Virus record (IMG/VR): IMGVR_UViG_3300047554_000303
Coordinates: 27,621 to 91,620 of that record
Length of the DNA stretch: 64,000 nucleotides
From: a virus
Direction: 5' to 3' (one strand)
The notes under the pieces were generated by a model, which made no database searches, was not told the DNA's origin, and was given only the letters and a program-made list of their open reading frames with translations. The translations under genes were made by a program, and so were the position numbers. This document shows positions 1 through 64,000 of this stretch, piece after piece; positions within the stretch are counted from its first letter, which is position 1, and each line of letters opens with the position of its first letter.

Positions 1-1855
1 TGACGGCTGCAATAACAACCTTTTCTGATTGTTCACGGACCTGAGGGGACATGTCTGCTCCCGCATTTCCAAGGGCGTTGAATACTTCAACTGCTGCTCC
101 AGCTACGTTTCCAATAAGCGGTATAGCCGCTAGTTCCTCGTCTAATACGATGTCGTCTGCCTGAGCCGCTACTAATAGCAAGTCCAAAGCAGCCTCATAC
201 TCTTCAGAGCCTTGCTCTGCAGTCTCAAATGTTTCCAGAGCGATACTTACCAAGACACCAACCTGCTCCTCAGTTAGAGTGGTCGGATTGATGTTTTCTA
301 TAACGGCTACAACATCTTCGATTGGAGTATCAGATGTTAAATCTTCTGGAGTTTCTGGAGCAGGCTCAGGCTTGGGTTCGGGACGTGGTTCTGGTGTCGG
401 GTCTACTGTGGGGGCTGGTTCTGGCTCTTCAGGAACTGGCTCAGGAGTAGGCGATGGTTGAGGCGTTTCTGTGGGTTCTGATTCTGGGGTATCTACTGGG
501 GTGGGGGTTGGAGTCGTGGTCGGAGAAGGTTCTGGCTCGGGACTCGGCGTCGGTTCTGGCTCAACGGGCACTGATTCTGTCACGGGTTCTGGGGTCGTTT
601 CTGGACTCGGCTCTACTGGCTGCGGCACTACTGGTTCTGGCGCTGGTGTTGGTTCAGGGTCTGGGGTAGGCTCAGGTGTTTGTATGGGGGTAGGTTCGGG
701 GGATACAGTCACGACTGACGATTGAGTAGGCTCAAACTGTCTAGCCCAGTCATTTGCATCTTGTAAAGCTCTGTCTGTCTCTGCTTGAGCTTGTTGGGCT
801 TGCTCTTCGGGGCTTAATACTGGAGGAGGAGTAGGCTCCACAGGTATTGGAGTAACAATAGCCTGTGCGTATTCAAAGTCCACTACAAGCTTCTTGTACC
901 ATCCAGGACAAGGGTCTCCGAACGTTCCGTTATCCGAACTTAGAACTCCTGATGTTTGACCTATAACGGCGGTTGCTACAATCGTGGACACTTCTACTCC
1001 ACAGTCACTATCATGAGCCACATACCTAGCCACTACTCCAGAAACCACCATGCCCTCTGGCGCTTGAAACTCAAGTGTGTTACCCTCATTAATTACGTAA
1101 TCCCACACAGGAGGCAAAGGTGTACTTGGTTCTGGTGAAGAAGTTGGTTCTGTGGAAGGTGACTCTGTCACTTCTTCTGACACTGACGGCAATTCTGGCT
1201 GTGGCTCTGGCGAGCTGGTGGACTCAGGAGTTGGCGATAGGGTTTCTGACTCTGATGCTTCTGGGCTCACAGATGGGTCTTCTGTGGGACTGGGGCTCTC
1301 AGAAGGCACTTCGGGAGATTCGGATAGTTCAGTAGATGGGGAAGACGTTTCTGAGCTGGTTGATGACAAATCAGGTGACGAAGTGGGTTCTGGTGATGCC
1401 GACTCTGATGTTGGCTCTGGGGTTGGTGTATTTGTGGGTTCGGGCGCAGGAGTTCCTGTCACGACCACGTTCATAATCGGTCCGTAGAAACCTCCCCAAA
1501 ATCCTCGGTCAATGCCTTCTAAACGAACAGTCTGTGTTCCAGTAATCGTGTAGGTGTAAGTTCTAGCAGTGTGCTTCTCTGTGATTTCAAGAGTGTCTGA
1601 ACCTACGGTAATCTTGTAGGTGTCAATTACTTCACCATTTCCACCAATCTTGTTGGTGATGTCGTTAGTAACTGTGATAGCAATAGTTACGTCAGTAAAC
1701 TCACGCTGAGCGTAGCCCCATGAGTAGCTGAACTGCATAGTGTCGCCAGATAAGGCAACGTTGTAAGATGCTTGCCAAGAGGCTTGTGCTGGGGATGCTA
1801 AGAATAAAGAGCCGAATGCTAGGAATAGTGCTGCGAATATGCGCAGGTTTCTCAC
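1..1855 (-). CDS. Secreted Pro/Thr/Ser/Glu-rich repeat protein, C-terminus outside window
   Basis: The frame is open from a GTG at 1855 to the window edge (618 codons), so the C-terminus is missing. Residues 1-25 look like a signal peptide: basic start MRNLR, hydrophobic core, likely cleavage after SPAQA. About 26-126 look beta-rich. About 127-245 and 342-508 are low-complexity tracts of short EPT, SPEP, TPEP and SES units; 246-341 between them is more ordered and holds Cys residues; a helical domain starts near 510. The GTG overlaps the stop of the holin-like gene (GTGA), so the two are probably translationally coupled. Placement beside holin and peptidase genes suggests an exported protein acting at or beyond the host wall late in infection. 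I recognise no family; an adhesin, wall-spanning or spanin-like role is speculation. Confidence 0.8.
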   Translation of the reverse strand, partial: MRNLRIFAALFLAFGSLFLASPAQASWQASYNVALSGDTMQFSYSWGYAQREFTDVTIAITVTNDITNKIGGNGEVIDTYKITVGSDTLEITEKHTARTYTYTITGTQTVRLEGIDRGFWGGFYGPIMNVVVTGTPAPEPTNTPTPEPTSESASPEPTSSPDLSSTSSETSSPSTELSESPEVPSESPSPTEDPSVSPEASESETLSPTPESTSSPEPQPELPSVSEEVTESPSTEPTSSPEPSTPLPPVWDYVINEGNTLEFQAPEGMVVSGVVARYVAHDSDCGVEVSTIVATAVIGQTSGVLSSDNGTFGDPCPGWYKKLVVDFEYAQAIVTPIPVEPTPPPVLSPEEQAQQAQAETDRALQDANDWARQFEPTQSSVVTVSPEPTPIQTPEPTPDPEPTPAPEPVVPQPVEPSPETTPEPVTESVPVEPEPTPSPEPEPSPTTTPTPTPVDTPESEPTETPQPSPTPEPVPEEPEPAPTVDPTPEPRPEPKPEPAPETPEDLTSDTPIEDVVAVIENINPTTLTEEQVGVLVSIALETFETAEQGSEEYEAALDLLLVAAQADDIVLDEELAAIPLIGNVAGAAVEVFNALGNAGADMSPQVREQSEKVVIAAV

Positions 1856-2121
1856 TTCTTCTCGGCGGCTCCTTGCTCATCTAAGCCCTTGAGTTTCACC
1901 GTCTGCCTAAATGCAGCATTGATTTCGTCTAGTGTGAGTTTTCCATCTTCTAAGAAGGCTAGAGCAAGTAGCTCCACTACCTTAAATACTGCGAGGATAC
2001 CGCCCATAGCGGCTGCAACCCACAGTTCTACGCCCATAATTGAGCCTGCACCGATAACGCCCAGTGCAGATGCGACAAATGTAGCTACAACGCGTAGCAT
2101 TACATTTCCAAAAAGTTTCAT
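1852..2121 (-). CDS. Small membrane protein, candidate holin
   Basis: 89 residues. Two hydrophobic stretches can be seen (roughly 9-28 and 31-55, the second holding GVELWVAAAMGGILAVFKVV), followed by a charged C-terminal tail ending EQGAAEKK. Size, two membrane segments and a charged tail fit a class II holin, which would permeabilise the membrane and let muralytic enzymes act. The secreted NlpC/P60 gene lies about 560 bases upstream on the same strand. Its stop overlaps the start of the downstream secreted Pro/Thr-rich gene. The holin role is inferred from topology and context, not from a recognised family motif. Confidence 0.6.
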   Translation of the reverse strand: MKLFGNVMLRVVATFVASALGVIGAGSIMGVELWVAAAMGGILAVFKVVELLALAFLEDGKLTLDEINAAFRQTVKLKGLDEQGAAEKK

Positions 2122-2169
2122 TCTCTCTCCTAAGTAATTGCACCGAGTTGTATTACTTATTAGAGAAAG

Positions 2170-2421
2170 TTACTGCTGAAAGCCCCCGAAGCCAGCGTCT
2201 GCCACTACGTTGCCCGCGGTAGTGTCTGCAGCTGGTTGATTGTTTGTGTTGGTGGCTGTACTCATTGCCCCGTAGTTAGTTGTCGAAGAGTACATCACTG
2301 GGTACTGCTGCCACCAAGGACTGTTAGGAACGTTGTTCCCACGAGTCTTTCCAGGTACCGCATTAAGCTCTAGCAAATACGGGACGAGCTGGTTATCTTC
2401 CCATGAAGGTCCAGGCATCAT
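2170..2421 (-). CDS. Small hypothetical protein
   Basis: 83 residues starting MMPGPSWED and ending GFGGFQQ; rich in Asn, Thr, Gly and Gln in its second half and without charged clusters. It overlaps the upstream acidic 47-residue gene (ATGA). The composition resembles small virion-associated or assembly proteins, but no family is recognised. The second Met is an equally possible start. Confidence 0.6.
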   Translation of the reverse strand: MMPGPSWEDNQLVPYLLELNAVPGKTRGNNVPNSPWWQQYPVMYSSTTNYGAMSTATNTNNQPAADTTAGNVVADAGFGGFQQ

Positions 2422-2561
2422 TCTTCGTCATCCCAAGTCTCGTACTCTTCTGCATCGAAGAGAGCATAGAGGAGGTCATCATCTAAGTCATCTCCGTCGA
2501 AATAGAAATCGTCGTAGTCATCTTCGAAGTCGAAGGGGTCCAAGGCGTCATTCCTACCCAT
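2418..2561 (-). CDS. Very acidic 47-residue protein
   Basis: ATG at 2561, TGA at 2418-2420. More than a third of the 47 residues are Asp or Glu, with aromatic residues interspersed (runs such as FDFEDDYDDFYF). The stop overlaps the next start (ATGA), which supports translation. Such acidic mini-proteins can act as DNA mimics or charge-neutralising partners of basic proteins, but nothing here shows a function. Confidence 0.6.
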   Translation of the reverse strand: MGRNDALDPFDFEDDYDDFYFDGDDLDDDLLYALFDAEEYETWDDEE

Positions 2562-2603
2562 GATGGTAGTTTCTCACGATTTATAGGGTATTACACTCTA
2601 AAG

Positions 2604-2676
2604 TCCCTGCGGTCAGATTCGAACTGACACTTTTACGATTTTAAGTCGCTTGCCTCTACCGTTGGGCTACGCAGGG
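2604..2676 (-). tRNA. tRNA with anticodon UAA (Leu, UUA codon)
   Basis: Cloverleaf read on the minus strand: acceptor CCCTGCG / CGCAGGG (7 pairs), D-arm GCCC-AACGGTAGA-GGC, anticodon loop CTTAAAA giving UAA, T-arm GTCAG-TTCGAAT-CTGAC, discriminator A. The anticodon stem has an A-A apposition at its top and one G-U pair. The variable region is only 5 bases, whereas bacterial leucine tRNAs normally carry a long variable arm, so identity is uncertain: Leu is assigned from the anticodon and the A discriminator only. No CCA is encoded. UUA is rare in many actinobacteria, which would explain a phage carrying its own decoder. Confidence 0.8.
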
Positions 2677-2682
2677 TGCTAC

Positions 2683-3312
2683 CTAGTCTATGTCTAGATA
2701 GCGTCGAATAGTGGACTTGTAGGTGACCAAGCTTGGGTGGTCTAGAGGCAGAACCTCAGTCGACCTTCCAGGCTTGAAGCCTGCGTGGACAATTAGTCCA
2801 TCACCTACGTAAATACTGGAGTGAAAGTATCCAGATGAATTACCAAATACGATGATGTCTCCTATTTGGGGCTTTTCCACCTCAGTGCCTAGCTTGGCTT
2901 GCTTAGCGGCAGAGTGGGGTAGTTCTACGCCCATTTCTCCGTAAGCCCAAGTGACTAGGCCTGAGCAGTCCCATCCAAGTGGCGTAGAGCCACTGAAGAC
3001 GTATCTGGTCTTTCCTACACGGTCTAGTACTGCTGTAACCATTGCTTCTAGTTCAGCTCTGTTAGAGACCTTCTGCTGCTCATACACCGCAGCTAGTTTG
3101 TTCTTCCTAACAACAGTTAGGGCGTCTGCCTCCGCTTTCGCAGAAGCTAGCTTTGCATCTTGTTCTAGTTGTGTTACTGCAGTCTTCGTTCCTAGCGGAG
3201 TGCTGTACTCCACCACTGGAAGTTCAACTGTTGTTCTTGTTTCCTGGGCGATTGCCGCTCCCGAAAGCGCCAGCAGGGATGAAACAGTAATGATTATTAC
3301 TGACCTCTTCAT
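2683..3312 (-). CDS. Secreted NlpC/P60 cell-wall endopeptidase (lysin)
   Basis: 209 residues. A signal peptide occupies about 1-22 (basic MKR, hydrophobic core, AIA cleavage site), so the enzyme is exported by the host secretion system. Residues 45-95 are helical and charged. The NlpC/P60 domain fills about 90-209, with catalytic Cys in WDCSGLV (C116), His in HSSIYVG (H164) and a third polar residue in IVHAG (H176). The family cleaves peptide bonds in peptidoglycan stems. Position in a cassette with a holin-like gene suggests a host-lysis role; being secreted, it may rely on membrane depolarisation for timing. Start is the ATG at 3312. Confidence 0.88.
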   Translation of the reverse strand: MKRSVIIITVSSLLALSGAAIAQETRTTVELPVVEYSTPLGTKTAVTQLEQDAKLASAKAEADALTVVRKNKLAAVYEQQKVSNRAELEAMVTAVLDRVGKTRYVFSGSTPLGWDCSGLVTWAYGEMGVELPHSAAKQAKLGTEVEKPQIGDIIVFGNSSGYFHSSIYVGDGLIVHAGFKPGRSTEVLPLDHPSLVTYKSTIRRYLDID

Positions 3313-3383
3313 TTAGCGACCTACCTTTCCTTGCGTTAGTACTTGGTCGTTTATTGTTGAGCGATATTAAGTTGTGAGGCCCT

Positions 3384-3412
3384 AGCCTAGTAGAAATTAA
3401 CCTGCAGTTCAA
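3384..3412 (-). promoter_or_regulatory. Possible sigma-70-type promoter for the lysis cassette
   Basis: On the minus strand TTGAAC (3412-3407), a 17-base spacer, then TAGGCT (3389-3384), 71 bases upstream of the NlpC/P60 start and just downstream of an intrinsic terminator that would isolate this cassette. The -35 is good but the -10 is a weak TANNNT match, so this is tentative. Confidence 0.3.
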
Positions 3413-3417
3413 CTAGA

Positions 3418-3450
3418 CAAAAAGAAACCCCGCTAGTTTTAGTAGCGGGG
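3418..3450 (-). terminator. Intrinsic terminator
   Basis: Perfect 8-bp stem (3428-3435 with 3443-3450, ccccgcta/tagcgggg) and a 7-base loop. On the minus strand the hairpin is followed by TTTCTTTTT. It lies 22 bases after the stop of the zinc-ribbon gene and before the lysis cassette. Confidence 0.85.
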
Positions 3451-3472
3451 TCTTAGGGGTAGAAACAGGCTG

Positions 3473-3643
3473 TTAGGCGTCTTTGCCCCAGCCTCCGCCC
3501 TTAAAAGTAACGGCTCCAACAGAGAACTTCTTACGACGAGCTATTGCACAAGTAGCGCAGATGATTACTGGGGAATCGGTAATTGGGTGCGAAATCTCAA
3601 CGACTGATTTGCACGTAGGACACTCATACTCGTAGCTAGCCAC
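3473..3643 (-). CDS. FmdB-type zinc-ribbon protein
   Basis: 56 residues. I place the start at the GTG at 3643 because AAGGAG sits 5 bases upstream and the product then begins ASYEYECP, the typical opening of FmdB-like zinc ribbons. Two CxxC pairs (CPTC and CATC) flank a short hydrophobic strand; the tail is basic, then Gly-rich (FKGGGWGKDA). The family binds zinc; its role is poorly known and in phages it is often a small putative regulator. Intrinsic terminator directly downstream. Confidence 0.75.
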   Translation of the reverse strand: MASYEYECPTCKSVVEISHPITDSPVIICATCAIARRKKFSVGAVTFKGGGWGKDA

Positions 3644-3659
3644 ATTTCTCCTTTGCACG

Positions 3660-3725
3660 TGGACTGTGTAGGAGTCGAACCTACAACTGGTTGAAAGGAA
3701 ACAAAAGACCCAGCACCCTCAGCCC
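3660..3725 (-). other. tRNA-like sequence, probably a tRNA remnant
   Basis: On the minus strand a perfect T-arm GTAGG-TTCGACT-CCTAC is followed by ACAGTCC and a discriminator A. The best 5' partner, GGGCTGA (3725-3719), pairs with 6 of 7 acceptor bases. Only 34 bases separate acceptor and T-arm, too few for normal D and anticodon arms, and I could not fold a convincing anticodon loop. I read it as a decayed tRNA or a tRNA mimic. Confidence 0.4.
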
Positions 3726-3728
3726 TAG

Positions 3729-3823
3729 TAAATAGAGGCAGGGACAAGACCGAAGACGTAATCGAAGTTTTTGTTAGATTAATAGGTTAGTTATTAATTT
3801 AACCTTGTCCCTACCGCTATTTA
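3729..3823. repeat. Long imperfect inverted repeat
   Basis: Arms 3729-3748 and 3804-3823 match at 18 of 20 positions (core agggacaag/cttgtccct) around an AT-rich 55-base loop. It fills the space between the 74-residue gene and the tRNA-like sequence. It could be a transcript-processing or regulatory stem; there is no T-tract next to it. Confidence 0.5.
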
Positions 3824-3825
3824 GT

Positions 3826-4050
3826 TTACTTTACTTCCTCCTCGGCCACATCAACCGATTCAGAAGTGTACCCAGAATACTCCAAAGCGCAGAGAGCGTG
3901 ATACGACACGCTGAAAAACTCTGACGCTTGTGGAAGCAGGTCTAGGACGTAAGCCCCCTCCTTGCCGTAGGTCTGACCCAAGTATTCCTCTAGAGCTGGA
4001 CCGAACACCTCTAGGAAACGGCTTGGGGTCATGGCTTTGTTAATGTCCAT
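3826..4050 (-). CDS. Hypothetical protein downstream of Hsp20
   Basis: 74 residues, mostly helical in appearance, acidic C-terminus (VDVAEEEVK). The start ATG at 4050 overlaps the Hsp20 stop by one base (TAATG), so it is probably co-translated with the chaperone. No family recognised; it may be a partner of the chaperone only by position. Confidence 0.6.
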   Translation of the reverse strand: MDINKAMTPSRFLEVFGPALEEYLGQTYGKEGAYVLDLLPQASEFFSVSYHALCALEYSGYTSESVDVAEEEVK

Positions 4051-4577
4051 TAGCTAATCTCAATCTGCTTAGGCTTCTTCTCCTCAGGGAGCTCAAGCTC
4101 TAGCTTAATGGTTAGTAGTCCGTCTTCAAGCTTGGCGCTCTTTACCTCAATGTACTCTGCAATAGCAAAGGTAGTGGTGAAGTTACGCTGAGCGATGCCG
4201 TGGTGGATTACCTGACCGTACTGTCCCTCTTCAGGGATGTCGTTGCGGTCTTCGATGTCTGAGCGCACCGTGAGTACACGGTCCTTTACAAACACCTCTA
4301 CTTCTTCCTTCTTGAACCCAGCAAGCGCCATGGTGATGGTGTAGCTGTCACCAGACTTAGTTAGGTTGTATGGAGGGAAGGAAGGCTTGTGCTGTGCTAG
4401 CTCTGTAAGGGTGTTGAACACAGAGTCATAGCCGATACCCCAACGGTCAATGTTGGGAAATAGGGAGTAAATAGTGGCAGGCTTCTGGTCTACTTTAGGT
4501 AAAGTTTTGTAAGGCTGCTTGTTTGGGTAGTGGGCATCCTTGTCCCACGGCTGGATTTCAAATGGATTTCTGGACAT
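4050..4577 (-). CDS. Small heat-shock protein, Hsp20 / alpha-crystallin family
   Basis: 175 residues. N-terminal 1-65 is Pro-rich and variable. The alpha-crystallin domain spans about 70-165, beginning PPYNLTKSGDSYTITMALAG, with the A-x-x-x-x-G-L type motif seen as LEDGLLTIKL near 152-161. There is no clear IxI tail, but IEI closes the protein. The family holds unfolding proteins as an ATP-independent chaperone. Similar genes occur in aquatic phages, where they are thought to help maintain host or virion proteins during infection. An inverted-repeat element lies about 55 bases upstream of the start. Confidence 0.88.
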   Translation of the reverse strand: MSRNPFEIQPWDKDAHYPNKQPYKTLPKVDQKPATIYSLFPNIDRWGIGYDSVFNTLTELAQHKPSFPPYNLTKSGDSYTITMALAGFKKEEVEVFVKDRVLTVRSDIEDRNDIPEEGQYGQVIHHGIAQRNFTTTFAIAEYIEVKSAKLEDGLLTIKLELELPEEKKPKQIEIS

Positions 4578-4629
4578 AGTATCTCTTTCTAGACGATACG
4601 TGCCTCAAGCATCCCTGCCCGAAGCACAG

Positions 4630-4677
4630 GTTGTGTATGAACACCCAGTTGGCGTGTTCGATAACAGTATACACAAC
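4630..4677 (-). promoter_or_regulatory. Two-step inverted repeat upstream of hsp20
   Basis: Outer arms gttgtgtat (4630-4638) and atacacaac (4669-4677) are perfectly complementary; inside, gaacac (4639-4644) pairs with gtgttc (4654-4659), leaving a 9-base bulge on one side. It lies in the leader between the terminator at 4716-4750 and the hsp20 start. It could be an operator or an RNA thermosensor-like leader; it matches neither CIRCE nor the HspR site. Confidence 0.4.
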
Positions 4678-4715
4678 TTTCAATAAATGGTGTATAAAGT
4701 CTGTTTAATGAAAAT

Positions 4716-4750
4716 GGGGCCAGACCTGCCGCAGCAATGGGTCTGGCCCC
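4716..4750 (-). terminator. Strong hairpin, likely terminator
   Basis: Perfect 11-bp stem (4716-4726 ggggccagacc with 4740-4750), 13-base loop. On the minus strand it is followed by CATTTTCATT, a weak U-tract. It would end a transcript coming from the gene-free region to its right before hsp20. Confidence 0.6.
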
Positions 4751-5257
4751 CAGCCGTTAGGTCTTGCGGTTACTCGGATTGCTCTCTGCATAGCCGTAAA
4801 CGGGTTTGTTAGTTCTATCTTACAACTTAATCTCTTGCGAGGTGCTGAACAATTACGAACCGCAGGTGTAAGTCTAGGAAGCAATCCCGTGGTTGGCCTA
4901 ATGCCTGTAATCAGGTTTAACCAACCAAGTGCGGTTGCTTCGCACCCCGACTAAGAATCGAACTTAGCAAGACAAGTTTTGGAGGCTCGTCCGTACCCAG
5001 TACTCAAGGCGTAGTATGACTCAGGGCCCGACTGTTACGTCTGCGGCCCTGAGTGCTCACATTAGTTAGTGTAGCAAACCGAGTGGACTAAGTGTGTAGT
5101 TTCCCACACGCCGTGTTCGGCTTTGCCGTGGGCAGTCAGGCGACGAAACCTGAATTACGCCCTCGTCTAGGCCTGCCCTATTCCGATACGCACCTCGGAA
5201 AAACAGTGTCAGGTTATCTGCAGTTCGCCTGAACGGATATGTGACCTACACCAAAAG
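4751..5257 (-). ncRNA. Candidate large structured non-coding RNA
   Basis: About 500 bases without a plausible gene, bounded by hairpins at 4716-4750 and 5268-5282. Complementary pairs visible by eye: 4776-4783 with 4880-4887 (8 bp), 4765-4771 with 4858-4864 (7 bp, would form a pseudoknot with the previous one), 4891-4896 with 4921-4926, 4929-4933 with 4941-4945, 5019-5028 with 5045-5054 (10 bp perfect), 5130-5135 with 5173-5178, and 5181-5186 with 5195-5200. It contains a tRNA-like T-arm plus anticodon arm (4943-4989). Strand is inferred from the flanking terminators. Known giant phage-linked RNAs such as GOLLD and ROOL also sit near tRNAs; membership cannot be judged here. Confidence 0.42.
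4943..4991 (-). other. tRNA-Trp-like 3' half inside the gene-free region
   Basis: On the minus strand: T-arm CTAAG-TTCGATT-CTTAG (4967-4951), 3' acceptor strand TCGGGGT, then G as discriminator, the identity base of bacterial tRNA-Trp. The anticodon arm GACGAG-loop-CTTGTC (4991-4986 with 4976-4971) shows CCA (Trp) in the loop. No matching 5' acceptor strand (ACCCCGA) or proper D-arm follows in the expected place, so this is not an intact tRNA. Confidence 0.45.
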
Positions 5258-5267
5258 GGGAAAAGGT

Positions 5268-5282
5268 GTTATCATGGATAAC
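5268..5282 (-). terminator. Small hairpin with T-rich tail
   Basis: GTTATC-CAT-GATAAC hairpin, extended by flanking G/C pairs, followed on the minus strand by ACCTTTTCCCCTTTT. Likely end of the leftward operon that carries the DUF3310 gene. Confidence 0.5.
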
Positions 5283-5299
5283 CCCGTCGTTCATACCTT

Positions 5300-5407
5300 T
5301 TATTTTACTTCTTTATTGTGGCACCTGCAACTGCAAAGTGCAGTACTGCCCTCACCAGGGCAATTCTTGTGGTCGTTCTCTGAGCACCATCCAAACATTC
5401 CAGTCAC
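5300..5407 (-). CDS. Small Cys-rich protein
   Basis: 35 residues from a GTG at 5407 that has GGAG 5 bases upstream, starting 17 bases after the DUF3310 stop. The frame is open further upstream but only by overlapping that gene. Cys and His residues cluster (GWCSENDHKNC, then CSCRCH), suggesting a single metal-binding knuckle. No assigned role. Confidence 0.55.
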   Translation of the reverse strand: MTGMFGWCSENDHKNCPGEGSTALCSCRCHNKEVK

Positions 5408-5423
5408 CTTTACTCCAGACCAC

Positions 5424-5648
5424 TCACTGGTTCTGGAGCCTCTTGATTTCGTCGTTGATGTAGAAGATGGCTTTTTCAAGGTCTTGGATGTGGGTGTCTT
5501 CATTCTTTATACCTGCCCTCCACAGATACTTCATAGCATTACCGATGTTGTAGTTACGGTGGCGTAGCACCGTAATAGCCTCTACGCCTGAGGGGTCGCT
5601 GGTGTAGTGAGGCGGGTGGTTTACCATGTCAGTCACTTCTGCGCTCAT
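5424..5648 (-). CDS. DUF3310 family protein
   Basis: 74 residues. The conserved core is visible as NHPPHYT near 10-16, followed by GVEAI and the AMKYLWRAGIKN helix, then DLEKAIFYINDEI. DUF3310 proteins are common in tailed phages and are sometimes called nucleotide-kinase-like, but the biochemical role is not established. The start overlaps the stop of the small membrane protein upstream (ATGA). Confidence 0.85.
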   Translation of the reverse strand: MSAEVTDMVNHPPHYTSDPSGVEAITVLRHRNYNIGNAMKYLWRAGIKNEDTHIQDLEKAIFYINDEIKRLQNQ

Positions 5649-5767
5649 TTGTTAAACGACCACCAAATCAAAGCACGAACGGCAAGCCAACCTACGACTA
5701 GATAAAGCCAACCGCCATCTAGTGCCCAATCAGTAAACCCAATCATGATGGGTCTCAAGTCAATCAC
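5645..5767 (-). CDS. Small single-pass membrane protein
   Basis: 40 residues from a GTG at 5767 that overlaps the upstream stop (GTGA) with GGAGAG 5 bases before it; an internal ATG at 5746 is an alternative. One hydrophobic segment (GGWLYLVVGWLAVRALIWW) fits one membrane helix. The stop overlaps the DUF3310 start. Function unknown. Confidence 0.55.
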   Translation of the reverse strand: MIDLRPIMIGFTDWALDGGWLYLVVGWLAVRALIWWSFNK

Positions 5768-6069
5768 TTCTGCTCTCCTTTGATTAGTGCGATTAGCAAC
5801 CCTAAGTGGTGCGGGGAAGTGCAGAGGTTTTCTGAATGGTGAGAGCCATCTAATACGCAGTTATGTTTCTCTAGCAGCTTGATAATGCGCTCTTCAGTGC
5901 GCTTCTCTGCCTGAATCTCAGCCCTAGCAATTTTGGTCTCAATCATCGCAATTAGTGCGTGGGGTGCATCTAGCAGGTCATTAGCCCAGTGCTCAGCGAG
6001 AGCCTTATCCTCAGCTTCAGATAGTTCTGCGTATTCGTCTGAGTGCATCCACTCAAGCCACTTGTTCAT
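5764..6069 (-). CDS. Hypothetical protein with ERIIKLLEK motif
   Basis: 101 residues, helical and charged. About 55-101 carries ERIIKLLEKH and ends LIALIKGEQK. The same pattern (ERIIKLLEK, then IxxLIxxIKGEQK at the very end) occurs in the plus-strand protein at 19392-19610, so the two are probably paralogs over their C-terminal halves. The KGEQK codons form the ribosome-binding site of the next gene (AAAGGAGAGCAGAAGTGA). Function unknown. Confidence 0.65.
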   Translation of the reverse strand: MNKWLEWMHSDEYAELSEAEDKALAEHWANDLLDAPHALIAMIETKIARAEIQAEKRTEERIIKLLEKHNCVLDGSHHSENLCTSPHHLGLLIALIKGEQK

Positions 6070-6077
6070 TCCCGCTC

Positions 6078-6245
6078 CTAATCAAAGTCCCAGATGAAAT
6101 CCTCTGGGTTGCCTACGGTGCGAGTATAGTCAGAGCCTCCGTCAATAGCAATTGCGCGACACCTGCACTCCACGAAGTCGTGTCGGTGCTGTGAGAAGAT
6201 GACGTCAAGACATCTGGCGCACATTACCTTAGGCCCCGACTTCAC
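6078..6245 (-). CDS. Small zinc-binding phage protein
   Basis: 55 residues from a GTG at 6245 (overlapping the upstream gene by 17 bases); an ATG at 6224 is an alternative. Pattern CARC, then SQHRHDFVECRCRAIAIDGG, is shared by a family of small phage proteins with a C2-HRHDF-CxC arrangement and an IDGGxDY motif (DUF7695-like, from memory). Two Cys pairs would bind one zinc. Role unknown. Confidence 0.65.
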   Translation of the reverse strand: MKSGPKVMCARCLDVIFSQHRHDFVECRCRAIAIDGGSDYTRTVGNPEDFIWDFD

Positions 6246-6735
6246 TCTTCAGCCTCTCTACGAAAGCGTCTAGTCGCATCATGTGCTCTTTGGGGACTAC
6301 GTACCAGGTGTCGGTAAACCCACGCACATGGTCGAATGTAGTGGTGGTCTGCCAGTGCTCTCGGCTCTCAGGGGGGATAACCATAATCTTGCCAGTCTGC
6401 TGGCTCACTAGCAGCACAGCCAGGGGCTTCTCTAGCTTCTGCTCCCACCCGCTGACTGTGTCAACAAATGCAGTCTCAAAAGGGTAGGTGAAAGGATGGT
6501 AATGAAAATTGAGTCGTCTGGACTTAACTTCGAAGTGCCCTGAGCCATCTAGCAAGACAACATCGCGGTCGTGCTCAGTGAACTCTTTGATTTCGGCCTC
6601 AGTTTGGGCGACACGCATTTCAGTGGCTTCGCAGGGGATTCCCATAGCGTTTAGCTCTGCTGCAACGTGCTCAGCCCACTTACTACCTATAGCTAGTTCT
6701 TGGAGGAACAGTTCTCGGCGCATTGTAAATGTCAT
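6229..6735 (-). CDS. PD-(D/E)XK nuclease-like protein
   Basis: 168 residues. The segment DRDVVLLDGSGHFEVKSRRL (about 56-75) gives a D-x(n)-ExK arrangement typical of restriction-endonuclease-like folds, preceded by a helix with acidic residues (KWAEHVAAELN). The C-terminal half has strand-like VLLVSQQTGKIMVIPP and aromatic residues. This suggests a Mg-dependent nuclease, perhaps acting on host DNA or in DNA processing. The call rests on the motif only. Confidence 0.5.
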   Translation of the reverse strand: MTFTMRRELFLQELAIGSKWAEHVAAELNAMGIPCEATEMRVAQTEAEIKEFTEHDRDVVLLDGSGHFEVKSRRLNFHYHPFTYPFETAFVDTVSGWEQKLEKPLAVLLVSQQTGKIMVIPPESREHWQTTTTFDHVRGFTDTWYVVPKEHMMRLDAFVERLKSEVGA

Positions 6736-6750
6736 GCGCCCACTATAGCA

Positions 6751-6972
6751 CTATGCCCAGTGAGAAGGGTTTACTGGATTGCCGTCGTTGTCGTATGCAG
6801 CTAGGTCTGGATTCTTAGCAGCCCACTTAGCAGAAGTAGACCATTGAGCTGGGTTGAGGTTCTGGTTACGCTTCGCAGCTTCTTTACCAGCAGTTGTTCC
6901 GAGGGCCGCCAATTTTTTGTCACGCTTACGGATGTTAGAAACCGCTTTACGGTATCGACCTTCAAGACCCAT
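6751..6972 (-). CDS. Small basic hypothetical protein
   Basis: 73 residues. Start taken at the ATG at 6972, with AAAGAG 5 bases upstream; a GTG at 6978 overlapping the preceding small gene (GTGA) is also possible. Rich in Lys, Arg and Asn in the first half (VSNIRKRDKKLAALGTTAG) and in Trp/Asn/Pro later (NPSHWA). Likely nucleic-acid binding or virion-associated; no family recognised. Confidence 0.55.
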   Translation of the reverse strand: MGLEGRYRKAVSNIRKRDKKLAALGTTAGKEAAKRNQNLNPAQWSTSAKWAAKNPDLAAYDNDGNPVNPSHWA

Positions 6973-6974
6973 GG

Positions 6975-7064
6975 TCACTCTTTCTCATGTTTGGACTCAC
7001 AATCCCGTGCCAAAGATTCGACTGGATATGACTTTTTGCAGATTGCACACTGTCCAATATTCAT
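6975..7064 (-). CDS. Very small zinc-knuckle-like peptide
   Basis: 29 residues, ATG at 7064, TGA at 6975-6977 overlapping the next possible start (GTGA). Cys/His pattern CAIC-x12-C-x4-H could bind one zinc. No clear ribosome-binding site, so translation is uncertain. Confidence 0.4.
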   Translation of the reverse strand: MNIGQCAICKKSYPVESLARDCESKHEKE

Positions 7065-7274
7065 TTGAGTCAATTTTCGCACGCAAAAGTCGCTCGTGCG
7101 TCTTATTTGCAATTTTTAGCGATTTTGGCGAAAAAGTGGTGTCACAGAAGGCGCGTAGACGGCCTAACTCAATTGAGTATGAGTGATTGTATTAAAATGG
7201 GGTGTAATGCCCTTAAAATCGACTACAGGGCTGATTTAGCCACCCTGAGCCAGGTTAGCGTTAAAACGCCCCTA
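7065..7274. other. Gene-free stretch with palindrome and hairpins
   Basis: No gene seen. It contains a hairpin cgcacg/cgtgcg (7078-7083 with 7095-7100), a perfect 12-bp palindrome actcaattgagt (7167-7178) and, at its right end, one copy of the taaaacgcccctac motif (7262-7275). Probably a leftward promoter and operator region. Confidence 0.4.
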
Positions 7275-7275
7275 C
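7262..7275 (-). promoter_or_regulatory. Repeated motif GTAGGGGCGTTTTA, copy 1
   Basis: Exact match to the 14-mer at 8354-8367. It lies at the 3' end of the 73-residue gene and upstream of the leftward genes that start at 7064 and 6972, so it could be part of their promoter. Confidence 0.3.
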
Positions 7276-7496
7276 TATCTAGCTACTCCGAACATTTCGG
7301 GGTCAAAATCGTTGCGCTTCTTGCTTGGAGTGCCAGTTGGGTACGTTTCAGCGAACTGTCTGTCGTCAAGATTGGAGTTACGACCGCGGTGCTCAATCAG
7401 ACGGTACTCCAACTCACCCTTCATGTCAGGAGTTCCGACTAGAGGGTCGTGGTAGTGCTTCTTCTGGTAAGCAGCGTCGACGAAGTGGTCAGACAT
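7275..7496 (-). CDS. Hypothetical protein
   Basis: 73 residues, rich in His, Arg, Asp and Asn, with no hydrophobic core long enough for a membrane helix (starts MSDHFVDAAYQKKHYHDP). The composition recalls the small virion-type proteins at 27.5-29.2 kb. It follows the next gene with a 3-base gap. Function unknown. Confidence 0.55.
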   Translation of the reverse strand: MSDHFVDAAYQKKHYHDPLVGTPDMKGELEYRLIEHRGRNSNLDDRQFAETYPTGTPSKKRNDFDPEMFGVAR

Positions 7497-7499
7497 TAC

Positions 7500-7784
7500 T
7501 TAGTCTCCAAACTGCCAAGAGTTTAAACCTGTGTGTCGGTTGAACTCGGCTCTGCGGTGCTGTGCATCCCCAGCCTCGTACACAGGGTACGGAGTGCGTC
7601 CTTTTGCTAGCTCACTTTGATTGAAGCGCTTGTTGCTCTTTTGTTCGGCCTTACCACCTTTGGTAGTAGTGTCGTACTTAACAATCGCGGCTTTCTTAGC
7701 GCCCTGGTTGTTAGCTGAAATCGATGATGTAGAACGAAGCTTCTTATCTGCCTTTTTAAAAGCTGGGCGGTTTGGGTTAGGCAT
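7500..7784 (-). CDS. Small basic hypothetical protein
   Basis: 94 residues, Lys/Asn/Gln-rich and probably disordered (KKADKKLRSTSSISANNQGA). One-base overlap of start and upstream stop (TAATG type) at 7784. Its charge suggests nucleic-acid binding or packaging inside the virion; no family recognised. Confidence 0.55.
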   Translation of the reverse strand: MPNPNRPAFKKADKKLRSTSSISANNQGAKKAAIVKYDTTTKGGKAEQKSNKRFNQSELAKGRTPYPVYEAGDAQHRRAEFNRHTGLNSWQFGD

Positions 7785-8077
7785 TACTTAGCCTTCTTAG
7801 CCTCACGAAGCTGGTTCTTCACGCCTTCAGCTGCTGCACGGCTCTTTAGCTCTTCGTGTGCGCCTAGTAGCCCTACGTGCTGACGGTTGGTTAGCTCTGG
7901 CATAGTGCGGCTCTTGTCGCTCATGCTGTCACCAAGCCCAGCAACGTTGCTAGGAAGGTCGGCCTCACCGTGCTCGCCTGCGTGCTTCTTGTAAAAAGCA
8001 ACGGCTGAGTCTACAGGGAGAATATCAGAGTGGTCGATTGAGACTAGGCTGCCTGACTTACGGTCGTGAAATAACAT
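7784..8077 (-). CDS. Hypothetical protein
   Basis: 97 residues. First half strand-like (MLFHDRKSGSLVSIDHSDIL), second half helical and charged, ending REAKKAK. Overlaps the next gene by one base, so part of one leftward operon. Function unknown. Confidence 0.55.
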   Translation of the reverse strand: MLFHDRKSGSLVSIDHSDILPVDSAVAFYKKHAGEHGEADLPSNVAGLGDSMSDKSRTMPELTNRQHVGLLGAHEELKSRAAAEGVKNQLREAKKAK

Positions 8078-8086
8078 GGCGTATCC

Positions 8087-8287
8087 TTACTTGAATTGCT
8101 TGGTGTTTAGGGCGCGGTGCTTGCCCTCAGCTTTTTCTTCCTTATGTGCGTCATAGGCTGCGCCAAAAGCACGACCAGCTAGATAGGTGGCTAGACCTAC
8201 GCCTGCGCTGTGGGTGACCATAGCTGCACCAGTAGCAGCAACTGCTGCGGGAATGTGTCCAGTAGACGTTAGAAGCTGCTTCATCAT
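8087..8287 (-). CDS. Small membrane-associated protein
   Basis: 66 residues from the ATG at 8287; the frame can be extended to a GTG at 8323, but neither start has a clear Shine-Dalgarno. A long Ala/Gly-rich hydrophobic stretch (about 10-45, with GLATYLAGRAFGAAY) is followed by a basic tail (HKEEKAEGKHRALNTKQFK). It may associate with the membrane; unknown role. Confidence 0.5.
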   Translation of the reverse strand: MMKQLLTSTGHIPAAVAATGAAMVTHSAGVGLATYLAGRAFGAAYDAHKEEKAEGKHRALNTKQFK

Positions 8288-8353
8288 GGAACTAGTTTCC
8301 CACGCCTCGGCCTTTTTTCGCACGGTAAACTTTTTTTGCCTGCAGGCTACCCC

Positions 8354-8367
8354 TAAAACGCCCCTAC
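8354..8367 (-). promoter_or_regulatory. Repeated motif GTAGGGGCGTTTTA, copy 2
   Basis: Identical 14-mer to 7262-7275 on the minus strand; shorter relatives (AGGGGCG followed by an AT-rich stretch) appear on the plus strand at 8950, 9190 and 10441. All lie at or next to gene ends in the small-gene regions. It may be part of a phage promoter or protein-binding site. Confidence 0.3.
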
Positions 8368-8927
8368 ACTACGTTATGCGTGACACTTCGCAGGTAGTTG
8401 AAGCAAACTAAGTGCCTGGCGCTGTCCCAACCTGCGTCGTGAGGCTTGTAGTCAGTCAGGTTCATCTTGGCGTAATCAAGCGCCATCGACTTCCAAGTCT
8501 CAAATGACTTGTTGTTTTTACCGTGTAATAGCCATAACATGCCATTTAGGTCTGCCATGCGCCTAGAAAACAGTGAATAGGTCTTCGGTAGGGTCGCCTT
8601 AACAAACGGCATGTCAAAACCAATGATGTTAAACCCTACTGGGATGGTCTTGGCCCTCTTTTTCGGGTTAGCGCCGCGTTCGATTAGCCACTCGTACAGT
8701 ATCTCGTCCACCTCATCGGGGTGCAAGGCTCCCTTAAGAGCCTCCTGGGGGATTTTGTGGACTTGGGCGGCCTCTTCTGACCACTGCATCTCACCGACAG
8801 GGCGAATTAGGTAGTCAATCGTCTCAATACCGTCGGGGCCTTCTACGGATAGCCCAATCTGGATGAGCTTGCCCCCAGTCTGGAGGTCAGTGGAGCTCAT
8901 CTCGCCGTCAATACCTACGAATAACAC
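8364..8927 (-). CDS. DnaQ-like DEDDh 3'-5' exonuclease
   Basis: 187 residues, GTG start at 8927. Exo I motif GIDGEM carries D7 and E9; Exo II is in GFNIIGFDMPF (Asp after GF); Exo III shows His and Asp in HDAGWDSA near 165-172. This is the DEDDh layout of DnaQ, RNase T and oligoribonuclease. It would degrade single-stranded DNA or short RNA from the 3' end with two metal ions. It is away from the replication genes, so it could serve nucleotide recycling rather than proofreading (the polymerase has its own exonuclease domain). Confidence 0.75.
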   Translation of the reverse strand: MLFVGIDGEMSSTDLQTGGKLIQIGLSVEGPDGIETIDYLIRPVGEMQWSEEAAQVHKIPQEALKGALHPDEVDEILYEWLIERGANPKKRAKTIPVGFNIIGFDMPFVKATLPKTYSLFSRRMADLNGMLWLLHGKNNKSFETWKSMALDYAKMNLTDYKPHDAGWDSARHLVCFNYLRSVTHNVV

Positions 8928-8963
8928 CCGACTAGGGTATCAGAATGATAGGGGCGATTTAGA

Positions 8964-9173
8964 TTAAGCCTGAGCTAGGTGTCCCCAGAGGGCAATAAAG
9001 CCTATCTCTGCTGCAGTTGGGTCGTCATACTCGGCAGATAGGTCGTCAATCAGCTCCAAGATACCCTCTTCGCTACCCAGCTGAACCCTCCACCATAGCT
9101 GAATCATGTGGTCGTGGAGCATGTGGGTGCCCTCTTTCTCAACGAATGAGGCGAATACTTGGTCAACTGTCAT
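8964..9173 (-). CDS. Hypothetical protein
   Basis: 69 residues, acidic and helical, with a C-terminal GFIALWGHLAQA. First gene of the leftward arm next to the divergent region. No family recognised. Confidence 0.6.
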   Translation of the reverse strand: MTVDQVFASFVEKEGTHMLHDHMIQLWWRVQLGSEEGILELIDDLSAEYDDPTAAEIGFIALWGHLAQA

Positions 9174-9671
9174 GCGGATAGCTTACTACAGGGGCGAATC
9201 AGGCGCAACCTGCGAATTTCGAAGTGATTAGGGGGGTCAAACCAATGCTTTTCGTTGTTTTAGGCTACTGCCTCAACTGAAAACCCCTCAACCGTGTGTG
9301 AGACCTGGCGCTTACCTGACCGATTTTGCGCCTAACCTTGTCGCTCGTGATAGTTTCGGATTAGCACCGATTCAGTTCGCTCAGTTGGTGTCCCGTGTAA
9401 CGCCACCGCCCGCCACGCCTATGCGTGTCGGGTTGCGTGTGAATTGTTCGCAAACACTTGCGTGTGTGTTCTTACGGCACACGCCCACTAACCATGCCCT
9501 AATCGCTCTCATGCGTGTTAGGCATTGGGTTACGCCTACTCTACGGGGTATGGCGGTATGTGGGTGTGTGCTGTCCCGTATGCCTAGGGGGGCAACCCCC
9601 CTAAAACCCCCCTAGGTGTATGGGGCAGACAATCCCGTATGCCCACTAAACACACACAAAAGGAGACATTT
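9174..9671. promoter_or_regulatory. Divergent leader between the two transcription directions
   Basis: No convincing gene. Probably holds the promoters for the leftward (9173) and rightward (9672) genes. Contents seen: an AGGGGCGAATC motif at 9190, recurring gcgtgt words, a 7-bp inverted repeat gcgtgtg/cacacgc (9460-9466 with 9478-9484), an imperfect repeat around ccatgccctaa/ttaggcattgg (9493-9526), and a C/G-run hairpin at 9583-9616. An origin or protein-binding role is possible but not shown. Confidence 0.45.
9583..9616. repeat. G-run/C-run hairpin, copy 1
   Basis: Perfect 10-bp inverted repeat CCTAGGGGGG (9583-9592) and its complement (9607-9616), with an additional run of six C in the loop that can pair alternatively. 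A similar element is at 10404-10434. Lies 56 bases before the first rightward gene. Confidence 0.6.
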
Positions 9672-9989
9672 ATGTCCGCTCTACTATCCGCATCGGCTAT
9701 TGCTTCGGCACTATCCGAGTCACCTGAATACAAGGCACTTGTCCTAGCGTTTGAGGCTAAGGCAGCGAAGGCACTTACCGAGGAGTTTCAGGTGAAGTCC
9801 CTAGGTGTCAAGATGACCCTAGCCCGTATTGCTGTCACCTACCAGGTATACAAGGCAGCACCGAAGGCACTAGGCGAGTCAGCACGTGCCTACACCGAGT
9901 CCGTCTCACGTGAGTGCCTAGCCATCATCAAGGCTAACGGCTACAAGGCAGACTGGAACAGCATCGTAGCCCTAGCCCAGCACGCATAA
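9672..9989 (+). CDS. Hypothetical helical protein, first rightward gene
   Basis: 105 residues. Start at the ATG at 9672, with AGGAGA 5 bases upstream. Ala/Leu/Lys-rich and apparently all helical (SALLSASAIASALSESPEYK), ending WNSIVALAQHA. As the first gene after the divergent leader it may be expressed early and strongly. No family recognised. Confidence 0.65.
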   Translation: MSALLSASAIASALSESPEYKALVLAFEAKAAKALTEEFQVKSLGVKMTLARIAVTYQVYKAAPKALGESARAYTESVSRECLAIIKANGYKADWNSIVALAQHA

Positions 9990-10018
9990 GGCTACTGCCC
10001 CACACACAAGTGAGCCTA

Positions 10019-10049
10019 ACCCCCTGTATGACCAGCTCATACGGGGGGT
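10019..10049. repeat. Hairpin between rightward genes
   Basis: ccccctgtatga is complementary (one G-U pair) to tcatacgggggg around a short loop. No T-tract follows. May be an RNA-processing stem or a weak terminator after the first rightward gene. Confidence 0.45.
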
Positions 10050-10148
10050 GGGCTTGCTGTTATCAGGTGTAAGAGCACTACGGGCACCCCCTAGTCCGTA
10101 GTGTTCTTAGGCTTGATAGCCCTACACACAGGAGAGAAAGGAAGAACT

Positions 10149-10355
10149 ATGTCCCAAATGTCCCTAACCGAGCAGATTGAGATGCTCACCCGTCACAGGG
10201 AAGAACTTCACCAGATGCTTGTGGGAGAGCATGACCTATCCCTAGAGGAAGTCAACAGGGCACTAGTGTCTATGAGAGCCCTTACTAGGGCAATACAGGT
10301 AAGAGAAGCCCGTATGCCCCTAGCAGCGTGGGAGAAAGAGCTACTAGGTATCTAG
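10149..10355 (+). CDS. Hypothetical coiled-coil-like protein
   Basis: 68 residues from the ATG at 10149 (GGAAG upstream). Heptad-like Leu/Met spacing in TEQIEMLTRHREELHQMLVG suggests a short coiled coil. Function unknown. Confidence 0.6.
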   Translation: MSQMSLTEQIEMLTRHREELHQMLVGEHDLSLEEVNRALVSMRALTRAIQVREARMPLAAWEKELLGI

Positions 10356-10403
10356 TCTCTCTCTATGTAAGTAACACATAAGACCTCCCCCATAGCCAAA
10401 GAG

Positions 10404-10434
10404 CTAGGGGGGACAAGCCCCCCTAAGACCCCCC
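10404..10434. repeat. G-run/C-run hairpin, copy 2
   Basis: CTAGGGGGG followed by ACAAG, six C, TAAGA and six more C: same layout as the 9583-9616 element. It precedes an AGGGGCG motif (10441) and the next gene start (10476). Confidence 0.55.
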
Positions 10435-10475
10435 AGTGATAGGGGCGTTCTTAGGACAACCCGAAAGGATAAGCA

Positions 10476-10640
10476 ATGACAGTCACAGTCACCATAGTCA
10501 CAAGGTATGAGATAGACATACCTGAGCTAGATAACAACACCCGTAAGTACATCACCGATAACTATGAAGCAGCAAGCCTGCCTTACGAGTATCAAGATGC
10601 CGAGTATGTAGACGGCAGTATCACCTATGAGGAGAACTAA
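10476..10640 (+). CDS. Small hypothetical protein
   Basis: 54 residues, ATG at 10476 with GAAAGG upstream. Starts with alternating Thr/Val (MTVTVTIVTRYEIDI), a beta-strand-like opening resembling the DpnD/PcfM-like small proteins further right, and ends acidic (TYEEN). Stop overlaps the next start (TAATG). Confidence 0.6.
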   Translation: MTVTVTIVTRYEIDIPELDNNTRKYITDNYEAASLPYEYQDAEYVDGSITYEEN

Positions 10641-10771
10641 TGACCGTAGATAAGAACGCCGAAGGTGCGTGGCGTGTAAGTGACATCATCGGTGGCTATC
10701 TAGTTACCAAGGTGTACTACGAGTACACCAAGCGTGAAGCAATCAAGCGATTCAAGGAGGAATACAAGTGA
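10640..10771 (+). CDS. Small basic hypothetical protein
   Basis: 43 residues, from the TAATG overlap at 10640 to a stop that overlaps the next start (GTGA). The C-terminus is a charged helix (YTKREAIKRFKEEYK) whose codons also provide the AAGGAGGAA ribosome-binding site for the next gene. Function unknown. Confidence 0.6.
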   Translation: MTVDKNAEGAWRVSDIIGGYLVTKVYYEYTKREAIKRFKEEYK

Positions 10772-11055
10772 GAGTAAGAGGCGAGATTCAGTGTGATGCG
10801 TGTAGCACATACTGTGACCAAGACCCTATCGCAGTTATGGGAGCCTATTCCATACCTGAGAAGGTGGTAAGCGAGAAGGTAAAGGCAGAACTTGCGTGGT
10901 TCTGGCTATGTAGCGACTGTAAAGAAGACGTTACAGGTATTGAAGATTGGTTTACCCACGAGTATCTAACAAGTGTTCCATGCGATGAGTGTGGAGACCC
11001 TGGCATGTATGACGAAGACGCAGGTAAGAACCTGTGTGATGACTGCTGGGCATAA
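10768..11055 (+). CDS. Double zinc-finger-like protein
   Basis: 95 residues, GTG start coupled to the preceding stop. Three CxxC pairs (CDAC near 9-12, CSDC near 48-51, CDEC near 72-75) and a final CDDC near 89-92 indicate two zinc-binding sites. Acidic overall. Could be a regulator or inhibitor; no family recognised. Confidence 0.6.
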   Translation: MRVRGEIQCDACSTYCDQDPIAVMGAYSIPEKVVSEKVKAELAWFWLCSDCKEDVTGIEDWFTHEYLTSVPCDECGDPGMYDEDAGKNLCDDCWA

Positions 11056-11068
11056 GAAAGGAAAACAA

Positions 11069-11284
11069 ATGAACAAGCTATACAAGCGTATTATGAACCG
11101 CCTAGCTGATGACCTTATCTCTAAGGCATACCTAGAAGGCTACAACCTAGGGCTAGCAAGAGGGGCGAACAGCGAGCGTAACCGCCTAGCTAACAAGCTA
11201 GAGAACCTAGAGATTGAGAAGTTCAACAACACAGGTGTAACCCTTGGGTATTACACCGCATTAGAGCTAGTCAAGGAGGACTAA
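11069..11284 (+). CDS. Hypothetical helical protein
   Basis: 71 residues, ATG at 11069 with AAAGGA upstream. Charged helix pattern (RNRLANKLENLEIEKF) suggests a coiled coil. Last codons contain AAGGAGG, the ribosome-binding site for the next GTG. Confidence 0.6.
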   Translation: MNKLYKRIMNRLADDLISKAYLEGYNLGLARGANSERNRLANKLENLEIEKFNNTGVTLGYYTALELVKED

Positions 11285-11578
11285 GTGATACCAAAGAGCG
11301 TGTTCATTCACACTAAGCGTTGGCGTGACAAAGTAAATGGGCAGAGTTATTTCGCATCCCGTATTGAAGTAGGCACAGCTAACTACCTGTTCGTGCCGTT
11401 TCAGTATGGGTATGAGAGTGCTGACCTAGACGCAGCAGTCAAAGTATTACAGCAGGCAGGGTATGAGGTAGAGCGTAAGCACTTCAACACTAGCCAAGCA
11501 CCGTTTGACCACTACTACGCCAGTGAGTGGACAACCAAGAGAGAAACCAAGCGTTTCGGAGAGGACTTCAGCGGATGA
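11285..11578 (+). CDS. Hypothetical protein
   Basis: 97 residues, GTG at 11285 directly after the previous stop. Mixed alpha/beta with many aromatic residues (FVPFQYGYE, DHYYASEW). Overlaps the next gene (ATGA). No family recognised. Confidence 0.6.
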   Translation: MIPKSVFIHTKRWRDKVNGQSYFASRIEVGTANYLFVPFQYGYESADLDAAVKVLQQAGYEVERKHFNTSQAPFDHYYASEWTTKRETKRFGEDFSG

Positions 11579-11667
11579 TTTTCTATAACGGGTTCAACCT
11601 ACTAGTAGACCTAGTGCTAGTAGCAATCACAGCAGTAATCGCATACAAGATGGGAGCAAGCAGATGA
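11575..11667 (+). CDS. Tiny single-pass membrane peptide
   Basis: 30 residues, ATG at 11575. One hydrophobic segment (NLLVDLVLVAITAVIAYK) long enough for a membrane helix, with a basic C-terminus (GASR). Overlaps its neighbours by 4 bases on both sides. Function unknown. Confidence 0.5.
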   Translation: MIFYNGFNLLVDLVLVAITAVIAYKMGASR

Positions 11668-11825
11668 GCACGAACGAATACCGTCTGACTACTGAGCAGG
11701 AGGAAGTATTACAGGATGTAATAGCCGAGAAGCTAGAGGAAGACTACGCCAAGCACAGTGTGCTACACCCTGTGTTTGAAGCAATCATTGGCAGATGGAA
11801 GCCAACGTATGAGGAGGATAACTAA
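11664..11825 (+). CDS. Small acidic hypothetical protein
   Basis: 53 residues, helical and acidic (EQEEVLQDVIAEKLEEDYAK), ending YEEDN. The GAGGAGGATAACTAATG junction with the next gene recurs, in part, before the gene at 18804. No family recognised. Confidence 0.55.
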   Translation: MSTNEYRLTTEQEEVLQDVIAEKLEEDYAKHSVLHPVFEAIIGRWKPTYEEDN

Positions 11826-12031
11826 TGGGTAGAGAAGTTCACTTTGTTATCGCAGTAGATGTAGATAACAACACCGTGTCCATAGATGATGACACTTACG
11901 CAGCTAAGTTTGATTACTCCCAAGGTTATTACGACACCGACAAAGAGCAATGGTTTGAAGATGAAGACCGCATCTTGTATGACTTAGCACTAGGCATACT
12001 CAACAACAAAGCACAACTAGAAAGGGAATAA
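11825..12031 (+). CDS. Acidic hypothetical protein
   Basis: 68 residues, one-base overlap with the previous stop. Asp-rich beta-like start (VIAVDVDNNTVSIDDDTY) and a helical end. Function unknown. Confidence 0.55.
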   Translation: MGREVHFVIAVDVDNNTVSIDDDTYAAKFDYSQGYYDTDKEQWFEDEDRILYDLALGILNNKAQLERE

Positions 12032-12034
12032 CAA

Positions 12035-12238
12035 GTGGCATACGGACCAAGAGTTCTAGAGGAACTCACTAGGCAGTACACATACCTACACGACAAGACC
12101 TTTAGCAAAGGTGTGAACCTTTGGTATGGGGAAGCAGGCAGTGACTTCAAGGTAGCAGAGATGATACTTGAGGGTAACAACCTAAGTGTTGTAGAGCAGT
12201 ACTTGATTGACAACTATGGAGAGGGAGACGATGACTAG
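12035..12238 (+). CDS. Small hypothetical protein
   Basis: 67 residues from a GTG at 12035, 3 bases after the previous stop, with AAAGGGA upstream. Helical in appearance, acidic end (NYGEGDDD). Overlaps the next gene by 8 bases. Confidence 0.55.
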   Translation: MAYGPRVLEELTRQYTYLHDKTFSKGVNLWYGEAGSDFKVAEMILEGNNLSVVEQYLIDNYGEGDDD

Positions 12239-12554
12239 CATTACCGACAAGCTCAGTGAGCTTGATGAATACCTAGAAGAAGCAAAAGGTATCGCTTGGG
12301 ATAACTGCCACAAGATTTACATCATGATGGATAACCAAGAGGTAGAACAGATGCGTAAGTATGGGTATGACCCACTTATTACATCAGACGAGATGACACC
12401 AGCAGAGATGCTAGGCACAGTACTCAAGTGGTACAACGATTCATGTGGACTCAAGTTCATAGATATAACAAGCACTACGGATACAGGTACTGAGTTCTAT
12501 GCCCTAGTGCCGCAGTTCTTTGCTGATGAAGATGAGGAGGAAGACGATGAGTGA
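12231..12554 (+). CDS. Acidic hypothetical protein
   Basis: 107 residues. The ATG at 12231 is preferred over one at 12207 because GGAGA lies just upstream and the overlap is shorter. Ends with a run of Asp/Glu (ADEDEEEDDE), a possible DNA-mimic or chaperone-like tail. Overlaps the next gene by 8 bases. Confidence 0.6.
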   Translation: MTSITDKLSELDEYLEEAKGIAWDNCHKIYIMMDNQEVEQMRKYGYDPLITSDEMTPAEMLGTVLKWYNDSCGLKFIDITSTTDTGTEFYALVPQFFADEDEEEDDE

Positions 12555-12690
12555 AGCAGTTTACAGCGTGTGGGTAGGTGGGGTAGAAGCTAACGATTAC
12601 TACCTGACTGAAGAGTTTGCTAAGCAGTTGGCAGACCTGTTCATACATGACGGCTACATAGATGTACTAGTAACTAAGGAAACCAAATGA
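12547..12690 (+). CDS. Small hypothetical protein
   Basis: 47 residues from the ATG at 12547, with GAGGAGGAAGACG upstream. Strand-like start (AVYSVWVGGVEANDYYLT), helical middle, strand-like end. Coupled to the next gene by ATGA. Confidence 0.55.
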   Translation: MSEAVYSVWVGGVEANDYYLTEEFAKQLADLFIHDGYIDVLVTKETK

Positions 12691-12920
12691 GTGAGCGTGT
12701 TACATACGTTGATTACCAATGGAAAGACTCAGATGTACCAGGTGACACCAGTGCGTTGGTAGTGATACTCAATGACTGTGGTAAGTATGAGCAGATGGTA
12801 GAAGACGAAGCTTATGATGCACGTGTCTGGTTCTACTTCCAAGATGAAGCAGAGTTTCAACGTGCCTTTGACCCAAGCTCAGATGAGTTTGAGTTCGTAC
12901 TAACAAATGAGAGGAAATAA
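12687..12920 (+). CDS. Hypothetical acidic protein
   Basis: 77 residues; aromatic and acidic (VWFYFQDEAEFQRAFDPSSD). Followed after 2 bases by a 175-residue gene. No family recognised. Confidence 0.55.
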   Translation: MSERVTYVDYQWKDSDVPGDTSALVVILNDCGKYEQMVEDEAYDARVWFYFQDEAEFQRAFDPSSDEFEFVLTNERK

Positions 12921-12922
12921 CA

Positions 12923-13450
12923 ATGGGAACAAGAGGGCTGACAGTAGTCACCTATAACAATGAAGTACGTGTAGCACAGTATGGACAGTGGGACCACTAC
13001 CCTGCTGGACAAGGTGTTACAGCTCTAGAGTTCTTGCGTAACCCTGAGAACGTAGAGCAACTACGCAAGAACATGGACAAGTGCTACTGGATTCCACAAG
13101 ACAGACACGAAGCTCTTATTGGTGAGTTCTCTAGCTCAGACAAGTCGGGGTGGATGACCTTTGAAGAGGGCAAAGCATTTGGGGAAGCATACCCAAGCCT
13201 TACTCGTGACACTGGTGCAGAGATTCTGTATGTAATTGCAGAAGCAACTGAGCCTGTGCCACTAGTCAACGAGTATGAGTTCAGTAAAGATGAGCTGATG
13301 TGTGAGGGCATCTACTCAGTAGACCTTGACCGCAACACGTTCATCAGTGAGTACGCCCCGTATCCAACAAAGGTGTATGACCTAGACAACCTGCCTACAA
13401 GGGAAGACTACCTTGCAGCGTTCAAAGAAGAGGAAGAAGTAAATGCCTAA
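12923..13450 (+). CDS. Conserved phage protein, MGTRGLT type
   Basis: 175 residues. The opening MGTRGLTVVTYNNEVRVAQY and the nearby QWDHYPAGQG are typical of a conserved hypothetical family found in phages. Mixed alpha/beta, acidic C-terminus (KEEEEVNA). Function unknown. Overlaps the next gene by 8 bases. Confidence 0.65.
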   Translation: MGTRGLTVVTYNNEVRVAQYGQWDHYPAGQGVTALEFLRNPENVEQLRKNMDKCYWIPQDRHEALIGEFSSSDKSGWMTFEEGKAFGEAYPSLTRDTGAEILYVIAEATEPVPLVNEYEFSKDELMCEGIYSVDLDRNTFISEYAPYPTKVYDLDNLPTREDYLAAFKEEEEVNA

Positions 13451-14018
13451 CTGGTGTGAGAATGAGGTAGAGATTACCTTTGAGAGTAAAGCAGAGTATG
13501 ACAAGTTCATTACACAAGCTGGGGTAGATGAAAGCACTAGCCCTTACCTTGAGTATGACAACGAGAAGAATGGCTATGGGTTCTTCGACAGGTTCTTGCC
13601 TACCCCACCTGAGATGCTAGAAGGTGAGGGCTGGTGGAGCTGGCGCATCAGTAACTGGGGCACCAAGTGGAACCCTAACTTCAACAAGTTTGAGACGGAT
13701 GATGATGCCCTAACGATAAGCATGGACATGTCTACGGCATGGGCACCACCCATTGAGTTCTTCACTACGTTCACTGAGCTCTTCTCTAGTGCAATCGTAA
13801 AGCTTGCGTACCTAGAAGAAGGCATGGGCTTCTGTGGTAAAGCAGAGTTCTATCAAGGGTCAGTTGAAGACAACTACCTCAACGAGATACCTACCTCCAT
13901 GTACGTAGCAGCAGGTGCCACACTCAATGCTGATGGAGAGATTGACTGGGATGAAGACCAGAACTATAACCTGTGGGAAGTTATCAACGACTCAGAACGA
14001 TTCGACGAGTTCGTGTAA
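13443..14018 (+). CDS. Ferredoxin-fold protein, YubB/Api92-like
   Basis: 191 residues. The start MPNWCENEVEITF followed by LPTPPEM and the WRISNWGTKWN segment is the signature of the DUF1281/YubB ferredoxin-like family carried by phages and plasmids. The central part (TAWAPPIEFF) also fits. The family has no proven biochemical activity. Last gene before a hairpin terminator. Confidence 0.75.
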   Translation: MPNWCENEVEITFESKAEYDKFITQAGVDESTSPYLEYDNEKNGYGFFDRFLPTPPEMLEGEGWWSWRISNWGTKWNPNFNKFETDDDALTISMDMSTAWAPPIEFFTTFTELFSSAIVKLAYLEEGMGFCGKAEFYQGSVEDNYLNEIPTSMYVAAGATLNADGEIDWDEDQNYNLWEVINDSERFDEFV

Positions 14019-14070
14019 CAGACACCAACAAGCGTGACATGAGAGTGGAGAGGCTCTCCTGATTACGAAA

Positions 14071-14104
14071 CAAAGCCTAGGTCAGTGTGTGTACCTAGGC
14101 TTTG
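14071..14104 (+). terminator. Perfect hairpin, likely terminator
   Basis: 12-bp perfect stem (14071-14082 caaagcctaggt with 14093-14104) and a 10-base loop, 52 bases after the previous stop. No good U-tract, so termination may be partial. Confidence 0.6.
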
Positions 14105-14146
14105 TCGTAGGGTAATGACCCTACCTGATGAGTAAAGGAAAGCAGT

Positions 14147-14482
14147 ATGGAAACAGTAACCATTACCCGTACGATTGATGCCGTTGAGTTCTGGTCAAGC
14201 ATCATGGGTAGCACAGAGTTCATGGGTGAACAATGGCTCAAGGTCAAGTACCACGGTGAGTCTGACTGGGATAAGCCAGGCAGCGTAACTATCACCGCTG
14301 ACAATGGTGAGGAAGAAATATCCAAGACACTAACCATTGAAGACCTAGTACAGGCATACGAAGCTGTAATAGCTAAGCCGTACTACCACTGTGGTGGCAC
14401 AGTTGACATCGACAACATGGATGAGTGTGCGAGTGACATCGTGCTACAGCAGGCGGTGTTCGGAGATGTTATCTATGGGTAA
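14147..14482 (+). CDS. Hypothetical protein
   Basis: 111 residues, ATG at 14147 with AAAGGAAAG upstream. Acidic mixed alpha/beta; C-terminal half has two Cys (HCGGTVDIDNMDECASDIVL). It resembles a common unnamed phage family, but I cannot name it. Overlaps the next gene by 8 bases. Confidence 0.6.
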   Translation: METVTITRTIDAVEFWSSIMGSTEFMGEQWLKVKYHGESDWDKPGSVTITADNGEEEISKTLTIEDLVQAYEAVIAKPYYHCGGTVDIDNMDECASDIVLQQAVFGDVIYG

Positions 14483-14666
14483 GCGATGGCTCAAGCTAGT
14501 GCCGAGTCGCTGGGCAGGGCGTGGCCAACACAAACAAAACAACGATGAACACGTAACGATTAGGGTAAGCACCTTGCACCTAATCATTCGTGAGACATAC
14601 AACATGGGCAGAGAGGATGAACGTAATGAGTCGCAAAGTAACAGTGACCTACACAGTCACGTATGA
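14475..14666 (+). CDS. Small basic hypothetical protein
   Basis: 63 residues from the ATG at 14475. Basic start (MGKRWLKLVPSRWAGRG), polar end. It overlaps the following gene by 41 bases, unusual in this operon, so it may be a weakly expressed or relict frame. It contains one copy of the CCAACACAAACAAA repeat. Confidence 0.45.
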   Translation: MGKRWLKLVPSRWAGRGQHKQNNDEHVTIRVSTLHLIIRETYNMGREDERNESQSNSDLHSHV

Positions 14667-14829
14667 CCTACGCAAAGGTGATGTAGGTAGAGATTACGTA
14701 GAGTGGCTAGACGGCTACAGAGACAATAAGGGACTTCGTAGTTGGTTTGTAATAGACCGTTTCGTTGGTCACGACAACCTACAACTGTTTGACCCTAAGG
14801 CTAAGCTCCGCATAACAGAGGAGAAGTAA
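14626..14829 (+). CDS. Small hypothetical protein
   Basis: 67 residues from the ATG at 14626 (GAGAGG 9 bases upstream; another ATG at 14617). Beta-like Thr/Val start (SRKVTVTYTVTYDLRKGD). Coupled to the next gene by TAATG. Confidence 0.55.
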   Translation: MSRKVTVTYTVTYDLRKGDVGRDYVEWLDGYRDNKGLRSWFVIDRFVGHDNLQLFDPKAKLRITEEK

Positions 14830-15086
14830 TGACACATGCACACACAGAGACACGAACAACCGAAAGCTCACGTGGCTGGTCACTGCACTGTACTGAGTGT
14901 AACGAGTACCTAGGCTTTGAAGATAAACCACCTGTGTACTCAGTGTTCGTAAATGGTTGGGAAGGTTCAATGAGGGTGTGGTATGCACCTGAGTTTGAGA
15001 CACCAGAAGAAGCACAGACTTGGCTAGACAACCAAGGCGAATGGGACGAAGGCCGTCCTTACGTTGAAGAGGTATACAACTACTAG
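14829..15086 (+). CDS. Hypothetical protein with CxxC
   Basis: 85 residues. One CxxC (LHCTECNEYLGF) near 21-24; rest mixed and acidic with many Trp/Tyr. A single Cys pair could bind zinc only as a dimer. Function unknown. Confidence 0.55.
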   Translation: MTHAHTETRTTESSRGWSLHCTECNEYLGFEDKPPVYSVFVNGWEGSMRVWYAPEFETPEEAQTWLDNQGEWDEGRPYVEEVYNY

Positions 15087-15098
15087 AAAGGAAACACC

Positions 15099-15248
15099 AT
15101 GTACCACGCAGATGATGACATGAATGACCTTTACGAGTTCATGCGAGAAGAAGCTACGGCTCGTGAAGAGGATGCCAATTACGAAAGTGACTCATCCGAT
15201 ACGGAAGAACTAGCAACCGCCAAAAGCATGCACCGAGAGGACTACTAA
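15099..15248 (+). CDS. Small acidic protein
   Basis: 49 residues, ATG at 15099 with AAAGGAAAC upstream; Asp/Glu-rich helix (DDDMNDLYEFMREEATAREE). One-base overlap with the next start. No family recognised. Confidence 0.55.
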   Translation: MYHADDDMNDLYEFMREEATAREEDANYESDSSDTEELATAKSMHREDY

Positions 15249-15424
15249 TGAACACCTATGAAGTAACCGTAGTAGAGAAGATTAAACACACTGTTGAGGT
15301 AGAAGCACTCAACGAAGACGAAGCCTTGACCAAAGGCTATGACATTGTCATGAACGGCCCTGAGGATGAGTATGACTCAGAGTCCCAAGGCAGTGCCGAA
15401 TCATACGTACTAAGAATCAACTAA
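15248..15424 (+). CDS. DpnD/PcfM-like small protein
   Basis: 58 residues. MNTYEVTVVEKIKHTVEVEA followed by an EDEA helix matches the strand-strand-helix pattern of the DpnD/PcfM-like family (YEV ... VEVEA ... EA). The family is small and of unknown function in plasmids and phages. Sits directly upstream of the AAA+/VWA pair. Confidence 0.55.
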   Translation: MNTYEVTVVEKIKHTVEVEALNEDEALTKGYDIVMNGPEDEYDSESQGSAESYVLRIN

Positions 15425-15445
15425 CACGAAAGAAAAGGAAACCAC

Positions 15446-16846
15446 ATGTACGCAACACTAATCCTTAGCCAGTCCCCGTACGGTGTACGCCAGACTGCTA
15501 TCATCCCTACCACCAACAACGGTGTACGTATCTTGCACAGATGCGGCTTCGGTCGTGGCCTAGCTGCAACTTGGAGCGAAGCTTACCCAGATGCAGAAGC
15601 ACTACAAGAGTATGTACTCAATGCACCTGTGTCACTAGCTATGACTCCAGCTCATGTACGTGACGCTGATGTCATGGCTCGTACTCCTAACAACGTACTG
15701 CAAGCACTAGGTAAGCGACTAGCCACAGCGTTCGTCCCTAGCAACTCCACTCTAGGTGAGCTATTAGACAATGTACTAGCCGCTTGTTCTACTAACCCTG
15801 CATCACTAGCCAAGTATGCACACAAGCAGTCAGTGACTGTGACTGTCCCTTCAGTAGCACCTGCACCACACCCTGTGACAGTGAGCGTCCACTACCCACA
15901 GACTAATGAGGTAGTACAAGAGCAGCTCACTCCGACTGCACCTGTAACCGAAGAGGTAATCAACATGGCTACACCTGCACCACAGCCAGCCACAGTTACT
16001 GTGACTAACCGCTCGCTCAACACCTTGAACATCCCAGACGTTGAGCCGTACTTTGAGCGTTCGTTCGAAGACATCTCTGAGTCACGTATCTATGACTCTG
16101 CACGTAAGAACCAGTGGAATGTACTACTGACTGGTGATGCTGGTACAGGCAAGACATCATCTGCCCGTAACTATGCAGCACAGCGCAAGCTCCCATTCGT
16201 AGTCATCGAATGTACTCAACAGATTGACAACAGCATTACTCAGGGTCGCTTCGTACCTGCTGAGGACGGCACGTCTATCAAGTGGGTGTACTCACAGCTA
16301 GCCACTGCTATCCAGCAGCCTTCGGTCATCTTGCTCAATGAGTTGACCCGTATGTCTCCCAAGTCATCCTCACTGTTCCTTCGCCTCATCTGGGAGCGTG
16401 AGCTATTGATTGAGCCATTCAACGAGGTTATCAAGGTACACCCAGAGTGCTTGTTCATTGCTGATGCCAACGTAGGTAACAACTACAGCGGTACCATGCG
16501 ACAGGACGGCGCACTGCTTGACCGCTTTGCTATCAAGCTTCCGTTCAGTTACGACGCTGAGCTTGAGGCCAAGTTCATCCCGTACCCTGCACTGCTAGGC
16601 TTTGCCACTGGTATCCGTACTGCGACCGAGCTAGGTCAGGAAGACTTCACTGTCCCACTGTCCACTCGTTTGCTACAGACCTTCGTAGCACAAGTCAAGG
16701 AGTTCAGTTGGAGCTTCGCTGTCCAACGTCTGCTGTCCAACTTCCCTACCGACACTGGTGAGCGTGACGCTATCAAGCTTCGTATCGATGCTGACGCACC
16801 ACGTATTGCTCGTGAGTTCGGTGTTGACTTAGCACCTACTGCCTAA
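15446..16846 (+). CDS. AAA+ ATPase, MoxR/CobS-like
   Basis: 466 residues, ATG at 15446 with AAAGGAAACC upstream. Residues 1-190 have no recognised domain and include a Pro/Thr/Val linker (about 125-190). The AAA+ domain starts near 195: Walker A GDAGTGKTS at 230-238, Walker B-like VILLNELTRM near 294-303, then a sensor-like FIADANVG and an arginine-rich segment GTMRQDGALLDRFAI, typical of the MoxR/CobS/NorQ clade. These ATPases usually work with a VWA-domain partner, which is encoded 26 bases downstream. CobS-like genes are known from several phages, where no cobalamin role is proven. Likely a remodelling or chaperone motor. Confidence 0.8.
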   Translation: MYATLILSQSPYGVRQTAIIPTTNNGVRILHRCGFGRGLAATWSEAYPDAEALQEYVLNAPVSLAMTPAHVRDADVMARTPNNVLQALGKRLATAFVPSNSTLGELLDNVLAACSTNPASLAKYAHKQSVTVTVPSVAPAPHPVTVSVHYPQTNEVVQEQLTPTAPVTEEVINMATPAPQPATVTVTNRSLNTLNIPDVEPYFERSFEDISESRIYDSARKNQWNVLLTGDAGTGKTSSARNYAAQRKLPFVVIECTQQIDNSITQGRFVPAEDGTSIKWVYSQLATAIQQPSVILLNELTRMSPKSSSLFLRLIWERELLIEPFNEVIKVHPECLFIADANVGNNYSGTMRQDGALLDRFAIKLPFSYDAELEAKFIPYPALLGFATGIRTATELGQEDFTVPLSTRLLQTFVAQVKEFSWSFAVQRLLSNFPTDTGERDAIKLRIDADAPRIAREFGVDLAPTA

Positions 16847-16872
16847 TCTAGAATAAACCTGAGGAGGTTATT

Positions 16873-18648
16873 GTGGCTATCACCGTATACAACAATCAAG
16901 TAGACAAAGAATCTGTGCAGCGCATCTACGCTGCCAAGTTGCAGCAGAGCTTTGGCAAGTTTGCTCGTGCAATTGCTTTGCGAGACATCTCTGTGTCTAT
17001 CGTCCCGCAACAGAGAGGGCTTCAGCCAGCACCTGCATGGAGCACAGACAACGGTCTGGTAGTTACTTACGACCAGAGCAAAGGGAGTGTGCTTGCTGCA
17101 AACAACCTGCTGCGACTCAAGGGCTTGGTCATTCATGAGCTATCTCACCTATTGTTTACGCCACGTAGTTTGACTGGTCTAGTCAAGTGGGTGCACGCAC
17201 AGAACTACGGCTCCTCGTTCAACATTCTTGAGGACAATCGTATTGAGAACATGATGGTAGCCAAGATGTCTGGTATTGCACCATGGCTAGTACACACTGT
17301 TGCAACAGAGTTACTGGCTGCCAGCAACCCAGACTTGCTTCCGCTTGTATGGGGTCGCAAGTATCTTGACTCCAACATCCGACTGCTTGCTCGTGATGAG
17401 TGGGCTAAGAAGTATGGTGCTGAGAATGCTGCTGAGGTGTGCAAGTATCTGGACAGATACGTACAGCTCAACCTTGGTGACACTAAGAACTACACAGAAG
17501 CACAGGAGATTATTGCTGCGTTCCACACACTGTGTCAGTTGGCTGCTCCCACCTCTTCCCTTCATGGTCAGTCTTCATCTGCTCCTGAGAGCAATGGTGA
17601 GAAGCCTGAGTCACGTAGTGAGCAAGGCAAGCTACTCAAGCAGGTCGACATGTCTGAGCCTGAAGAAGATGAGTCAACTGCTGTGCACACATCCTCTGAC
17701 TCGGAAGACACAGAGGACACTCCATCGTTGACTAAGCAACTACAGCGTGTTGCTGACGAGGCTTATACTGAGGTGTTAGAGGATGTAAAGAACACCATTG
17801 CTAACGTACGTAATGATGACGGTGTTGGCGAGGTACATGACCACGACAATGACAGGGGCAAAGGTAGGAGTGTGGTCAACATGCCGAGCTGGTCTTGGAG
17901 AAAGATTTACCCTTCTGCCGTTAGCATTCAAGCATCACGTAGGTTTGCTAATGAGCTTATCAATCTCAAGGCTGAGCATGACCCAGGTTGGTTGCGCAAG
18001 ACCAGCCAAGGCAAGGTCAATGTTCGACAGTTCATGCAGGGTGCTGACTTTGACGAGATGTTTGACCAGTGGTCTGAGGGCAACCAAGATGTCAGTGACA
18101 TTGAGTGTGTGGTTCTTGTAGACAGCTCTGGTTCAATGCACGACATGCTGACCCCTGCTTACGAAGCTATGTGGACAATCAAGCGTGCACTAGATAGCAT
18201 CAACGCTAGTACAACTGTTATACAGTTTGCTGACATGGGTGGTTGGCTATACAAAGCTGACGAGCGTGCACAGACATACATCAAGACTGCGCCTAGTGGT
18301 GTCGGCGGCTCTACCTACCCGTTCTCTAGTCTCAAAGCTGCCAAAGAAATCCTGACTAACTCTCCACGTGCAATCAAGCTGCTGCTTGTTGTTACTGACG
18401 GTGCATGGGGTAGCCCACAAGCATGCGACCAGTTGATTACTGGTATGCGTACATCGGGAGTACTGACAAGCCTCGTGTTCTTGACTGAACCTTCTGAGAA
18501 CATTCCTTACTACCTCCGCTCAGTTGATGGCGGCATAGCTGTTGACGGACACAAGTGTGAGTTCGTACAACACCTTACCAACCCACTAGAGATTGTTGAC
18601 GTAGCCAAAGCGATTACCAAGCGTGCACAACGTGCGCTTCTTGTATAG
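16873..18648 (+). CDS. Metallopeptidase-like plus VWA-domain protein (CobT/DUF2201-like)
   Basis: 591 residues, GTG at 16873 with GAGGAGG 5 bases upstream. The N-terminal half carries HELSH at 88-92 (HExxH zinc-protease motif), with FNILEDNRIENMM soon after providing a downstream Glu. Residues about 230-330 are acidic and disordered. The VWA domain begins near 410 with the MIDAS motif DSSGS at 417-421; a TDGAW segment lies near 510. The layout fits DUF2201 proteins (putative metallopeptidase plus VWA) and CobT-like chelatase subunits. With the upstream AAA+ ATPase it forms a MoxR-VWA type machine. Substrate unknown. Confidence 0.8.
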   Translation: MAITVYNNQVDKESVQRIYAAKLQQSFGKFARAIALRDISVSIVPQQRGLQPAPAWSTDNGLVVTYDQSKGSVLAANNLLRLKGLVIHELSHLLFTPRSLTGLVKWVHAQNYGSSFNILEDNRIENMMVAKMSGIAPWLVHTVATELLAASNPDLLPLVWGRKYLDSNIRLLARDEWAKKYGAENAAEVCKYLDRYVQLNLGDTKNYTEAQEIIAAFHTLCQLAAPTSSLHGQSSSAPESNGEKPESRSEQGKLLKQVDMSEPEEDESTAVHTSSDSEDTEDTPSLTKQLQRVADEAYTEVLEDVKNTIANVRNDDGVGEVHDHDNDRGKGRSVVNMPSWSWRKIYPSAVSIQASRRFANELINLKAEHDPGWLRKTSQGKVNVRQFMQGADFDEMFDQWSEGNQDVSDIECVVLVDSSGSMHDMLTPAYEAMWTIKRALDSINASTTVIQFADMGGWLYKADERAQTYIKTAPSGVGGSTYPFSSLKAAKEILTNSPRAIKLLLVVTDGAWGSPQACDQLITGMRTSGVLTSLVFLTEPSENIPYYLRSVDGGIAVDGHKCEFVQHLTNPLEIVDVAKAITKRAQRALLV

Positions 18649-18660
18649 AGAGGAATACAA

Positions 18661-18804
18661 ATGAATACAGAGCCAGAATACTATTGCATCTTCTGTGAAG
18701 ACTATGTAATGAACATCGACATGGCTATGAAGTGCTTACAATGTGGTGAGTACAAAGGGCTGGTCAAGGTCGGCCCAACACAAACAAATGGAGAGGATAA
18801 CTAA
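18661..18804 (+). CDS. Small zinc-ribbon-like protein
   Basis: 47 residues. Two CxxC pairs (CIFC and CLQC) about 16 residues apart form one zinc site. It ends TQTNGEDN, and this end carries a copy of the CCAACACAAACAAA repeat plus the GAGGATAACTAATG junction. Function unknown. Confidence 0.6.
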   Translation: MNTEPEYYCIFCEDYVMNIDMAMKCLQCGEYKGLVKVGPTQTNGEDN

Positions 18805-18998
18805 TGAACCGCTATGAAGTACACGTACACGTTGTCTACAAGATAGACGCCGCATCGCTAGAGGATGCCTACCGCAAGATTAACGAGGGTGCCGAGTTCC
18901 CTGTCTTGCCTTACGACGATAATACTTATTGTGACGCTGTTGTTATTACAGACATTAAACAGTTGAGTGAAGCAGAACTATCAGAGGAGACAGTGTGA
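18804..18998 (+). CDS. DpnD/PcfM-like small protein
   Basis: 64 residues starting MNRYEVHVHVVYKIDAASLE: same YEV-strand-then-helix pattern as the 58-residue protein at 15248, so the two may be paralogs flanking the AAA+/VWA pair. Overlaps the next gene by 4 bases. Confidence 0.5.
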   Translation: MNRYEVHVHVVYKIDAASLEDAYRKINEGAEFPVLPYDDNTYCDAVVITDIKQLSEAELSEETV

Positions 18999-19288
18999 GC
19001 CTGTATTACGGAGTCAATGGAGAACCAATCACCTTAGAACAATGGGGTGAGATTATGGAGGATGTTGAGCAGAAAGTAGTTAAGCAAGACAGAGTAAATG
19101 GATTACTGGTGTCTACAGTTTGGCTTGGCATGAACCACAACTTCGGAGAAGGAGAGCCTCTTATTTACGAGACCATGGTTTTCCCAGAAGGTAGTTGGGA
19201 AGAGATGTACATGGAAAGGTACACCACCCGTGAGCAAGCAATCGCTGGGCATGAGGTAGCGTTGGAATGGACAAAGGAGCAGAAGTGA
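18995..19288 (+). CDS. Conserved actinophage-type hypothetical protein
   Basis: 97 residues, GTG start in a GTGA overlap. The segment VSTVWLGMNHNFGEGEPLIY (about 36-55), then ETMVF and the AIAGHEVAL end, is shared by a widespread family of short phage proteins of unknown function. Its last codons carry the KEQK/GTGA junction. Confidence 0.65.
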   Translation: MSLYYGVNGEPITLEQWGEIMEDVEQKVVKQDRVNGLLVSTVWLGMNHNFGEGEPLIYETMVFPEGSWEEMYMERYTTREQAIAGHEVALEWTKEQK

Positions 19289-19395
19289 GTGAGGCAACTC
19301 AAATGTCAGACGGTCAAGACTGGACTGAACCAATCAAGTTGACCGCCGCTGAGTGGGAGCAGTTGAACGAAGCGTTAGAGGGAGAGCAGAAGTGA
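19285..19395 (+). CDS. Tiny hypothetical protein
   Basis: 36 residues, GTG in a GTGA overlap with AAGGAGCAGAA upstream; acidic, one helix (TAAEWEQLNEALEGEQK). The GEQK stop again overlaps the next GTG. Confidence 0.5.
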   Translation: MSEATQMSDGQDWTEPIKLTAAEWEQLNEALEGEQK

Positions 19396-19610
19396 GTGTA
19401 GAGAGCATTATCAACAACCCACCAAAGGTATTTACAGAGCCTTGCGAGGCTTGCGGAGTAAGTGAGTTTCAGCTAGGCGTCAGCCACGCAGAAGAACGCA
19501 TTATCAAGTTGCTAGAAAAAGAAGCAAAAGGCTTCAACTTCATTAGAAATTTTTATGCGGAAGCCATAACTAGCGAACTAATTGGCAAAATCAAAGGAGA
19601 GCAGAAGTGA
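19392..19610 (+). CDS. Hypothetical protein with ERIIKLLEK motif
   Basis: 72 residues from the GTG at 19392 (GTGA overlap, GGAGAGCAGAA upstream). A CEAC pair near 17-20 and a C-terminal half with ERIIKLLEK and IGKIKGEQK. It parallels the minus-strand protein at 5764-6069, including the final KGEQK. Function unknown. Confidence 0.6.
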   Translation: MSVESIINNPPKVFTEPCEACGVSEFQLGVSHAEERIIKLLEKEAKGFNFIRNFYAEAITSELIGKIKGEQK

Positions 19611-19792
19611 GAGAGACATGGATGGGGTCAGGGGTCAACAGTACAATAAAGCTGTTTCACGTTACCTGCCCAAATTGTGATACCGAATGGGCAGATGATT
19701 TTTATGTAGACGATTGGGGCAATGTAGAAGAAGAGATTAAATGCTACAAATGCAATGAGCCGTTTACGTTTACACATTACAAAGGAGAGTAA
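19607..19792 (+). CDS. Zinc-ribbon protein
   Basis: 61 residues, GTG start coupled to the previous stop. Two CxxC pairs (CPNC and CYKC) with strand-like spacing, ending FTHYKGE whose codons supply AAAGGAG for the next gene. Could be a DNA-binding or regulatory ribbon. Confidence 0.6.
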   Translation: MRETWMGSGVNSTIKLFHVTCPNCDTEWADDFYVDDWGNVEEEIKCYKCNEPFTFTHYKGE

Positions 19793-19794
19793 GA

Positions 19795-20109
19795 ATGGCA
19801 AGAACGAAAAAACCAGTTGACCGTCAAGCAGTCACTATCATCCAGGTGAAAGACCCTCTGTGTGCTCAGACTGACCCTGAGATGTTCTTCCCGTCCGACA
19901 GCAAGGGAGACGGGTACACCACCACCAAGTACGCAAAGGACATTTGCGCCCAGTGCGATTACACAGTGCAGTGCCTTATTACAGCAATAATGAATAAAGA
20001 AGAGTATGGCATTTGGGGAGGCTCTAGCCCAAGAGACCGCCGAGCTATCAAGACTAGAACTCAGGCAATAACCTTCGTGAAGAAGTTAAAAGACGAACGC
20101 AAGAAGTAG
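19795..20109 (+). CDS. whiB: WhiB-family iron-sulfur transcription regulator
   Basis: 104 residues. Four Cys in the WhiB arrangement: C23 (PLCAQTDPEMFFP), C51 and C54 (CAQC), C60, followed by GIWGG at 72-76 and a basic C-terminus for DNA binding. WhiB proteins bind a 4Fe-4S cluster and act with the host housekeeping sigma factor; phage copies can shut off host WhiB genes or block superinfection. Last gene of the plus-strand block, followed by a terminator. Confidence 0.9.
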   Translation: MARTKKPVDRQAVTIIQVKDPLCAQTDPEMFFPSDSKGDGYTTTKYAKDICAQCDYTVQCLITAIMNKEEYGIWGGSSPRDRRAIKTRTQAITFVKKLKDERKK

Positions 20110-20124
20110 CCCAACACAAACAAA

Positions 20125-20161
20125 ATGCGGGTCCATATGCTTCCATGCTATGGGCCCGCAT
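20125..20161. terminator. Bidirectional terminator between convergent operons
   Basis: 13-bp stem with one G-T pair (20125-20137 atgcgggtccata with 20149-20161) and an 11-base loop, between the rightward WhiB gene and the leftward gene ending at 20174. Short T/A tracts on both sides. Confidence 0.7.
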
Positions 20162-20173
20162 TGTTATCTGCTA

Positions 20174-21661
20174 TTAGTCTTCTATAGAAGTCTTTATAAT
20201 TCGGGTGGTTTGCTCCTCATTTAGAGGCTGTTCCATCTCCTTTAAGACGCTTGCTCGGTCACCGAAAATAGCGCTCAAAACACCTCCGCTAGTCTCTCTA
20301 CTAGCAGTGATTTGGACGAACTCTTTATTACTCTCCAAGTCCTTCATGTTTGCTATGAGCTTGAACAATCTGTCCACCTCTTGCGACACGTTCGGGTCAG
20401 CGTAGCCACCGTTCAATTCCTCTGCATACCGCATAAACATTACCCTCTGGCCTTGCATCTCTATTACAGATGTCAATAGGTCTTTGAGCTGTTCCTTAGT
20501 CTTTACCTCTACTGGCAAGTTAAATGCGCACATGTTATCTGGCTTAAATGCAGGGCAATTTGCGGCCACAAAACAGGTATTACACTGCCTTAACGACGCT
20601 TGTTGCGAACGCACTACGGGCACATCTCTGAGGGTATCGTCAGCGTCTACAATCGTCTTAGATTCGAACCCAAAAACAGGTAGATTAACCTTTTCGGAGG
20701 GGTCTCTAGGTTCTACTTTTTTCCGCACTTCCATGTCCCTGTTATTAGAAGGGGTAGTGTCGAAATCCATCAAACCCGTATATAGGGGTCCCTCGTTGTT
20801 ATCTGCTAACATCTCCTCTAATGAGGGCAGTCCACCTTTTATAACACGTAGGTCTGGCTTATTCTTATCCATTTTTGCCTCTAACTGTAGGTACGACCAG
20901 ACTGCAACTTTGGTCGCCTCTGTCGTATCGTCGTTTACGAACTTATCAAAATCTAACCCTGCTTGTGCTACTACGTTCTTATACCGTAGACGAGCTTGGT
21001 CTTTCATTTTCTTTGGGTATCGAACTAGCTTCGTGCCGTCCCATACAATCGTCTCTCCTCGTCGCATGGGCGATGTCCACGCCAGTGTGCTGGCAGTATC
21101 AAATGGAATCTGGCGTAGGTTATCTGGCTTGGCTGTGGCTAGGGCATGAAACTTTACGTCATTCTGCGCCTTGGCATTACGAACTAATCCTGACAACGAC
21201 GTTACCTTTTCTATGGCATCGCCAGGTATCGCTACGTTTGCGTACTCCTGCGCCCAGTCTCTCAATAACAACGTGTTATACGTTTGGTGCCATACAACCC
21301 ACATCTTTGGGTCATTCTGGAATGCGGCTCTGTTCTGGATTATCTTGGGCAGTCCCCAGACTTGGGAATCGAACTCTACCCAACCCTCTATTCTGTCGTA
21401 GTTTAGGGCTACGAACTCCTCGTAGTTTGCGGCATACTCCTCCAGCTCACGCTGTGATAATCCTGCTTTGTCTGCTTGGGTTGCTCCGCTGTCTACCCAC
21501 ACTTTCATGTGGGGCAAAAAATGCTCACCGATTAAATACGCCTTGGTCTTTGGTAAACCTCGTTTACACAATCCCCAGTAATTCAACATCACGTTGGTAA
21601 CACCACTGCGCTCCAACATGGTGCGGTTACTTGGAATCTCTACGCCACCGAAAATAATCAA
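20174..21661 (-). CDS. TGT/DpdA-like TIM-barrel protein with Cys-rich C-terminal domain
   Basis: 495 residues. N-terminal 1-240 shows features of the tRNA-guanine transglycosylase fold: VWVDSGA at 54-60 (where TGT enzymes have a DSGG/DSGA loop), EFDSQVWG near 96-103, then FHALATAKPDNLRQIPFDT followed by TSPMRRG, like the HxLG/phase-region of phage DpdA relatives. Such enzymes swap a guanine base for a 7-deazaguanine in tRNA or DNA. The C-terminal region has a Cys cluster near 353-375 (CNTC, then two more Cys) and a long helical tail. No preQ0-synthesis genes are visible here. Overlaps the HAD-like gene by 4 bases. The call is from pattern only. Confidence 0.42.
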   Translation of the reverse strand: MIIFGGVEIPSNRTMLERSGVTNVMLNYWGLCKRGLPKTKAYLIGEHFLPHMKVWVDSGATQADKAGLSQRELEEYAANYEEFVALNYDRIEGWVEFDSQVWGLPKIIQNRAAFQNDPKMWVVWHQTYNTLLLRDWAQEYANVAIPGDAIEKVTSLSGLVRNAKAQNDVKFHALATAKPDNLRQIPFDTASTLAWTSPMRRGETIVWDGTKLVRYPKKMKDQARLRYKNVVAQAGLDFDKFVNDDTTEATKVAVWSYLQLEAKMDKNKPDLRVIKGGLPSLEEMLADNNEGPLYTGLMDFDTTPSNNRDMEVRKKVEPRDPSEKVNLPVFGFESKTIVDADDTLRDVPVVRSQQASLRQCNTCFVAANCPAFKPDNMCAFNLPVEVKTKEQLKDLLTSVIEMQGQRVMFMRYAEELNGGYADPNVSQEVDRLFKLIANMKDLESNKEFVQITASRETSGGVLSAIFGDRASVLKEMEQPLNEEQTTRIIKTSIED

Positions 21662-22149
21662 TCTCCGAACCTCACTGTCTCGGTTCGAATCAACCTCTTA
21701 TCCTGTGTCATCAACGCATTTTGTTTAGAAATGGCTTCTTCAATCTCTGTCCAGGCTCTTACCTTCTTGGGGGCGTCTGGCCTGAACTCTGGCCTTAAAT
21801 ACGTTGGTACACCAAACATCATGCTTGGAATACCCTGCTCAAATGCAAATGCCCATAATGAGGGGTTTGCGGTGATTAATAAATCAATTGGCCCACGGGC
21901 TCTTGCGTGACGAATCTGCCGCTTCTTCAGCTCTTCGCCTTCTAATCCGACTGAACTGTCGATGATGTTATCGAAATCTACTACCTTGTTCTCATCCAAC
22001 CACTGCTTTACACGTGCTGGTGACAACTCTGTAATGAATGTAATTTGGTTATACGCACTCAGTGCGCCCGTGACTAACGCACCCGCGGCAATCGGTTCAT
22101 CATTTCTGAACCCGCGTAGTACTCCGTCTAAATCAACAACAATGTGCAT
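21658..22149 (-). CDS. HAD-like phosphatase
   Basis: 163 residues. Motif I is IVVDLDGVLRG with D6 and D8 (nucleophile and general acid). A T/S motif II candidate is FITELS; motif III and IV are less clear. The family hydrolyses phosphate esters of small molecules or nucleotides. It sits between the TGT-like and nucleotidyltransferase-like genes with minimal spacing, suggesting one pathway, possibly nucleotide or base modification. Confidence 0.65.
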   Translation of the reverse strand: MHIVVDLDGVLRGFRNDEPIAAGALVTGALSAYNQITFITELSPARVKQWLDENKVVDFDNIIDSSVGLEGEELKKRQIRHARARGPIDLLITANPSLWAFAFEQGIPSMMFGVPTYLRPEFRPDAPKKVRAWTEIEEAISKQNALMTQDKRLIRTETVRFGD

Positions 22150-22152
22150 AAA

Positions 22153-23040
22153 TTAAATACTATTACGGTATAACGCTGCTCGTCGTATTAATGTGCTTGT
22201 ATCTGGCAACTCAACACCATACTGCTTGGTGTCATCCTGGAACTCTTTTATCTTACGCAAAATGTCGATGGCACCGCTGCGCTTGTTGGCTTGCCATCTG
22301 TAATTATTGAAATCATAATAACCTGCACCACCGCTAGAAAACGCTTCTCTACGGTTGCCATGAATCTCCTCAAACAACGCTTCTGCTTGTTGCTTGGCTG
22401 CAGTCATCTTGACCTCTGCATTGCGGCGGTAGGCGTCTGCGTGTGAGTTTTTAACGTCCTGTAATGCGCTGGTAAACCGCATGTGAATCTGGTTTGCGGT
22501 CTTGGCGTCATTATCTGCCACAACATCCCACTCTGGGTTGGACGGGGCGTGCTGTGTAGGGTCTGGAGGAACTGTCCACTCATCGTACTTCAGGTCATAC
22601 GCTGCGTACGGGTTTATACTACGGATGTCTGTAGCGCCTGGATTAACGTAAAATGTCAACTCATACCCGTGCCAGTTGCTGGTCTTTGGCTGCAACTCAG
22701 CACGGAACTTCTCGTTGATGTCCTGTGCAATCTCTTTATCGGTTAAACCAGCGTATTCTGGGTTGGCTTTACGGAATTGAACGGCGTCTACACCAACCAA
22801 ACAATCTAAATCACCTGGACTGCGATGAGCTGACCACTGGTAACTTACTCCTGAACCAGCCAACCATGGGTGTGACCATAATTCAGAATGACGATAATAG
22901 TTTTGGAAAAACGTCTGCAATAACTCTAAAATACTTTGACGAACCCAGTTCTTAATCTTGCGATTTTCAAACAGGGTTGGGTCAAGTGTTGATGACGGCT
23001 CGCTAAAATACGACGTCGAATACTCACCCAGACCAGACAT
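22153..23040 (-). CDS. Nucleotidyltransferase-like protein
   Basis: 295 residues. Residues 61-84 contain AGSGVSYQW then SPGDLDCLVGVD: a GS pair followed by the D77-x-D79 metal-binding motif of the polymerase-beta type nucleotidyltransferase fold. A third acid may lie in the ELTFYVNPGATDI strand. The C-terminal 100 residues are helical. Such enzymes transfer an NMP to RNA, protein or small molecules. First gene of a tight three-gene set with the HAD-like and TGT-like genes. Confidence 0.6.
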   Translation of the reverse strand: MSGLGEYSTSYFSEPSSTLDPTLFENRKIKNWVRQSILELLQTFFQNYYRHSELWSHPWLAGSGVSYQWSAHRSPGDLDCLVGVDAVQFRKANPEYAGLTDKEIAQDINEKFRAELQPKTSNWHGYELTFYVNPGATDIRSINPYAAYDLKYDEWTVPPDPTQHAPSNPEWDVVADNDAKTANQIHMRFTSALQDVKNSHADAYRRNAEVKMTAAKQQAEALFEEIHGNRREAFSSGGAGYYDFNNYRWQANKRSGAIDILRKIKEFQDDTKQYGVELPDTSTLIRRAALYRNSI

Positions 23041-23067
23041 ATGTCTAGTTTATAGAGTTATTAGATA

Positions 23068-23352
23068 CTATTCAGTCTTAAAACCACGTTCCTTTAGGGC
23101 GTCTTTTACCCTATCGGACACGCTTGGCTCTGTTGGGTTGATGGCACGCAGCACTGTCTCTGCTACTTTCTGCGCCAAGATGGATGACTCAAACTCATCG
23201 ACAACCTGCTTTGCAGTGGTATACACATCATAGTTATTTACTGGACGCTTAGCCTCAATACCCTCTTTTGGCATCTCTGGGAACGTCAGAATCTTTCCTT
23301 CTTCATCAATAACTGCAATGAAATAGGTCTCTGCTTTAATCGGATTAGTCAT
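23068..23352 (-). CDS. Hypothetical protein
   Basis: 94 residues; strand-like N-terminus (AETYFIAVIDEEGKILTFPE) and helical C-terminus. Overlaps the upstream gene by 8 bases. No family recognised. Confidence 0.65.
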   Translation of the reverse strand: MTNPIKAETYFIAVIDEEGKILTFPEMPKEGIEAKRPVNNYDVYTTAKQVVDEFESSILAQKVAETVLRAINPTEPSVSDRVKDALKERGFKTE

Positions 23353-23905
23353 ACATGCCTCTCATGGCTCGCTTCTTAGTAACTGCTACAGTGTGGAATG
23401 GGCAGAAATGGCACAAATAAACCTTTGGAGCTCCTGAACTTGCGGGGTCTGGTAGTCCCAGCTCCATGCGCTCCTTGGCAGTCTTTGGCAACAACCTCTT
23501 GGCTTCCGACTCGTAGTCAGAACATCCAGGGTCTTTGGGGTATAGGTGGTACTTCCAGCACTCCATGGCGTCTTCTGCAAACGTCATTTTGGTGTCGTAG
23601 AATGACTTGTCTGGGTCTAGCTCGTCAAGTCCAGCGGAACCGCCGCCCTTTAACTGCTTAATAATCTCTTTACGGTGGGCTAGGTTACCCCATGTCTTTA
23701 CAGGGAGTAGAAACATCTTTCCCATGTGACGCTCACCGCTTGGGAACTCATGCTTCTCAAGGGTCAGCTCTAACAGAACGTCAGTCTCTGGAGGCCCGTC
23801 GTGTGGGGGCAGCTCATCAATGGTGTTACATACTAGGCATAAAACCAGTCTAATAACTGGCCCGTCCTTTATGTCTCTAGAACCAATTAGTGGTGCGTCA
23901 GACAT
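23345..23905 (-). CDS. Hypothetical protein with Cys pairs
   Basis: 186 residues. CLVC near 23-26 and CHFC near 167-170 could form one zinc ribbon across the ends of the protein; a further C-x-C region lies in CWKYHLYPKDPGC. Begins VIRLVLCLVCNTIDELPP. The rest is acidic/mixed. Conserved-looking phage protein without a name I can give. Confidence 0.65.
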   Translation of the reverse strand: MSDAPLIGSRDIKDGPVIRLVLCLVCNTIDELPPHDGPPETDVLLELTLEKHEFPSGERHMGKMFLLPVKTWGNLAHRKEIIKQLKGGGSAGLDELDPDKSFYDTKMTFAEDAMECWKYHLYPKDPGCSDYESEAKRLLPKTAKERMELGLPDPASSGAPKVYLCHFCPFHTVAVTKKRAMRGMYD

Positions 23906-24198
23906 CAGTTCTTCTTGGCCTTGTTTGCTGCACGAGTAGCGGCGGCTTTCTTAGCGGCCTCAGAACGCTTACGCTTCTTCTCTTCTAGGGCGTCTGCCTC
24001 AGACTTCTCTGCCTCGTAGGTCTCAATTGCACCTGGAAACAGGTCACGCAGTAGGTCTTCTACCTGCTTTTCAACCTCTTCAATGGTTAAAACAGGTGCC
24101 ACTGGTGTTGGGACAACCACTGGGGTTGCCTCTGTGTCGATGTCCATGTCAAGTAAGTCGGGCTTTTTCTTGCCGAACAAGTTTCTCCAAAATCCCAT
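23905..24198 (-). CDS. Hypothetical protein with Lys/Ala-rich tail
   Basis: 97 residues. Starts MGFWRNLFGKKK (amphipathic, possibly membrane-peripheral), then a Pro/Val/Thr linker, an acidic helix, and a strongly basic Ala/Lys tail (AAKKAAATRAANKAKKN) that resembles histone-tail-like DNA binding. Function unknown. Confidence 0.6.
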   Translation of the reverse strand: MGFWRNLFGKKKPDLLDMDIDTEATPVVVPTPVAPVLTIEEVEKQVEDLLRDLFPGAIETYEAEKSEADALEEKKRKRSEAAKKAAATRAANKAKKN

Positions 24199-24235
24199 GT
24201 TATGCTCCTTGTTAGTGGTGGGGTTTTATTCTAGC

Positions 24236-24451
24236 TTACTTTCCTGGGTTTACCTTCTGTGCGTCTGGGAACTCAGATGTTACAAACCCGTATCCGTAGA
24301 ATGGGTGTAGGGACTGACGGTTGTCAAGGGTCAGCTCGTTGCCCTTTACATCTGAACCTAGCTCAGTGTCTGGGCGCATCTTGCGGTACTTACCGTCGGT
24401 AGAACCTTCGTTTAATCCTGCGTTCATGGAACGGCTGGTGTTTACTGCCAT
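24236..24451 (-). CDS. Small hypothetical protein, possibly virion-associated
   Basis: 71 residues, polar, Asn/Ser/Gly-rich, no long hydrophobic segment. The style resembles the small structural-looking proteins at 27.5-29.2 kb. Overlaps its upstream neighbour by one base. Confidence 0.6.
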   Translation of the reverse strand: MAVNTSRSMNAGLNEGSTDGKYRKMRPDTELGSDVKGNELTLDNRQSLHPFYGYGFVTSEFPDAQKVNPGK

Positions 24452-24654
24452 TAGGCCATCTTGCCTTTCACTCGTCGTGCATTTCTGTCGTTCTTACAAC
24501 TATTACAGATGCCTGCGTTGTACATCGCTTGTACAGGGTCCATGACTATTCCACACTGTGGACATGCGCTAGAACCTCTATACAGTGTAGCATTCTGCAT
24601 AACCTTGTATGCCTGTAACTCCATGGTCTCTGAACCGTCACCATCACCGAACAT
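24451..24654 (-). CDS. Zinc-ribbon protein
   Basis: 67 residues. CPQC and CNSC (17 residues apart) form a zinc ribbon in the C-terminal half; ends basic (RNARRVKGKMA). Might be a DNA-binding ribbon or a virion protein in this run. One-base overlaps on both sides. Confidence 0.65.
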   Translation of the reverse strand: MFGDGDGSETMELQAYKVMQNATLYRGSSACPQCGIVMDPVQAMYNAGICNSCKNDRNARRVKGKMA

Positions 24655-25727
24655 TACTTGACCTCTCTGTCTCTAATGGCTGGGCTTGGGGCAGTTCTTG
24701 ACATCTTGCTGCCAGCCTTGGCAGGGTTTGGAACACCAGTAGTTTCGTATAAATAATTTAGAACATTGGTTCCGTCTTTAGTGGTCTTGCCACGAAGAGC
24801 TTCTAGTTGGTCTTTGTGAATCTTGCCCTTGGTTTCTAGGTCTGAACGGGCTTTGTTATAGTGCGCCTGTGCACTCATCTTTGGTGCCTTTGGAGGCAGG
24901 CTTGCCAACTTTTCTTCAGCAGGACTTAGGGCTCGTACTGCATTCGTGTTGGTTGGTCCCTTTTCCCTTAAGGCAGCTGGGAGGGTGTGGGGCTGTGGGT
25001 ACTGTATTTCACTTAGGTGAGTAACCCGCCCACGTACGGTTGCTTCAGGAGAAGTGTCTAGCTTTTCTAAGTTACCTGTAGCGCTCTTAGCGGCGGCTAG
25101 TTCTTGGTCAGCTTTATTTGGACCAAGCCTGTAGTTATCCTCAGTCTGGAAACGAGACTTGCCTGCTTTTGGAATAGCGGTTGGCCCGTTTATACCTGCT
25201 ACCTTTATCCGATAGTGGTTAGCCAAGGTATCAGCGTGGGACTTTAAGAATCCCAATGGGTACTGCTGGTTGTCCCCTAGGTGAGTAACGTGGCTTCCCA
25301 GTTTGTTGTTTAGAGTGGAACCTACAGCTTTGAGTTCTTTTGCGGCTAGCTCTAAATGCCCTGCTGCTTGTCCGTAGTCACCGTTGCGGTGAGCGTCAAC
25401 GTGTGCGTTCAGGTGCAGCGAGGCCCTGTGCAGCCCACCGTGCAACTCTGCAATGTCTTTTCTAGGGTGGTCTCCACGGTCTTCCAGCGCATTTACACCG
25501 TGAGACATAACGTCTAGAATATGGTGCATGTGAGTGTCGTGAGGGCTCCACTCATCAGGCTTGGTAGTCAACCTCTTAATACGGTTCATTGCCATAGTGT
25601 CTTCAACAGACTTCGGCTTTAGCGCCGTTGCTTCTCTACGGTCTACCTTAGGGGTTGTTGACTTTGGTTCTGGACGGGGCTTGGCTGTTGCCGCACCTTT
25701 ACCAGTACCTAACATGTTGTACGCCAT
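24654..25727 (-). CDS. Basic, partly disordered protein with His-rich helical domain (paralog of 26213-27547)
   Basis: 357 residues. N-terminal 1-60 is Pro/Lys/Thr-rich and disordered. About 62-175 is helical and very His-rich (HDTHMHHILDVMSHGVNALE, later HGGLHRASLHLNAHVDAH). The C-terminal half is basic and low in hydrophobics. The larger protein two genes upstream has the same layout (Pro-rich basic N-terminus, His/Ala helical middle, basic end), so they look like distant paralogs. Probably packaged or scaffold-type; function unknown. Confidence 0.65.
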   Translation of the reverse strand: MAYNMLGTGKGAATAKPRPEPKSTTPKVDRREATALKPKSVEDTMAMNRIKRLTTKPDEWSPHDTHMHHILDVMSHGVNALEDRGDHPRKDIAELHGGLHRASLHLNAHVDAHRNGDYGQAAGHLELAAKELKAVGSTLNNKLGSHVTHLGDNQQYPLGFLKSHADTLANHYRIKVAGINGPTAIPKAGKSRFQTEDNYRLGPNKADQELAAAKSATGNLEKLDTSPEATVRGRVTHLSEIQYPQPHTLPAALREKGPTNTNAVRALSPAEEKLASLPPKAPKMSAQAHYNKARSDLETKGKIHKDQLEALRGKTTKDGTNVLNYLYETTGVPNPAKAGSKMSRTAPSPAIRDREVK

Positions 25728-26213
25728 TTATTCTCCTTTAAAACGTAGCTGCGGAGTTGACGCCTTCTTCATTCGCTTTGGCTTTGATGGCTTAGGCTTC
25801 TTGGTGGGGGCAGGCGCAATCTGCGAGGAGTCCATTACTAACTCAGGAATAGCGGGCTTGGCCTTTACTCTTTTCTCTCCCTGACGCACCTTATTTACGT
25901 GGCCGACAATCTTCTCAGGGGTTAGAACATTTCCTCTAGTAGTTGTTCTACTTTCGATATCTGTACGAGTCCTGACCTGACGAGCCTTTTCTACAGCTGC
26001 GTTTAGTTCTTCTTGTCTAAATCCACGGCCTTTTACAGCGCGAGGGTGCTCAGGAGCAGCAGCTTCAGCTTTCTCGCGAGAGTTAAGGGTAAATGACTTT
26101 AGCTTTTGGGCTGGAGTAAGTGGTGCTGGGGCTTCAGCTTTAGGGGCTGGAGCTGCGGACATCTCAACAGACTCTTTAATGGCCTGTTCTACTTTGCGCT
26201 TACGGTCTGCCAT
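25728..26213 (-). CDS. Basic Ala/Pro/Lys-rich protein
   Basis: 161 residues, mostly disordered, net positive (KPKPSKPKRMKKASTP near the end) with an Ala/Pro/Glu linker early on. Sits between the two paralog-like basic proteins and likely shares their process. No family recognised. Confidence 0.6.
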   Translation of the reverse strand: MADRKRKVEQAIKESVEMSAAPAPKAEAPAPLTPAQKLKSFTLNSREKAEAAAPEHPRAVKGRGFRQEELNAAVEKARQVRTRTDIESRTTTRGNVLTPEKIVGHVNKVRQGEKRVKAKPAIPELVMDSSQIAPAPTKKPKPSKPKRMKKASTPQLRFKGE

Positions 26214-27547
26214 TACTTCTTATCCTTAGCATTTTTGCGGGATGAGATAAGGGCACGCTTTGCACCTGCGTCGGTGCGCTTTGCAAATGCCCCACGACCA
26301 GGCTTACCCGAAGGAATGTCTGCTGCACGAGGCTTGCCCTCTGGGGCAGGCAATCTGCGAAGACTTGGTCCAGCGTTATCTACTCCTGGACCACCAGTTC
26401 CTTCAGAGCGCTTAGTTGGACCTGTAATGTCTCCCTTAATAGTGCCTGAAGTACGTGTCTCACCGAAACCTGGGGTGCGTCCAATCTTGTTTGCATCAGA
26501 TGAGAACCTAGTGTCAATACGAACACCACGGCCTCTACGCTTAGGGTTGACTGGGGCGTCCTTATCGATACCTGAGATTTGGCCACCTACACCAGTTGGC
26601 AGCTTGTTAATAGGAGCTGCACCCTTTGGTACAATAACCTTATTAATCTGCTCAATAGCGGCATTACGCTTCTTTCTACGGTTAGGGTCACGTAGAGTTC
26701 CCTGTCCTGCCTCAAGCTTCTGAACACCGACATTTTGTCTGCCGCCTACTTCACGTGCTCGGTCAATCAAGTCGTCGTCAATTAAGTGGCCTGGAAGGGT
26801 TCCTCGTCCAAACTTAATCTCTTTAAATGGCTTCTTAGCGCCTGCAACACCCTCTACACCAGTACGAGGTAGCTGGTAAGCCTTGCTTGCTAAGTCAGCA
26901 ATAGCGGAGTCACTTGGGACTTCACCGTTTAAGTGGTGCTTAGCTAGCTCCGTGTGCACTCCTGAGCCAACGATGGCCTCGTGTGCCGAAGCGAGGTGCT
27001 GAGCAGCATCCTGCAAATGTCCGTGAACAGCATTACGGTCTAGAGTATTGCTCCACTTGTATGGGTTTGGCTCATCTTCACGACCAACCTTGGCTGCTGC
27101 AATTGCGTTTCTGTGAGAGGCTAGTGCGTTGCTCAAGTGGAAACGAGCAGTGTCAATTGCTGCCTTGTGGTCTTCCGACAGGCTCTTTACTGATGCAGCA
27201 TTGTTTAGAAGGGTTTGATACTTTGTAATGTGACCTTCTAGTTGCATACCTACTTGCTGAGAAGAAGGGCGAGGTCCCTCAGCAGCACCACGTGCTGCAG
27301 TTGGGATGACAGACTCTCGCTTTGGAGGCTTTGGAGCCTTGACCTTTGCTGGCTTACCAGGGGCTTCGCTCTCTACGATAGTCTCTTTAGCCATGATGCC
27401 CTGTTCCCGCTCTTTGTCGGTAACACTGTCTGCCGCTGTGACTCTGCGGACTGGCATGATTCTAGGCTCTGGACCTGCGCTCGGCTGAATGATTCCAATG
27501 TCTTTGTTACCCTCGGTTCGGCCTGTTTCGAAGTGCTCTACACCCAT
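26213..27547 (-). CDS. Large basic protein with His-rich helical domain
   Basis: 444 residues. 1-95 Pro/Lys-rich and disordered; about 100-215 helical with regular His and Ala (HLSNALASHRNAIAAAKVG, then HLQDAAQHLASAHEAI); 216-444 basic, Gly/Pro/Arg-rich, ending SSRKNAKDKK. Similar layout to 24654-25727. Such proteins may be DNA-associated inner virion components; that is inference from charge and disorder only. Confidence 0.65.
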   Translation of the reverse strand: MGVEHFETGRTEGNKDIGIIQPSAGPEPRIMPVRRVTAADSVTDKEREQGIMAKETIVESEAPGKPAKVKAPKPPKRESVIPTAARGAAEGPRPSSQQVGMQLEGHITKYQTLLNNAASVKSLSEDHKAAIDTARFHLSNALASHRNAIAAAKVGREDEPNPYKWSNTLDRNAVHGHLQDAAQHLASAHEAIVGSGVHTELAKHHLNGEVPSDSAIADLASKAYQLPRTGVEGVAGAKKPFKEIKFGRGTLPGHLIDDDLIDRAREVGGRQNVGVQKLEAGQGTLRDPNRRKKRNAAIEQINKVIVPKGAAPINKLPTGVGGQISGIDKDAPVNPKRRGRGVRIDTRFSSDANKIGRTPGFGETRTSGTIKGDITGPTKRSEGTGGPGVDNAGPSLRRLPAPEGKPRAADIPSGKPGRGAFAKRTDAGAKRALISSRKNAKDKK

Positions 27548-27556
27548 GTTCTATCC

Positions 27557-27919
27557 TTAAATATCCTGAAGACTATTGCGAGAAGCCCCTGAGTAGCCGC
27601 CAACTCCTCCTGAATACCAAGAAACTCTTGGTTCAGTGTACACTCTGTCGACGCTTACCACATCGTCAATTGTGGGCTGCGTGCGCTCTCCAAACCCGAA
27701 TCGACCAGGGAACAAACGGATTTGAGGAAGCGGAGGGCGTACCTTTTCCTGTAATACTTTTCCAGGCATAGTGGCGACCATTAGCGCCTGTTGAGTTAAC
27801 CTGGACTCGTTACTGGCCCAAGGGCCATCGTAAGTCCAGCGAGGCTGTACTACATCGCTTGGCTCACCTGTGCGCCAAGGCTTCGTGTAGTCGTATACGC
27901 CATCAACATTCTGTGGCAT
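27557..27919 (-). CDS. Hypothetical protein, possibly structural
   Basis: 120 residues, rich in Pro, Trp, Tyr and Gly (WYSGGVGGYSGASRNSL near the end). Part of a run of four similar small polar proteins. No family recognised. Confidence 0.6.
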   Translation of the reverse strand: MPQNVDGVYDYTKPWRTGEPSDVVQPRWTYDGPWASNESRLTQQALMVATMPGKVLQEKVRPPLPQIRLFPGRFGFGERTQPTIDDVVSVDRVYTEPRVSWYSGGVGGYSGASRNSLQDI

Positions 27920-27920
27920 A

Positions 27921-28448
27921 CTACCTCCAAACAGGCTTTAAATACGAGAGTTGGTCTGCTCTGCGGACGTTGATAGTGCCTGGAGAGTCAGACCTCATGT
28001 TGGCCTTACCGTCGTTTACAAGGTGAGGCGCTGGAGTTAGCTGCCACTGTGGGGACTGACGTAGAGCACGGTATACACCTGCTTTATCATCGTATACAGC
28101 TCTCATCTGACGCTTTAGGCCCATCTGGTCATTGAACTCTGGGGACCAGAAGTACGACGACGCCTCAATGCGCTCACCTTTGTGGACACCACGTTGGTAA
28201 GACTTTTGACCTACTCTTGACTTGATGCTATCCAACAGGCGGTCATCACGACGCGAGCGGATAGTGCCCAAATACCCGTCTGGATATTCGGCTGACGGTA
28301 CCCTACCTGTTCCGATACGGATAGCATCAAGGTCTGAGCGTGCGACACCGCCACCGTAGCCACCTTGGTTGTTATAGCCGTTTAGACCATTAGCACCAAG
28401 GGACTGCCAGTTTTGGTTGGGGGCAAAAGAGTTGTAATCTCCAGGCAT
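27921..28448 (-). CDS. Hypothetical protein, possibly structural
   Basis: 175 residues. N-terminal 1-40 is Asn/Gly/Gln-rich (NGLNGYNNQGGYGGGV), followed by an Arg-rich mixed domain. Coupled to neighbours by short gaps or overlaps. Function unknown. Confidence 0.6.
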   Translation of the reverse strand: MPGDYNSFAPNQNWQSLGANGLNGYNNQGGYGGGVARSDLDAIRIGTGRVPSAEYPDGYLGTIRSRRDDRLLDSIKSRVGQKSYQRGVHKGERIEASSYFWSPEFNDQMGLKRQMRAVYDDKAGVYRALRQSPQWQLTPAPHLVNDGKANMRSDSPGTINVRRADQLSYLKPVWR

Positions 28449-28714
28449 TAGACCTCCATACCAGGCAAACGGCCCATCTCAGAGCGAGCTCCAAGAAGGC
28501 TAGTGCCTGTGTCAGAGCTAAGCGCTAGTGGCTTGTCTGGGGACAGTGCCTTCGATTCAAACACGAACGATGTTGAACTGCGGTTACCCGACTGCAAACC
28601 AGCGCCACCACTGGTTGGACCAGAGTGGTGCTGCATTCCGTCAATAGCGGAGAAGTCAGGCTGCGAAGTTACTCCGTAGCGCTGAGCTAGTGAAAAGGCT
28701 GAGTGCCCATTCAT
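28448..28714 (-). CDS. Hypothetical protein
   Basis: 88 residues, Ser/Gly-rich and largely disordered, with one-base overlap to the next gene. Probably part of the same functional run as its neighbours. Confidence 0.6.
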   Translation of the reverse strand: MNGHSAFSLAQRYGVTSQPDFSAIDGMQHHSGPTSGGAGLQSGNRSSTSFVFESKALSPDKPLALSSDTGTSLLGARSEMGRLPGMEV

Positions 28715-28722
28715 GGCGACTC

Positions 28723-29178
28723 CTAGTACTGGTCGCTAATTGCGCCTCGGAAGTCAGGGTTCTGACGGCCCTGTACTGATGGAATGACACGAGCGTTAGC
28801 CATGGTTGGGCCTGCTACTGGGTCAACAGTTGGGGTGTAAGGAACCGAGACACGGTAAGAAGCACCTAGGGTCTCCTGAGAAACGTTGGAACGGACAGCC
28901 TGACCACCTGCGGTAGGGTCACCTGCCTGTACGTTCTTCTTGGAAACTAGAGTGCCCTTCTGTGGGGCGTTCTGCTCTGGGGACATCACCTCGTGAGGAG
29001 TGTCGATTGCACCCTCACCTAGGGCGATTCGTGGGCTGTTCTGGCCTTTTGCCATGTCGTACTGCTCCTCAGCGGTATCGTGGTCTCTTCCTGTTGACGG
29101 ACCTGCCGACTCTAGGTGGTTGGATGGGGCTCCAAGGCGACGACGCATTGCGTGTCCCATGTCAGTCCACTTACCCAT
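28723..29178 (-). CDS. Hypothetical protein
   Basis: 151 residues, polar and disordered, with a short basic start (MGKWTDMGHAMRRRLGAPSN). First of the leftward run of small polar proteins. No family recognised. Confidence 0.6.
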   Translation of the reverse strand: MGKWTDMGHAMRRRLGAPSNHLESAGPSTGRDHDTAEEQYDMAKGQNSPRIALGEGAIDTPHEVMSPEQNAPQKGTLVSKKNVQAGDPTAGGQAVRSNVSQETLGASYRVSVPYTPTVDPVAGPTMANARVIPSVQGRQNPDFRGAISDQY

Positions 29179-29221
29179 AAAGACTCCTTAAAATAATTTG
29201 TAATACCAGAATACGGCGAAT

Positions 29222-29515
29222 TTAGCTCGCTGTAATGGTAAAGATGATTGCGCTAATCTCGCCATCGTGGGACGTGATTGTAGTGAATCCAGGCTTGCAA
29301 GTGAGGTCTAGACCACGAGGAGCGGCATATCCACGAGCAATTGCGATAGCTTTTACAGCCTGGTTTACTGCGCCTGCACCTACGGCACGTAGCTTGACAA
29401 TCCTGTTGTCGTAAACTGCGTGTGCAATAGCGGATGCTACGGATTGTGGGTTAGAGCCTGCGGATACCCTTAGGAATGGTTCTTCGGCTGAGGGAGTTGT
29501 TTCGATGTCAGTCAA
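29222..29515 (-). CDS. SpoVS-family protein
   Basis: 97 residues. From about residue 14: LRVSAGSNPQSVASAIAHAV, then LRAVGAGAVNQAVKAIAIAR with GLDLTC, which are the conserved blocks of stage V sporulation protein S. SpoVS is a small Alba-like-fold protein thought to bind nucleic acid; in Bacillus it affects sporulation and septation. In a phage next to recombination genes it more likely coats or organises DNA or RNA. Confidence 0.88.
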   Translation of the reverse strand: MTDIETTPSAEEPFLRVSAGSNPQSVASAIAHAVYDNRIVKLRAVGAGAVNQAVKAIAIARGYAAPRGLDLTCKPGFTTITSHDGEISAIIFTITAS

Positions 29516-29578
29516 TTTGTGTACCTTTGTTGTCGTATTAGTGTGCCGTCCTCAACAACAATGGTGACAGAAAAAGGT

Positions 29579-30178
29579 CTAGTTGTCCCGATATTTAGGG
29601 TCTTTTATTTGTTCTACGATAGTTTTCTCTACGGCGTCTGTGGCAATACCTGCAGCCAGACGAGCTAGGGCGTAAGAGTCTGCGGCGTTGTCATCATTGA
29701 ACTCAATCCCCCAGCGCTTATAAATCTGCATCAGCATCTCTTGCTTCTTAGCAGTGCCTTTGCCTGTTGCGTACTTCTTTAAGGTCATTGGGGGAATCTG
29801 CAGCGGAGTCCTAAGGTGCTCCTCGTAGGGAATGGCACTGTACAGGTTGCCATCAAAATAGTCCCAGATAGTCAGCTTTACTAACCCAGCCAGCTCTCCA
29901 AGCTTCAGGGCGGAATGAGATGCAAGAACAGTGCCTTCCATGGCAATGCCTGTTACTCTGCAACTTTGCTTATCTAAAAAGTCAAACTTATCCATCATCC
30001 ACCAGCGGATGTCTGCCAACCTTTTGACTCCGTGCTTTGGGGACTTATAAACCCACGTCTCATAACACTCTGGTTTATCTGTGTTTAGGGCGGTCATAGC
30101 AAACCCAGTTAGCGACTGGTCAATCCCCACCGCAACTTTTCCTGGGAGCAACCCACCGTCAAACACTTTCTCAGACAC
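29579..30178 (-). CDS. RuvC-like Holliday junction resolvase
   Basis: 199 residues. Acidic active-site residues in RNase-H-fold positions: D20 in GIDQSLTG, E81 in AMEGTV, and DD162-163 with D167 in FNDDNAADSYALAR. The LKKYATGKGTAKKQEM helix is typical of RuvC-like phage enzymes. It would cut branched recombination or replication intermediates before packaging. Overlaps the upstream gene by 8 bases. Confidence 0.8.
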   Translation of the reverse strand: MSEKVFDGGLLPGKVAVGIDQSLTGFAMTALNTDKPECYETWVYKSPKHGVKRLADIRWWMMDKFDFLDKQSCRVTGIAMEGTVLASHSALKLGELAGLVKLTIWDYFDGNLYSAIPYEEHLRTPLQIPPMTLKKYATGKGTAKKQEMLMQIYKRWGIEFNDDNAADSYALARLAAGIATDAVEKTIVEQIKDPKYRDN

Positions 30179-30719
30179 GCGCTACCTCTGGTAACTTAGA
30201 CATCTCATTCAACCCAGCTATAGGCACACTGTAATTGTTAACTCCATAAGGGGCTTTGTACTTCTCTTGTATACAGTCTTTCCCGTACGCCCAGCCCACC
30301 GCTCTGAAGGGAGGGGTGCGGTAGCCTTCGCTGGCACTTCTTCGGGTCTTCTGCTCTGGCCCACCAACAATCAAAATGTAAATTTGGTCTGGGTCATCGA
30401 CGCCGTCTTTATACCTCAGAGTGTACTTAGGGAGTTCTGGGTCACGCTTAGAAAAGGAGTACCTAATCTCATAGCCAGGAATGTCTAGCTTGTTTTTAAA
30501 GGTATTAACGTGTGGAACAAAGTCAGTTAGCCCAAACATACGAGCAGCGGCTAGCTCGGAAGCAGCCGCAATCATGTGCTGCCATGCCTCCCAGATGTCG
30601 CCTTCGGAGTAGTTGCGGTTACGCTCTGGCTGTCCCAACATAGGAAGCTGGCGCTCCCAGCCTACCCGTGCTGCAATAGCCTCTTCTTGAGGCGTAAGGG
30701 AGTATACCCAAGTATTAAT
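30171..30719 (-). CDS. Conserved phage protein, apparent AUU start
   Basis: 182 residues if initiated at ATT (30719-30717). An ATG exists at 30641, but the 26 codons upstream of it read as natural protein (LTPQEEAIAARVGWERQLP) and join smoothly to the rest, while an in-frame stop lies 4 codons before the ATT and no ATG/GTG/TTG occurs in between. GGAGG sits 5 bases before the ATT. The body (NRNYSEGDIWEAWQHM, DFVPHVNTF, DIPGYEIRYSF) resembles a conserved actinophage family with a possible PD-(D/E)XK-like layout, but catalytic residues are not certain. Confidence 0.6.
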   Translation of the reverse strand: MNTWVYSLTPQEEAIAARVGWERQLPMLGQPERNRNYSEGDIWEAWQHMIAAASELAAARMFGLTDFVPHVNTFKNKLDIPGYEIRYSFSKRDPELPKYTLRYKDGVDDPDQIYILIVGGPEQKTRRSASEGYRTPPFRAVGWAYGKDCIQEKYKAPYGVNNYSVPIAGLNEMSKLPEVARV

Positions 30720-30737
30720 AGTGCCCTCCTATTTACT

Positions 30738-31007
30738 TTAAGCAGCGGCTGCTGACTTCTTAGCTTCGTCGCCGTGAATCTGCTTGACTAGGTTCTGGAT
30801 AGCGCCTAGACGGAATCCCGACCAGTGCTGGTCACCTGCCACCACAACAGGAGCTGCACTGTAACCTAGCTCTTTAGTAACGTACTCCATAGCCTCTGCG
30901 TCTGCGGAAAGGTCTACGATGTCGTAGTTAATCTTGCCTCTAGTCAGGGTCTTCTTGGTCATATCGCACTGTGGACATGTTGGCGTGGTGTATACAGTAA
31001 CCTGCAT
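30738..31007 (-). CDS. Glutaredoxin/NrdH-like redox protein
   Basis: 89 residues from the ATG at 31007, chosen because AGGAG precedes it and the fold begins there (MQVTVYTTPTCPQCDMTKK). Active site CPQC at 11-14; a thioredoxin-fold cis-Pro is in SAAPVVV, followed by GFRLGAI. Such proteins reduce ribonucleotide reductase or other disulfides using NADPH-dependent reductases. Ends with an Ala-rich tail. Confidence 0.85.
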   Translation of the reverse strand: MQVTVYTTPTCPQCDMTKKTLTRGKINYDIVDLSADAEAMEYVTKELGYSAAPVVVAGDQHWSGFRLGAIQNLVKQIHGDEAKKSAAAA

Positions 31008-31048
31008 TTGGGGTCTCCTAGAGGGAAAAATGGACAATGAGTTCTCCA

Positions 31049-31513
31049 TTATAGAGACCATTCTTTTCTAGTTGACCTCAAATCATTTGACCTTCTGGTC
31101 AGTTCTCTGCTAACAAGGGCAATGTCACGCTCATAGTTAGCCAGCATCATCTCTACTAGCTTTCTATAAGCGTACTTATCCTCATAATCTTGCGCTAAGT
31201 CCAGCACATCTTGGTCAGTAGCAATCTGTGCCTTGACTAAAGTGATGCGCTCGCCTTTAACAGCAGTGCCCATTTTACGGACTAATAGAGTGTTCTCTAG
31301 CAGGTCTAGCTTACGCTGGGCAGAGCGTTCTTCAATCTGAGCTACAGCCAACTGAGTTGCTGCGTAGTCTGCCCATGCTGTTAGAACGGTAAACTTTTCG
31401 CCCAACTGTTCGCTGGACAAAGCGGTGATGTCGCTTGGCAGTGACCCTACGTCCATGGTTGGACGATTGATGCTAAGCCCAAGCTCTTGTAGTTTAGAGA
31501 CTGCGTCTGACAT
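31049..31513 (-). CDS. Hypothetical coiled-coil protein
   Basis: 154 residues; almost all helix with charged heptad-like segments (IEERSAQRKLDLLENTLLV, then NYERDIALVSRELTRRSNDL). Directly follows the Cas4-like gene, so it may belong to recombination. No family recognised. Confidence 0.65.
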   Translation of the reverse strand: MSDAVSKLQELGLSINRPTMDVGSLPSDITALSSEQLGEKFTVLTAWADYAATQLAVAQIEERSAQRKLDLLENTLLVRKMGTAVKGERITLVKAQIATDQDVLDLAQDYEDKYAYRKLVEMMLANYERDIALVSRELTRRSNDLRSTRKEWSL

Positions 31514-32356
31514 TTATTCCTCGTATCCCTCACACTGCTTGCAGGTTCCGCCTACGTTGTTGTTGCAACGAGGTGCTACACCTTCTTCTACAGAGTTTAT
31601 AACCTTCTCGGCCTTTTCAAAGATGTGCTTTACCAGCTCATAGTCAGCTCTGATGGTGAACTCTTTGTAGTCTTGGTCAGCCTTCAGCTCATACAAGAAC
31701 ACAATCTCATTTACTTCGTGCCCCATGCGCTTCATCAGCTCTAGGTACATCTGGCCCTGCAGCAAGTGAGAGCGGAATGGACGGCGCACGTTTCTCCATG
31801 CAGCCATGAAGTCCTGCCCTGCCTCAAACAAGTCTGGTGCTTCGGAACGAATCGTTCCTGGACCAATTGACTTAATCTCAATCAGACAGTCGTCGCCAAT
31901 TCCCTTAATCCAACCGTCAGTGTGCCCTGCAATACGTAGGTCTTCATCTACCAGAGTTACTTCAGCGTATTCTAGGTCGTTGTGGTTGCAGTGCTCACAG
32001 TTGCTAGGGGAAGTTCCCCAGGTAATCTGACCGCAGGATAGGCACTTAAACTTGCCGTGCAAGTTGCCCATCTCGTAAAACCAGTTCTGCCACTTAGCGT
32101 GAATAGCGTGGCCTTCGTCAAAGATAGACTGCAAGCGAAGGTTTGGCTTCTCTTGAATCTTCTTGTGACCACGTAGAAGGAAGTAAGAAGCACGAAGGCA
32201 CCAGTCCTTCTTGATAATCTCAGAAGGGTGTAACACGTCTGTACGACGGTCTCCCACAGGTCTTGATAATAGGTGACGCTCAATGTGCCCCACAAGGCGG
32301 TGCTTCTGCCTTGTTGCGTCCAAGAATTTCTTTAGGTCTGACTTTACTACACTCAT
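31514..32356 (-). CDS. Cas4/RecB-like exonuclease with iron-sulfur cysteines
   Basis: 280 residues. The PD-(D/E)XK core is H145-x-D147 in AGHTDGW, then E160 and K162 in DDCLIEIKS, with a Gln in LLQGQMYLELM. One Cys at C53 (KDWCLRASY) and three at C264, C272 and C275 near the C-terminus match the split 4Fe-4S clamp of Cas4/AddB nucleases. Between them a CxxC...CxxC zinc ribbon (105-123) is inserted. Expected activity: ssDNA exonuclease producing recombinogenic ends for RecA. No CRISPR array is visible here. Confidence 0.8.
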   Translation of the reverse strand: MSVVKSDLKKFLDATRQKHRLVGHIERHLLSRPVGDRRTDVLHPSEIIKKDWCLRASYFLLRGHKKIQEKPNLRLQSIFDEGHAIHAKWQNWFYEMGNLHGKFKCLSCGQITWGTSPSNCEHCNHNDLEYAEVTLVDEDLRIAGHTDGWIKGIGDDCLIEIKSIGPGTIRSEAPDLFEAGQDFMAAWRNVRRPFRSHLLQGQMYLELMKRMGHEVNEIVFLYELKADQDYKEFTIRADYELVKHIFEKAEKVINSVEEGVAPRCNNNVGGTCKQCEGYEE

Positions 32357-32694
32357 ACTGCCCTCTCCCGCTCTTTAAAGATGAAGTCCTTTAACGACAT
32401 CTTATGCCTATATTCCTTTTGATACTTTCGTACCAAGGCGTTTCGTTCTCTGTGGGATAGCCCTCCCCAGATACCGTGCTGCTCTTCAGTTATTACGGCT
32501 TCCCACAGACAGTGCGCTCTAACAGGGCAAGGGTTGTTTCCCTTAGGACCATTACAGTACTCTTTGGCTGAAGCCGCTATTTTGTTGTATAAATCTTTGT
32601 CACGTGGTGGGTAGAAGATTTCGGTGTCTGCATCGGCGCACCTTGCTTCCGCCCTCCATTCCGTACTTAAACGGTAAGGCTCGTTAATTATCAC
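32353..32694 (-). CDS. whiB: WhiB-family regulator with expanded Cys spacing
   Basis: 113 residues. Cys at C19, C47, C56 and C62, then HGIWGGLS at 73-80 and a basic C-terminus. The second and third Cys are 8 residues apart instead of the usual two (CNGPKGNNPC), so a small loop is inserted in the cluster-binding motif. Expected to hold a 4Fe-4S cluster and contact the host sigma factor. Overlaps the Cas4-like gene start by 4 bases and the upstream nuclease gene by 11. Confidence 0.85.
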   Translation of the reverse strand: MIINEPYRLSTEWRAEARCADADTEIFYPPRDKDLYNKIAASAKEYCNGPKGNNPCPVRAHCLWEAVITEEQHGIWGGLSHRERNALVRKYQKEYRHKMSLKDFIFKERERAV

Positions 32695-32998
32695 GTTTCT
32701 GAACTAGCTCCAACAGGTCGGTCTCTAACATAACTACGTAGTCCTCCCCGTCCAAGTGCAGTCCAAATACAGGCATACGCCCATCCATGATTGCCTCAGT
32801 CGTTATCTTTTTGAGTTCTGCTGATTGAATTGTCTTGGACTTTTTGCCCGTCCACTTGTGTTCAATCAATAACTCTTCTGACCTCACATCGCCTTTGCGC
32901 GACCAGAACGCTCCAGAAGCCGCAGTACGAGAACCGCCAATAGCTTTCGCTAGACGATTCTCGTGCTTGCGGGATTCCTTCTGACCTTCAGACCTCAT
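32684..32998 (-). CDS. Hjc-like PD-(D/E)XK endonuclease (resolvase type)
   Basis: 104 residues. E14, D37 (RKGDVRSEE), E46 and K48 (LIEHKWT) give the E-D-ExK active site of small Holliday-junction-type nucleases; GGSRTAASGAFWSRKGD is the usual loop. A second resolvase besides the RuvC-like one. One-base overlap with the upstream gene. Confidence 0.72.
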   Translation of the reverse strand: MRSEGQKESRKHENRLAKAIGGSRTAASGAFWSRKGDVRSEELLIEHKWTGKKSKTIQSAELKKITTEAIMDGRMPVFGLHLDGEDYVVMLETDLLELVQKRDN

Positions 32999-33213
32999 TA
33001 CCGAGTAGCTTTCTCCACTACGACCATGGCAATTTGAAGACCAAATGCTTGTGGGCTAGTAACAGCCCTGCTCTTCTGAACTTCTAGCTCACGAAGAATC
33101 TCAATGCGCAGCTCTTCTGCGCCTTCCTTGCGAAGCTCCTCTTTCTGAGCCTCTACAAACTCGTCGTATAGAGCTTCCTGCTCAGCTAATGACAGCTCGT
33201 TCATCTTAGCCAT
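32998..33213 (-). CDS. Small charged helical protein
   Basis: 71 residues, Glu/Lys-rich helix (EFVEAQKEELRKEGAEELRI) then a short hydrophobic end (GLQIAMVVVEKATR). Lies between recA and the Hjc-like gene and overlaps recA by 8 bases. Could be a recombination accessory factor; inference from position only. Confidence 0.6.
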   Translation of the reverse strand: MAKMNELSLAEQEALYDEFVEAQKEELRKEGAEELRIEILRELEVQKSRAVTSPQAFGLQIAMVVVEKATR

Positions 33214-34252
33214 CTCCTCCTCCTACAAATGAATCAGGTGTTGATAATACCTTAGCACGGAGTTCGTCTACTAAGTCAACCTCTTCACGTAGTGAGGCAA
33301 CAAATGACTCTTGACCCTGCCACTTGCGGTCTGCATAATAAATCCAGCCACCCTTACGGTCGACTATCTGCTTCACAATTGCCATGGCAGCAACTTCCTT
33401 AGCGAAGTCAAAGTCACCAGCTGAGTAAATGCCAGAGTCTTGGAAGTAGAAGTCGACATAAGCTACACGCTGTGGTGGGGCAGTCTTGTTCTTAATAGTG
33501 CGAATCTTGATGCGCTGGCCTACACGAACCTTGTTAGTTCCTGAGCCTTCCTCAATCCACTCGTCACGGCGAACCTCTGAGCGAGTAAAGAAGGCGTAGT
33601 TCTTACCCTCACCACCAGGAGTGGTGCGTGGGTCTCCGTGCATTACACCAATCTTCATACGGTACTGGTTAATAACCAGACCTAGAATAGGTCGCTCGTC
33701 TTCTACTAGGGAACGCTTCATTGCAGACCCTACGACACGGAAGAACTTGTTAGTTAGCAGCGCACCCTTACCCACAGTCATTTCGTCCATGGTCTTCTCC
33801 ATTTCTGGAGCAGGGGATAGTGCTGGCAAGGAGTCGATGACGATTGCATCTACGGACTTAGACTCTGCAAAAGCAATTACAGCGTCGTATGCCTGCTCCA
33901 TAATGTTGGTCTCAACCACAATGACACGGCTGGTGTCAACGCCACACATCTCGGCGTACTCTGGAACCCACTGCTCGGCAGCTACCCACACAGTGATGTG
34001 TGCTGGGTTTGCTTGCTGGTTAGCAGCAATGGTCTTCAAAGCGATTGCGGTCTTGCCGTGGGATGGCTCACCAATTAGCTCGTTCCACTGGTTGGCAGGG
34101 AACCCGCCACCTAGAACGTAGTCAAAAGTAGTAGAGCCTGTACTAATTCTTTGAATCAGGTCTGTGCGAATGTTCTCGCCGATTACTACGGTGTTCTCAC
34201 CGAATCGTTTGTTGATTTGTGCCATGACTTTCATGGCTTCTGGACTAATCAT
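33206..34252 (-). CDS. recA: RecA-like recombinase
   Basis: 348 residues from the ATG at 34252 (AAGGA 5 bases upstream; a TTG one codon earlier is possible). Walker A is GEPSHGKT near 62-69, an unusual variant of the bacterial GPESSGKT; Walker B is DAIVIDSLPAL. The L1/L2 DNA-binding region follows, including the conserved VINQYRMKIG and FFTRSEVRRDEW. Binds ssDNA and drives strand exchange for repair and recombination-dependent replication. The C-terminal end is acidic/Gly-rich (SFVGGGDG). Confidence 0.9.
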   Translation of the reverse strand: MISPEAMKVMAQINKRFGENTVVIGENIRTDLIQRISTGSTTFDYVLGGGFPANQWNELIGEPSHGKTAIALKTIAANQQANPAHITVWVAAEQWVPEYAEMCGVDTSRVIVVETNIMEQAYDAVIAFAESKSVDAIVIDSLPALSPAPEMEKTMDEMTVGKGALLTNKFFRVVGSAMKRSLVEDERPILGLVINQYRMKIGVMHGDPRTTPGGEGKNYAFFTRSEVRRDEWIEEGSGTNKVRVGQRIKIRTIKNKTAPPQRVAYVDFYFQDSGIYSAGDFDFAKEVAAMAIVKQIVDRKGGWIYYADRKWQGQESFVASLREEVDLVDELRAKVLSTPDSFVGGGDG

Positions 34253-34418
34253 CAAGTTCCTTTCCTCCTCTAATCAGGTCTTGAATCCTGGGTTTTACAC
34301 TGTCTGGTAGAAGCAAGTCTAGCTTAATAACAGTCAGAATCCTATCCTGCTCGTCGGCTCGCCCCATGTAATAGCCGTCAAAGTACTCTTTGCTCACGCC
34401 TTCTTTTGAGATGCCCAT
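34245..34418 (-). CDS. Small hypothetical protein overlapping recA start
   Basis: 57 residues, ATG at 34418, stop at 34245-34247 inside the first codons of recA; GGAGG in its last codons may help recA initiation. Charged helix (MGISKEGVSKEYFDGYYMGR). It also overlaps the upstream gene by 25 bases. No family recognised. Confidence 0.5.
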   Translation of the reverse strand: MGISKEGVSKEYFDGYYMGRADEQDRILTVIKLDLLLPDSVKPRIQDLIRGGKELDD

Positions 34419-34600
34419 ATTGGTGCTTTCGTTTCATTCTTCTTCAAGGTCAGTACAGCGTCGTAGTGACCGTTCTTCTTTAGCAACTCTAGAATACGTA
34501 GGTACTCAGAGTGCTTCCCTGCAGTTGCTCCTCTGGTCATGGCAGCAGCGTAGTGCTCAGCTGCGATGTCTAGCGGAACTAGTTGTTCAAGTGTGCTCAT
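34394..34600 (-). CDS. Small hypothetical protein
   Basis: 68 residues, helical; ends basic (KKNETKAPIWASQKKA). Coupled by one-base overlap to the upstream zinc-ribbon gene. Function unknown. Confidence 0.6.
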   Translation of the reverse strand: MSTLEQLVPLDIAAEHYAAAMTRGATAGKHSEYLRILELLKKNGHYDAVLTLKKNETKAPIWASQKKA

Positions 34601-34977
34601 TAGTTAACCCTCCCGATAATCCCTTGCGGGTTGTAGTTGTTTGTTGCATCATTTCCACGAGCGCCCTTGGTGTCACCAACTACTCGTGCTCCTGTTAGGG
34701 AACCGTACTTGCTGCCTGACTGCTCCATAGGGTAGCCACATTCGTAGCAACGTGGCTTGGAGCCATTAAATCCGAAGTAATTGTCAGAACCACAGTCAGG
34801 ACATGCAGCGGTCTGAGAGGCGCTCTGAGCCTTCACGGTAGGCTGCTGAGGTGCTGGGGCCTGGTAAGCAGTCATAGGCACCTGAGAGGGTGCCTGAGGG
34901 ACGCTCTGGGTCCTTGCTGGGGGTGGGGTAGGCTGTTGTTGCTGGAGCTTCTTTGCCCACCAGTCTGAGTTTGTCAT
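34600..34977 (-). CDS. Zinc-ribbon protein with Gln/Pro-rich arm
   Basis: 125 residues. 1-55 is Gln/Pro/Ala-rich; CPDC and CYEC form a zinc ribbon at about 59-80; the C-terminal part is Gly/Asn-rich. Could be a ssDNA- or transcription-related ribbon; the neighbourhood is replication. Confidence 0.65.
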   Translation of the reverse strand: MTNSDWWAKKLQQQQPTPPPARTQSVPQAPSQVPMTAYQAPAPQQPTVKAQSASQTAACPDCGSDNYFGFNGSKPRCYECGYPMEQSGSKYGSLTGARVVGDTKGARGNDATNNYNPQGIIGRVN

Positions 34978-35384
34978 TTGTACCTCTTTGGTATCTCTAG
35001 TAGTCCCATGTCTACAAGCTGGGAGATTGCTCCTAAAAGAGCCGCCACCGACACTTGTTCAAGTAACTTTCTACTATCCCACCATACAGCATCTGGGAGT
35101 TTTGCCATGGAGCTGGGCAGGTTTGTCCGCTGATACTCAACTGCCCCCTGAGATAACGATTGTGCGTGAGCATAAAGAAGTGGAATAAGGTGAGAGATAC
35201 GCTCTAGACGCTTTTCGCTCTCTTCCTCTTCTTTCTCCATAAGCTCGTCGCTCTCTGCAGCGCACCCTAGAATCATACTAATCTCGTGAGCGTTGTTTAT
35301 CTGGGAGTCCAGAAGGAAGCCCCGCATACGAGTGCTAATCTCAGCCATAGTAAGGTCAGCCTTTGGCTTTTTAAATAGTCTCAC
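34974..35384 (-). CDS. Hypothetical helical protein next to polA
   Basis: 136 residues, helical, acidic middle (ELMEKEEEESEKRLERISHL), basic end (PKRYK). Overlaps the polymerase stop by 4 bases. No family recognised. Confidence 0.65.
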   Translation of the reverse strand: MRLFKKPKADLTMAEISTRMRGFLLDSQINNAHEISMILGCAAESDELMEKEEEESEKRLERISHLIPLLYAHAQSLSQGAVEYQRTNLPSSMAKLPDAVWWDSRKLLEQVSVAALLGAISQLVDMGLLEIPKRYK

Positions 35385-37384
35385 TTAGCTTCGCCCCACT
35401 TGTCTACAATCTTGACGTCTGCAACCAACGGCACTGTGATAGCTCCCAACTTAATTCCTTCCATGGACTTTCGGATAGCTTCTGCTGTTTCCTCTGCCCT
35501 ATCTTCTGGAGTAATGGTCACGAGTTCGTCGTGCACCGTTAGAATCAAGTTTATATCAGGCTCATTTACAAAGCACGAGTGGGCACGCACCAGGGCGAGT
35601 TTCATAATGTCAGCAGCTGAACCCTGAATCACAGTGTTAAAGGCTTGACGCTCTGCACGTGCTAGAAGTCCCTGCTCTTTACTCTTTAGGTCTGGGATGT
35701 AACGACGACGACCAAACAGAGTTTCTACGTAAGGAATTGGAGCCTGCTGCTTTGCTAAACGCACGACCTTAGCCTTGTACTTATCAATCGACGAGAACTT
35801 CTTCTCAAAGTTAGTCAAAAGGTCTTTGGCTTCTTTCAGAGTACAACCGATGCTTGCAGCAATCTTGTCTGGACCTACTCCATAAGATATAGCTAATACA
35901 AGAACCTTACCAGCCTTGCGGTCTACACCCATAGTGTCACCGATAGCGGTGTAGATGTCACCGCCTGTTCGATAGTTCTCCACCATAACTGGGTCGTTTG
36001 AGAACGACGCAATAACACGTGGCTCAATCTGAGAGTAGTCAGCAACAACCAGCTTGTGTCCTGGAGGTGCAATGAATAGGTTACGAACTAGCTTTCCGTA
36101 GTCACCAGAAGACGGAATGTTCTGGAGGTTAGGCTCTGACGAAGAAAAGCGCCCAGTCTCAGCACCGTGTGCCTTGAAGTTGGTGTGGACTCGTCCGTTG
36201 ATTAGCAGAGAAGACTTCTGAATAATCTTCTTCTTGCCGTTAGTCTCACGCTCTACTTCTCCACCTTTATAGGGTGTTACATATGTCGTCATGAGCTTGT
36301 TTAGGTCTTGGTACTCCAACAGAGTGTCTACCAGCGGGTCTTTACCGCGGTAGAACTCCAGCGCCTCTGCTGAAACAGAGAAGGCTGTGTGGTCGACGTC
36401 TTTGCCAGAGTTGAACATCTCACGACCCTTAGGGGTGAAAGTTACCTTTACCTTTGGGTTTGGCTTGATGCGTGGCTTCTGGGTCACAGGGTCTGGGGCA
36501 AACAACAGGCGCTGCTTAACCTGAACCGAGTTGATAGAGAATGGCTCACCAGCAATCTCAAAGGCTTTAGCTTTTGCCTTCTCAAGGTCTTCGCTAATCT
36601 GCTCTGCCAAGTTGTCTAGCTGCTCTTGGTCGATGTAAGCACCTGTAAGCTCCATATCACACAAAGAGCGAAGCACGTCCATCTCTAGCTTCCATACCTG
36701 CTTAAGTGAGCCAGTAATCTTCGGCTCTAGTGCACGGTAAAGCTTCCAAGTTACGTCGGCGTCAATAGCAGCGTATTTAGCTACGTCGTCAAAAGAGTGC
36801 TGAGAGATGTCCTCACCTACACCCTTGACAATCTCAATACCCAGCTCACGCTTTACGCAAGCCTGCAAGCTGAGGTCAAAGCGGTTGAGGTTGTTGATTA
36901 GGAAGCTCGCCATCAAGGTGTCAAAGTAAGGTTTTACAGGCACTCTCTTCCTGTAATACTTTGCAATCGACTTGAGGTCGAACTTTAGGTTGTGCCCTAC
37001 CTTGAGCTGAGGTCCAAACATCAAAGGCTGAATTGCTTTGAAGACCTGTCCAGGTAGAAGCTGTACTGGTGGCTCACCAAACTGCGGCTTCCAGTGAGCC
37101 TTATTCTTAGAGAAGTGAGCGTCGGTCAAAGGCTTGCCCTTGGCAATCTGTGCTTGACCAGCCTTTAGAAGTGGCTTGGTGTAAAACTGGAACTCACCGT
37201 TAGGGTGGCCCATAGGAATGACGTCTACACGTCCGTCAGTAGCAAATGCAATCCAAGCTACGTCGTTAATGACGGGAAGAATGCGGTGCTCTCCGATTGT
37301 CTCTACGTCAAACGCAAAGCCATCGACCTTAGAGTATGCAGCTACGAACTCGTCCAGCTGCTCAAGTGTTGTAATGATGTTCAT
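35381..37384 (-). CDS. polA: DNA polymerase, family A, with 3'-5' exonuclease domain
   Basis: 667 residues. Exonuclease domain 1-210 with Exo I FAFDVETIG, Exo II around VGHNLKFDLKSI and Exo III in YAAIDADVTW. Polymerase motifs: A VVADYSQIEPRVIASF, B in the FNTVIQGSAADIMKLAL helix, C TVHDELV. There is no N-terminal 5'-3' exonuclease domain, as usual for phage replicative family A enzymes. It would be the main replicative polymerase here. A 13-bp hairpin lies in its leader and the Shine-Dalgarno is weak (GGGG). Confidence 0.93.
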   Translation of the reverse strand: MNIITTLEQLDEFVAAYSKVDGFAFDVETIGEHRILPVINDVAWIAFATDGRVDVIPMGHPNGEFQFYTKPLLKAGQAQIAKGKPLTDAHFSKNKAHWKPQFGEPPVQLLPGQVFKAIQPLMFGPQLKVGHNLKFDLKSIAKYYRKRVPVKPYFDTLMASFLINNLNRFDLSLQACVKRELGIEIVKGVGEDISQHSFDDVAKYAAIDADVTWKLYRALEPKITGSLKQVWKLEMDVLRSLCDMELTGAYIDQEQLDNLAEQISEDLEKAKAKAFEIAGEPFSINSVQVKQRLLFAPDPVTQKPRIKPNPKVKVTFTPKGREMFNSGKDVDHTAFSVSAEALEFYRGKDPLVDTLLEYQDLNKLMTTYVTPYKGGEVERETNGKKKIIQKSSLLINGRVHTNFKAHGAETGRFSSSEPNLQNIPSSGDYGKLVRNLFIAPPGHKLVVADYSQIEPRVIASFSNDPVMVENYRTGGDIYTAIGDTMGVDRKAGKVLVLAISYGVGPDKIAASIGCTLKEAKDLLTNFEKKFSSIDKYKAKVVRLAKQQAPIPYVETLFGRRRYIPDLKSKEQGLLARAERQAFNTVIQGSAADIMKLALVRAHSCFVNEPDINLILTVHDELVTITPEDRAEETAEAIRKSMEGIKLGAITVPLVADVKIVDKWGEAK

Positions 37385-37406
37385 AATGCCCCATGAAGTT
37401 TAAGAG

Positions 37407-37454
37407 GGGGGAAGCCACAATACGGAGAGGAGGGATGGACTGTGGCTTCCCCCG
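37407..37454 (-). promoter_or_regulatory. Hairpin in the leader of polA
   Basis: 13-bp perfect stem (37408-37420 gggggaagccaca with 37442-37454) and a 21-base loop, between the stop of the candidate ssDNA-binding gene and the polymerase start. No U-tract on the minus strand, so more likely a translational or processing element than a terminator. Confidence 0.55.
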
Positions 37455-37465
37455 TGGTGTGTAAC

Positions 37466-38137
37466 CTAGCTTACGAGCTGGCGTGCTACCTTGAGGTTTT
37501 CCTCATAGGGGGCAACGTAGATAGACTTCGCGTCGTAGCGAGGGGCGACTGCTGCGACAGCGTCTATCTTCTCTGGGTCTAGGTCCCACTCTTCAGCGAG
37601 CTCGGAAGCCCGCACACGCTCAACGGTGTACTGAGTGTCACGGCCAGTTCCCTGACGTGAAATTGCCCAGTAGTACTTGCTTAGAGGTCCACGGCGGGGG
37701 TCCTCGTTAGCAGCCTGTAGTTGGCGTGCAAGTGTTACAGAAGCAGTCAGCACCTGAACCTCTGGAGTCTCGGAAGACAGGTTCAGGATGTTGAATGCAG
37801 CTTTGGCACGTGGGGTCAGACCAGCGATTACGGTTAGCGGGTCGTCTTCTCCTAGCGATACAAATGAACGCCATGAGACGGTTCCGTTGTCGTTTGGTAC
37901 CTGTACCCAGTGCTGCTTGTACACCGCAAACGGCTCGTCCTCAATAAAGCGGACAAGCTGAGCCTGCTCGGTGAACTTGAAGTCAGTAGGGTAGTCTCCA
38001 GCCTCACGCTTTGGCTTGGAAACTGCGGTGATGGCACCCCAACCTGCCTGCACGGTGGTGCCGTGCTTAGGGGCTGCCTCTACCTCATCGTTGATGAAGT
38101 AGTCGTTTGAATCAACTTCGGGCTCTAAAATAGCCAT
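37466..38137 (-). CDS. Candidate ssDNA-binding protein
   Basis: 223 residues. DFKFTEQAQLVRFIEDEPFAVYKQHWV (as a region near 52-78) opens a compact domain, followed by acidic segments. The domain start and its placement before the polymerase gene resemble actinophage proteins annotated as gp32-like single-stranded DNA-binding proteins. The C-terminus is not the acidic tail typical of SSB. The call is tentative. Confidence 0.5.
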   Translation of the reverse strand: MAILEPEVDSNDYFINDEVEAAPKHGTTVQAGWGAITAVSKPKREAGDYPTDFKFTEQAQLVRFIEDEPFAVYKQHWVQVPNDNGTVSWRSFVSLGEDDPLTVIAGLTPRAKAAFNILNLSSETPEVQVLTASVTLARQLQAANEDPRRGPLSKYYWAISRQGTGRDTQYTVERVRASELAEEWDLDPEKIDAVAAVAPRYDAKSIYVAPYEENLKVARQLVS

Positions 38138-38165
38138 AATGTACTGTTCTTTCTAATCGGAGACG

Positions 38166-38654
38166 TTACTCGGTTTTTGATTTGGCTACAGCGGTCTTCC
38201 ATCGGGCTACAAGAGCCTCTGTTAAATCGCCTAGCAGTTTCCACTCTACACGAGCTGAACCCAAAAGTCCACGAGCTGCAAACTCTTCGATAGTAATTTC
38301 GATAAGTTCCCGTGTGTAAACACGGTTGCCGTTTACTTTTTGCCCATTCAGTTGCTTTGAGCGGAGTCTGTAAGGAGCTACGGGGATGTATCCCTTTCGC
38401 TCCCACAGTCGGATGGTGACAATCTGCTTCTCTAGGGCCTGTGCTAGCGCTCCTACAGTAAACAGCTCTGTCTCCACTCCATTCAGGGTTTTAATAATTG
38501 GGTTTTCATCCCAACCATTAGACTCCCCGAAAGCTTGTGCACGCTTCTTCTGTGCGACAGGTGAGTCAGGACGGCGTGGCTTACGTGAGCCTGGGACGGT
38601 GTCCAGACCTTCAAACGCTTTGAGGATGTCCTCTTCGCTACGCATTCCTGGCAT
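38166..38654 (-). CDS. MerR-type HTH DNA-binding protein
   Basis: 162 residues. LFTVGALAQALEKQIVTIRL followed by WERKGYIPVAPYR (about 64-97) is a MerR-like helix-turn-helix with a wing. The N-terminal 1-60 is charged and disordered; the C-terminal helix (EFAARGLLG...) may dimerise. Lies in the replication region; perhaps a transcriptional regulator of replication genes. Confidence 0.75.
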   Translation of the reverse strand: MPGMRSEEDILKAFEGLDTVPGSRKPRRPDSPVAQKKRAQAFGESNGWDENPIIKTLNGVETELFTVGALAQALEKQIVTIRLWERKGYIPVAPYRLRSKQLNGQKVNGNRVYTRELIEITIEEFAARGLLGSARVEWKLLGDLTEALVARWKTAVAKSKTE

Positions 38655-38657
38655 AAG

Positions 38658-39098
38658 TTACTTCTTTGGTGTTCTCAGTGCCCATACAACAGTAGTAGGG
38701 AACATCTGGTCAATCTGCTCTTCGGTAATCTTGCCCTCGTAGTAAGCAGCCATGAGCGCATCTTCATCGATTACTCGCACCATCTTGTAGACCTCGTCTT
38801 CAAGACTCTGGGCTGTAATGATTTCTTCTGCGACAGTCTCGTCTAGCTTACGGGTAGCACGGCGCTGCTTCTCAAGACGAGTGACACCTTCAATAGGGGA
38901 GTCAAACTGGTAGAGCACATTGCCCTTCTCGTCTTCTTCGCCCTCAGCATCAAGCAAATCAAAAAGCTTGGTGCGCAATTCTTTTTTGCGCTCTTCTAGC
39001 GAGTCAATAGCTTGTGATAGCTTGATGTACTCACGGATTTGTGAGTCTGAATCATCTGGATTTGCGAACTCTCTTGGTTCGTCGATTGCCTTTGGCAT
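38658..39098 (-). CDS. Hypothetical coiled-coil protein
   Basis: 146 residues. First half a charged helix (QAIDSLEERKKELRTKLFDL); second half contains Lys/Arg pairs and helices. Reminiscent of recombination or replication accessory proteins in actinophages. No named family. Confidence 0.6.
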   Translation of the reverse strand: MPKAIDEPREFANPDDSDSQIREYIKLSQAIDSLEERKKELRTKLFDLLDAEGEEDEKGNVLYQFDSPIEGVTRLEKQRRATRKLDETVAEEIITAQSLEDEVYKMVRVIDEDALMAAYYEGKITEEQIDQMFPTTVVWALRTPKK

Positions 39099-39106
39099 GT
39101 TCCCTC

Positions 39107-40660
39107 CTACAGTAACTTATCCGTTAAGAAGTTTATAAGACTTCCTACAGTCAAGTCAACTCCTCCCTTGGAGTTTATACCCTCACCGTCAAGAATTGCG
39201 TTAGCAATGTTTGATTTCTGTCTCAGCGTGTCGTACTGTCGCTGCTCAATGCTTCCTTTGACAAGGATGTCTTGAATCGTGATAGTCGACCACGTACTTG
39301 ACGCCCTATTGATGCGGCCGTTTCTTTGCACAGCAAGACCAGCGCTCCAAGGCTGGTCATAATTGACAAGAAGATTAGACTGAGGCAAATCCACACCGTA
39401 ACCACCAGCATCACTACTGACAAGAACACGACAACTTGCACTAGATTGAAAATGGACTTTAGCTGACTCTTTTTCACTGGCGTTCATCCTTCCTGTGTAC
39501 GCCACTGCTTCATACCCTGAAGCATTCAACCTTGAGACTATCTCTTCTACTGACTTTATGTAGGAGCTGAATACAACAGCTTTGTAACTTGGGTCAATGT
39601 CTAAGTGGTCTTGTAGGTAGCTGATGGTGGCGTCTAACTTAGGGGCCTTGTTTAACTCGTCTAGCTTTTCTCCCAAAGAGTGAATGTAGGCGCTGCCTTT
39701 GCCTGAGTGAGCGGCAAATTCTGCAGCACTTGCTTGAAGAACCTGAGGACTAGAACAAAGCATTCTCATAGCGGTGATTCTGGACATGACTTGCCCCCGC
39801 ATCTCGTTCATCGGGTCATCAGCAGACAGCTGACCGTAGTGTGCAGCCAGGTTGAATGACGACCCAAATGTTTCACGAGCCTCTATTAAAAGCTCTAATA
39901 AGTCTGTAGCAATGTAGTCATACACTTTCTGAGCTTTTGAGTCCAAGGAAATTAAGAGCGGCTCTCGGTACACAGCGTCTGGTAGGTACGGCTTTACGTC
40001 TTCATCTTTCTGGGACTTACGTACAGCGTGGTCCGACAGAACTTTGTGAAGAGTAGCTAGATTTCGATAGCGCTGAACTCCGCCAAAGTGATTGCGGACG
40101 ATAAACGTCTGGTCAAACAAATCAAAACGACCTAGCACAGTAGAGTCTACAAACTGCATAATGCTGTAAATCTCTTCTGGCTTACCATTCTCAATAGGTG
40201 TACCTGTTAAAGCAAACCTGATTGGAATTGGCTTGGCTAGTTCTTTAACTCTTTTAGCTCTTTTGGCTCTAAAGCCTTTGATTGCAGTAGCTTCATCACA
40301 GACGATTGCTTTGAACGGAATGTGCCTGACAATTTCCCAGTCATTTACAATCTGCTCGTAATTCATGACGGTGTAGCTGTGGTTGTTGACCTGAGCATAC
40401 TGCTCGGCTCTTTGTTTAGGAGTGCCGTCAATAACTATGGCGGTCTTGTCTGTGAACTTGGCGACTTCTTTTTGCCACTGATACTTTAGGGAAGCTAGGC
40501 ACAGCACCAAGGTTGGCCCTTCGACTTCAAGCGCTTCAACTGCGGCGATGGTCATAGGGGTCTTTCCCAGACCCATTTCGTAAGCAACAAGCATGCGCTT
40601 GTTCTCAACCATCTTTGTGACGGCCTCAGTTTGGTATGGCTTGAGAGTTCCCGTAAACAT
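39107..40660 (-). CDS. SNF2/superfamily 2 DNA helicase
   Basis: 517 residues. Motif I EMGLGKTPMTIA (29-40 region), motif II with DEAT in VCDEATAIKG, motif III ALTGTPIENG, and C-terminal motifs V/VI (GGYGVDLPQSNLLVNYDQPW, RNGRINRASS). SNF2-like ATPase that translocates on dsDNA; may act in replication restart or strand annealing. Overlaps the primase gene by 35 bases. Confidence 0.88.
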   Translation of the reverse strand: MFTGTLKPYQTEAVTKMVENKRMLVAYEMGLGKTPMTIAAVEALEVEGPTLVLCLASLKYQWQKEVAKFTDKTAIVIDGTPKQRAEQYAQVNNHSYTVMNYEQIVNDWEIVRHIPFKAIVCDEATAIKGFRAKRAKRVKELAKPIPIRFALTGTPIENGKPEEIYSIMQFVDSTVLGRFDLFDQTFIVRNHFGGVQRYRNLATLHKVLSDHAVRKSQKDEDVKPYLPDAVYREPLLISLDSKAQKVYDYIATDLLELLIEARETFGSSFNLAAHYGQLSADDPMNEMRGQVMSRITAMRMLCSSPQVLQASAAEFAAHSGKGSAYIHSLGEKLDELNKAPKLDATISYLQDHLDIDPSYKAVVFSSYIKSVEEIVSRLNASGYEAVAYTGRMNASEKESAKVHFQSSASCRVLVSSDAGGYGVDLPQSNLLVNYDQPWSAGLAVQRNGRINRASSTWSTITIQDILVKGSIEQRQYDTLRQKSNIANAILDGEGINSKGGVDLTVGSLINFLTDKLL

Positions 40661-41633
40661 ATGCTGATTCGCCTAGTATTGCAGACTTGGCGTTCTCAAT
40701 ACCCCACTGAATCTCGTCGTTGGTCATGTCGCCTGGGTCCTTCTTACCGCTGTCACCGTAGTTGAAGAAGAACAGGTTCATACCAAACTTACGAGCCCAG
40801 ATACGCATTTGGTCGCTGGCTTTCTTTCCAGCAGAGTCAATGTTGGGGTTATCGAACGCCGCAATTACTTTCTCTGAATACCGCAGAAGTTTCGCCTGCT
40901 CTTCGCTGACGATAGCTCCGCATGTTGCGACTGCTCCTTCGTATCCTGCACTATAAATTCTTAAACAGTCTAATGGAGATTCTACAACTATGGCGATATC
41001 CTCACGCTGAATCTCGCCACCGAACAAAGTCTTAGACTTCTGAAGTCCTGCTGGGCGATTCTTAAACGTGCGGTCAACAGTTCCCTTTTCTTGCCAGCCC
41101 ATCAACTTCTGGAAGTGAGGTTCACGAAGAGGGAGAATCCAGGTAGAAGTGTTGCGGTTCCACTGAACCCCGTACTTGATTGCTGCTTCTCGTGTTATTT
41201 GACGGGCTTCAAGAGCTTCGTCTGGAGGTGATACGTAAATTGCTAACCGTGCTTCTGACATAGGGACTGGGCGGGGAGGCGGAGAGATGTACTGAGGTAT
41301 CTTCCCTAGAGCTTGCTTTAGCTCTTCGATGGTTACCTCAATGGCACCTGCTAGCCACTTGTTGCCCATGTTGTAGTCGTACTGGGCTGGGACTCCATCC
41401 CATGACGGGGTGTAGAACTCTTTTACATCGCAGACAAGCTGTACTAGGTTGCCTTTATAACCACAGGAAAAACAAATGTGCTGCCCTGAGGTCAAGTGAA
41501 TAAACCACGAAGGGTTGTGGTCAGGGTCTCCTGTAATACGCTCGTGCATTGGGCAGAGCGCTTGGGCGTTCTCCCCACGGTCTTGATACTCAATCTCTAG
41601 TGCTTCAAGAGCCTTCTCTACGTTGTGGTTCAT
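40626..41633 (-). CDS. DnaG-like primase
   Basis: 335 residues from the ATG at 41633, which overlaps the helicase stop (ATGA). The CHC2 zinc finger is C27-x2-H30 ... C54-x2-C57 (LCPMH, CFSCG). The TOPRIM domain includes the glutamate in VVESPLDC and the acidic pair in AFDNPNIDSAG. Synthesises RNA primers for lagging-strand replication; works with the DnaB-like helicase encoded just upstream. Confidence 0.87.
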   Translation of the reverse strand: MNHNVEKALEALEIEYQDRGENAQALCPMHERITGDPDHNPSWFIHLTSGQHICFSCGYKGNLVQLVCDVKEFYTPSWDGVPAQYDYNMGNKWLAGAIEVTIEELKQALGKIPQYISPPPRPVPMSEARLAIYVSPPDEALEARQITREAAIKYGVQWNRNTSTWILPLREPHFQKLMGWQEKGTVDRTFKNRPAGLQKSKTLFGGEIQREDIAIVVESPLDCLRIYSAGYEGAVATCGAIVSEEQAKLLRYSEKVIAAFDNPNIDSAGKKASDQMRIWARKFGMNLFFFNYGDSGKKDPGDMTNDEIQWGIENAKSAILGESAYVYGNSQAIPN

Positions 41634-42880
41634 ACCATGCCCCATGGCGAGCAGAACTTGCAAGTAGCTGCCTTGGACTCGTCGTGGAAACAGCCAGTGT
41701 CCCAGTTCCAAGTAATTGAGGTCTCACTTGGTGGGCAGTTACGTGACTGGACAATCTTTAGAAGGCGCATGTTTTCGTCTTCCTCAATTGGCTCAAGACC
41801 AAGGATTACGTCAGAGTCCTGGAAGAACGAAGACGAGTAACCGATAGAGTCGGCGGTAACTTTTCCACCACGCATCTTCCAGAGCAGAGTCTGGGTGGTA
41901 ATGACCACGGGGATGTCTAGCTTCTGAGCCACACGCTTTAGTCCACGGGTGATGTTGGTCAGTGCCTGAGGGGTGTTTGCCTCACCAGTCACTTGGTCTA
42001 GCATCAGGTACACACCGTCAACGAATAGCACGTCTGGGTTTAGCTGCTCTGCCTTAGCAACCAGCGAGTCAATGGTCAAGCCGTTGATGGCATCCACAAA
42101 GTGTAGCGGCTGCTTATCCTTCAGCTCTTCGGTGAAGTTACGAGCACGGTCTTCTTCAGAAGCTGTCAGCTGACCACGGCGCAGGCGGTTGCTTGAAACG
42201 TGCGATGCCATAGCTAGGTAACGCTGCTCTTGCTCGTGGTTGTTCATCTCAAACGACTGGTACATAGGAACCAAGCCAGCTTCGTGAACGTTTGCAGCCA
42301 TACGTAGAGCAATCTGGGACTTACCAGTTTTAGGAGGCGCAATCATGGTGATTAGCTGGCCACCCTGCAAGCCTGCAGTTGCTTCGTCAATCTTCTCAAA
42401 ACCAGTAGGGACTCCCAGAAGCTTGTGGTTCTGCAGCGTCTCATAGTCTTCCCAGAACTTGTCTGAGTTCTTGGTGACGTCAATGTGAGTCGTACCTACG
42501 ACACCTTGAGCGTTGACCAACGTAATGGTCTTGCTCATTTCGGTAAGGGCAGACTCGTGGTCGTTCTGAGTCATCTTGTCCACAACCAGCTCAAGACCAT
42601 TACGGGTCAAGCGGTTGCGACGGAACTCCACCATCTTGTCGATTAGGTATTCAAGGTTATCTTCAACCTTGATGGCTCGGAAGTTAGGGAAGTTATCGGT
42701 GACGGCAATAATTGACGGCACTTCACGGTAGTTGGCGTAGTGCTCACGAACGAACTTCCAGACACGACGTAGGTCGTCGTCCACAATCCACTCGTCGCTA
42801 ATGCCCTGCTCAATAACAGGAATGATTACTCGGTCAGCAATTACTTTGCTAACTAACCGATATTCGTTGTCGTATGCCAT
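41630..42880 (-). CDS. DnaB-like replicative helicase
   Basis: 416 residues. N-terminal helical domain 1-120. RecA-like motor: Walker A APPKTGKSQ near 178-186, Walker B VLFVDGVYLM near 284-293, and a Q-motif-like end. C-terminal CKFCSPW suggests one Cys pair. Hexameric 5'-3' DNA helicase. Coupled with the primase gene. Confidence 0.85.
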   Translation of the reverse strand: MAYDNEYRLVSKVIADRVIIPVIEQGISDEWIVDDDLRRVWKFVREHYANYREVPSIIAVTDNFPNFRAIKVEDNLEYLIDKMVEFRRNRLTRNGLELVVDKMTQNDHESALTEMSKTITLVNAQGVVGTTHIDVTKNSDKFWEDYETLQNHKLLGVPTGFEKIDEATAGLQGGQLITMIAPPKTGKSQIALRMAANVHEAGLVPMYQSFEMNNHEQEQRYLAMASHVSSNRLRRGQLTASEEDRARNFTEELKDKQPLHFVDAINGLTIDSLVAKAEQLNPDVLFVDGVYLMLDQVTGEANTPQALTNITRGLKRVAQKLDIPVVITTQTLLWKMRGGKVTADSIGYSSSFFQDSDVILGLEPIEEDENMRLLKIVQSRNCPPSETSITWNWDTGCFHDESKAATCKFCSPWGMV

Positions 42881-42899
42881 CTGCCCTCCACAGGAACTA

Positions 42900-43319
42900 T
42901 TACAAGTTGTTTAGGTCTAAGCCCCAAGACCCATATCTTGCAACTTGGTTCGGTAAATCTATCACAGCTTTTAAGTTTGGTCGGTAGGGCAACTCACTAA
43001 CTAAGTCTTGAAAGCTATCGTACAGCTCGGCGTAGTTAAACGGGTTACCACCACGGTTGTCTAAACGTGCCATCAGCTTGTCTACGTCTGCTTGCACCCA
43101 GCCATCAGCTGAGAAAGCCGCCAGCTCAATTGCCAGCCCGTAGTTGAACGATGCGTTCCACAGTTTAGAGAGTTGAGCGTTGTTCAATCCTGTAACAGTG
43201 CGAGAGGTCTTGGACTTACCAAAGACGCCCTTCGTGGTGTTAACGTCGGACTGAACCACGACATCAATAGTGACAATGATTCGTGGAGGAGTCTCGTTAG
43301 AGATGTCCCCATTAATCAT
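42900..43319 (-). CDS. Hypothetical protein in replication operon
   Basis: 139 residues. Strand-like start (PPRIIVTIDVVVQSDVNTTK), helical rest. One-base overlap with the upstream SWIM gene. No family recognised. Confidence 0.65.
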   Translation of the reverse strand: MINGDISNETPPRIIVTIDVVVQSDVNTTKGVFGKSKTSRTVTGLNNAQLSKLWNASFNYGLAIELAAFSADGWVQADVDKLMARLDNRGGNPFNYAELYDSFQDLVSELPYRPNLKAVIDLPNQVARYGSWGLDLNNL

Positions 43320-43624
43320 TAAAGAACTTCGACTTTTGCGTACTTGATGATGAACTCTCGGAAAGCCTCAGCGCTCGCCATTGCAGCGTCTGCCTCTTCT
43401 TCCTCAATCTCCACAGGGATGTGCACGGTGTAGTGACCGTTGTTAGCATCCATGACTTCTCTGACACGCTTGATGTGGGCGCACTTGCCCTTAGCCTTAC
43501 CCGCCTTGCAGTTGCAGCGAGCCTGGTATGGGCGCAGAGAGTCAACCTCAACCTCTGCGATGCCTTCATCACCTAGAAATAGCTGGACAGTTCTCCAGTC
43601 ACTCAGCATAGTTGCGTCTTTCAT
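43319..43624 (-). CDS. SWIM-type zinc-finger protein
   Basis: 101 residues. RCNCKAGKAKGKCAHIKRV (about 36-54) has the CxC-x(n)-CxH pattern of SWIM zinc fingers, which mediate DNA or protein contacts in recombination and transposase-associated proteins. Acidic C-terminal half. Next to the helicase loader. Confidence 0.7.
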   Translation of the reverse strand: MKDATMLSDWRTVQLFLGDEGIAEVEVDSLRPYQARCNCKAGKAKGKCAHIKRVREVMDANNGHYTVHIPVEIEEEEADAAMASAEAFREFIIKYAKVEVL

Positions 43625-44346
43625 TAGTTCCTCCTCAGGTCCTTAGTTCCAATTATTACACGATTGAAAGCTTCAAATACGAAACTTCCCATTGCTTCTC
43701 CATATTTTCTTCCCCACTGCTCGCGGGTCAGGTTTGTCGTCACGATTGTTGGTAGCCCTTTGTCGTAACGAGAACGCAGCAGTTCGTCAAAACCAGCTAC
43801 GTTGTAGTCGGACGACAACTCTTTGCCCAAGTCGTCCAGCACTAGCACGCGGACGTTCAGGTGGTCAAACTTCGACCTGCCGTGCAGTCCTTCCAGAACG
43901 TAGTTAAGCTCACGACGCTGCTCTGGCTCAGCATCAATCAACGCCTTCTTGCGGTAGATAAAGTCTGGGACTGTCATGTAGTAAATCGGACGAGTCTTAA
44001 TTCCGTAGTCTTCAGTCTTGTACTTGAAAATCTCACGGGACTTCTGCTCGTCTTCTGGCAACGCACGGACTAGCTCAGTCAACGCCATTACAGCGTGGGT
44101 GGTCTTACCCAGTCCAGGTGCTCCGTCAAACAACAGCCCGACACCAGTCTTACCAAGACCTCCAATAGTCTTGATTACCTTGCCCGTGATTACGTCGTCA
44201 ATCCAGTCTTCAATCTCAGGAGCAAATGTCCCGATGCGCTTCTCAACATCCTTCGGGTCTAGCCCTAAGAAGCGGTGAGGGATGTTTGACTCTGATAGAA
44301 GCCAGCGACGCTTTAGCAAGCTAAGTGTCCCTAGGTCATATGGCAT
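43624..44346 (-). CDS. DnaC-like helicase loader ATPase
   Basis: 240 residues. AAA+ Walker A GAPGLGKTTH near 75-84, Walker B LVLDDLGKE near 153-161, sensor 1 in TNLTREQW, and an arginine in the DLRRN tail. Loads the DnaB-like helicase on DNA. One-base overlap with the SWIM gene. Confidence 0.85.
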   Translation of the reverse strand: MPYDLGTLSLLKRRWLLSESNIPHRFLGLDPKDVEKRIGTFAPEIEDWIDDVITGKVIKTIGGLGKTGVGLLFDGAPGLGKTTHAVMALTELVRALPEDEQKSREIFKYKTEDYGIKTRPIYYMTVPDFIYRKKALIDAEPEQRRELNYVLEGLHGRSKFDHLNVRVLVLDDLGKELSSDYNVAGFDELLRSRYDKGLPTIVTTNLTREQWGRKYGEAMGSFVFEAFNRVIIGTKDLRRN

Positions 44347-45325
44347 TTTTCCTCCTCAATTTGTCTTCGTAGTTACTCATTGCCAAACGCCCTGGCATTG
44401 AGTTGTCGAAGCGACGCCCATCAGAAGCATACACAAACTCTGACGGATTTACCAAATCCAACTCTTCGGTGGTGGGTGCTGAACGCTCTGGCAGTCCTAG
44501 GTTGCGCAAAGCTTGGTCGTAGTGTGCGGCAAAAGACTTCAAGAATCTACCCACGATGTACTGAGGCTTGTCGACACCTTCACGCTGAAGCCAAGGGTCT
44601 TCAAAGAAGATTTTCATAATCTCTAGCTCAATCAAAGCGTTGCTGTCGTAGTCCTTGCGCATCTTCGATAGCGCACCACGAACCTTCTCGGTGTTGACTA
44701 GGTTAGGAACTCCAGGGATGGTTCGGTAGACCCTAGAAGAAAACTCTGAGGCTACGTCTGCTGTAGTCCAGTCTTCCTGTGGTCTCTGGTTTCTAGTTTT
44801 TGGGTTTCTCTTGCTTGCTACAGGTCCAGCAGCCTTAGCTACTAGCTCGTCCTCAAACAAGCCAAAGCCACCAACGTCATCATCATCTTTCCAACGATTA
44901 ACCAAAATGAATGGTCTCCTCTTCTCCTCTTTTGTGCCGTCAGGCACTAAATAAGACGTAGTCTTATTTACTTTTAAGTCATTACTAATAATACTGATAT
45001 TACCTGTTACAGCTGTTGACCCCACATTTTTGTGGGATGGTTCTTCAGTCCACCCCACAGTTTTGTGGGATGGTGAAATCAGCGAATAATGGCTGAAAGA
45101 GAACTTTCCAAGGTTGCGTTTTGTGCGCACCGTCTCAACTAGACTGGCAGCTTCAAGACCACGCAGTCCACGTCGAATTGACTCTTCAGAACACTGGGCA
45201 TAGCGGGCCAGTTCCGCAACAGTCACCTTGACTTTGCTGCCTTTAGAGAGCGTGCAAAGTATGTCAAGCAAGCGGTACTCACTTGCCGACAATGGTGTAA
45301 AGAATTTTTCCTCAGCCGTACACAT
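44336..45325 (-). CDS. Winged-helix replication protein
   Basis: 329 residues. N-terminal 12-75 is a winged helix (LSASEYRLLDILCTLSKGSK then LARYAQCSEESIRRGLRGLE). The middle is a charged linker; C-terminal helical domain (ADVASEFSSRVYRT, then LIELEIMKIFF). Its place upstream of the loader suggests an initiator or origin-binding role, as in DnaD/replication initiation proteins of phages. Confidence 0.7.
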   Translation of the reverse strand: MCTAEEKFFTPLSASEYRLLDILCTLSKGSKVKVTVAELARYAQCSEESIRRGLRGLEAASLVETVRTKRNLGKFSFSHYSLISPSHKTVGWTEEPSHKNVGSTAVTGNISIISNDLKVNKTTSYLVPDGTKEEKRRPFILVNRWKDDDDVGGFGLFEDELVAKAAGPVASKRNPKTRNQRPQEDWTTADVASEFSSRVYRTIPGVPNLVNTEKVRGALSKMRKDYDSNALIELEIMKIFFEDPWLQREGVDKPQYIVGRFLKSFAAHYDQALRNLGLPERSAPTTEELDLVNPSEFVYASDGRRFDNSMPGRLAMSNYEDKLRRKNAI

Positions 45326-45336
45326 AGACAGCTATA

Positions 45337-45588
45337 TTAGCGTCTTAGTGAATTATTGATTACAACTGGTCGATTAATTAGCTTTAGGAAAGAGGCAGTT
45401 AAGAAGGCAGAGGCCAGAGTTAGCAAGGCTAACTGCACTTCGTAGTAGCCCATAAAATACAGCGACACGCCAGACGAGGCAAGTCCTGTTAGGAGGCGAA
45501 GAAAGGGACGGTCAAATAGCATCGCAACTAACTCAGTCACGTACCCTGCAACCATCCCAGCGATAATTACAGAGATTAGTAGGTCCAT
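45337..45588 (-). CDS. Small membrane protein
   Basis: 83 residues with three hydrophobic segments (about 3-20, 29-48, 50-70). C-terminus basic (INNSLRR). Located between the tail-fiber and replication genes; a second-holin role is possible but it is not in the lysis cassette. Could also be a superinfection-exclusion protein. Confidence 0.6.
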   Translation of the reverse strand: MDLLISVIIAGMVAGYVTELVAMLFDRPFLRLLTGLASSGVSLYFMGYYEVQLALLTLASAFLTASFLKLINRPVVINNSLRR

Positions 45589-45597
45589 AAGGACAGC

Positions 45598-47826
45598 TTA
45601 GTAGGTAATCTTGGCTTTCTCTAAGCCATCCAAAGTGAATACTTTGTACGAGGTTGTTACGGGCAGATATTTTTCAATCTCGTTTAGCAGCCTTGAGAGA
45701 CGGGCGCTCTTGACAGGGTAAACATACGACTCTGACTGGTGTGCGGTTCCGTACCAACCTGCGCCTGACGTGCCTGGCAGAGAGCCATCGAAGTAGTCAG
45801 TTGCACCAAGCGACTGCTCAATCTGGGCAGCATCAAAGTCGACTGCGGAGGTGCCGTCCACAATCTCCACACGAGCCTCTAGCTTTACATCCACTGAGGT
45901 GACTGGAACAAACAACGACACGGAGTAGCGAGCCCAGTTGTCGGTCAAGGTAACATCAGCTTCGGCAGTTGCTACTACGGCGTCAGTGGCGCTGTTGAGG
46001 GCGCTTAACACCAAGGTAGCCGCCTGAGTACCGCTGGCTAGCTGTGCATAAATGGAGAAGGTGTAAAAATTTCCCAGGTTTGGAATGCCGCCTGAAGTCT
46101 CTGTACTAAGGACAGTTGTTCCTGAGGCGAGAGGGGTGACACGAAGCGCATTAAGCCCTGAGTTCACTCCTACTAAAGTAGAGCCAACCTGCTCGCTGTC
46201 TTCTGCGACCACATCCCAAGGAGTTCCAGTCGGTATAAACGAAGGGTTCTTTACCCAGTTAGTCTTAGTCGGCTTCAAGGTCACCCAGATGCAACGTGCG
46301 TCTCGGTAGTCGCCGCTGAGGTCAGTGGTGAGCTGCAAGGCATCGACGTAAACCGTGCCAGTGTCTCCAAAGACAAGTTCTACAGCCGCATAGGTAGCAG
46401 AGTCGGCATAGCGCCAAGTGCTGAGCTGAGCAGTACCAGAAGTAATAAGCTCGCTAGAAGTGGCAGTAGCAGTTCTAGCAAAAGAAACAGTGGTGTCAGT
46501 TACAGCGGTGACTGTGTAGGTGCCGTTTAGGTCGTCCGTGTTATTAAAGATAAAAATAGAATCCCCAATAACAAACGGGTGAAGACCATCAAAAGTAATA
46601 GTGGTAACTGAGCTGGTGGCTTCATACGCTGTAATAGTCTTGCTGTACCCAGGAGCAAATGCCTGCATACTTCCAGTGCCCCATGAAGTGGTGGCGCTGT
46701 ATGCAGTTCCCGTAGATGTGGCAATCTTTTCTCCAAGGTAATTGAACCAGTGAATCTTGGGTGTAATAGACATAGTGCCTGTTACAGTCGCAGCCTTGAA
46801 GCTAAACAAGTACTTGGTGCCGTTAGTTACTGGGGCACCCAACTTAATAGGGTCAGTCTGACCGTTGATGATTGAAGCGCCTGCAGTTCCTACTACGGCT
46901 TTTCCAACGTACATGGTGTCACAGGAGGCAGACTCGCCTGAGTAAATACCAGAGCCATCAGCCGTTAGAGTCACGCCGTTTAGAGGCTGCCAAGAACCTG
47001 TGCCCTTGTAAAACGAGCTGTCTTCAATTGACAGGAGAATGTTTGGCGAGGTAGTAATCTCTGGCTCGTAACCTGAGACTGCTTCAACAAAAGCGCCCAG
47101 ACCAACTAGTGTGCCCTTGCGCTGGTACGCGTACACAGCTTCACGGACAGACTTGATGTGGGTTTGAGTTACAGTCTGAAGTTCTGGGGTGACTCCTAGC
47201 TCAAGGCTCTTTAGCGCCAAAGCAGTAGCGCTGCCGTAGTCACCGTAAGTCTCAGGGTGAAGCAGTTCAATGTAAGTCAGTAACTCGTCATAAGTAAACG
47301 AGAAGGACTCTAAAAACTTTGAAAGGTCGGAGTCGTAATCCACAGGGTCAAATGGTGAACGACCAGTTCCTGTAATAACTCGTGGAAGTAGCTCCATGAG
47401 CTTTCTGTGAGAAGTCTTGTCACCGATTGCGGTTGCGCCAAACTGTTTTGGCACAAGAACGGCTGCTTCTCCTGCAACTACCCATGAGTCGTCTGCGTCT
47501 AGTAGCCACACCCTGTAATAGGCGTACTTTCCTGAAACTAGCTGGGTGTTGTCTACGAACTGGTTCTGACCCTTTAGCTCATCTGAGTTTGGGTCATTGA
47601 AAGTCCAATCAAGAAGACGAAGACCGTCTTCAGGAGTTTCTGGCAAGTGGTTCTGGTTGCGCAGTAGTCGGAAAGCGGAGTAAGGGCTTTGAGAAGGTAC
47701 CCAGTTAAGTAGAACAGTGTCGTACCACAGTGCTTTAGCAGTCAGTGGTTCAACGGAGTAAGGTAAGTTGGACGCTTGACCGTACCGTGCGCCAGCGCCA
47801 TAAATTACGTTACCGTAAATAGCCAT
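45598..47826 (-). CDS. Baseplate/tail fiber protein, gpI-like N-terminus
   Basis: 742 residues. N-terminal 1-260 resembles tail-protein-I-type baseplate proteins (DLSKFLESFSFTYDELLTYI, HPETYGDYGSATALALKSLE). About 270-690 holds two or more beta-sandwich, carbohydrate-binding-like modules (TTVSFARTATATSSEL, SLFVPVTSVDVKLEARVEIV). Likely links wedge to fiber and helps bind the host surface. Confidence 0.75.
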   Translation of the reverse strand: MAIYGNVIYGAGARYGQASNLPYSVEPLTAKALWYDTVLLNWVPSQSPYSAFRLLRNQNHLPETPEDGLRLLDWTFNDPNSDELKGQNQFVDNTQLVSGKYAYYRVWLLDADDSWVVAGEAAVLVPKQFGATAIGDKTSHRKLMELLPRVITGTGRSPFDPVDYDSDLSKFLESFSFTYDELLTYIELLHPETYGDYGSATALALKSLELGVTPELQTVTQTHIKSVREAVYAYQRKGTLVGLGAFVEAVSGYEPEITTSPNILLSIEDSSFYKGTGSWQPLNGVTLTADGSGIYSGESASCDTMYVGKAVVGTAGASIINGQTDPIKLGAPVTNGTKYLFSFKAATVTGTMSITPKIHWFNYLGEKIATSTGTAYSATTSWGTGSMQAFAPGYSKTITAYEATSSVTTITFDGLHPFVIGDSIFIFNNTDDLNGTYTVTAVTDTTVSFARTATATSSELITSGTAQLSTWRYADSATYAAVELVFGDTGTVYVDALQLTTDLSGDYRDARCIWVTLKPTKTNWVKNPSFIPTGTPWDVVAEDSEQVGSTLVGVNSGLNALRVTPLASGTTVLSTETSGGIPNLGNFYTFSIYAQLASGTQAATLVLSALNSATDAVVATAEADVTLTDNWARYSVSLFVPVTSVDVKLEARVEIVDGTSAVDFDAAQIEQSLGATDYFDGSLPGTSGAGWYGTAHQSESYVYPVKSARLSRLLNEIEKYLPVTTSYKVFTLDGLEKAKITY

Positions 47827-48260
47827 TAAGCAGTGCCACCATCAATTGCTGCGACTAGGGTTCCAGCGGAAGTAACTCGGCCAAGAACAGTGCCAGAAGA
47901 GTTTTGTAGCTCCAGCAAGTTTCCAGACTGGCTAGCAGCTCCCTTTAGAACCAGAGGAACTACAGTAGCGGTGCTCGCAGTGATAGTGCTTCCGCCAGTA
48001 GTGCGTACAGCAGTGGTGTTTAGAGAAACGCCAAGGTTCTCAAGATTCTTGATACGGGCTGCTACAGTAGCAAAGCTGTCAGGAGTAGCAAACGTGCCAG
48101 TTCCCCAGCCGCCTGGAACGGTAGGAGTAACTCCTAGAGTGCTTTGAATTGCCTTGATTTCGTCATACGCGTCGTTTACGTCACGTGCGTAGACGATGTC
48201 AGTGAGGTCAATTTTATTGACAAGCTGAGTGGTAATCTGACCAGGATATTGAGCGGCCAT
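47826..48260 (-). CDS. Tail fiber/adhesin-like protein
   Basis: 144 residues. Helical N-terminus (VNDAYDEIKAIQSTLGV) followed by Thr/Ser/Gly beta-repeats ending GTLVAAIDGGTA, the usual style of a short trimeric fiber. One-base overlap with the 742-residue gene. Probably a fiber tip or connector. Confidence 0.65.
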   Translation of the reverse strand: MAAQYPGQITTQLVNKIDLTDIVYARDVNDAYDEIKAIQSTLGVTPTVPGGWGTGTFATPDSFATVAARIKNLENLGVSLNTTAVRTTGGSTITASTATVVPLVLKGAASQSGNLLELQNSSGTVLGRVTSAGTLVAAIDGGTA

Positions 48261-48317
48261 AAGGTCTCCTAAGTTCTACTCTATTTTCTAAGGTTTCCCG
48301 CCAATAAACCGCCTGAA

Positions 48318-48773
48318 CTAAGTCAGGTCTGGTTTGTTTTCCTCTGCAGTCATGCGGGCCTCAAGGCTCGTCACTCGTGTTACTAAGCTCTCAATTTCTT
48401 GAGACATAGCTACTAGCGTTGCCACTAGGTCTAACTCTGTTCTATTGCTAGCTGTACTACTTACAATAAACTCTTCTGCTAGTTGAGCAGTAGTAGGGGT
48501 TTTAATAACCACTTTCTTAGACTCTTGTCCAGGAACAGCGTGTACTGCAGACCACACGGGAAACGCAGGGTTGCCACCCTCAAACATCACCCAGACTGTC
48601 TGGTTTACTTTTGGAACTTCGTAGTCTGTGGTGTTATTCAGCATAGCTGGAGCCCAGTCAGTGCTACTAGCACCAAAGAGTTGAGGTACACGAACTTTTA
48701 GGCGACGATTATTTAGGGGGTCCTTATTATCGTGAACCAACCCTAAGTAAACGCCACCAAAGTTCTGCTCCAT
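48318..48773 (-). CDS. Baseplate spike protein, gpV/gp5-OB-like
   Basis: 151 residues. N-terminal OB-fold: YLGLVHDNKDPLNNRRLKVR, VNQTVWVMFEGGNPAFPVW, the hallmark of gp5/VgrG-type spike proteins. C-terminal 100-151 is a helical coiled segment rather than a beta-helix. Forms the central puncturing device below the hub. Confidence 0.8.
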   Translation of the reverse strand: MEQNFGGVYLGLVHDNKDPLNNRRLKVRVPQLFGASSTDWAPAMLNNTTDYEVPKVNQTVWVMFEGGNPAFPVWSAVHAVPGQESKKVVIKTPTTAQLAEEFIVSSTASNRTELDLVATLVAMSQEIESLVTRVTSLEARMTAEENKPDLT

Positions 48774-50656
48774 TAAGAAGCCCTAGTGATAGTTACTGTG
48801 TAGGAGGTGCTGTCAACAGCATTCGCAGCAAATACAACCACGCTGACTACAGTGGTTCCAACTGCAGTAGTAATTGACTTTGAGGCACCAGTAGCTCCGT
48901 TAATGTACACCGTTGCTCCACCGTTAGTTGTGGTGATTCCTACGGTAGTAGCCGTAGTTCCGTTAGGAACGGTAGCAGTGTAGTTCTGAATGCTGGAGTT
49001 AAATGCTGGAGACAGCGTTCCTACGCTAAGCGTCAAAGCGCTTGCGGTTGACACGTTAGACGCCTCTGCAACCTCTACGGAATCCAATGAGCCTGAAGTG
49101 TCACTGAACACGAAGATTTCGTTAGGCTCAGCAATCAAGATGTTTCTAGCCTCAGCATCAGACGCGCGGTGTAGCGCAATCACCTTGACTGAGTCGACTA
49201 GAGGAAGCTGACGTAGCTGGAACTCAACTTCTTCAGGGCGAATTACATCTCCAAAGTTGATGTTGTTGTAAGAGAAGATGGAAAGCAGTGCAGACTTAAT
49301 CTGTGACTCAACCTGCTCTTGAGAATACCCTGATAGCTTTGTGTACTCTAGTACCGTCTTTACAGGCACGTATGTCGGAGGAGCTACCGTTACACTTACA
49401 CCCAACTGAGTGCGGTTCTCTAGGAACTCCTGAACTCTGTCACGAAGGGCGTACCACTCTGCCTTTGGAATCAGGGCTGACTCAGGGTCCTCAGGGTCTT
49501 CTAAAGTAAGTCCTGGGTAAGTGTCCGTTGACGTATCACTGCTTAGTGGAGACACATAAAGCGTGACCGAAGTACGGCTGCTCGCCACTGCCTTGGCCTT
49601 TCCTACTGAAGATACTCCGAGAGTAAGGCTTTCGTAGTCAACCAAGCTGACTGCACGGTTCAAAGCAGTTAAGGACTTTGGTGCAAGCAATCTAATTGAC
49701 TCAGTTGACTCTGGGTCGTTTCCACCAGTAGCAACCTCGTTTGTGATAGTCACGCTAGCCGCTAGCGCAGCAATTTCAGACTCTGTTAGTCCTGGCGCAG
49801 TCTTGATAGAAGTCAAAACATTGCTAGTGATGTTTCCTAGAACACCGCCGCCCACTACATAGTCAGCTTTAATACGAGCATTAGGCGCTGGAATAAGTCC
49901 AGAGATACCATCGCCAAACTGAATAGAGTGAACGTTATCGGCGTCAATGACCACTTCAAATACAGCGTCTGTTGAGCTGTAGTCCGAAAGGTGGGATACC
50001 TTGTCCCATTCAATCCAGTCATTTCCAACTTCAATAAACACCTGGATAGAGTCTTCTACAACAGTGGTCTCAGCCAGTTCAAACTTCTGGCTAGGAGTAC
50101 CGTTAGATACTCCAATAATCTCTCCACCGTCAACAAGGTACTCTGACCGCAAGCTAATCTGCTCACCATGGCTAGCTAGTACGTTCTGAACAGTAACTCC
50201 AGCATCAATAGTTACGTCAGCAACAGTGCTAAAGATAACCTCTACTTGAGAGTCAGCAACAAGGATGTCTCCTGCTACCTGAGTTCCTGCTGGAATCGTA
50301 ATTGTAGAACCGCTGGTGTTAGTGATAGTTAGATTAGTAAGCGCAGTTTGGAAACCTGCAGGAGTGTAGCCGTATGACCTAGCGATGTTGATTACGTTTT
50401 GACGCTGCGTAGCTGTAGAGATAAACGACTCATTAGCTGCACGGTCAATGTAATAGCTCATTAAGTCACCCATGTAAGCAAACGCCTCAATGAGAGCCAC
50501 ACCGAAGTCAGAAGGGTCATCTCCCCGCCAACGGCTAGATGCTTCGACAGACTCCAGACGAGCCTGGACTCTTTCAATGAGAGCCGCTCTTAGGGAGTAA
50601 TAGTCTCTGCTGGTGTAGTCAACGGAGACTGGAATAGTACTTGCAGGAGTTGTCAT
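48773..50656 (-). CDS. Baseplate J-like wedge protein with cadherin-like C-terminus
   Basis: 627 residues. N-terminus FGVALIEAFAYMGDLMSYYI and ALTNLTITNTSGSTITIPAGTQ are typical of gpJ/gp6 wedge proteins. About 535-627 is an added cadherin-like beta-sandwich (LTLSVGTLSPAFNSSIQNYT and YTVTIT). Builds the baseplate wedge ring; the extra domain may bind sugars or neighbouring subunits. Confidence 0.85.
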   Translation of the reverse strand: MTTPASTIPVSVDYTSRDYYSLRAALIERVQARLESVEASSRWRGDDPSDFGVALIEAFAYMGDLMSYYIDRAANESFISTATQRQNVINIARSYGYTPAGFQTALTNLTITNTSGSTITIPAGTQVAGDILVADSQVEVIFSTVADVTIDAGVTVQNVLASHGEQISLRSEYLVDGGEIIGVSNGTPSQKFELAETTVVEDSIQVFIEVGNDWIEWDKVSHLSDYSSTDAVFEVVIDADNVHSIQFGDGISGLIPAPNARIKADYVVGGGVLGNITSNVLTSIKTAPGLTESEIAALAASVTITNEVATGGNDPESTESIRLLAPKSLTALNRAVSLVDYESLTLGVSSVGKAKAVASSRTSVTLYVSPLSSDTSTDTYPGLTLEDPEDPESALIPKAEWYALRDRVQEFLENRTQLGVSVTVAPPTYVPVKTVLEYTKLSGYSQEQVESQIKSALLSIFSYNNINFGDVIRPEEVEFQLRQLPLVDSVKVIALHRASDAEARNILIAEPNEIFVFSDTSGSLDSVEVAEASNVSTASALTLSVGTLSPAFNSSIQNYTATVPNGTTATTVGITTTNGGATVYINGATGASKSITTAVGTTVVSVVVFAANAVDSTSYTVTITRAS

Positions 50657-51078
50657 GCTATGTCCTCAGTTATTGGGTTGTTTCCAGAAAGGGTGGCGAC
50701 GCCGATAGTTACGGTCTCAAGCTCGTCTTCTCCAGGAAGGCTGTACAAAACCTCTACAGCAAGAATGTTCTGCATTGAGTCGTAGTCAATAATTACTTCA
50801 GAAAAACTTAGGGCAGGCAAAAACTGTGCAAACACTGACGAGATGTCCTGCTCAATTACTTCTTTTACAGCATCTGGAGAGTCAAATAGTGACTGCGGAA
50901 TTGCCGTACCATAATCAGGGCGGAAGACCCTCTCTCCCAGAGCTGTACCTACAGCTACACGGACGCGGTCTCCCCAAATCTTTTCCTGAGAAGTAGTTAC
51001 GGCCACGTTTCCAAAAGCATCAAAGCTAAAAGGTAGCGACACTGCGACAGGTTTTGGTGCGTTTGGGTTTACTATCAT
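50653..51078 (-). CDS. gp25/gpW-like baseplate protein
   Basis: 141 residues. VRVAVGTALGERVFRPDYGT (the GER...P.yG motif) and AVEVLYSLPG match the gp25-like family that initiates sheath polymerisation. Overlaps the J-like gene by 4 bases and the hub gene by 4. Confidence 0.85.
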   Translation of the reverse strand: MIVNPNAPKPVAVSLPFSFDAFGNVAVTTSQEKIWGDRVRVAVGTALGERVFRPDYGTAIPQSLFDSPDAVKEVIEQDISSVFAQFLPALSFSEVIIDYDSMQNILAVEVLYSLPGEDELETVTIGVATLSGNNPITEDIA

Positions 51079-52376
51079 TGTCTACCTTCTGACTTACTCT
51101 TAGCAGTCGCTTTCCAACGAGTTGGAGTTCTTAAAAACCCTTGGTTTCCCTGCTTAATAATTCGGGTATTTGACCGAAGAGCGGTTGCTCCCTTTAAAGC
51201 TGAGCCTGCTCTTGGTGTGTTATCCACAATGGCTTTTTTCAAGTTTACCGTTCCAGCTAAGCTTGGAGTGGCTGTTCTATAAAGGGTTGTTAAGTTAGGT
51301 CCCGAACCATCGGTGAGCAAAAGAAGCTGAGCTTTGTACTCTCCGCTAATAACAAACTTGTGCACCACTTCAGAAATCATCCAGTAGCCGTCACCTAGTT
51401 GGTTTGTTCCTTCAACGTATACAGGATAGAACGGCTGCATACGAGGGTCACCTTGCGCCAAAGCCTTTGCTGGTAAAGAGAACTGAGAGAGCAATGCAGC
51501 TCCTGCTGTTTTAGACTTTGCCATGTCACGAGAGTGCGCTACTGAAGTAGTCAGAGGGTCCTCAAACAGCACGTCGCTAACCGTCTTGCGAAGACCCTTG
51601 CCTACGTCTTTCTGAGAAGTTCTAGTTACAAACTCTTTTCCAGTTTGTGGGTTGACTCCTGAAGAAATTTTAGCGGTTCTAGTATTAGAGCCTCTTTCAA
51701 CGTATTCTCCGCTCATAACTTTAAAACTAAGTAAAGTACGGTCGTAACCAACGTCTGTAAGTGGAATGTCAGTGTCCCACATCTGTAATACAGGGATGTC
51801 ACTGCTTCCTACGTCCAGGACTTCCTGTGCTCTGCGGAAGTAGAGCCTTGTGCCTGACACAAACGCCACGCAGCCAATTTCATTTGCGTGAACCTGCAGC
51901 CACTCCCAGTAGCTTTCGCCAGTAATGGTGAGCTGAGAGTACCTAATCAAGTTAGGTACTTTGTCACCGATAAATGACAGCCCATTTTCAGCAGCGATAA
52001 TGGCTGCTACCTCACGGATAGTCTTGTTCTTAAAAATACGAGAAGCAGACTGCTTTAGTACATAAGAAGAACCAACGCATTGGATTCGCATAGGCTGATA
52101 CTTTTGGGGTGACTTTTCGCTGTCTACGATTGTCACGTAGCCGTACCAAACGTTGCTACGCTTCCCTTGAGACCACTCAAACTTAACAGGTACACCTGTC
52201 TTTAAAGTTGCGAGCCAAGACGGAATGTTAATCTCAAACTCCATAATCAAGATGTCGTGCTGACCTGCTTTTTGATGTAAGTCAACCAAGGAGGGCTGAA
52301 TACTTCTATTAGGTAAGGTCGGAAAAGACACCTTGTAAATAGTGCCTTTGACATCTTTTGCAATTCTTCTAGACAC
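51075..52376 (-). CDS. Baseplate hub protein (gpD/gp27-like)
   Basis: 433 residues. Beta-rich; MRIQCVGSSYVLKQSASRIF and TIREVAAIIAAENGL with VPNLIRYSQL match hub proteins, which bind the tube end and the spike. The C-terminal 90 residues are basic and disordered. Overlaps the gp25-like gene by 4 bases. Confidence 0.75.
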   Translation of the reverse strand: MSRRIAKDVKGTIYKVSFPTLPNRSIQPSLVDLHQKAGQHDILIMEFEINIPSWLATLKTGVPVKFEWSQGKRSNVWYGYVTIVDSEKSPQKYQPMRIQCVGSSYVLKQSASRIFKNKTIREVAAIIAAENGLSFIGDKVPNLIRYSQLTITGESYWEWLQVHANEIGCVAFVSGTRLYFRRAQEVLDVGSSDIPVLQMWDTDIPLTDVGYDRTLLSFKVMSGEYVERGSNTRTAKISSGVNPQTGKEFVTRTSQKDVGKGLRKTVSDVLFEDPLTTSVAHSRDMAKSKTAGAALLSQFSLPAKALAQGDPRMQPFYPVYVEGTNQLGDGYWMISEVVHKFVISGEYKAQLLLLTDGSGPNLTTLYRTATPSLAGTVNLKKAIVDNTPRAGSALKGATALRSNTRIIKQGNQGFLRTPTRWKATAKSKSEGRQ

Positions 52377-52644
52377 TTGGTATACGCACCAGACTTCCAG
52401 GGAGGATAGACAGAGGGTTAGACAGCTCAGGATTTAGGTCCATAATCTGCCACCAAAGCTCAGGGTCACCTAAGAACTTCAAGGAGATTAAGTCAATTCG
52501 GTCAGCACTCGTCCATGTGTAGTAAAAGAACGCACGCACATCTTCAGGGAATACTCGTCCAACCGAAATGGAGTATAGGTCTTTACGCGAGTCTAAGTTG
52601 GTTTGTAAAACGCCGTCTGCGTATCTGCTGTCTGAAAGAATCAC
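52369..52644 (-). CDS. gp53/LysM-like baseplate wedge protein
   Basis: 91 residues. FGF-type pattern with WWQIMDLNPELSNPLSILPG, as in gp53-like and tail-protein-X proteins that contain a LysM-like core. Overlaps its neighbours by 4-8 bases. Connects hub and wedge. Confidence 0.75.
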   Translation of the reverse strand: MILSDSRYADGVLQTNLDSRKDLYSISVGRVFPEDVRAFFYYTWTSADRIDLISLKFLGDPELWWQIMDLNPELSNPLSILPGSLVRIPSV

Positions 52645-54002
52645 TGGCTACCTCCTTGAGTAGAACCGACATCATTTAGGTCTGTGTTTGTAGTACCGAT
52701 TGCGTCTGCAGGAATACGGTTAGCTGTAATAGACAACGTAGTGAACAACGGAACCATACGCTCATTGAAAATGACGTGCTTAAGGCTGATGTTTGTTACA
52801 GAGATTACATAGCGCAAACGATTTCCCATGTGCAGCTCTACAGGTTGAGGAATTGCAAAGCCTAGGTCTGAGGTCAACTCATTTCCACGCAACCAGCTCT
52901 TGTATGAAACGCCTCCCATAAGAATCTTTAATAAGAACTCAATGTCATACATTGTGCCCTTGTTATAGATTTCTTTAAGCTCGTTAGGTCTGCCCACCTG
53001 GTCGACCAAAGGAGTACGGTCGTACACATCCAAGTAATTAACCCCGTCTTTACGGTAGTTGCCGCTTGGCTTTATGTACTTCATGTCAGGCATACGATTG
53101 ACCAACAGTTCAAACTGCACTTGCCCCAAAGCAGAGTACACGTTACTCAATCCACCGCCTGAAGCAATCAGACCAAGGTCAACTCCGCTAACACTGCCGT
53201 AGGTCATGCTGACAGAGCCTGGGTTGTAGTGGAACTGAAACATGCGCCTTCCCAAAGCGATGTTCGTACCACCAGACGAAGAGTCTTTAGGCTTAGTAGC
53301 TTTGCTGTCAGTGCCCGCGGTAGACGGAGGCACAAACGTTTGAATGCGTCCCTTAGTTGCGACTCCTAGACCCCAAAGCTTCTCTGCGGTTTTGTAGCTT
53401 GTGTCAGCTAAGTAGTCTCGCCACTCAGTAGGCTTACCAGGGGAATTAGCAGAGATGTCTTTAGTTTCAGCCATGAACTGCTCCGTGCCTCGGAAGTACA
53501 GCTCTTTACAGGCACTAAGGTTCATCTTTGCAGACTTGTCTTCCTTTAGCGCAGTAGGTTGCTGAGCGGCTGCGATTGCAGCAGCCGCAGTTTCAGCTTC
53601 AGCTACAGAAGATGTGTACTCTTTAATTAGCTTTGCAGTAGCTGCTTTTAGGTTTTTAATTGCCGACAAACGGGTGTACTGCGCAGTCAACTCTTTTTGC
53701 TTCTTTGCAATTAGAGGGTCATTTACGCCACCTGGGTTATCTTCCTTTAGCTGCTTTATTTCAGCTAAGATGACTTTAATTTTCCCCAGAACTAGCTTTT
53801 CTTCGGCTACTAAGTCTTCAAGCCGATTTTTTGCAGAAGCAAGCTGCACTTTTGAGCTGTCTACAGCTGGAAGTTGATTTCTAGCACGCCCATAGTCAAG
53901 TGCTTGACGAGGGTCTTTGACTACAAGTGCACCGTTATTACTGCTTGCGCTAGGGTTTTGGCCTGACCTAGTGGTTCTTGGAGTAACTCCACTTACTGCC
54001 AT
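52641..54002 (-). CDS. Baseplate/tube-associated protein with coiled-coil
   Basis: 453 residues. About 50-160 is a charged coiled-coil region; the C-terminal half has FQFHYNPGSVSMTYGSVSG, a motif seen in tube-initiation proteins of contractile injection systems. Located between the tape measure and gp53-like genes, fitting a tail-tube initiator or hub component. Confidence 0.7.
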   Translation of the reverse strand: MAVSGVTPRTTRSGQNPSASSNNGALVVKDPRQALDYGRARNQLPAVDSSKVQLASAKNRLEDLVAEEKLVLGKIKVILAEIKQLKEDNPGGVNDPLIAKKQKELTAQYTRLSAIKNLKAATAKLIKEYTSSVAEAETAAAAIAAAQQPTALKEDKSAKMNLSACKELYFRGTEQFMAETKDISANSPGKPTEWRDYLADTSYKTAEKLWGLGVATKGRIQTFVPPSTAGTDSKATKPKDSSSGGTNIALGRRMFQFHYNPGSVSMTYGSVSGVDLGLIASGGGLSNVYSALGQVQFELLVNRMPDMKYIKPSGNYRKDGVNYLDVYDRTPLVDQVGRPNELKEIYNKGTMYDIEFLLKILMGGVSYKSWLRGNELTSDLGFAIPQPVELHMGNRLRYVISVTNISLKHVIFNERMVPLFTTLSITANRIPADAIGTTNTDLNDVGSTQGGSQ

Positions 54003-54004
54003 GA

Positions 54005-56371
54005 CTATCTCCTACCTACGTTGCTCAAAGCAGCGTCTTCTTCTAAATATGACTTGACTAGTTCAGCTAGTTTCTTAGCTTCCATAGCAGAACTGTTGCT
54101 CAAGCTAACTGAGATGTGAACTGTGGGGGCGGTTCCTCTAGGAGCACTTGGCGTGCCGTACACAGCAGGCTCTGACGAGAGAGGTGAAGGAGCACCCACG
54201 CTGGAAGTTCCAAGTGCAATTGCGCTACCTTCACCGCCCACAGCAGCAACAGTGCCCGTAGCTGCAATAACAGGAGATGCTAGCGATAAACTGCCCCCCT
54301 TCATGCTGTTACCGACCATCTGAGAGCTTGTTTGGAAGTTACCCTTAACACCGCTATTAGAGACGCTAATAGATGGGACAACTCCGCTAGAGCCTTTGCC
54401 AAGCACCAAGTCTAGAATGTTGGCTTCAGAGCCTCTGGTCACTGCATTAGCAGTTCCGTTTCCCTTACTTGTGTTAGGTGCGCCTGTTCCTTGAATACCG
54501 CCTGCTAAAGAGCCAGGGCTTACCGCAACACCGTTCTTACGAACCTCAAAGTGCAAGTGAGGGCCAGTTACGTTTCCTGACTGACCTGACTTACCGATTA
54601 GCTGACCCTTAGTAACAGAGTCTCCTGGGTGAACTAGAGCCTGTGAAAGGTGCGCGTAAATAGTGGTGTACCCGTTGGCGTGCTCAATCGCAACGTACAA
54701 ACCGAAAGAGTGGTTTCCGCTTCCATGATGCGCTTTGCTAACAGTTCCTTCTGCAGCGGCGTACACAGCCGTACCTACAGGCACAGGATAGTCTGTTCCC
54801 TTGTGGTATCCTGCAGCCCATACAGAGCCTTTTTGACCATAGCTAGCAGATACGGCTGTAGACTCTACAGGCCTTTGGAATGCGCCTGCACTGGTGTCGG
54901 TAGTACCACCAGTACCTACACTGTTTTCTTCACCACCAGTAGCGTAGCCAATAGCTCCACCCACTAGTGCTGCTCCACCCATAATTAATGGAGTGAAGGC
55001 GTTAACTCCAGGGATGAAGCCAGCTAAGCTAGCGACGCTAGCAAATTGTCCCGCCATAGATAGTGCGTTACCAAGCTTGTTTCCTTGGCTGCCCTGCTCG
55101 TTTCCAGTTAGAGCCTTTACTCCCTCACCTGCAATCGCAGCTACAGCACCAGCACCAAACCCTTTAGCGCCAGTCATAGCTCTGGCTCCGCCCTTGCTAG
55201 TTGACGCCATAGACTTAGCGGCCTTACCGCCCTTACCGATTGCCCCAGCGCCTCTTGCTCCCAAGAATGAGCCTACAGCCATCTGAGCCACTCCACCCAA
55301 AGCTCCTAGACCACCGCTAGTAGCCCTGTCGCCAAACAAAGTCTGGCCCATCGCATTTGCGTAGCCAACAAAGCTGCTAGCAAGTTTGCCCGCTGCTTCA
55401 TTCATGGCTTCAATAGCAGGAGTAGCGTCATTGATAGCTTTTAAGTAGGTATCCTGAGCAGCCTGCATTGCACCAGTCTGCGCAGTGTTAATCTTGTAAG
55501 CAGATGTAAAAGGGTTAGCGTTAGGGTCGCTTAACTTTGACATGGCGCTTGGGTCAGACAAGTCCATGTTTACGCCTCGTGCTTGCGCAATCATGTACTG
55601 AGAAAACAGGTCTTGCTGAGCTTCGGTCATGCCTGAGTTACGGATTTCGTAACCGAGGAATCCACCACGTAGGTTTCGCATGGTTTCTTCAACGGACTGT
55701 TTCTTGTGGCCCATAGTTAGTCGTCCAGCAAGTTCAGAGAAAATCTGCCCTTGAGTCTTCTCTTTACCAGTAGTCGGGTCAGTAGTGAAGATTCCGTATC
55801 TAGACATGAAGTTTGCAGAGCCCTGACCAGAACCAAGTTGCTCAACTGCGGCAAATGCTTGGACAGTGTCCATGTTTAGGTACTTAGTAGCGTTACCAGC
55901 AGACCGTAGCATGGCCTGATAAGCCGAGCTGTTTCCAGAAACAAACGCCCTAGAAGCGTATGCTGCAACGTCAGCATCAGCACCAGCGTAGCTAAGGCCG
56001 CCAGCCAATCCTAAACTAGTGTTGCGTTGAAGCTGGGCAGTACCAATACCGCCCATACGAACGCCTGCAGTAAAGAACCCTCCCATGCGGCCAATGGTAG
56101 CGTCTACGGAAGGCATCATATTGAATGCGCCAACTGCCGCAGTTCCAAGGCCACTCTTTAGCAGGCCACCAGCAGCACTCATAGTGCTCATGTGGAACGA
56201 GTTGTTAGCTAGAGTGCTAATCTTTGCAAGGCTGCCAGACATGACGCCGCCACCGCCAGCGGCGTTATTGCCACTGCCGAGTGCCTTGAGGAGCTTGTCA
56301 GCTTTTTGGGTAGCCTTATCCAGCTCGGTGTTAATCCGAGCTACAAGCCCTATAGCGTCGTCTTTTGCCAT
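54005..56371 (-). CDS. Tape measure protein with M23 peptidase domain
   Basis: 788 residues. Ala/Gly-rich helical and membrane-like segments across 60-480 are typical of tape measures, which set tail length and may cross the membrane. About 510-620 is an M23/LytM endopeptidase (AAGYHKGTDYPVPVG, GNHSFGLYVAIEHANGYTTI, HLHFEV), so it probably cuts peptidoglycan during injection. The final 150 residues are Ser/Gly-rich. Confidence 0.88.
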   Translation of the reverse strand: MAKDDAIGLVARINTELDKATQKADKLLKALGSGNNAAGGGGVMSGSLAKISTLANNSFHMSTMSAAGGLLKSGLGTAAVGAFNMMPSVDATIGRMGGFFTAGVRMGGIGTAQLQRNTSLGLAGGLSYAGADADVAAYASRAFVSGNSSAYQAMLRSAGNATKYLNMDTVQAFAAVEQLGSGQGSANFMSRYGIFTTDPTTGKEKTQGQIFSELAGRLTMGHKKQSVEETMRNLRGGFLGYEIRNSGMTEAQQDLFSQYMIAQARGVNMDLSDPSAMSKLSDPNANPFTSAYKINTAQTGAMQAAQDTYLKAINDATPAIEAMNEAAGKLASSFVGYANAMGQTLFGDRATSGGLGALGGVAQMAVGSFLGARGAGAIGKGGKAAKSMASTSKGGARAMTGAKGFGAGAVAAIAGEGVKALTGNEQGSQGNKLGNALSMAGQFASVASLAGFIPGVNAFTPLIMGGAALVGGAIGYATGGEENSVGTGGTTDTSAGAFQRPVESTAVSASYGQKGSVWAAGYHKGTDYPVPVGTAVYAAAEGTVSKAHHGSGNHSFGLYVAIEHANGYTTIYAHLSQALVHPGDSVTKGQLIGKSGQSGNVTGPHLHFEVRKNGVAVSPGSLAGGIQGTGAPNTSKGNGTANAVTRGSEANILDLVLGKGSSGVVPSISVSNSGVKGNFQTSSQMVGNSMKGGSLSLASPVIAATGTVAAVGGEGSAIALGTSSVGAPSPLSSEPAVYGTPSAPRGTAPTVHISVSLSNSSAMEAKKLAELVKSYLEEDAALSNVGRR

Positions 56372-56372
56372 A

Positions 56373-56576
56373 CTAGCCTCTTACTAATTTTCCAGATTCC
56401 CTGGCTATTTCTATCCAGTTATCTCGTTCACGTGGAGACAGCTCTTTAATCTCTGTCAGGCTCCAACCTGTAAAACTCTGGGCAATTAATGCCCACTCTC
56501 GCATCAGTCGTTCGTAACTGCAGATACTAGAGTCGAAAGATAGCCCCAAGACTAATTGGGACCACAACCTTTCCAT
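56373..56576 (-). CDS. Tail assembly chaperone, second frame
   Basis: 67 residues. Contains MREWALIAQSFTGWSLTEIK and a charged end. It overlaps the previous gene by 50 bases in another frame, the arrangement of G/GT tail-assembly chaperones, so it may be made as a frameshift extension rather than from its own ATG. TTTCGACTCTAG at the end of the first gene offers a possible slip site. Confidence 0.65.
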   Translation of the reverse strand: MERLWSQLVLGLSFDSSICSYERLMREWALIAQSFTGWSLTEIKELSPRERDNWIEIARESGKLVRG

Positions 56577-57342
56577 CGGTTTCAGGGTTTGGCACGGTTA
56601 TGTCGTCAAATTGTGGACCAGGGGCTCGGTTTGTTAGTTCTTCGGTAATTAGCTGGCGGTCTGCAATTCCTAAAGCACGAATCTGCTCTAGAGAGTAGAC
56701 AGGTCCACCATTAATTTCCTTTACACAGTGATACAGCAAAATTGATGTAAGTTCAGACACACTCTTGTCGGAAGATGCTGCCATTTCCTTCTGAGCAGCC
56801 CCCGTAGGTAGTGCGACTACATACTCGTTCTTTTTGCCTTTAACTGTAAATCTGCGCTCGTTGATTACATCGGTAAGCAGTCTGTGCTTGATGTCTTCTA
56901 CGATGTTTACGGTTACGGACTCTACCTGTCCAGTAGAAGTGTCGTACCCGCTTAGGTCTACGGTGTCACCAAAGGTTGCACGGTAGATGCCTAGAATCAG
57001 TGCGTCACGGTCACCAACCAGTAGCTCATCTAGAAGCGACTCAGTTGCGTCCATGTCACCAATTTTTACTACACCTCTGTTGAGGATAGTAATGAGAGCT
57101 TTACCGATATTAGGGGCTTTAATAATTGCCTCTTCATCTCGGCCTGTAAGCTCTCGGACTTCAGCCGTGGTGATGACCTCCCCAGCGAGTGTTACATACC
57201 CGCCAGGAAGGTCAACCACGTTACTGAAAGGAACTTTTACCTCTGCCTTTTCAATGACAGGGGCTTCGTCTTGTATTGCCTGCTGAATTAGCTTGTTAGC
57301 TAGGCCAGGGTTTTGTGATGCTGATACGGTCTTGTTTTCCAT
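56527..57342 (-). CDS. Tail assembly chaperone, first frame
   Basis: 271 residues. NVVDLPGGYVTLAGEVITTA and DALILGIYRATFGDTVDL match the gp26/gpG-like tail-assembly proteins upstream of tape-measure genes in myoviruses. Acidic overall. It probably binds the tape measure during tail assembly. Confidence 0.7.
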   Translation of the reverse strand: MENKTVSASQNPGLANKLIQQAIQDEAPVIEKAEVKVPFSNVVDLPGGYVTLAGEVITTAEVRELTGRDEEAIIKAPNIGKALITILNRGVVKIGDMDATESLLDELLVGDRDALILGIYRATFGDTVDLSGYDTSTGQVESVTVNIVEDIKHRLLTDVINERRFTVKGKKNEYVVALPTGAAQKEMAASSDKSVSELTSILLYHCVKEINGGPVYSLEQIRALGIADRQLITEELTNRAPGPQFDDITVPNPETDGKVVVPISLGAIFRL

Positions 57343-57363
57343 TTAGTTCCTTACTTTAGATGT

Positions 57364-57978
57364 TTACGCTGAAACCGCTCCAGCTGCGTAGCTGGTTGGT
57401 GCAGTGCTAGTTAGGCTAGAAGCCCAGTTGAGGTCAAATCCCTCGTGAACCAAGGTCATCTGCTCAACGAAGATGGCGTTGTCACCTGCGTTTAGGTCCG
57501 AGTAAGCAACGCTGGTAGGCCATGCGTTGTAGACCTTGAAACGAAGAGAGACGTGGTCATCTCCAGCAGTGCCTGCTCCGCTAACCTGAGTAGAGCCAGG
57601 GACTGGGTGGGTTAGCACTGCAATCTCTAGGTCTGCACGGAAGCTCTTAGCGAGGGTGTTTGAGGAGCCACCTTCTACGGTAGCGAACAGCTCACGCATC
57701 CACTTCCAGTTCTGGTTAGTGCCGATGATTACACCGCGCTGAAGCGTAATAGGTGCAAACGTGGTCTGACCAGGAATCTGGTGAACGGTGGTGTTGTAGC
57801 CACCCTCACGGTAAGGAATAGAGTCAGTGGTGACCGCTAGTCCGCCAACCGAAGTAAACCCTAGAGTTACAGGGCTTAGCCAAGTGGCGTCCTTGGAGTG
57901 AGGAGTGAAGGTAACCAGAAACCTAAAGTTTCTGATTGGGTCAGTCTCTAGAGTTGACCTGTTGTTTAGAATAGGCAT
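57364..57978 (-). CDS. Tail tube protein
   Basis: 204 residues. ETDPIRNFRFLVTFTPHS, then GFTSVGGLAVTTDSIPYREG and TTFAPITLQRGVI, are the conserved blocks of gp19-like tail tube proteins. Forms the inner tube through which DNA passes. Directly downstream of the sheath gene, as expected. Confidence 0.88.
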   Translation of the reverse strand: MPILNNRSTLETDPIRNFRFLVTFTPHSKDATWLSPVTLGFTSVGGLAVTTDSIPYREGGYNTTVHQIPGQTTFAPITLQRGVIIGTNQNWKWMRELFATVEGGSSNTLAKSFRADLEIAVLTHPVPGSTQVSGAGTAGDDHVSLRFKVYNAWPTSVAYSDLNAGDNAIFVEQMTLVHEGFDLNWASSLTSTAPTSYAAGAVSA

Positions 57979-57994
57979 TTGTCTATCTCCTTAA

Positions 57995-59488
57995 TTAGTT
58001 AGCAGTCTTCTGGCTCAAGGTGATGACTACGAACTCAGCTGGGTACTGCAGAGCAACACCAATCTCAATACGTACTTCACCATTAGCAATTGACTCTGGA
58101 GTGTTGTTCTCGGCGTCTACCTTCACGAAGAAAGCCTCAGCCTGAGTAGCACCACGTAGACCGCCTTGGTTGCGGTAGTCGTTTAGGAACACAGTTACAG
58201 CAGTGCTGATTCGGTTCCATAGACGCTCATCGTTGTTCTCAAAGAGTGCGAACTCAGTTAGGTCCTTCAAGCTCTTCTTGATGTAGATGAGGGAGCGACG
58301 CATGTTGACGTAGCGGTTAGCAGTGCCGTCCTGTAGAAGGGTACGGCCACCCATTGCTACGATGCCTGCACCTGGAATGCTACGAAGAGCGTTAACAGGA
58401 GTTGCAGCGGAGTTTAGGGTGTCTAGCTCAGAAGAAGTTAGGGTCTTCTCTAGAGCTACTGCGCCACGGACCTGAGCACGAACACCAGCTGGAGCCTTGA
58501 AAGGACCAGTCTGCTTGTCAGTCGCGATGTACTGTCCAGCCATTGCACCTGCAGGGCCAAGCTTACGTAGCGAAGAAGAGCTACGGCCTAGTGGGTCTGC
58601 GATGAAGATGTTTGGGTAGTAAACAGCAGCGTAGCTGGTAGCGTCTAGACCAGATGCGTAAGTAACAGCCTGAGCAACCGATAGGTTGTCGTCAGTGTCT
58701 ACCACAGCAAAGCCGTCGTTAGCCTCAGCCCAGCTGATGATTGCGTCGTGAACAGTCTTACCGTTGGTTGCACCTAGCACCGAGATAATCTCTGGAGCAA
58801 AGATGACCAGTGGCTGGTCAACAGTGGAGAAGGCGTCAACAGCAGTTACGTAGTCCGACGCAGCAGCAGCGGTTCCGTTAGTACCACCAGTTAGTGGTAG
58901 TGGGGTTCCAGAAGTTGCTGGGGCAGTTGCGTTGTCAGTGATGGTCACTGAGATGTTGGCCGAAGACTGGTTAACTACGGTAGCTACGTAGTCAGTCGAC
59001 GCAGTGTCATTGAACACTACGTTAGTGAACTGCTCAAGTAGTACGTCGTTGTCTGGGCTAGAAGCAACCTCCTTGAATACAGATAGGTTGTAGAAGCCAG
59101 AGATGGCTGCTGCAGTAATCTGAATACGTAGGTTGTTTCCGTCTGCACCACGGTTCTTAGCTACCACGGTACCTACAGCGGCACCAGTGCCAGTACGAGG
59201 GATAGACACGGCTGCGGCAGCAGCGTCAGATGCCAGCACGCGCTTCACGTACAGCTCAGAGCCACCATTCTGGAAGAACTGAGCTACACCGAAGGTAGCT
59301 GGGAATGAAATGCTGTAACTGCCGAACTTCTGTACAAAGTCATACCATGAAGTAACACGGGTTACAGTTTCGGGACCCTGAGCAAATACACCGAGAGCGG
59401 CACCCGCAGCGTTTGCGGTTCCAGTTACGGTAATTGGCGCAGGAAGTAGGCGCTCGCTGATGTAGACGCCTGGACGACCGTAAGTCAT
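57995..59488 (-). CDS. Tail sheath protein
   Basis: 497 residues. Begins TYGRPGVYISERLLPAPITV; FFQNGGSELYVKRVL near 68-82 and SIPGAGIVAMGGRTL, TEFALFENNDERLWNRIS near the C-terminal half are family signatures. Contractile sheath around the tube; it defines the virus as a myovirus. Confidence 0.93.
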   Translation of the reverse strand: MTYGRPGVYISERLLPAPITVTGTANAAGAALGVFAQGPETVTRVTSWYDFVQKFGSYSISFPATFGVAQFFQNGGSELYVKRVLASDAAAAAVSIPRTGTGAAVGTVVAKNRGADGNNLRIQITAAAISGFYNLSVFKEVASSPDNDVLLEQFTNVVFNDTASTDYVATVVNQSSANISVTITDNATAPATSGTPLPLTGGTNGTAAAASDYVTAVDAFSTVDQPLVIFAPEIISVLGATNGKTVHDAIISWAEANDGFAVVDTDDNLSVAQAVTYASGLDATSYAAVYYPNIFIADPLGRSSSSLRKLGPAGAMAGQYIATDKQTGPFKAPAGVRAQVRGAVALEKTLTSSELDTLNSAATPVNALRSIPGAGIVAMGGRTLLQDGTANRYVNMRRSLIYIKKSLKDLTEFALFENNDERLWNRISTAVTVFLNDYRNQGGLRGATQAEAFFVKVDAENNTPESIANGEVRIEIGVALQYPAEFVVITLSQKTAN

Positions 59489-59531
59489 CTTTATCTCCTA
59501 ACTAGTTGGTTTTATTTCTAAGGGTTCCGAA

Positions 59532-60179
59532 TTATTCCGAAAGTACTTGCTCGCCAGTCCCCAGATAAACTGGAGCCATCGTACGACCACCAGCACGCTC
59601 AGGAGCTGGGTCTTCAATGTGGACTTCAAGGACCTTGTTGAGGATTTTGTAAGTTGCCTGCGAAATCTCGCTAGAGACTCGCACGGTTATTGCGTTGATA
59701 AACAGCCTCTTTGACTGCTCAGTGACATCTCTTTTAGTGATGTCTAACACGTCAAGCCTTCGGACAGTGTTGTCGTCTAGCTCTAGCGTGCCAAATCTAA
59801 TAGGTAGCTTTACCCCAAGTAACTGGCTCATAATAGCGCGGTCATGTCTAGGGTGCCTAGAATACGTTGTAATTTGGTAGTCAACGTTTACAGGGATAGG
59901 CAGGTCAATTTCAAATGCCTCGTTAGTACCGACTACTACGTCTCCCTGCAAGTAAGCAGCGTTAGTCTTTCCACGCATTTCACGTAGGTTGTCACGGTTA
60001 ACGTCAATCATGTCAATCGTGATGTAAGGGTAAGTCTGAGAGCGAATCTCTTGGTCAGGCTGGCCGAACCAAACACCGACAGGTCTGGCAATGCCTTCTT
60101 CGTCAGCCTTCTGGTCAGTGACAGTCATTCCCTGCAGTCTTTCACGCAGGGCCTTGTCTTCAGAGAGCAAAAATGTCAT
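59532..60179 (-). CDS. Tail terminator/neck-associated protein
   Basis: 215 residues from the ATG at 60179, preferred over a GTG at 60206 because GGAGG lies 6 bases upstream. Mixed alpha/beta with QTYPYITIDMIDVNRDNLRE. Its place directly before the sheath gene suggests a tail terminator or sheath-completion protein. No exact family recognised. Confidence 0.6.
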   Translation of the reverse strand: MTFLLSEDKALRERLQGMTVTDQKADEEGIARPVGVWFGQPDQEIRSQTYPYITIDMIDVNRDNLREMRGKTNAAYLQGDVVVGTNEAFEIDLPIPVNVDYQITTYSRHPRHDRAIMSQLLGVKLPIRFGTLELDDNTVRRLDVLDITKRDVTEQSKRLFINAITVRVSSEISQATYKILNKVLEVHIEDPAPERAGGRTMAPVYLGTGEQVLSE

Positions 60180-60180
60180 G

Positions 60181-60453
60181 TTATCCCTCCAACTTGCTGT
60201 CGACACGGTTCATAAAACGGCGCATTACAGCGTTAGGACGGCGAAACTCAGTGCCGTACTCCCAAGAGTGGATGTCGTTGCGTAGCTCATCAGGGTAGTC
60301 GATGCTGACTTTACCGTCGGAGGAGTTAACACTAAGAGAACGTGCGAGACCTTCAGGCCAGCCGCTGTTTACGGCAGAGCTACGCAAGTCCCTAGATAGA
60401 CCTACGGTTTTCTTTTGAATGCTCTTGTGAAGGGTGCTAATTACGTCGTTCAA
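60181..60453 (-). CDS. Neck/tail completion-like protein
   Basis: 90 residues. IHSWEYGTEFRRPNAVMRRF with a basic end (NRVDSKLEG) resembles HK97-gp10-type head-tail joining proteins. Overlaps the upstream gene by 17 bases. Function inferred from position and length. Confidence 0.55.
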   Translation of the reverse strand: MNDVISTLHKSIQKKTVGLSRDLRSSAVNSGWPEGLARSLSVNSSDGKVSIDYPDELRNDIHSWEYGTEFRRPNAVMRRFMNRVDSKLEG

Positions 60454-60712
60454 CTTTGCGACCTATTGGCTGTGGAGTTTGCTGCTTGCTGTTAGGAACA
60501 TAGCCTGCGAGTAACTGTGCCACCATTGCTTCTTGGCGGTTGTTAGGCTGGTAGTCAGTAGCCCCACGAACAAACTCGCCTCTTTCTTCAAAGAGGTAGT
60601 AGTCGTTGACTCTTTCCCACCAGGGCTTTACATCCTTGGCAAACATAGCAAAATCCCCAATCAGAGGCGCAGTTCTAGCAACGCTAGGCAGACTCCGCAC
60701 GGAGTTCTGCAC
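60437..60712 (-). CDS. Small protein of the neck region
   Basis: 91 residues, basic end (PIGRKVERRN). Aromatic-rich middle (WWERVNDYYLFEERG). Lies between HNH and the neck-like protein; may be part of the connector. No family recognised. Confidence 0.55.
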   Translation of the reverse strand: MQNSVRSLPSVARTAPLIGDFAMFAKDVKPWWERVNDYYLFEERGEFVRGATDYQPNNRQEAMVAQLLAGYVPNSKQQTPQPIGRKVERRN

Positions 60713-60714
60713 TA

Positions 60715-61110
60715 CTAGGATAGGGAAGAATCTTGGGTTACGAGGGGTGAACGGTAACGAGTAAAGTGGTCTTTATTGAGGTAGCTCTTTAGGTTGTGGC
60801 AGTTGGCACACAGTGTCCTAAAGTTTGACGGGCTGTTGTTGTACTTGTTGCCGTCAATGTGGTCCACCGTCAGCTGGCAGTCATGCTCAGGTAAGAACCC
60901 ACAGCGCTCACAGTGGTCTTTACGGTGAAAGTCCCATGGGCGTTCAATAGAGGTCTTTGTAACAAGGTATTTACGGTAGCAGCGATAGTACTGCTTTTGA
61001 TTTGCTTTTTTTGCGTAGCTCTTGCGCACTCGCACAGAAGGCCCACAGACAAGACAATCCCCCACCAGAGCGTCTTCATTGACGTTGGTGAGGGAATGTT
61101 TTATAGCCAT
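60715..61110 (-). CDS. HNH endonuclease
   Basis: 131 residues. HCERCGF, then LTVDHIDGNKYNNSPSNFRT and CANCHNLKSY: the bbalpha-metal motif with two Cys pairs. It is probably a homing or free-standing HNH nuclease inserted in the structural region, or part of a packaging endonuclease. It separates neck genes from the run of small basic proteins. Confidence 0.85.
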   Translation of the reverse strand: MAIKHSLTNVNEDALVGDCLVCGPSVRVRKSYAKKANQKQYYRCYRKYLVTKTSIERPWDFHRKDHCERCGFLPEHDCQLTVDHIDGNKYNNSPSNFRTLCANCHNLKSYLNKDHFTRYRSPLVTQDSSLS

Positions 61111-61130
61111 TCTAGTTCCTTGTCGGGTTA

Positions 61131-61187
61131 CTAGTTTGGTAGTTTATCATCTTTCTTACCGCAACCGCAGTTCTGACACCCGCACAT
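61131..61187 (-). CDS. 18-residue Cys-rich peptide
   Basis: MCGCQNCGCGKKDDKLPN: four Cys in an 18-residue frame whose ATG overlaps the previous stop (TAATG). The same style appears in the 28-residue peptide at 61903-61989. It could bind a metal, but expression is unproven. Confidence 0.4.
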   Translation of the reverse strand: MCGCQNCGCGKKDDKLPN

Positions 61188-61324
61188 TACTTTTTCCCCT
61201 TCATTTGTCCTTTAGAGTTTTTCATTCTATCGGACAAGTTCTGGCTACGCTTCATCTGAGGGTGCTTCTCGTACGAGGGCTTCTTAGGGTCAAGCCCTTC
61301 TACCTTCTTCTTAGGTCTAGCCAT
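61187..61324 (-). CDS. Small lysine-rich protein
   Basis: 45 residues, about one third Lys/Arg (MARPKKKVEGLDPKKPSYEK). One-base overlaps with both neighbours. Probably a DNA-binding virion component. Confidence 0.6.
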   Translation of the reverse strand: MARPKKKVEGLDPKKPSYEKHPQMKRSQNLSDRMKNSKGQMKGKK

Positions 61325-61605
61325 TACTTCTTACCTGCTCTACGCTTGTTCTCTTTGGCGGTGTTCTTGCCTTTATCCATCAGCTGAAGGTTACCCTTGC
61401 GGTCATCGCTGTGGTTGTTGTTCTTGTGGTCAACAGTTTTGCTCTTGCTCTTAATCTTGCCGTGGTCAGACTCATAGTCAGCACGAGCTTTGTTCTTAGA
61501 AGTAGTTACCCACTTACCATCTACCTTTTCCTTGTAGACGTAGATAGGTCGACCACCGTTGGCCTTAGAGCCTTTGTATGGTCCAAACTTCTTCTTTTCT
61601 GCCAC
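61324..61605 (-). CDS. Small basic HNH-like protein
   Basis: 93 residues from the GTG at 61605 (or 61614). Contains RPIYVYKEKVDGKWVTTSKN and TVDHKNNNHSDDRKGNLQLM, where D-H and N-x-N fit an HNH-like bbalpha element. Lys-rich. Might be a small homing-type nuclease or a structural protein built on that fold. Confidence 0.55.
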   Translation of the reverse strand: MAEKKKFGPYKGSKANGGRPIYVYKEKVDGKWVTTSKNKARADYESDHGKIKSKSKTVDHKNNNHSDDRKGNLQLMDKGKNTAKENKRRAGKK

Positions 61606-61607
61606 TA

Positions 61608-61916
61608 TTACCACTTAACCTTGTCGGCCCAGTATGCTGCGGACATCTTGCCCTTAGCAATGTTCTTAGCGTGACGAGCCTTGAAGCTCTTACGCTTAGC
61701 CTTCATGCGCTCAGACTCTCCAGGCTTTGGCTTTCCAGCGGTCTCGGCACCTTGCTCACCAAAACGGATAGTCTTAATCTGGTTGCCTTCTTTAGCAACG
61801 ACAACGTGAGACTTCTTAGCTCCTGGGGTAGCCTTAGGCTTGTTGTAGCCTGACACTCCCGCACGCTCTAGGCGTGGGTCCTTCTTTTTGCCGTGAGGCT
61901 TTTTACTTTCTGCCAT
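61608..61916 (-). CDS. Basic conserved virus protein
   Basis: 102 residues from the ATG at 61916; an upstream in-frame start would overlap more of the Cys-rich gene. KSHVVVAKEGNQIKTIRFGE and the AKRKSFKARHAKNIAKGKMS end resemble a small conserved protein of cyanophages and other aquatic viruses (DUF6321-like, from memory). Role unknown; Lys/Arg-rich tail suggests nucleic-acid contact. Confidence 0.6.
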   Translation of the reverse strand: MAESKKPHGKKKDPRLERAGVSGYNKPKATPGAKKSHVVVAKEGNQIKTIRFGEQGAETAGKPKPGESERMKAKRKSFKARHAKNIAKGKMSAAYWADKVKW

Positions 61917-61989
61917 ATTTCGCTGCCTTCTTAGTTGACTTAACCTTCTTCTTGCATGATGCGCAAGAGCCACACTTACAAGTTGCCAT
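61903..61989 (-). CDS. 28-residue Cys-rich basic peptide
   Basis: MATCKCGSCASC then KKKVKSTKKAAKYGRK: four Cys at the front and a basic tail. Overlaps the next gene by 14 bases and follows the previous stop directly (TAAATG). Possibly metal binding. Confidence 0.45.
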   Translation of the reverse strand: MATCKCGSCASCKKKVKSTKKAAKYGRK

Positions 61990-62127
61990 TTACTTCTTCT
62001 TTGCCTTCATTGCGCCGCCCTTTTTCATCTGAGCAGCCTTGATGATGTCGCCACGGGTAATCTTGCCCTTGTCGCCAGACATAGCTGCTAGCTTCTGCTG
62101 CTTAGGGGCCATCTTCTTTTCAGCCAT
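61990..62127 (-). CDS. Small lysine-rich protein
   Basis: 45 residues, ATG at 62127; Lys/Ala/Gly-rich (MAEKKMAPKQQKLAAMSGDK) with a KITRGDIIKAAQ helix. Part of a run of MAE-starting basic mini-proteins. No family recognised. Confidence 0.55.
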   Translation of the reverse strand: MAEKKMAPKQQKLAAMSGDKGKITRGDIIKAAQMKKGGAMKAKKK

Positions 62128-62135
62128 TTACGGTC

Positions 62136-62372
62136 CTATCTGTGCTTTGCTGTTTTCTTAGCAATCTTTTTTGGTTGTGCTACGAACTGCTTGCCCTTCT
62201 TGTTGCCAGCAGCTTTTGCTTTATTTGTTGCAGCCTTTTCAGCAGGGGTTAATTCGCTCCATGCCTTCTTTGGCAAGTAACGCTTCTTTCCCTTGGACTC
62301 TGAGCCGTCGTGGGTTGTCCACTCTTGCTTAGTCCATTCCTTCAAGGACTTCTGGGACTTAGCGAGTGCCAT
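62136..62372 (-). CDS. DUF5872-like small basic protein
   Basis: 78 residues. KEWTKQEWTTHDGSESKGKK then RYLPKKAWSELTPAEKAATN fit a small conserved family (DUF5872-like, from memory) carried by aquatic phages and giant viruses. Lys/Ala-rich tail (KKIAKKTAKHR). Probably binds DNA. Confidence 0.65.
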   Translation of the reverse strand: MALAKSQKSLKEWTKQEWTTHDGSESKGKKRYLPKKAWSELTPAEKAATNKAKAAGNKKGKQFVAQPKKIAKKTAKHR

Positions 62373-62563
62373 TACTTGTAGCCTCCGCCAGCCTTCTTAT
62401 ACTCAGAAGCTAGAAGCTGAGCCTTGCGAGCCGACCACTCACCAGGGTCGCCTCCCTTAGAGCCAGCCTTAATCTTATTAAAGAGTGCTTTACGCATTCC
62501 AGGCTTGGTGTAATTACCAGCTTCGTTTACCTTAGACTTAGTAGTCTTTTTCTTCTCTGCCAT
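62372..62563 (-). CDS. Small conserved basic protein
   Basis: 63 residues. KVNEAGNYTKPGMRKALFNK with GEWSARKAQLLASEYKKAGG is a recognisable conserved module in aquatic viruses. Function unknown. One-base overlaps on both sides place it in the same transcript. Confidence 0.65.
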   Translation of the reverse strand: MAEKKKTTKSKVNEAGNYTKPGMRKALFNKIKAGSKGGDPGEWSARKAQLLASEYKKAGGGYK

Positions 62564-62751
62564 TAGTCAGCCTTCTTGTAGCGAATCTTGGCGGATGGCT
62601 TACGCACAATCCCGCCTTTCTTAGACTTAATCTTTGCACCACCAGCACGGTACTTGGTGCTATCTAGGCTGGTCTCCACGTTGGCAGAGGGGTTCTTTCC
62701 CACTCGGGATGCGACACGGGCTTTGCGAATCTTCTTGCGTTCTTCAGCCAT
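62563..62751 (-). CDS. Small lysine/arginine-rich protein
   Basis: 62 residues (MAEERKKIRKARVASRVGKN), strongly basic and disordered. Likely DNA or RNA binding. One-base overlap with neighbours. Confidence 0.55.
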   Translation of the reverse strand: MAEERKKIRKARVASRVGKNPSANVETSLDSTKYRAGGAKIKSKKGGIVRKPSAKIRYKKAD

Positions 62752-63323
62752 TAGTCCTCCAACAGCTCTCTTAAGTCAGGGCGAGAAGGAGTTGCATACT
62801 TTGCAAACTGCTCGTCGTTGACTAGCTCTTCTGCGTTGACTTCATTACAGTCAATCGTTACTACTGCCCAACGGAAGCTAAAAGCACCACGGGGGTTAAC
62901 GCGGGTAGGAGTGAACACCTGACCACGGTAAAGAATACGGTCTTTAATGTGCTGGTTTGGCTCATTACGAAGTATCTCAGGCAAACGGTTCTTAACTTCA
63001 CCTGCGCTGATAACTAGGCGCAAAGTATCCGAAGTATAGAAACCGCGCTCGTTCATCTGGTTTCCACCACGTACAATCTGTGCAGAAATAGTAGGCATCT
63101 TAAACGGGGCCATCCAGCGACGGCCACCACCTTCAACGGAACTTGACACGTCATAGATGTCGTCTACTACGTTGTTGGCAGGGTCTTCTAAGTACCAGTC
63201 CTGCCAGCGGAACCAGTCCACGTCAATACCGACTTTGCCACCTAGCTCCTCGGCCATGGCTTCATACATGGATATGGCTTCATAATCCATGTCGAATCTG
63301 CCGATGATTTTACTGCCGCGCAT
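62751..63323 (-). CDS. Putative neck/head-tail connector protein
   Basis: 190 residues. Mixed alpha/beta with YEAISMYEAMAEELGGKVGI, FYTSDTLRLVISAGEV and FSFRWAVVTIDCNEVNAEEL. Its place upstream of the neck and sheath genes suggests a connector or head completion protein; no exact family recognised. Confidence 0.5.
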   Translation of the reverse strand: MRGSKIIGRFDMDYEAISMYEAMAEELGGKVGIDVDWFRWQDWYLEDPANNVVDDIYDVSSSVEGGGRRWMAPFKMPTISAQIVRGGNQMNERGFYTSDTLRLVISAGEVKNRLPEILRNEPNQHIKDRILYRGQVFTPTRVNPRGAFSFRWAVVTIDCNEVNAEELVNDEQFAKYATPSRPDLRELLED

Positions 63324-63374
63324 GATGGCCTTTCTTACTAAATAAGTGTGCCCTATTTGATTTAAAAAATCAGG

Positions 63375-64000
63375 TTAGAAGCTGGACTTAACCCAGCTAG
63401 TGCCGTTGTAGACGTGCAGCGCTCCCTTATTCCAAGCAGTGCCATCGTAAGCATAAACCTCTTTAGGAGACCAAGTAGAGCCGTCAAAAACACTGACTTG
63501 GCCTGTAAGGTCAGGCTGGACTGAGCCGCTAAACGCTTGAGATACGCTGCCTTGTGCGTTGGTGGCAGTGATAGTAAAGGAGTAAGCAGTTCCGACAGAG
63601 CCTGTAGGAGTACCAGTTACAGCGCCTGTTGATGAGTTCAGCGACAAGCCTGCTGGCAAAGAACCTGACGTTACAGAGTAGTTAGGGCTGTTAGTAGCTG
63701 AGACCCCATCTGAGAAAGCCACTCCGTTAATGACAGTGCCAAGAGTGTTGTCAGTCCAGTTAGGAACTAGAACAATGCTCCCGCTAAATGACGCTGTAAT
63801 AGACCCTGAGCTATTAGACGCTTGAATAGTAAAGCTGTATGAGCCACTGCCGCTTGGAGTACCAGTAACTGCACCCGTAGACGAGTTAAGGGAGATACCT
63901 GCAGGCAGAGACCCTGCGCTAATGGTGTAGGTAGGGCTGTTAGTAGCGCTTACTGCGTCTGAGTACCCTCTTCCCTGCAAGAAACTGCCGAGAGTTTGGT
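63375..64000 (-). CDS. Ig-like (putative He_PIG) repeat protein, N-terminus outside window
   Basis: The frame runs off the right edge, so the start is missing; at least 208 codons are present. Two tandem modules of about 85 residues share SLPAGxSLNSSTGAVTGTP, YSFTI and a SGS spacing, the pattern of putative Ig repeats (He_PIG). The C-terminus ends in short YDGTxWxKG-type repeats (FDGSTW, YDGTAW, YNGTSW), typical of fibers and adhesins. Likely a virion fiber or host-binding protein. Confidence 0.8.
   Translation of the reverse strand, partial: QTLGSFLQGRGYSDAVSATNSPTYTISAGSLPAGISLNSSTGAVTGTPSGSGSYSFTIQASNSSGSITASFSGSIVLVPNWTDNTLGTVINGVAFSDGVSATNSPNYSVTSGSLPAGLSLNSSTGAVTGTPTGSVGTAYSFTITATNAQGSVSQAFSGSVQPDLTGQVSVFDGSTWSPKEVYAYDGTAWNKGALHVYNGTSWVKSSF

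Follow-up and report, generated by a model that had tools for sequence, protein, structure and literature searches.

A putative cluster of small structured RNA modules around a non-canonical tRNA-Trp gene in a viral genome

Introduction

Phage T4 makes two small stable non-tRNA RNAs, RNAs C and D, within its tRNA cluster. GOLLD and ROOL are phage-linked RNAs that lie near tRNA islands, and the linkers of GOLLD sometimes carry tRNAs (PMC12286853). The manA RNAs have been reported upstream of ibpA chaperones (PMC2864571). The locus described here resembles GOLLD and ROOL in being a phage-borne structured RNA region near tRNAs, in which a tRNA can lie inside the RNA region. However, the locus had no Rfam match, and it comprises small separable modules in reshuffled order, where GOLLD and ROOL are each a single RNA hundreds of bases long. 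It resembles manA (RF01745) as a structured phage RNA, and a true manA is found beside two of its modules in a related array; however, none of the modules A, B, C, or T matches the manA family, and the analyzed virus record had no manA match. The modules may also act as stable RNAs beside phage tRNAs, like the T4 RNAs. T4 has two such RNAs; the modules described here number at least four, and they recur in different phages in changing order.

Materials and Methods

The window (the whole 64,000-nucleotide stretch of DNA analyzed) represents bases 27,621–91,620 of a 91.6-kb virus record. Related viral contigs (numbered with the prefix L) were found via Hsp20 and short DNA patterns, and several of these sister contigs may be fragments. 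Rfam membership was tested where Rfam 15 holds a covariance model. The alignments of modules A, C, and T and of the tRNA were small (4–5 sequences) and partly made by hand, and the pairs of A and C were counted on hand-made alignments.

Results and Discussion

Genomic Context and Strand

Among the proteins encoded in the window are a tail sheath and a DNA polymerase of family A, with best named matches in Streptomyces phages such as LuckySocke and BRock (36–42% identity), which makes an actinobacterial host plausible. The locus is flanked on one side by an Hsp20 gene (4577–4050, minus strand, PHROG 432) and on the other by a short ORF, likewise on the minus strand, whose end is at 5300. An earlier note on this DNA had reported a gene-free stretch, and no plausible protein gene was indeed present between the Hsp20 start and the end of this ORF. 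The stretch does include a tRNA-like gene, however, and hence is not featureless. Folding beat dinucleotide shuffles on both strands (z of −6.0 on the minus and −4.05 on the plus strand; 0 of 100 shuffles). The predicted RNA is assigned to the minus strand from the orientation of its neighboring genes, of the tRNA, and of every homologous module. The stretch had been described as bounded by terminator-like hairpins, but the terminator scan found 0 at either edge; scans of the window locus for promoters or terminators found none. The features are listed in Table 1.

Table 1. Features of the RNA locus, in minus-strand order.
Feature	Position	Strand	Structure	Support or homologues
Module C	5181–5289	−	Three hairpins around a conserved GGTGCGT loop: P2 (5269–5265/5252–5248), P3 (5232–5228/5213–5209), P4 (5200–5195/5186–5181)	L009, L008, L145/L154, L166
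Segments F and G	5062–5180	−	Hairpin-rich	97% identical in L009, nowhere else
Segment H	5015–5062	−	10-bp perfect hairpin (5054–5045/5028–5019), just 5′ of tRNA-Trp	None found
Non-canonical tRNA-Trp(CCA)	4943–5010	−	Anticodon 4982–4980	Relaxed ARAGORN, alignment, covariation
Module A	4878–4941	−	Outer stem, GGTTGG/CCAACC stem, CCTG/CAGG hairpin, conserved joining strands	L010, L145, L146
Module B	4819–4872	−	Three-way-junction RNA	10 records, covariation, covariance model
Segment I	4751–4811	−		Only other copy in L009, directly after G there
Module T	4716–4750	−	11-bp stem, 13-nt loop CAYTGC-NNRG-GCA	Five phages

The earlier note had also suggested membership of GOLLD or ROOL, and the Rfam scans returned no such match. 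The whole-window scan at the gathering threshold gave only a tRNA elsewhere, and scans of the gap between the flanking genes at E ≤ 10 gave chance matches only, none of them to GOLLD, ROOL, OLE, HEARO, or raiA. The manA model gave no match above 55.2 bits in the window record. A small self-cleaving ribozyme was rejected, as there was no Rfam ribozyme match. The idea of a Y RNA bound by a Ro-like protein was dropped as well, since no TROVE protein was encoded in the window record or in the module-bearing sister contigs, some of which are fragments. No description of modules A, B, C, and T was found in the open-access literature, and searches of named phages of Streptomyces, Rhodococcus, and Acinetobacter did not find them. 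The stretch was not found in plasmids.

The Non-canonical tRNA-Trp

When the gap was compared by BLAST with 50,697 phage records, 20 Acinetobacter records and two weak Vibrio matches were returned, all on one segment. Over its core, the tRNA-Trp shares 83–91% identity with a sequence carried by these 20 Acinetobacter phages. This sequence is annotated as tRNA-Trp(CCA) in phiAbaA1; most other records either do not annotate it or show a "hypothetical protein" or the end of GroES across it. Default ARAGORN and Rfam missed the window copy, and relaxed ARAGORN detected it.

Judged from its sequence, the segment is an unusually short tRNA-Trp(CCA) with an odd, covarying cloverleaf. It possesses a 7-bp acceptor stem, a 7-bp anticodon stem, a normal T-arm, the CCA anticodon, and a discriminator G. 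The standard D-arm and its spacing are replaced by a miniature hairpin of 4 bp with a 3-nt loop (GTAC-TGG-GTAC, 5003–4993), directly 3′ of the acceptor stem. In the gapless alignment, 23 pairs were scored with 98.9% of cells paired and 8 pairs doubly changed, and 0 of 500 shuffles reached the score, a test inflated, like the other shuffle tests here, by the relatedness of the sequences. Three of the four mini-D pairs were doubly changed in another phage group. With a model of this tRNA, the window and Acinetobacter copies scored 93–102 bits, and every other tRNA searched scored below 33. The tRNA-Trp of phiAbaA1 and its relatives has the same mini-D, 7-bp-anticodon-stem cloverleaf as the window copy. 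However, the Acinetobacter copies examined encode CCA, whereas the window copy does not, ends with GCGA, and lies among different modules.

A tRNA with neither a normal D-arm nor an encoded CCA, in a gap with no standard tRNA, could be read as the remnant of a tRNA array in decay, with structure that is due to chance. We consider this highly improbable, and the covariation already disfavors it: the mini-D pairs were kept through double changes in another phage group, the pairs of B, T, and the tRNA were kept, and the window copy of module B scores 88 bits, near the consensus. Default gene finders overlook this mini-D tRNA-Trp. Its presence in cultured Acinetobacter phages provides a directly testable phage counterpart of the reduced mitochondrial tRNAs.

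The RNA Modules

Module B comprises an outer stem, a TGC/GCA hairpin with a conserved GTTCGTAAYTGTTC loop, and a CTC-GNAA-GAG hairpin. In the alignment of 10 records, all 13 pairs were 100% paired and five were doubly changed, and 0 of 500 shuffles reached this; sliding the pairing partner gave nothing comparable. The covariance model (R1) found one strong copy per record with E below 1e-18. Pattern matches in L144 and L147 were rejected as chance, since they lay outside tRNA arrays and matched the model over only 15–16 bases. The module has 35 invariant columns, and its joining strands and loops are conserved far beyond the stems, which suggests a binding partner. We noted a resemblance to what we take to be a 23S peptidyl-transferase segment. 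Mimicry of rRNA was dropped because the CTC/GAG part is merely a stem, which becomes CCA/TGG in L142.

Module A begins 1 nt past the tRNA-Trp. In the hand alignment of four sequences, 3 of its 12 inner pairs were doubly changed. Among the homologues of module C the stems were replaced, while the hairpins and the loop were kept. In a hand alignment, the observed score was reached by 0 of 2000 shuffles for P4, the stem around the GTGCGT loop, and by 3 of 2000 for P2. Matches to the C pattern in L160–L165 and L167 were due to chance, as they fell in coding-looking DNA where the C structure was absent. Module T was found on three unrelated stem sequences in five phages, and its 14 pairs were 100% paired with 8 doubly changed. 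A terminator role of this hairpin (4750–4716) was rejected because the loop is structured and conserved on changed stems and no U-run follows it in the other phages.

The modules are often packed closely against tRNAs. Module B starts 2–7 nt past the 3′ end of a tRNA or tRNA-like sequence in 6 of 10 loci, and module C in L145 ends 3 nt before tRNA-Asn. Such abutment, with A next to the tRNA-Trp, would fit modules that are folded spacers, insulating tRNAs and guiding their trimming, with no separate function after cutting. This explanation seems unlikely to us, since some copies lie 70–190 nt from any tRNA and the loops and joining strands of B are conserved well beyond its stems.

Reshuffled Order in tRNA Arrays

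Outside the window, modules A and B were located in a tRNA array in every locus; in the window they flank the tRNA-Trp. Module T and most copies of C were also found in tRNA arrays, L009 being the exception. The order varied: C-tRNA-A-B-T in the window, tRNA-Asn-T-B-A-tRNA-Trp in L010, tRNA-Asn-T-tRNA-Trp-B-tRNA-Thr in L138, and C-tRNA-Asn-T in L008. Module C occurred without T in L166.

The sister contig L009 is 97% identical to the window over its 5′ part, and the unit from C to T is 97–80% conserved. L009 lacks exactly the block of tRNA-Trp, A, and B that lies between ACTAAC repeats. In L009, which has no recognized tRNA, C, F, G, I, and T remain together, so a single larger RNA could account for part of the stretch. 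Under this explanation, C-F-G-I-T would form the body of a large ornate RNA in the manner of GOLLD or ROOL, and the tRNA-Trp, A, and B block would be an insert in one of its loops. Without the block, G and I abut, GGTTTG/CAAACC and ACTCGG/CCGAGT can pair across the join, and the computed minimum-energy fold of L009 forms part of such a join-spanning stem. The conservation of C to T as a unit also fits. However, B, A, C, and T were each found apart and in other orders, GOLLD and ROOL gave no Rfam match, and the pairing of the body comes from two near-identical sequences, so it has no covariation. We regard a single large RNA as rather doubtful.

The complementary stretches quoted in the earlier note are present in the sequence (4776–4783/4880–4887, 4765–4771/4858–4864, and 5019–5028/5045–5054), and the first two had been proposed to cross as a pseudoknot. 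However, each of these two helices pairs segment I (about 4811–4752) with module A or module B, and they compete with helices kept across phages, namely the outer stem of A and the TGC/GCA stem of B. The crossing pairing is also impossible in loci that have A or B but lack segment I. The proposed pseudoknot is therefore not supported.

In the window, L008, and L009, the RNA lies on the same strand as the Hsp20 gene and about 140 bp upstream of it, and one sister array contains a manA. That the RNA serves Hsp20 as a cis-acting leader is nevertheless quite unlikely, as A, B, C, and T are not adjacent to Hsp20 in the other phages and the window record gave no manA match.

Proposed Organization of the Locus

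The earlier note was right that structured non-coding RNA is tied to phage tRNAs here. Its single RNA of about 500 bases is not supported, since the parts were found separately and in other orders and one block is cleanly missing from a 97%-identical sister. GOLLD and ROOL, which assemble into multimeric RNA cages, are single RNAs of several hundred bases with ordered helices, whereas the modules here are separate and vary in order. The same modules are reshuffled among the tRNA genes of related phages, and therefore they represent a set of undescribed RNA families, as opposed to a single giant RNA. The new class that had been suggested is thus not supported as a single RNA, but holds as several small families absent from Rfam 15, together with the non-canonical tRNA-Trp.

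On balance, we think it probable that 5289–4716 on the minus strand is a compact RNA gene cluster in which a tRNA-Trp and at least four modules, mobile among arrays, would be cut from a precursor into stable small RNAs. The cluster would be transcribed as a single minus-strand precursor, probably by read-through from the ORF that ends at 5300. This precursor would be cut into separate pieces by the enzymes of tRNA end trimming, and the modules may survive as free, stable small RNAs that act together with the phage tRNAs in the course of infection. What the sequences themselves show is the structure with its conservation and covariation, the changing order, the packing in the manner of tRNAs, and the presence or absence of the block. 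Processing into modules would be the simplest mechanism, in which we infer the cutting step and any target. A GOLLD-like RNA, folded spacers, an Hsp20 leader, and a relic are all less likely than processed modules.

More tentatively, the tRNA arrays of this clade might be RNA islands. They would hold a common pool of small trans-acting RNAs, with A, B, C, T, and manA among its families, which recombine, travel with the tRNAs in the manner of cassettes, and act on host translation or on tRNA-targeting defenses. Beside them would lie reduced tRNAs of the mini-D or acceptor/T-arm type. Annotation usually leaves the spacers of phage tRNA arrays blank. In the arrays analyzed, these spacers are crowded with covarying RNA families absent from Rfam 15, next to the curated family manA. 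If the modules are free small RNAs, such phages would bring a whole set of structured RNAs along with their tRNAs, and manA, which has been described as a 5′-UTR element, may have to be reconsidered.

Other Elements of the tRNA Arrays

A true manA RNA (RF01745; 72.1 bits against a gathering threshold of 55.2) was found in the tRNA array of L155 (G011; 2954–3135), between tRNA-Gly and module B and with module A also near. No manA-type gene directly followed it. In two Streptomyces phages, BRock and LuckySocke, sub-threshold manA copies adjoin tRNA-Lys, and a stretch with 73% identity lies in the array of Rhodococcus phage Francesca. Further recurrent array modules that are absent from the window were observed in L010, L142, L145, and L146 (e.g., L154, 2700–3020). 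One such module is tRNA-like, with the anticodon arm CTGGA-AGCAC-TCCAG; the phage collection gave no match. L140 encodes a phage tmRNA (630–975; tag ANSRSAFALAA) at the end of a tRNA array bearing modules B and D. Genes for TROVE (Ro-like RNA-binding) proteins were located inside the tRNA arrays of the Streptomyces phage relatives L172 (966–2552) and L173 (4252–5823); in all, TROVE was found in four such relatives.

Other non-canonical tRNA-like sequences that default ARAGORN missed were found in L151, L152, L153, L154, and L166, including Ile-like ones (GAT) of 66–68 nt; mononucleotide shuffles gave 0 such sequences. In the window, 3725–3657 on the minus strand is tRNA-like, with the acceptor GGGCTG/CAGTCC and a good T-arm, but its middle is taken up by a hairpin whose loop is CU-rich (TTTTGTTTCCTTT). 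At the equivalent position in L009 and L007, relaxed ARAGORN gives a tRNA-Leu(TAA)-like sequence. The arrays of L138 and L166 contain tRNA-like sequences of acceptor plus T-arm and leader hairpins, with CU-rich loops resembling the anti-Shine-Dalgarno sequence. The P2 loop of module C (window 5264–5253) is likewise CU-rich and anti-Shine-Dalgarno-like. Hairpin loops of the anti-Shine-Dalgarno type numbered 15 versus 7 complementary ones (shuffle mean 5, maximum 10), a mild excess that was counted post hoc. The 5′ leader of Hsp20 (window 4690–4578, minus strand) is conserved in L007–L009, and a GTATC...GATAC fold is possible around its ribosome-binding site; this leader is a possible RNA thermometer.
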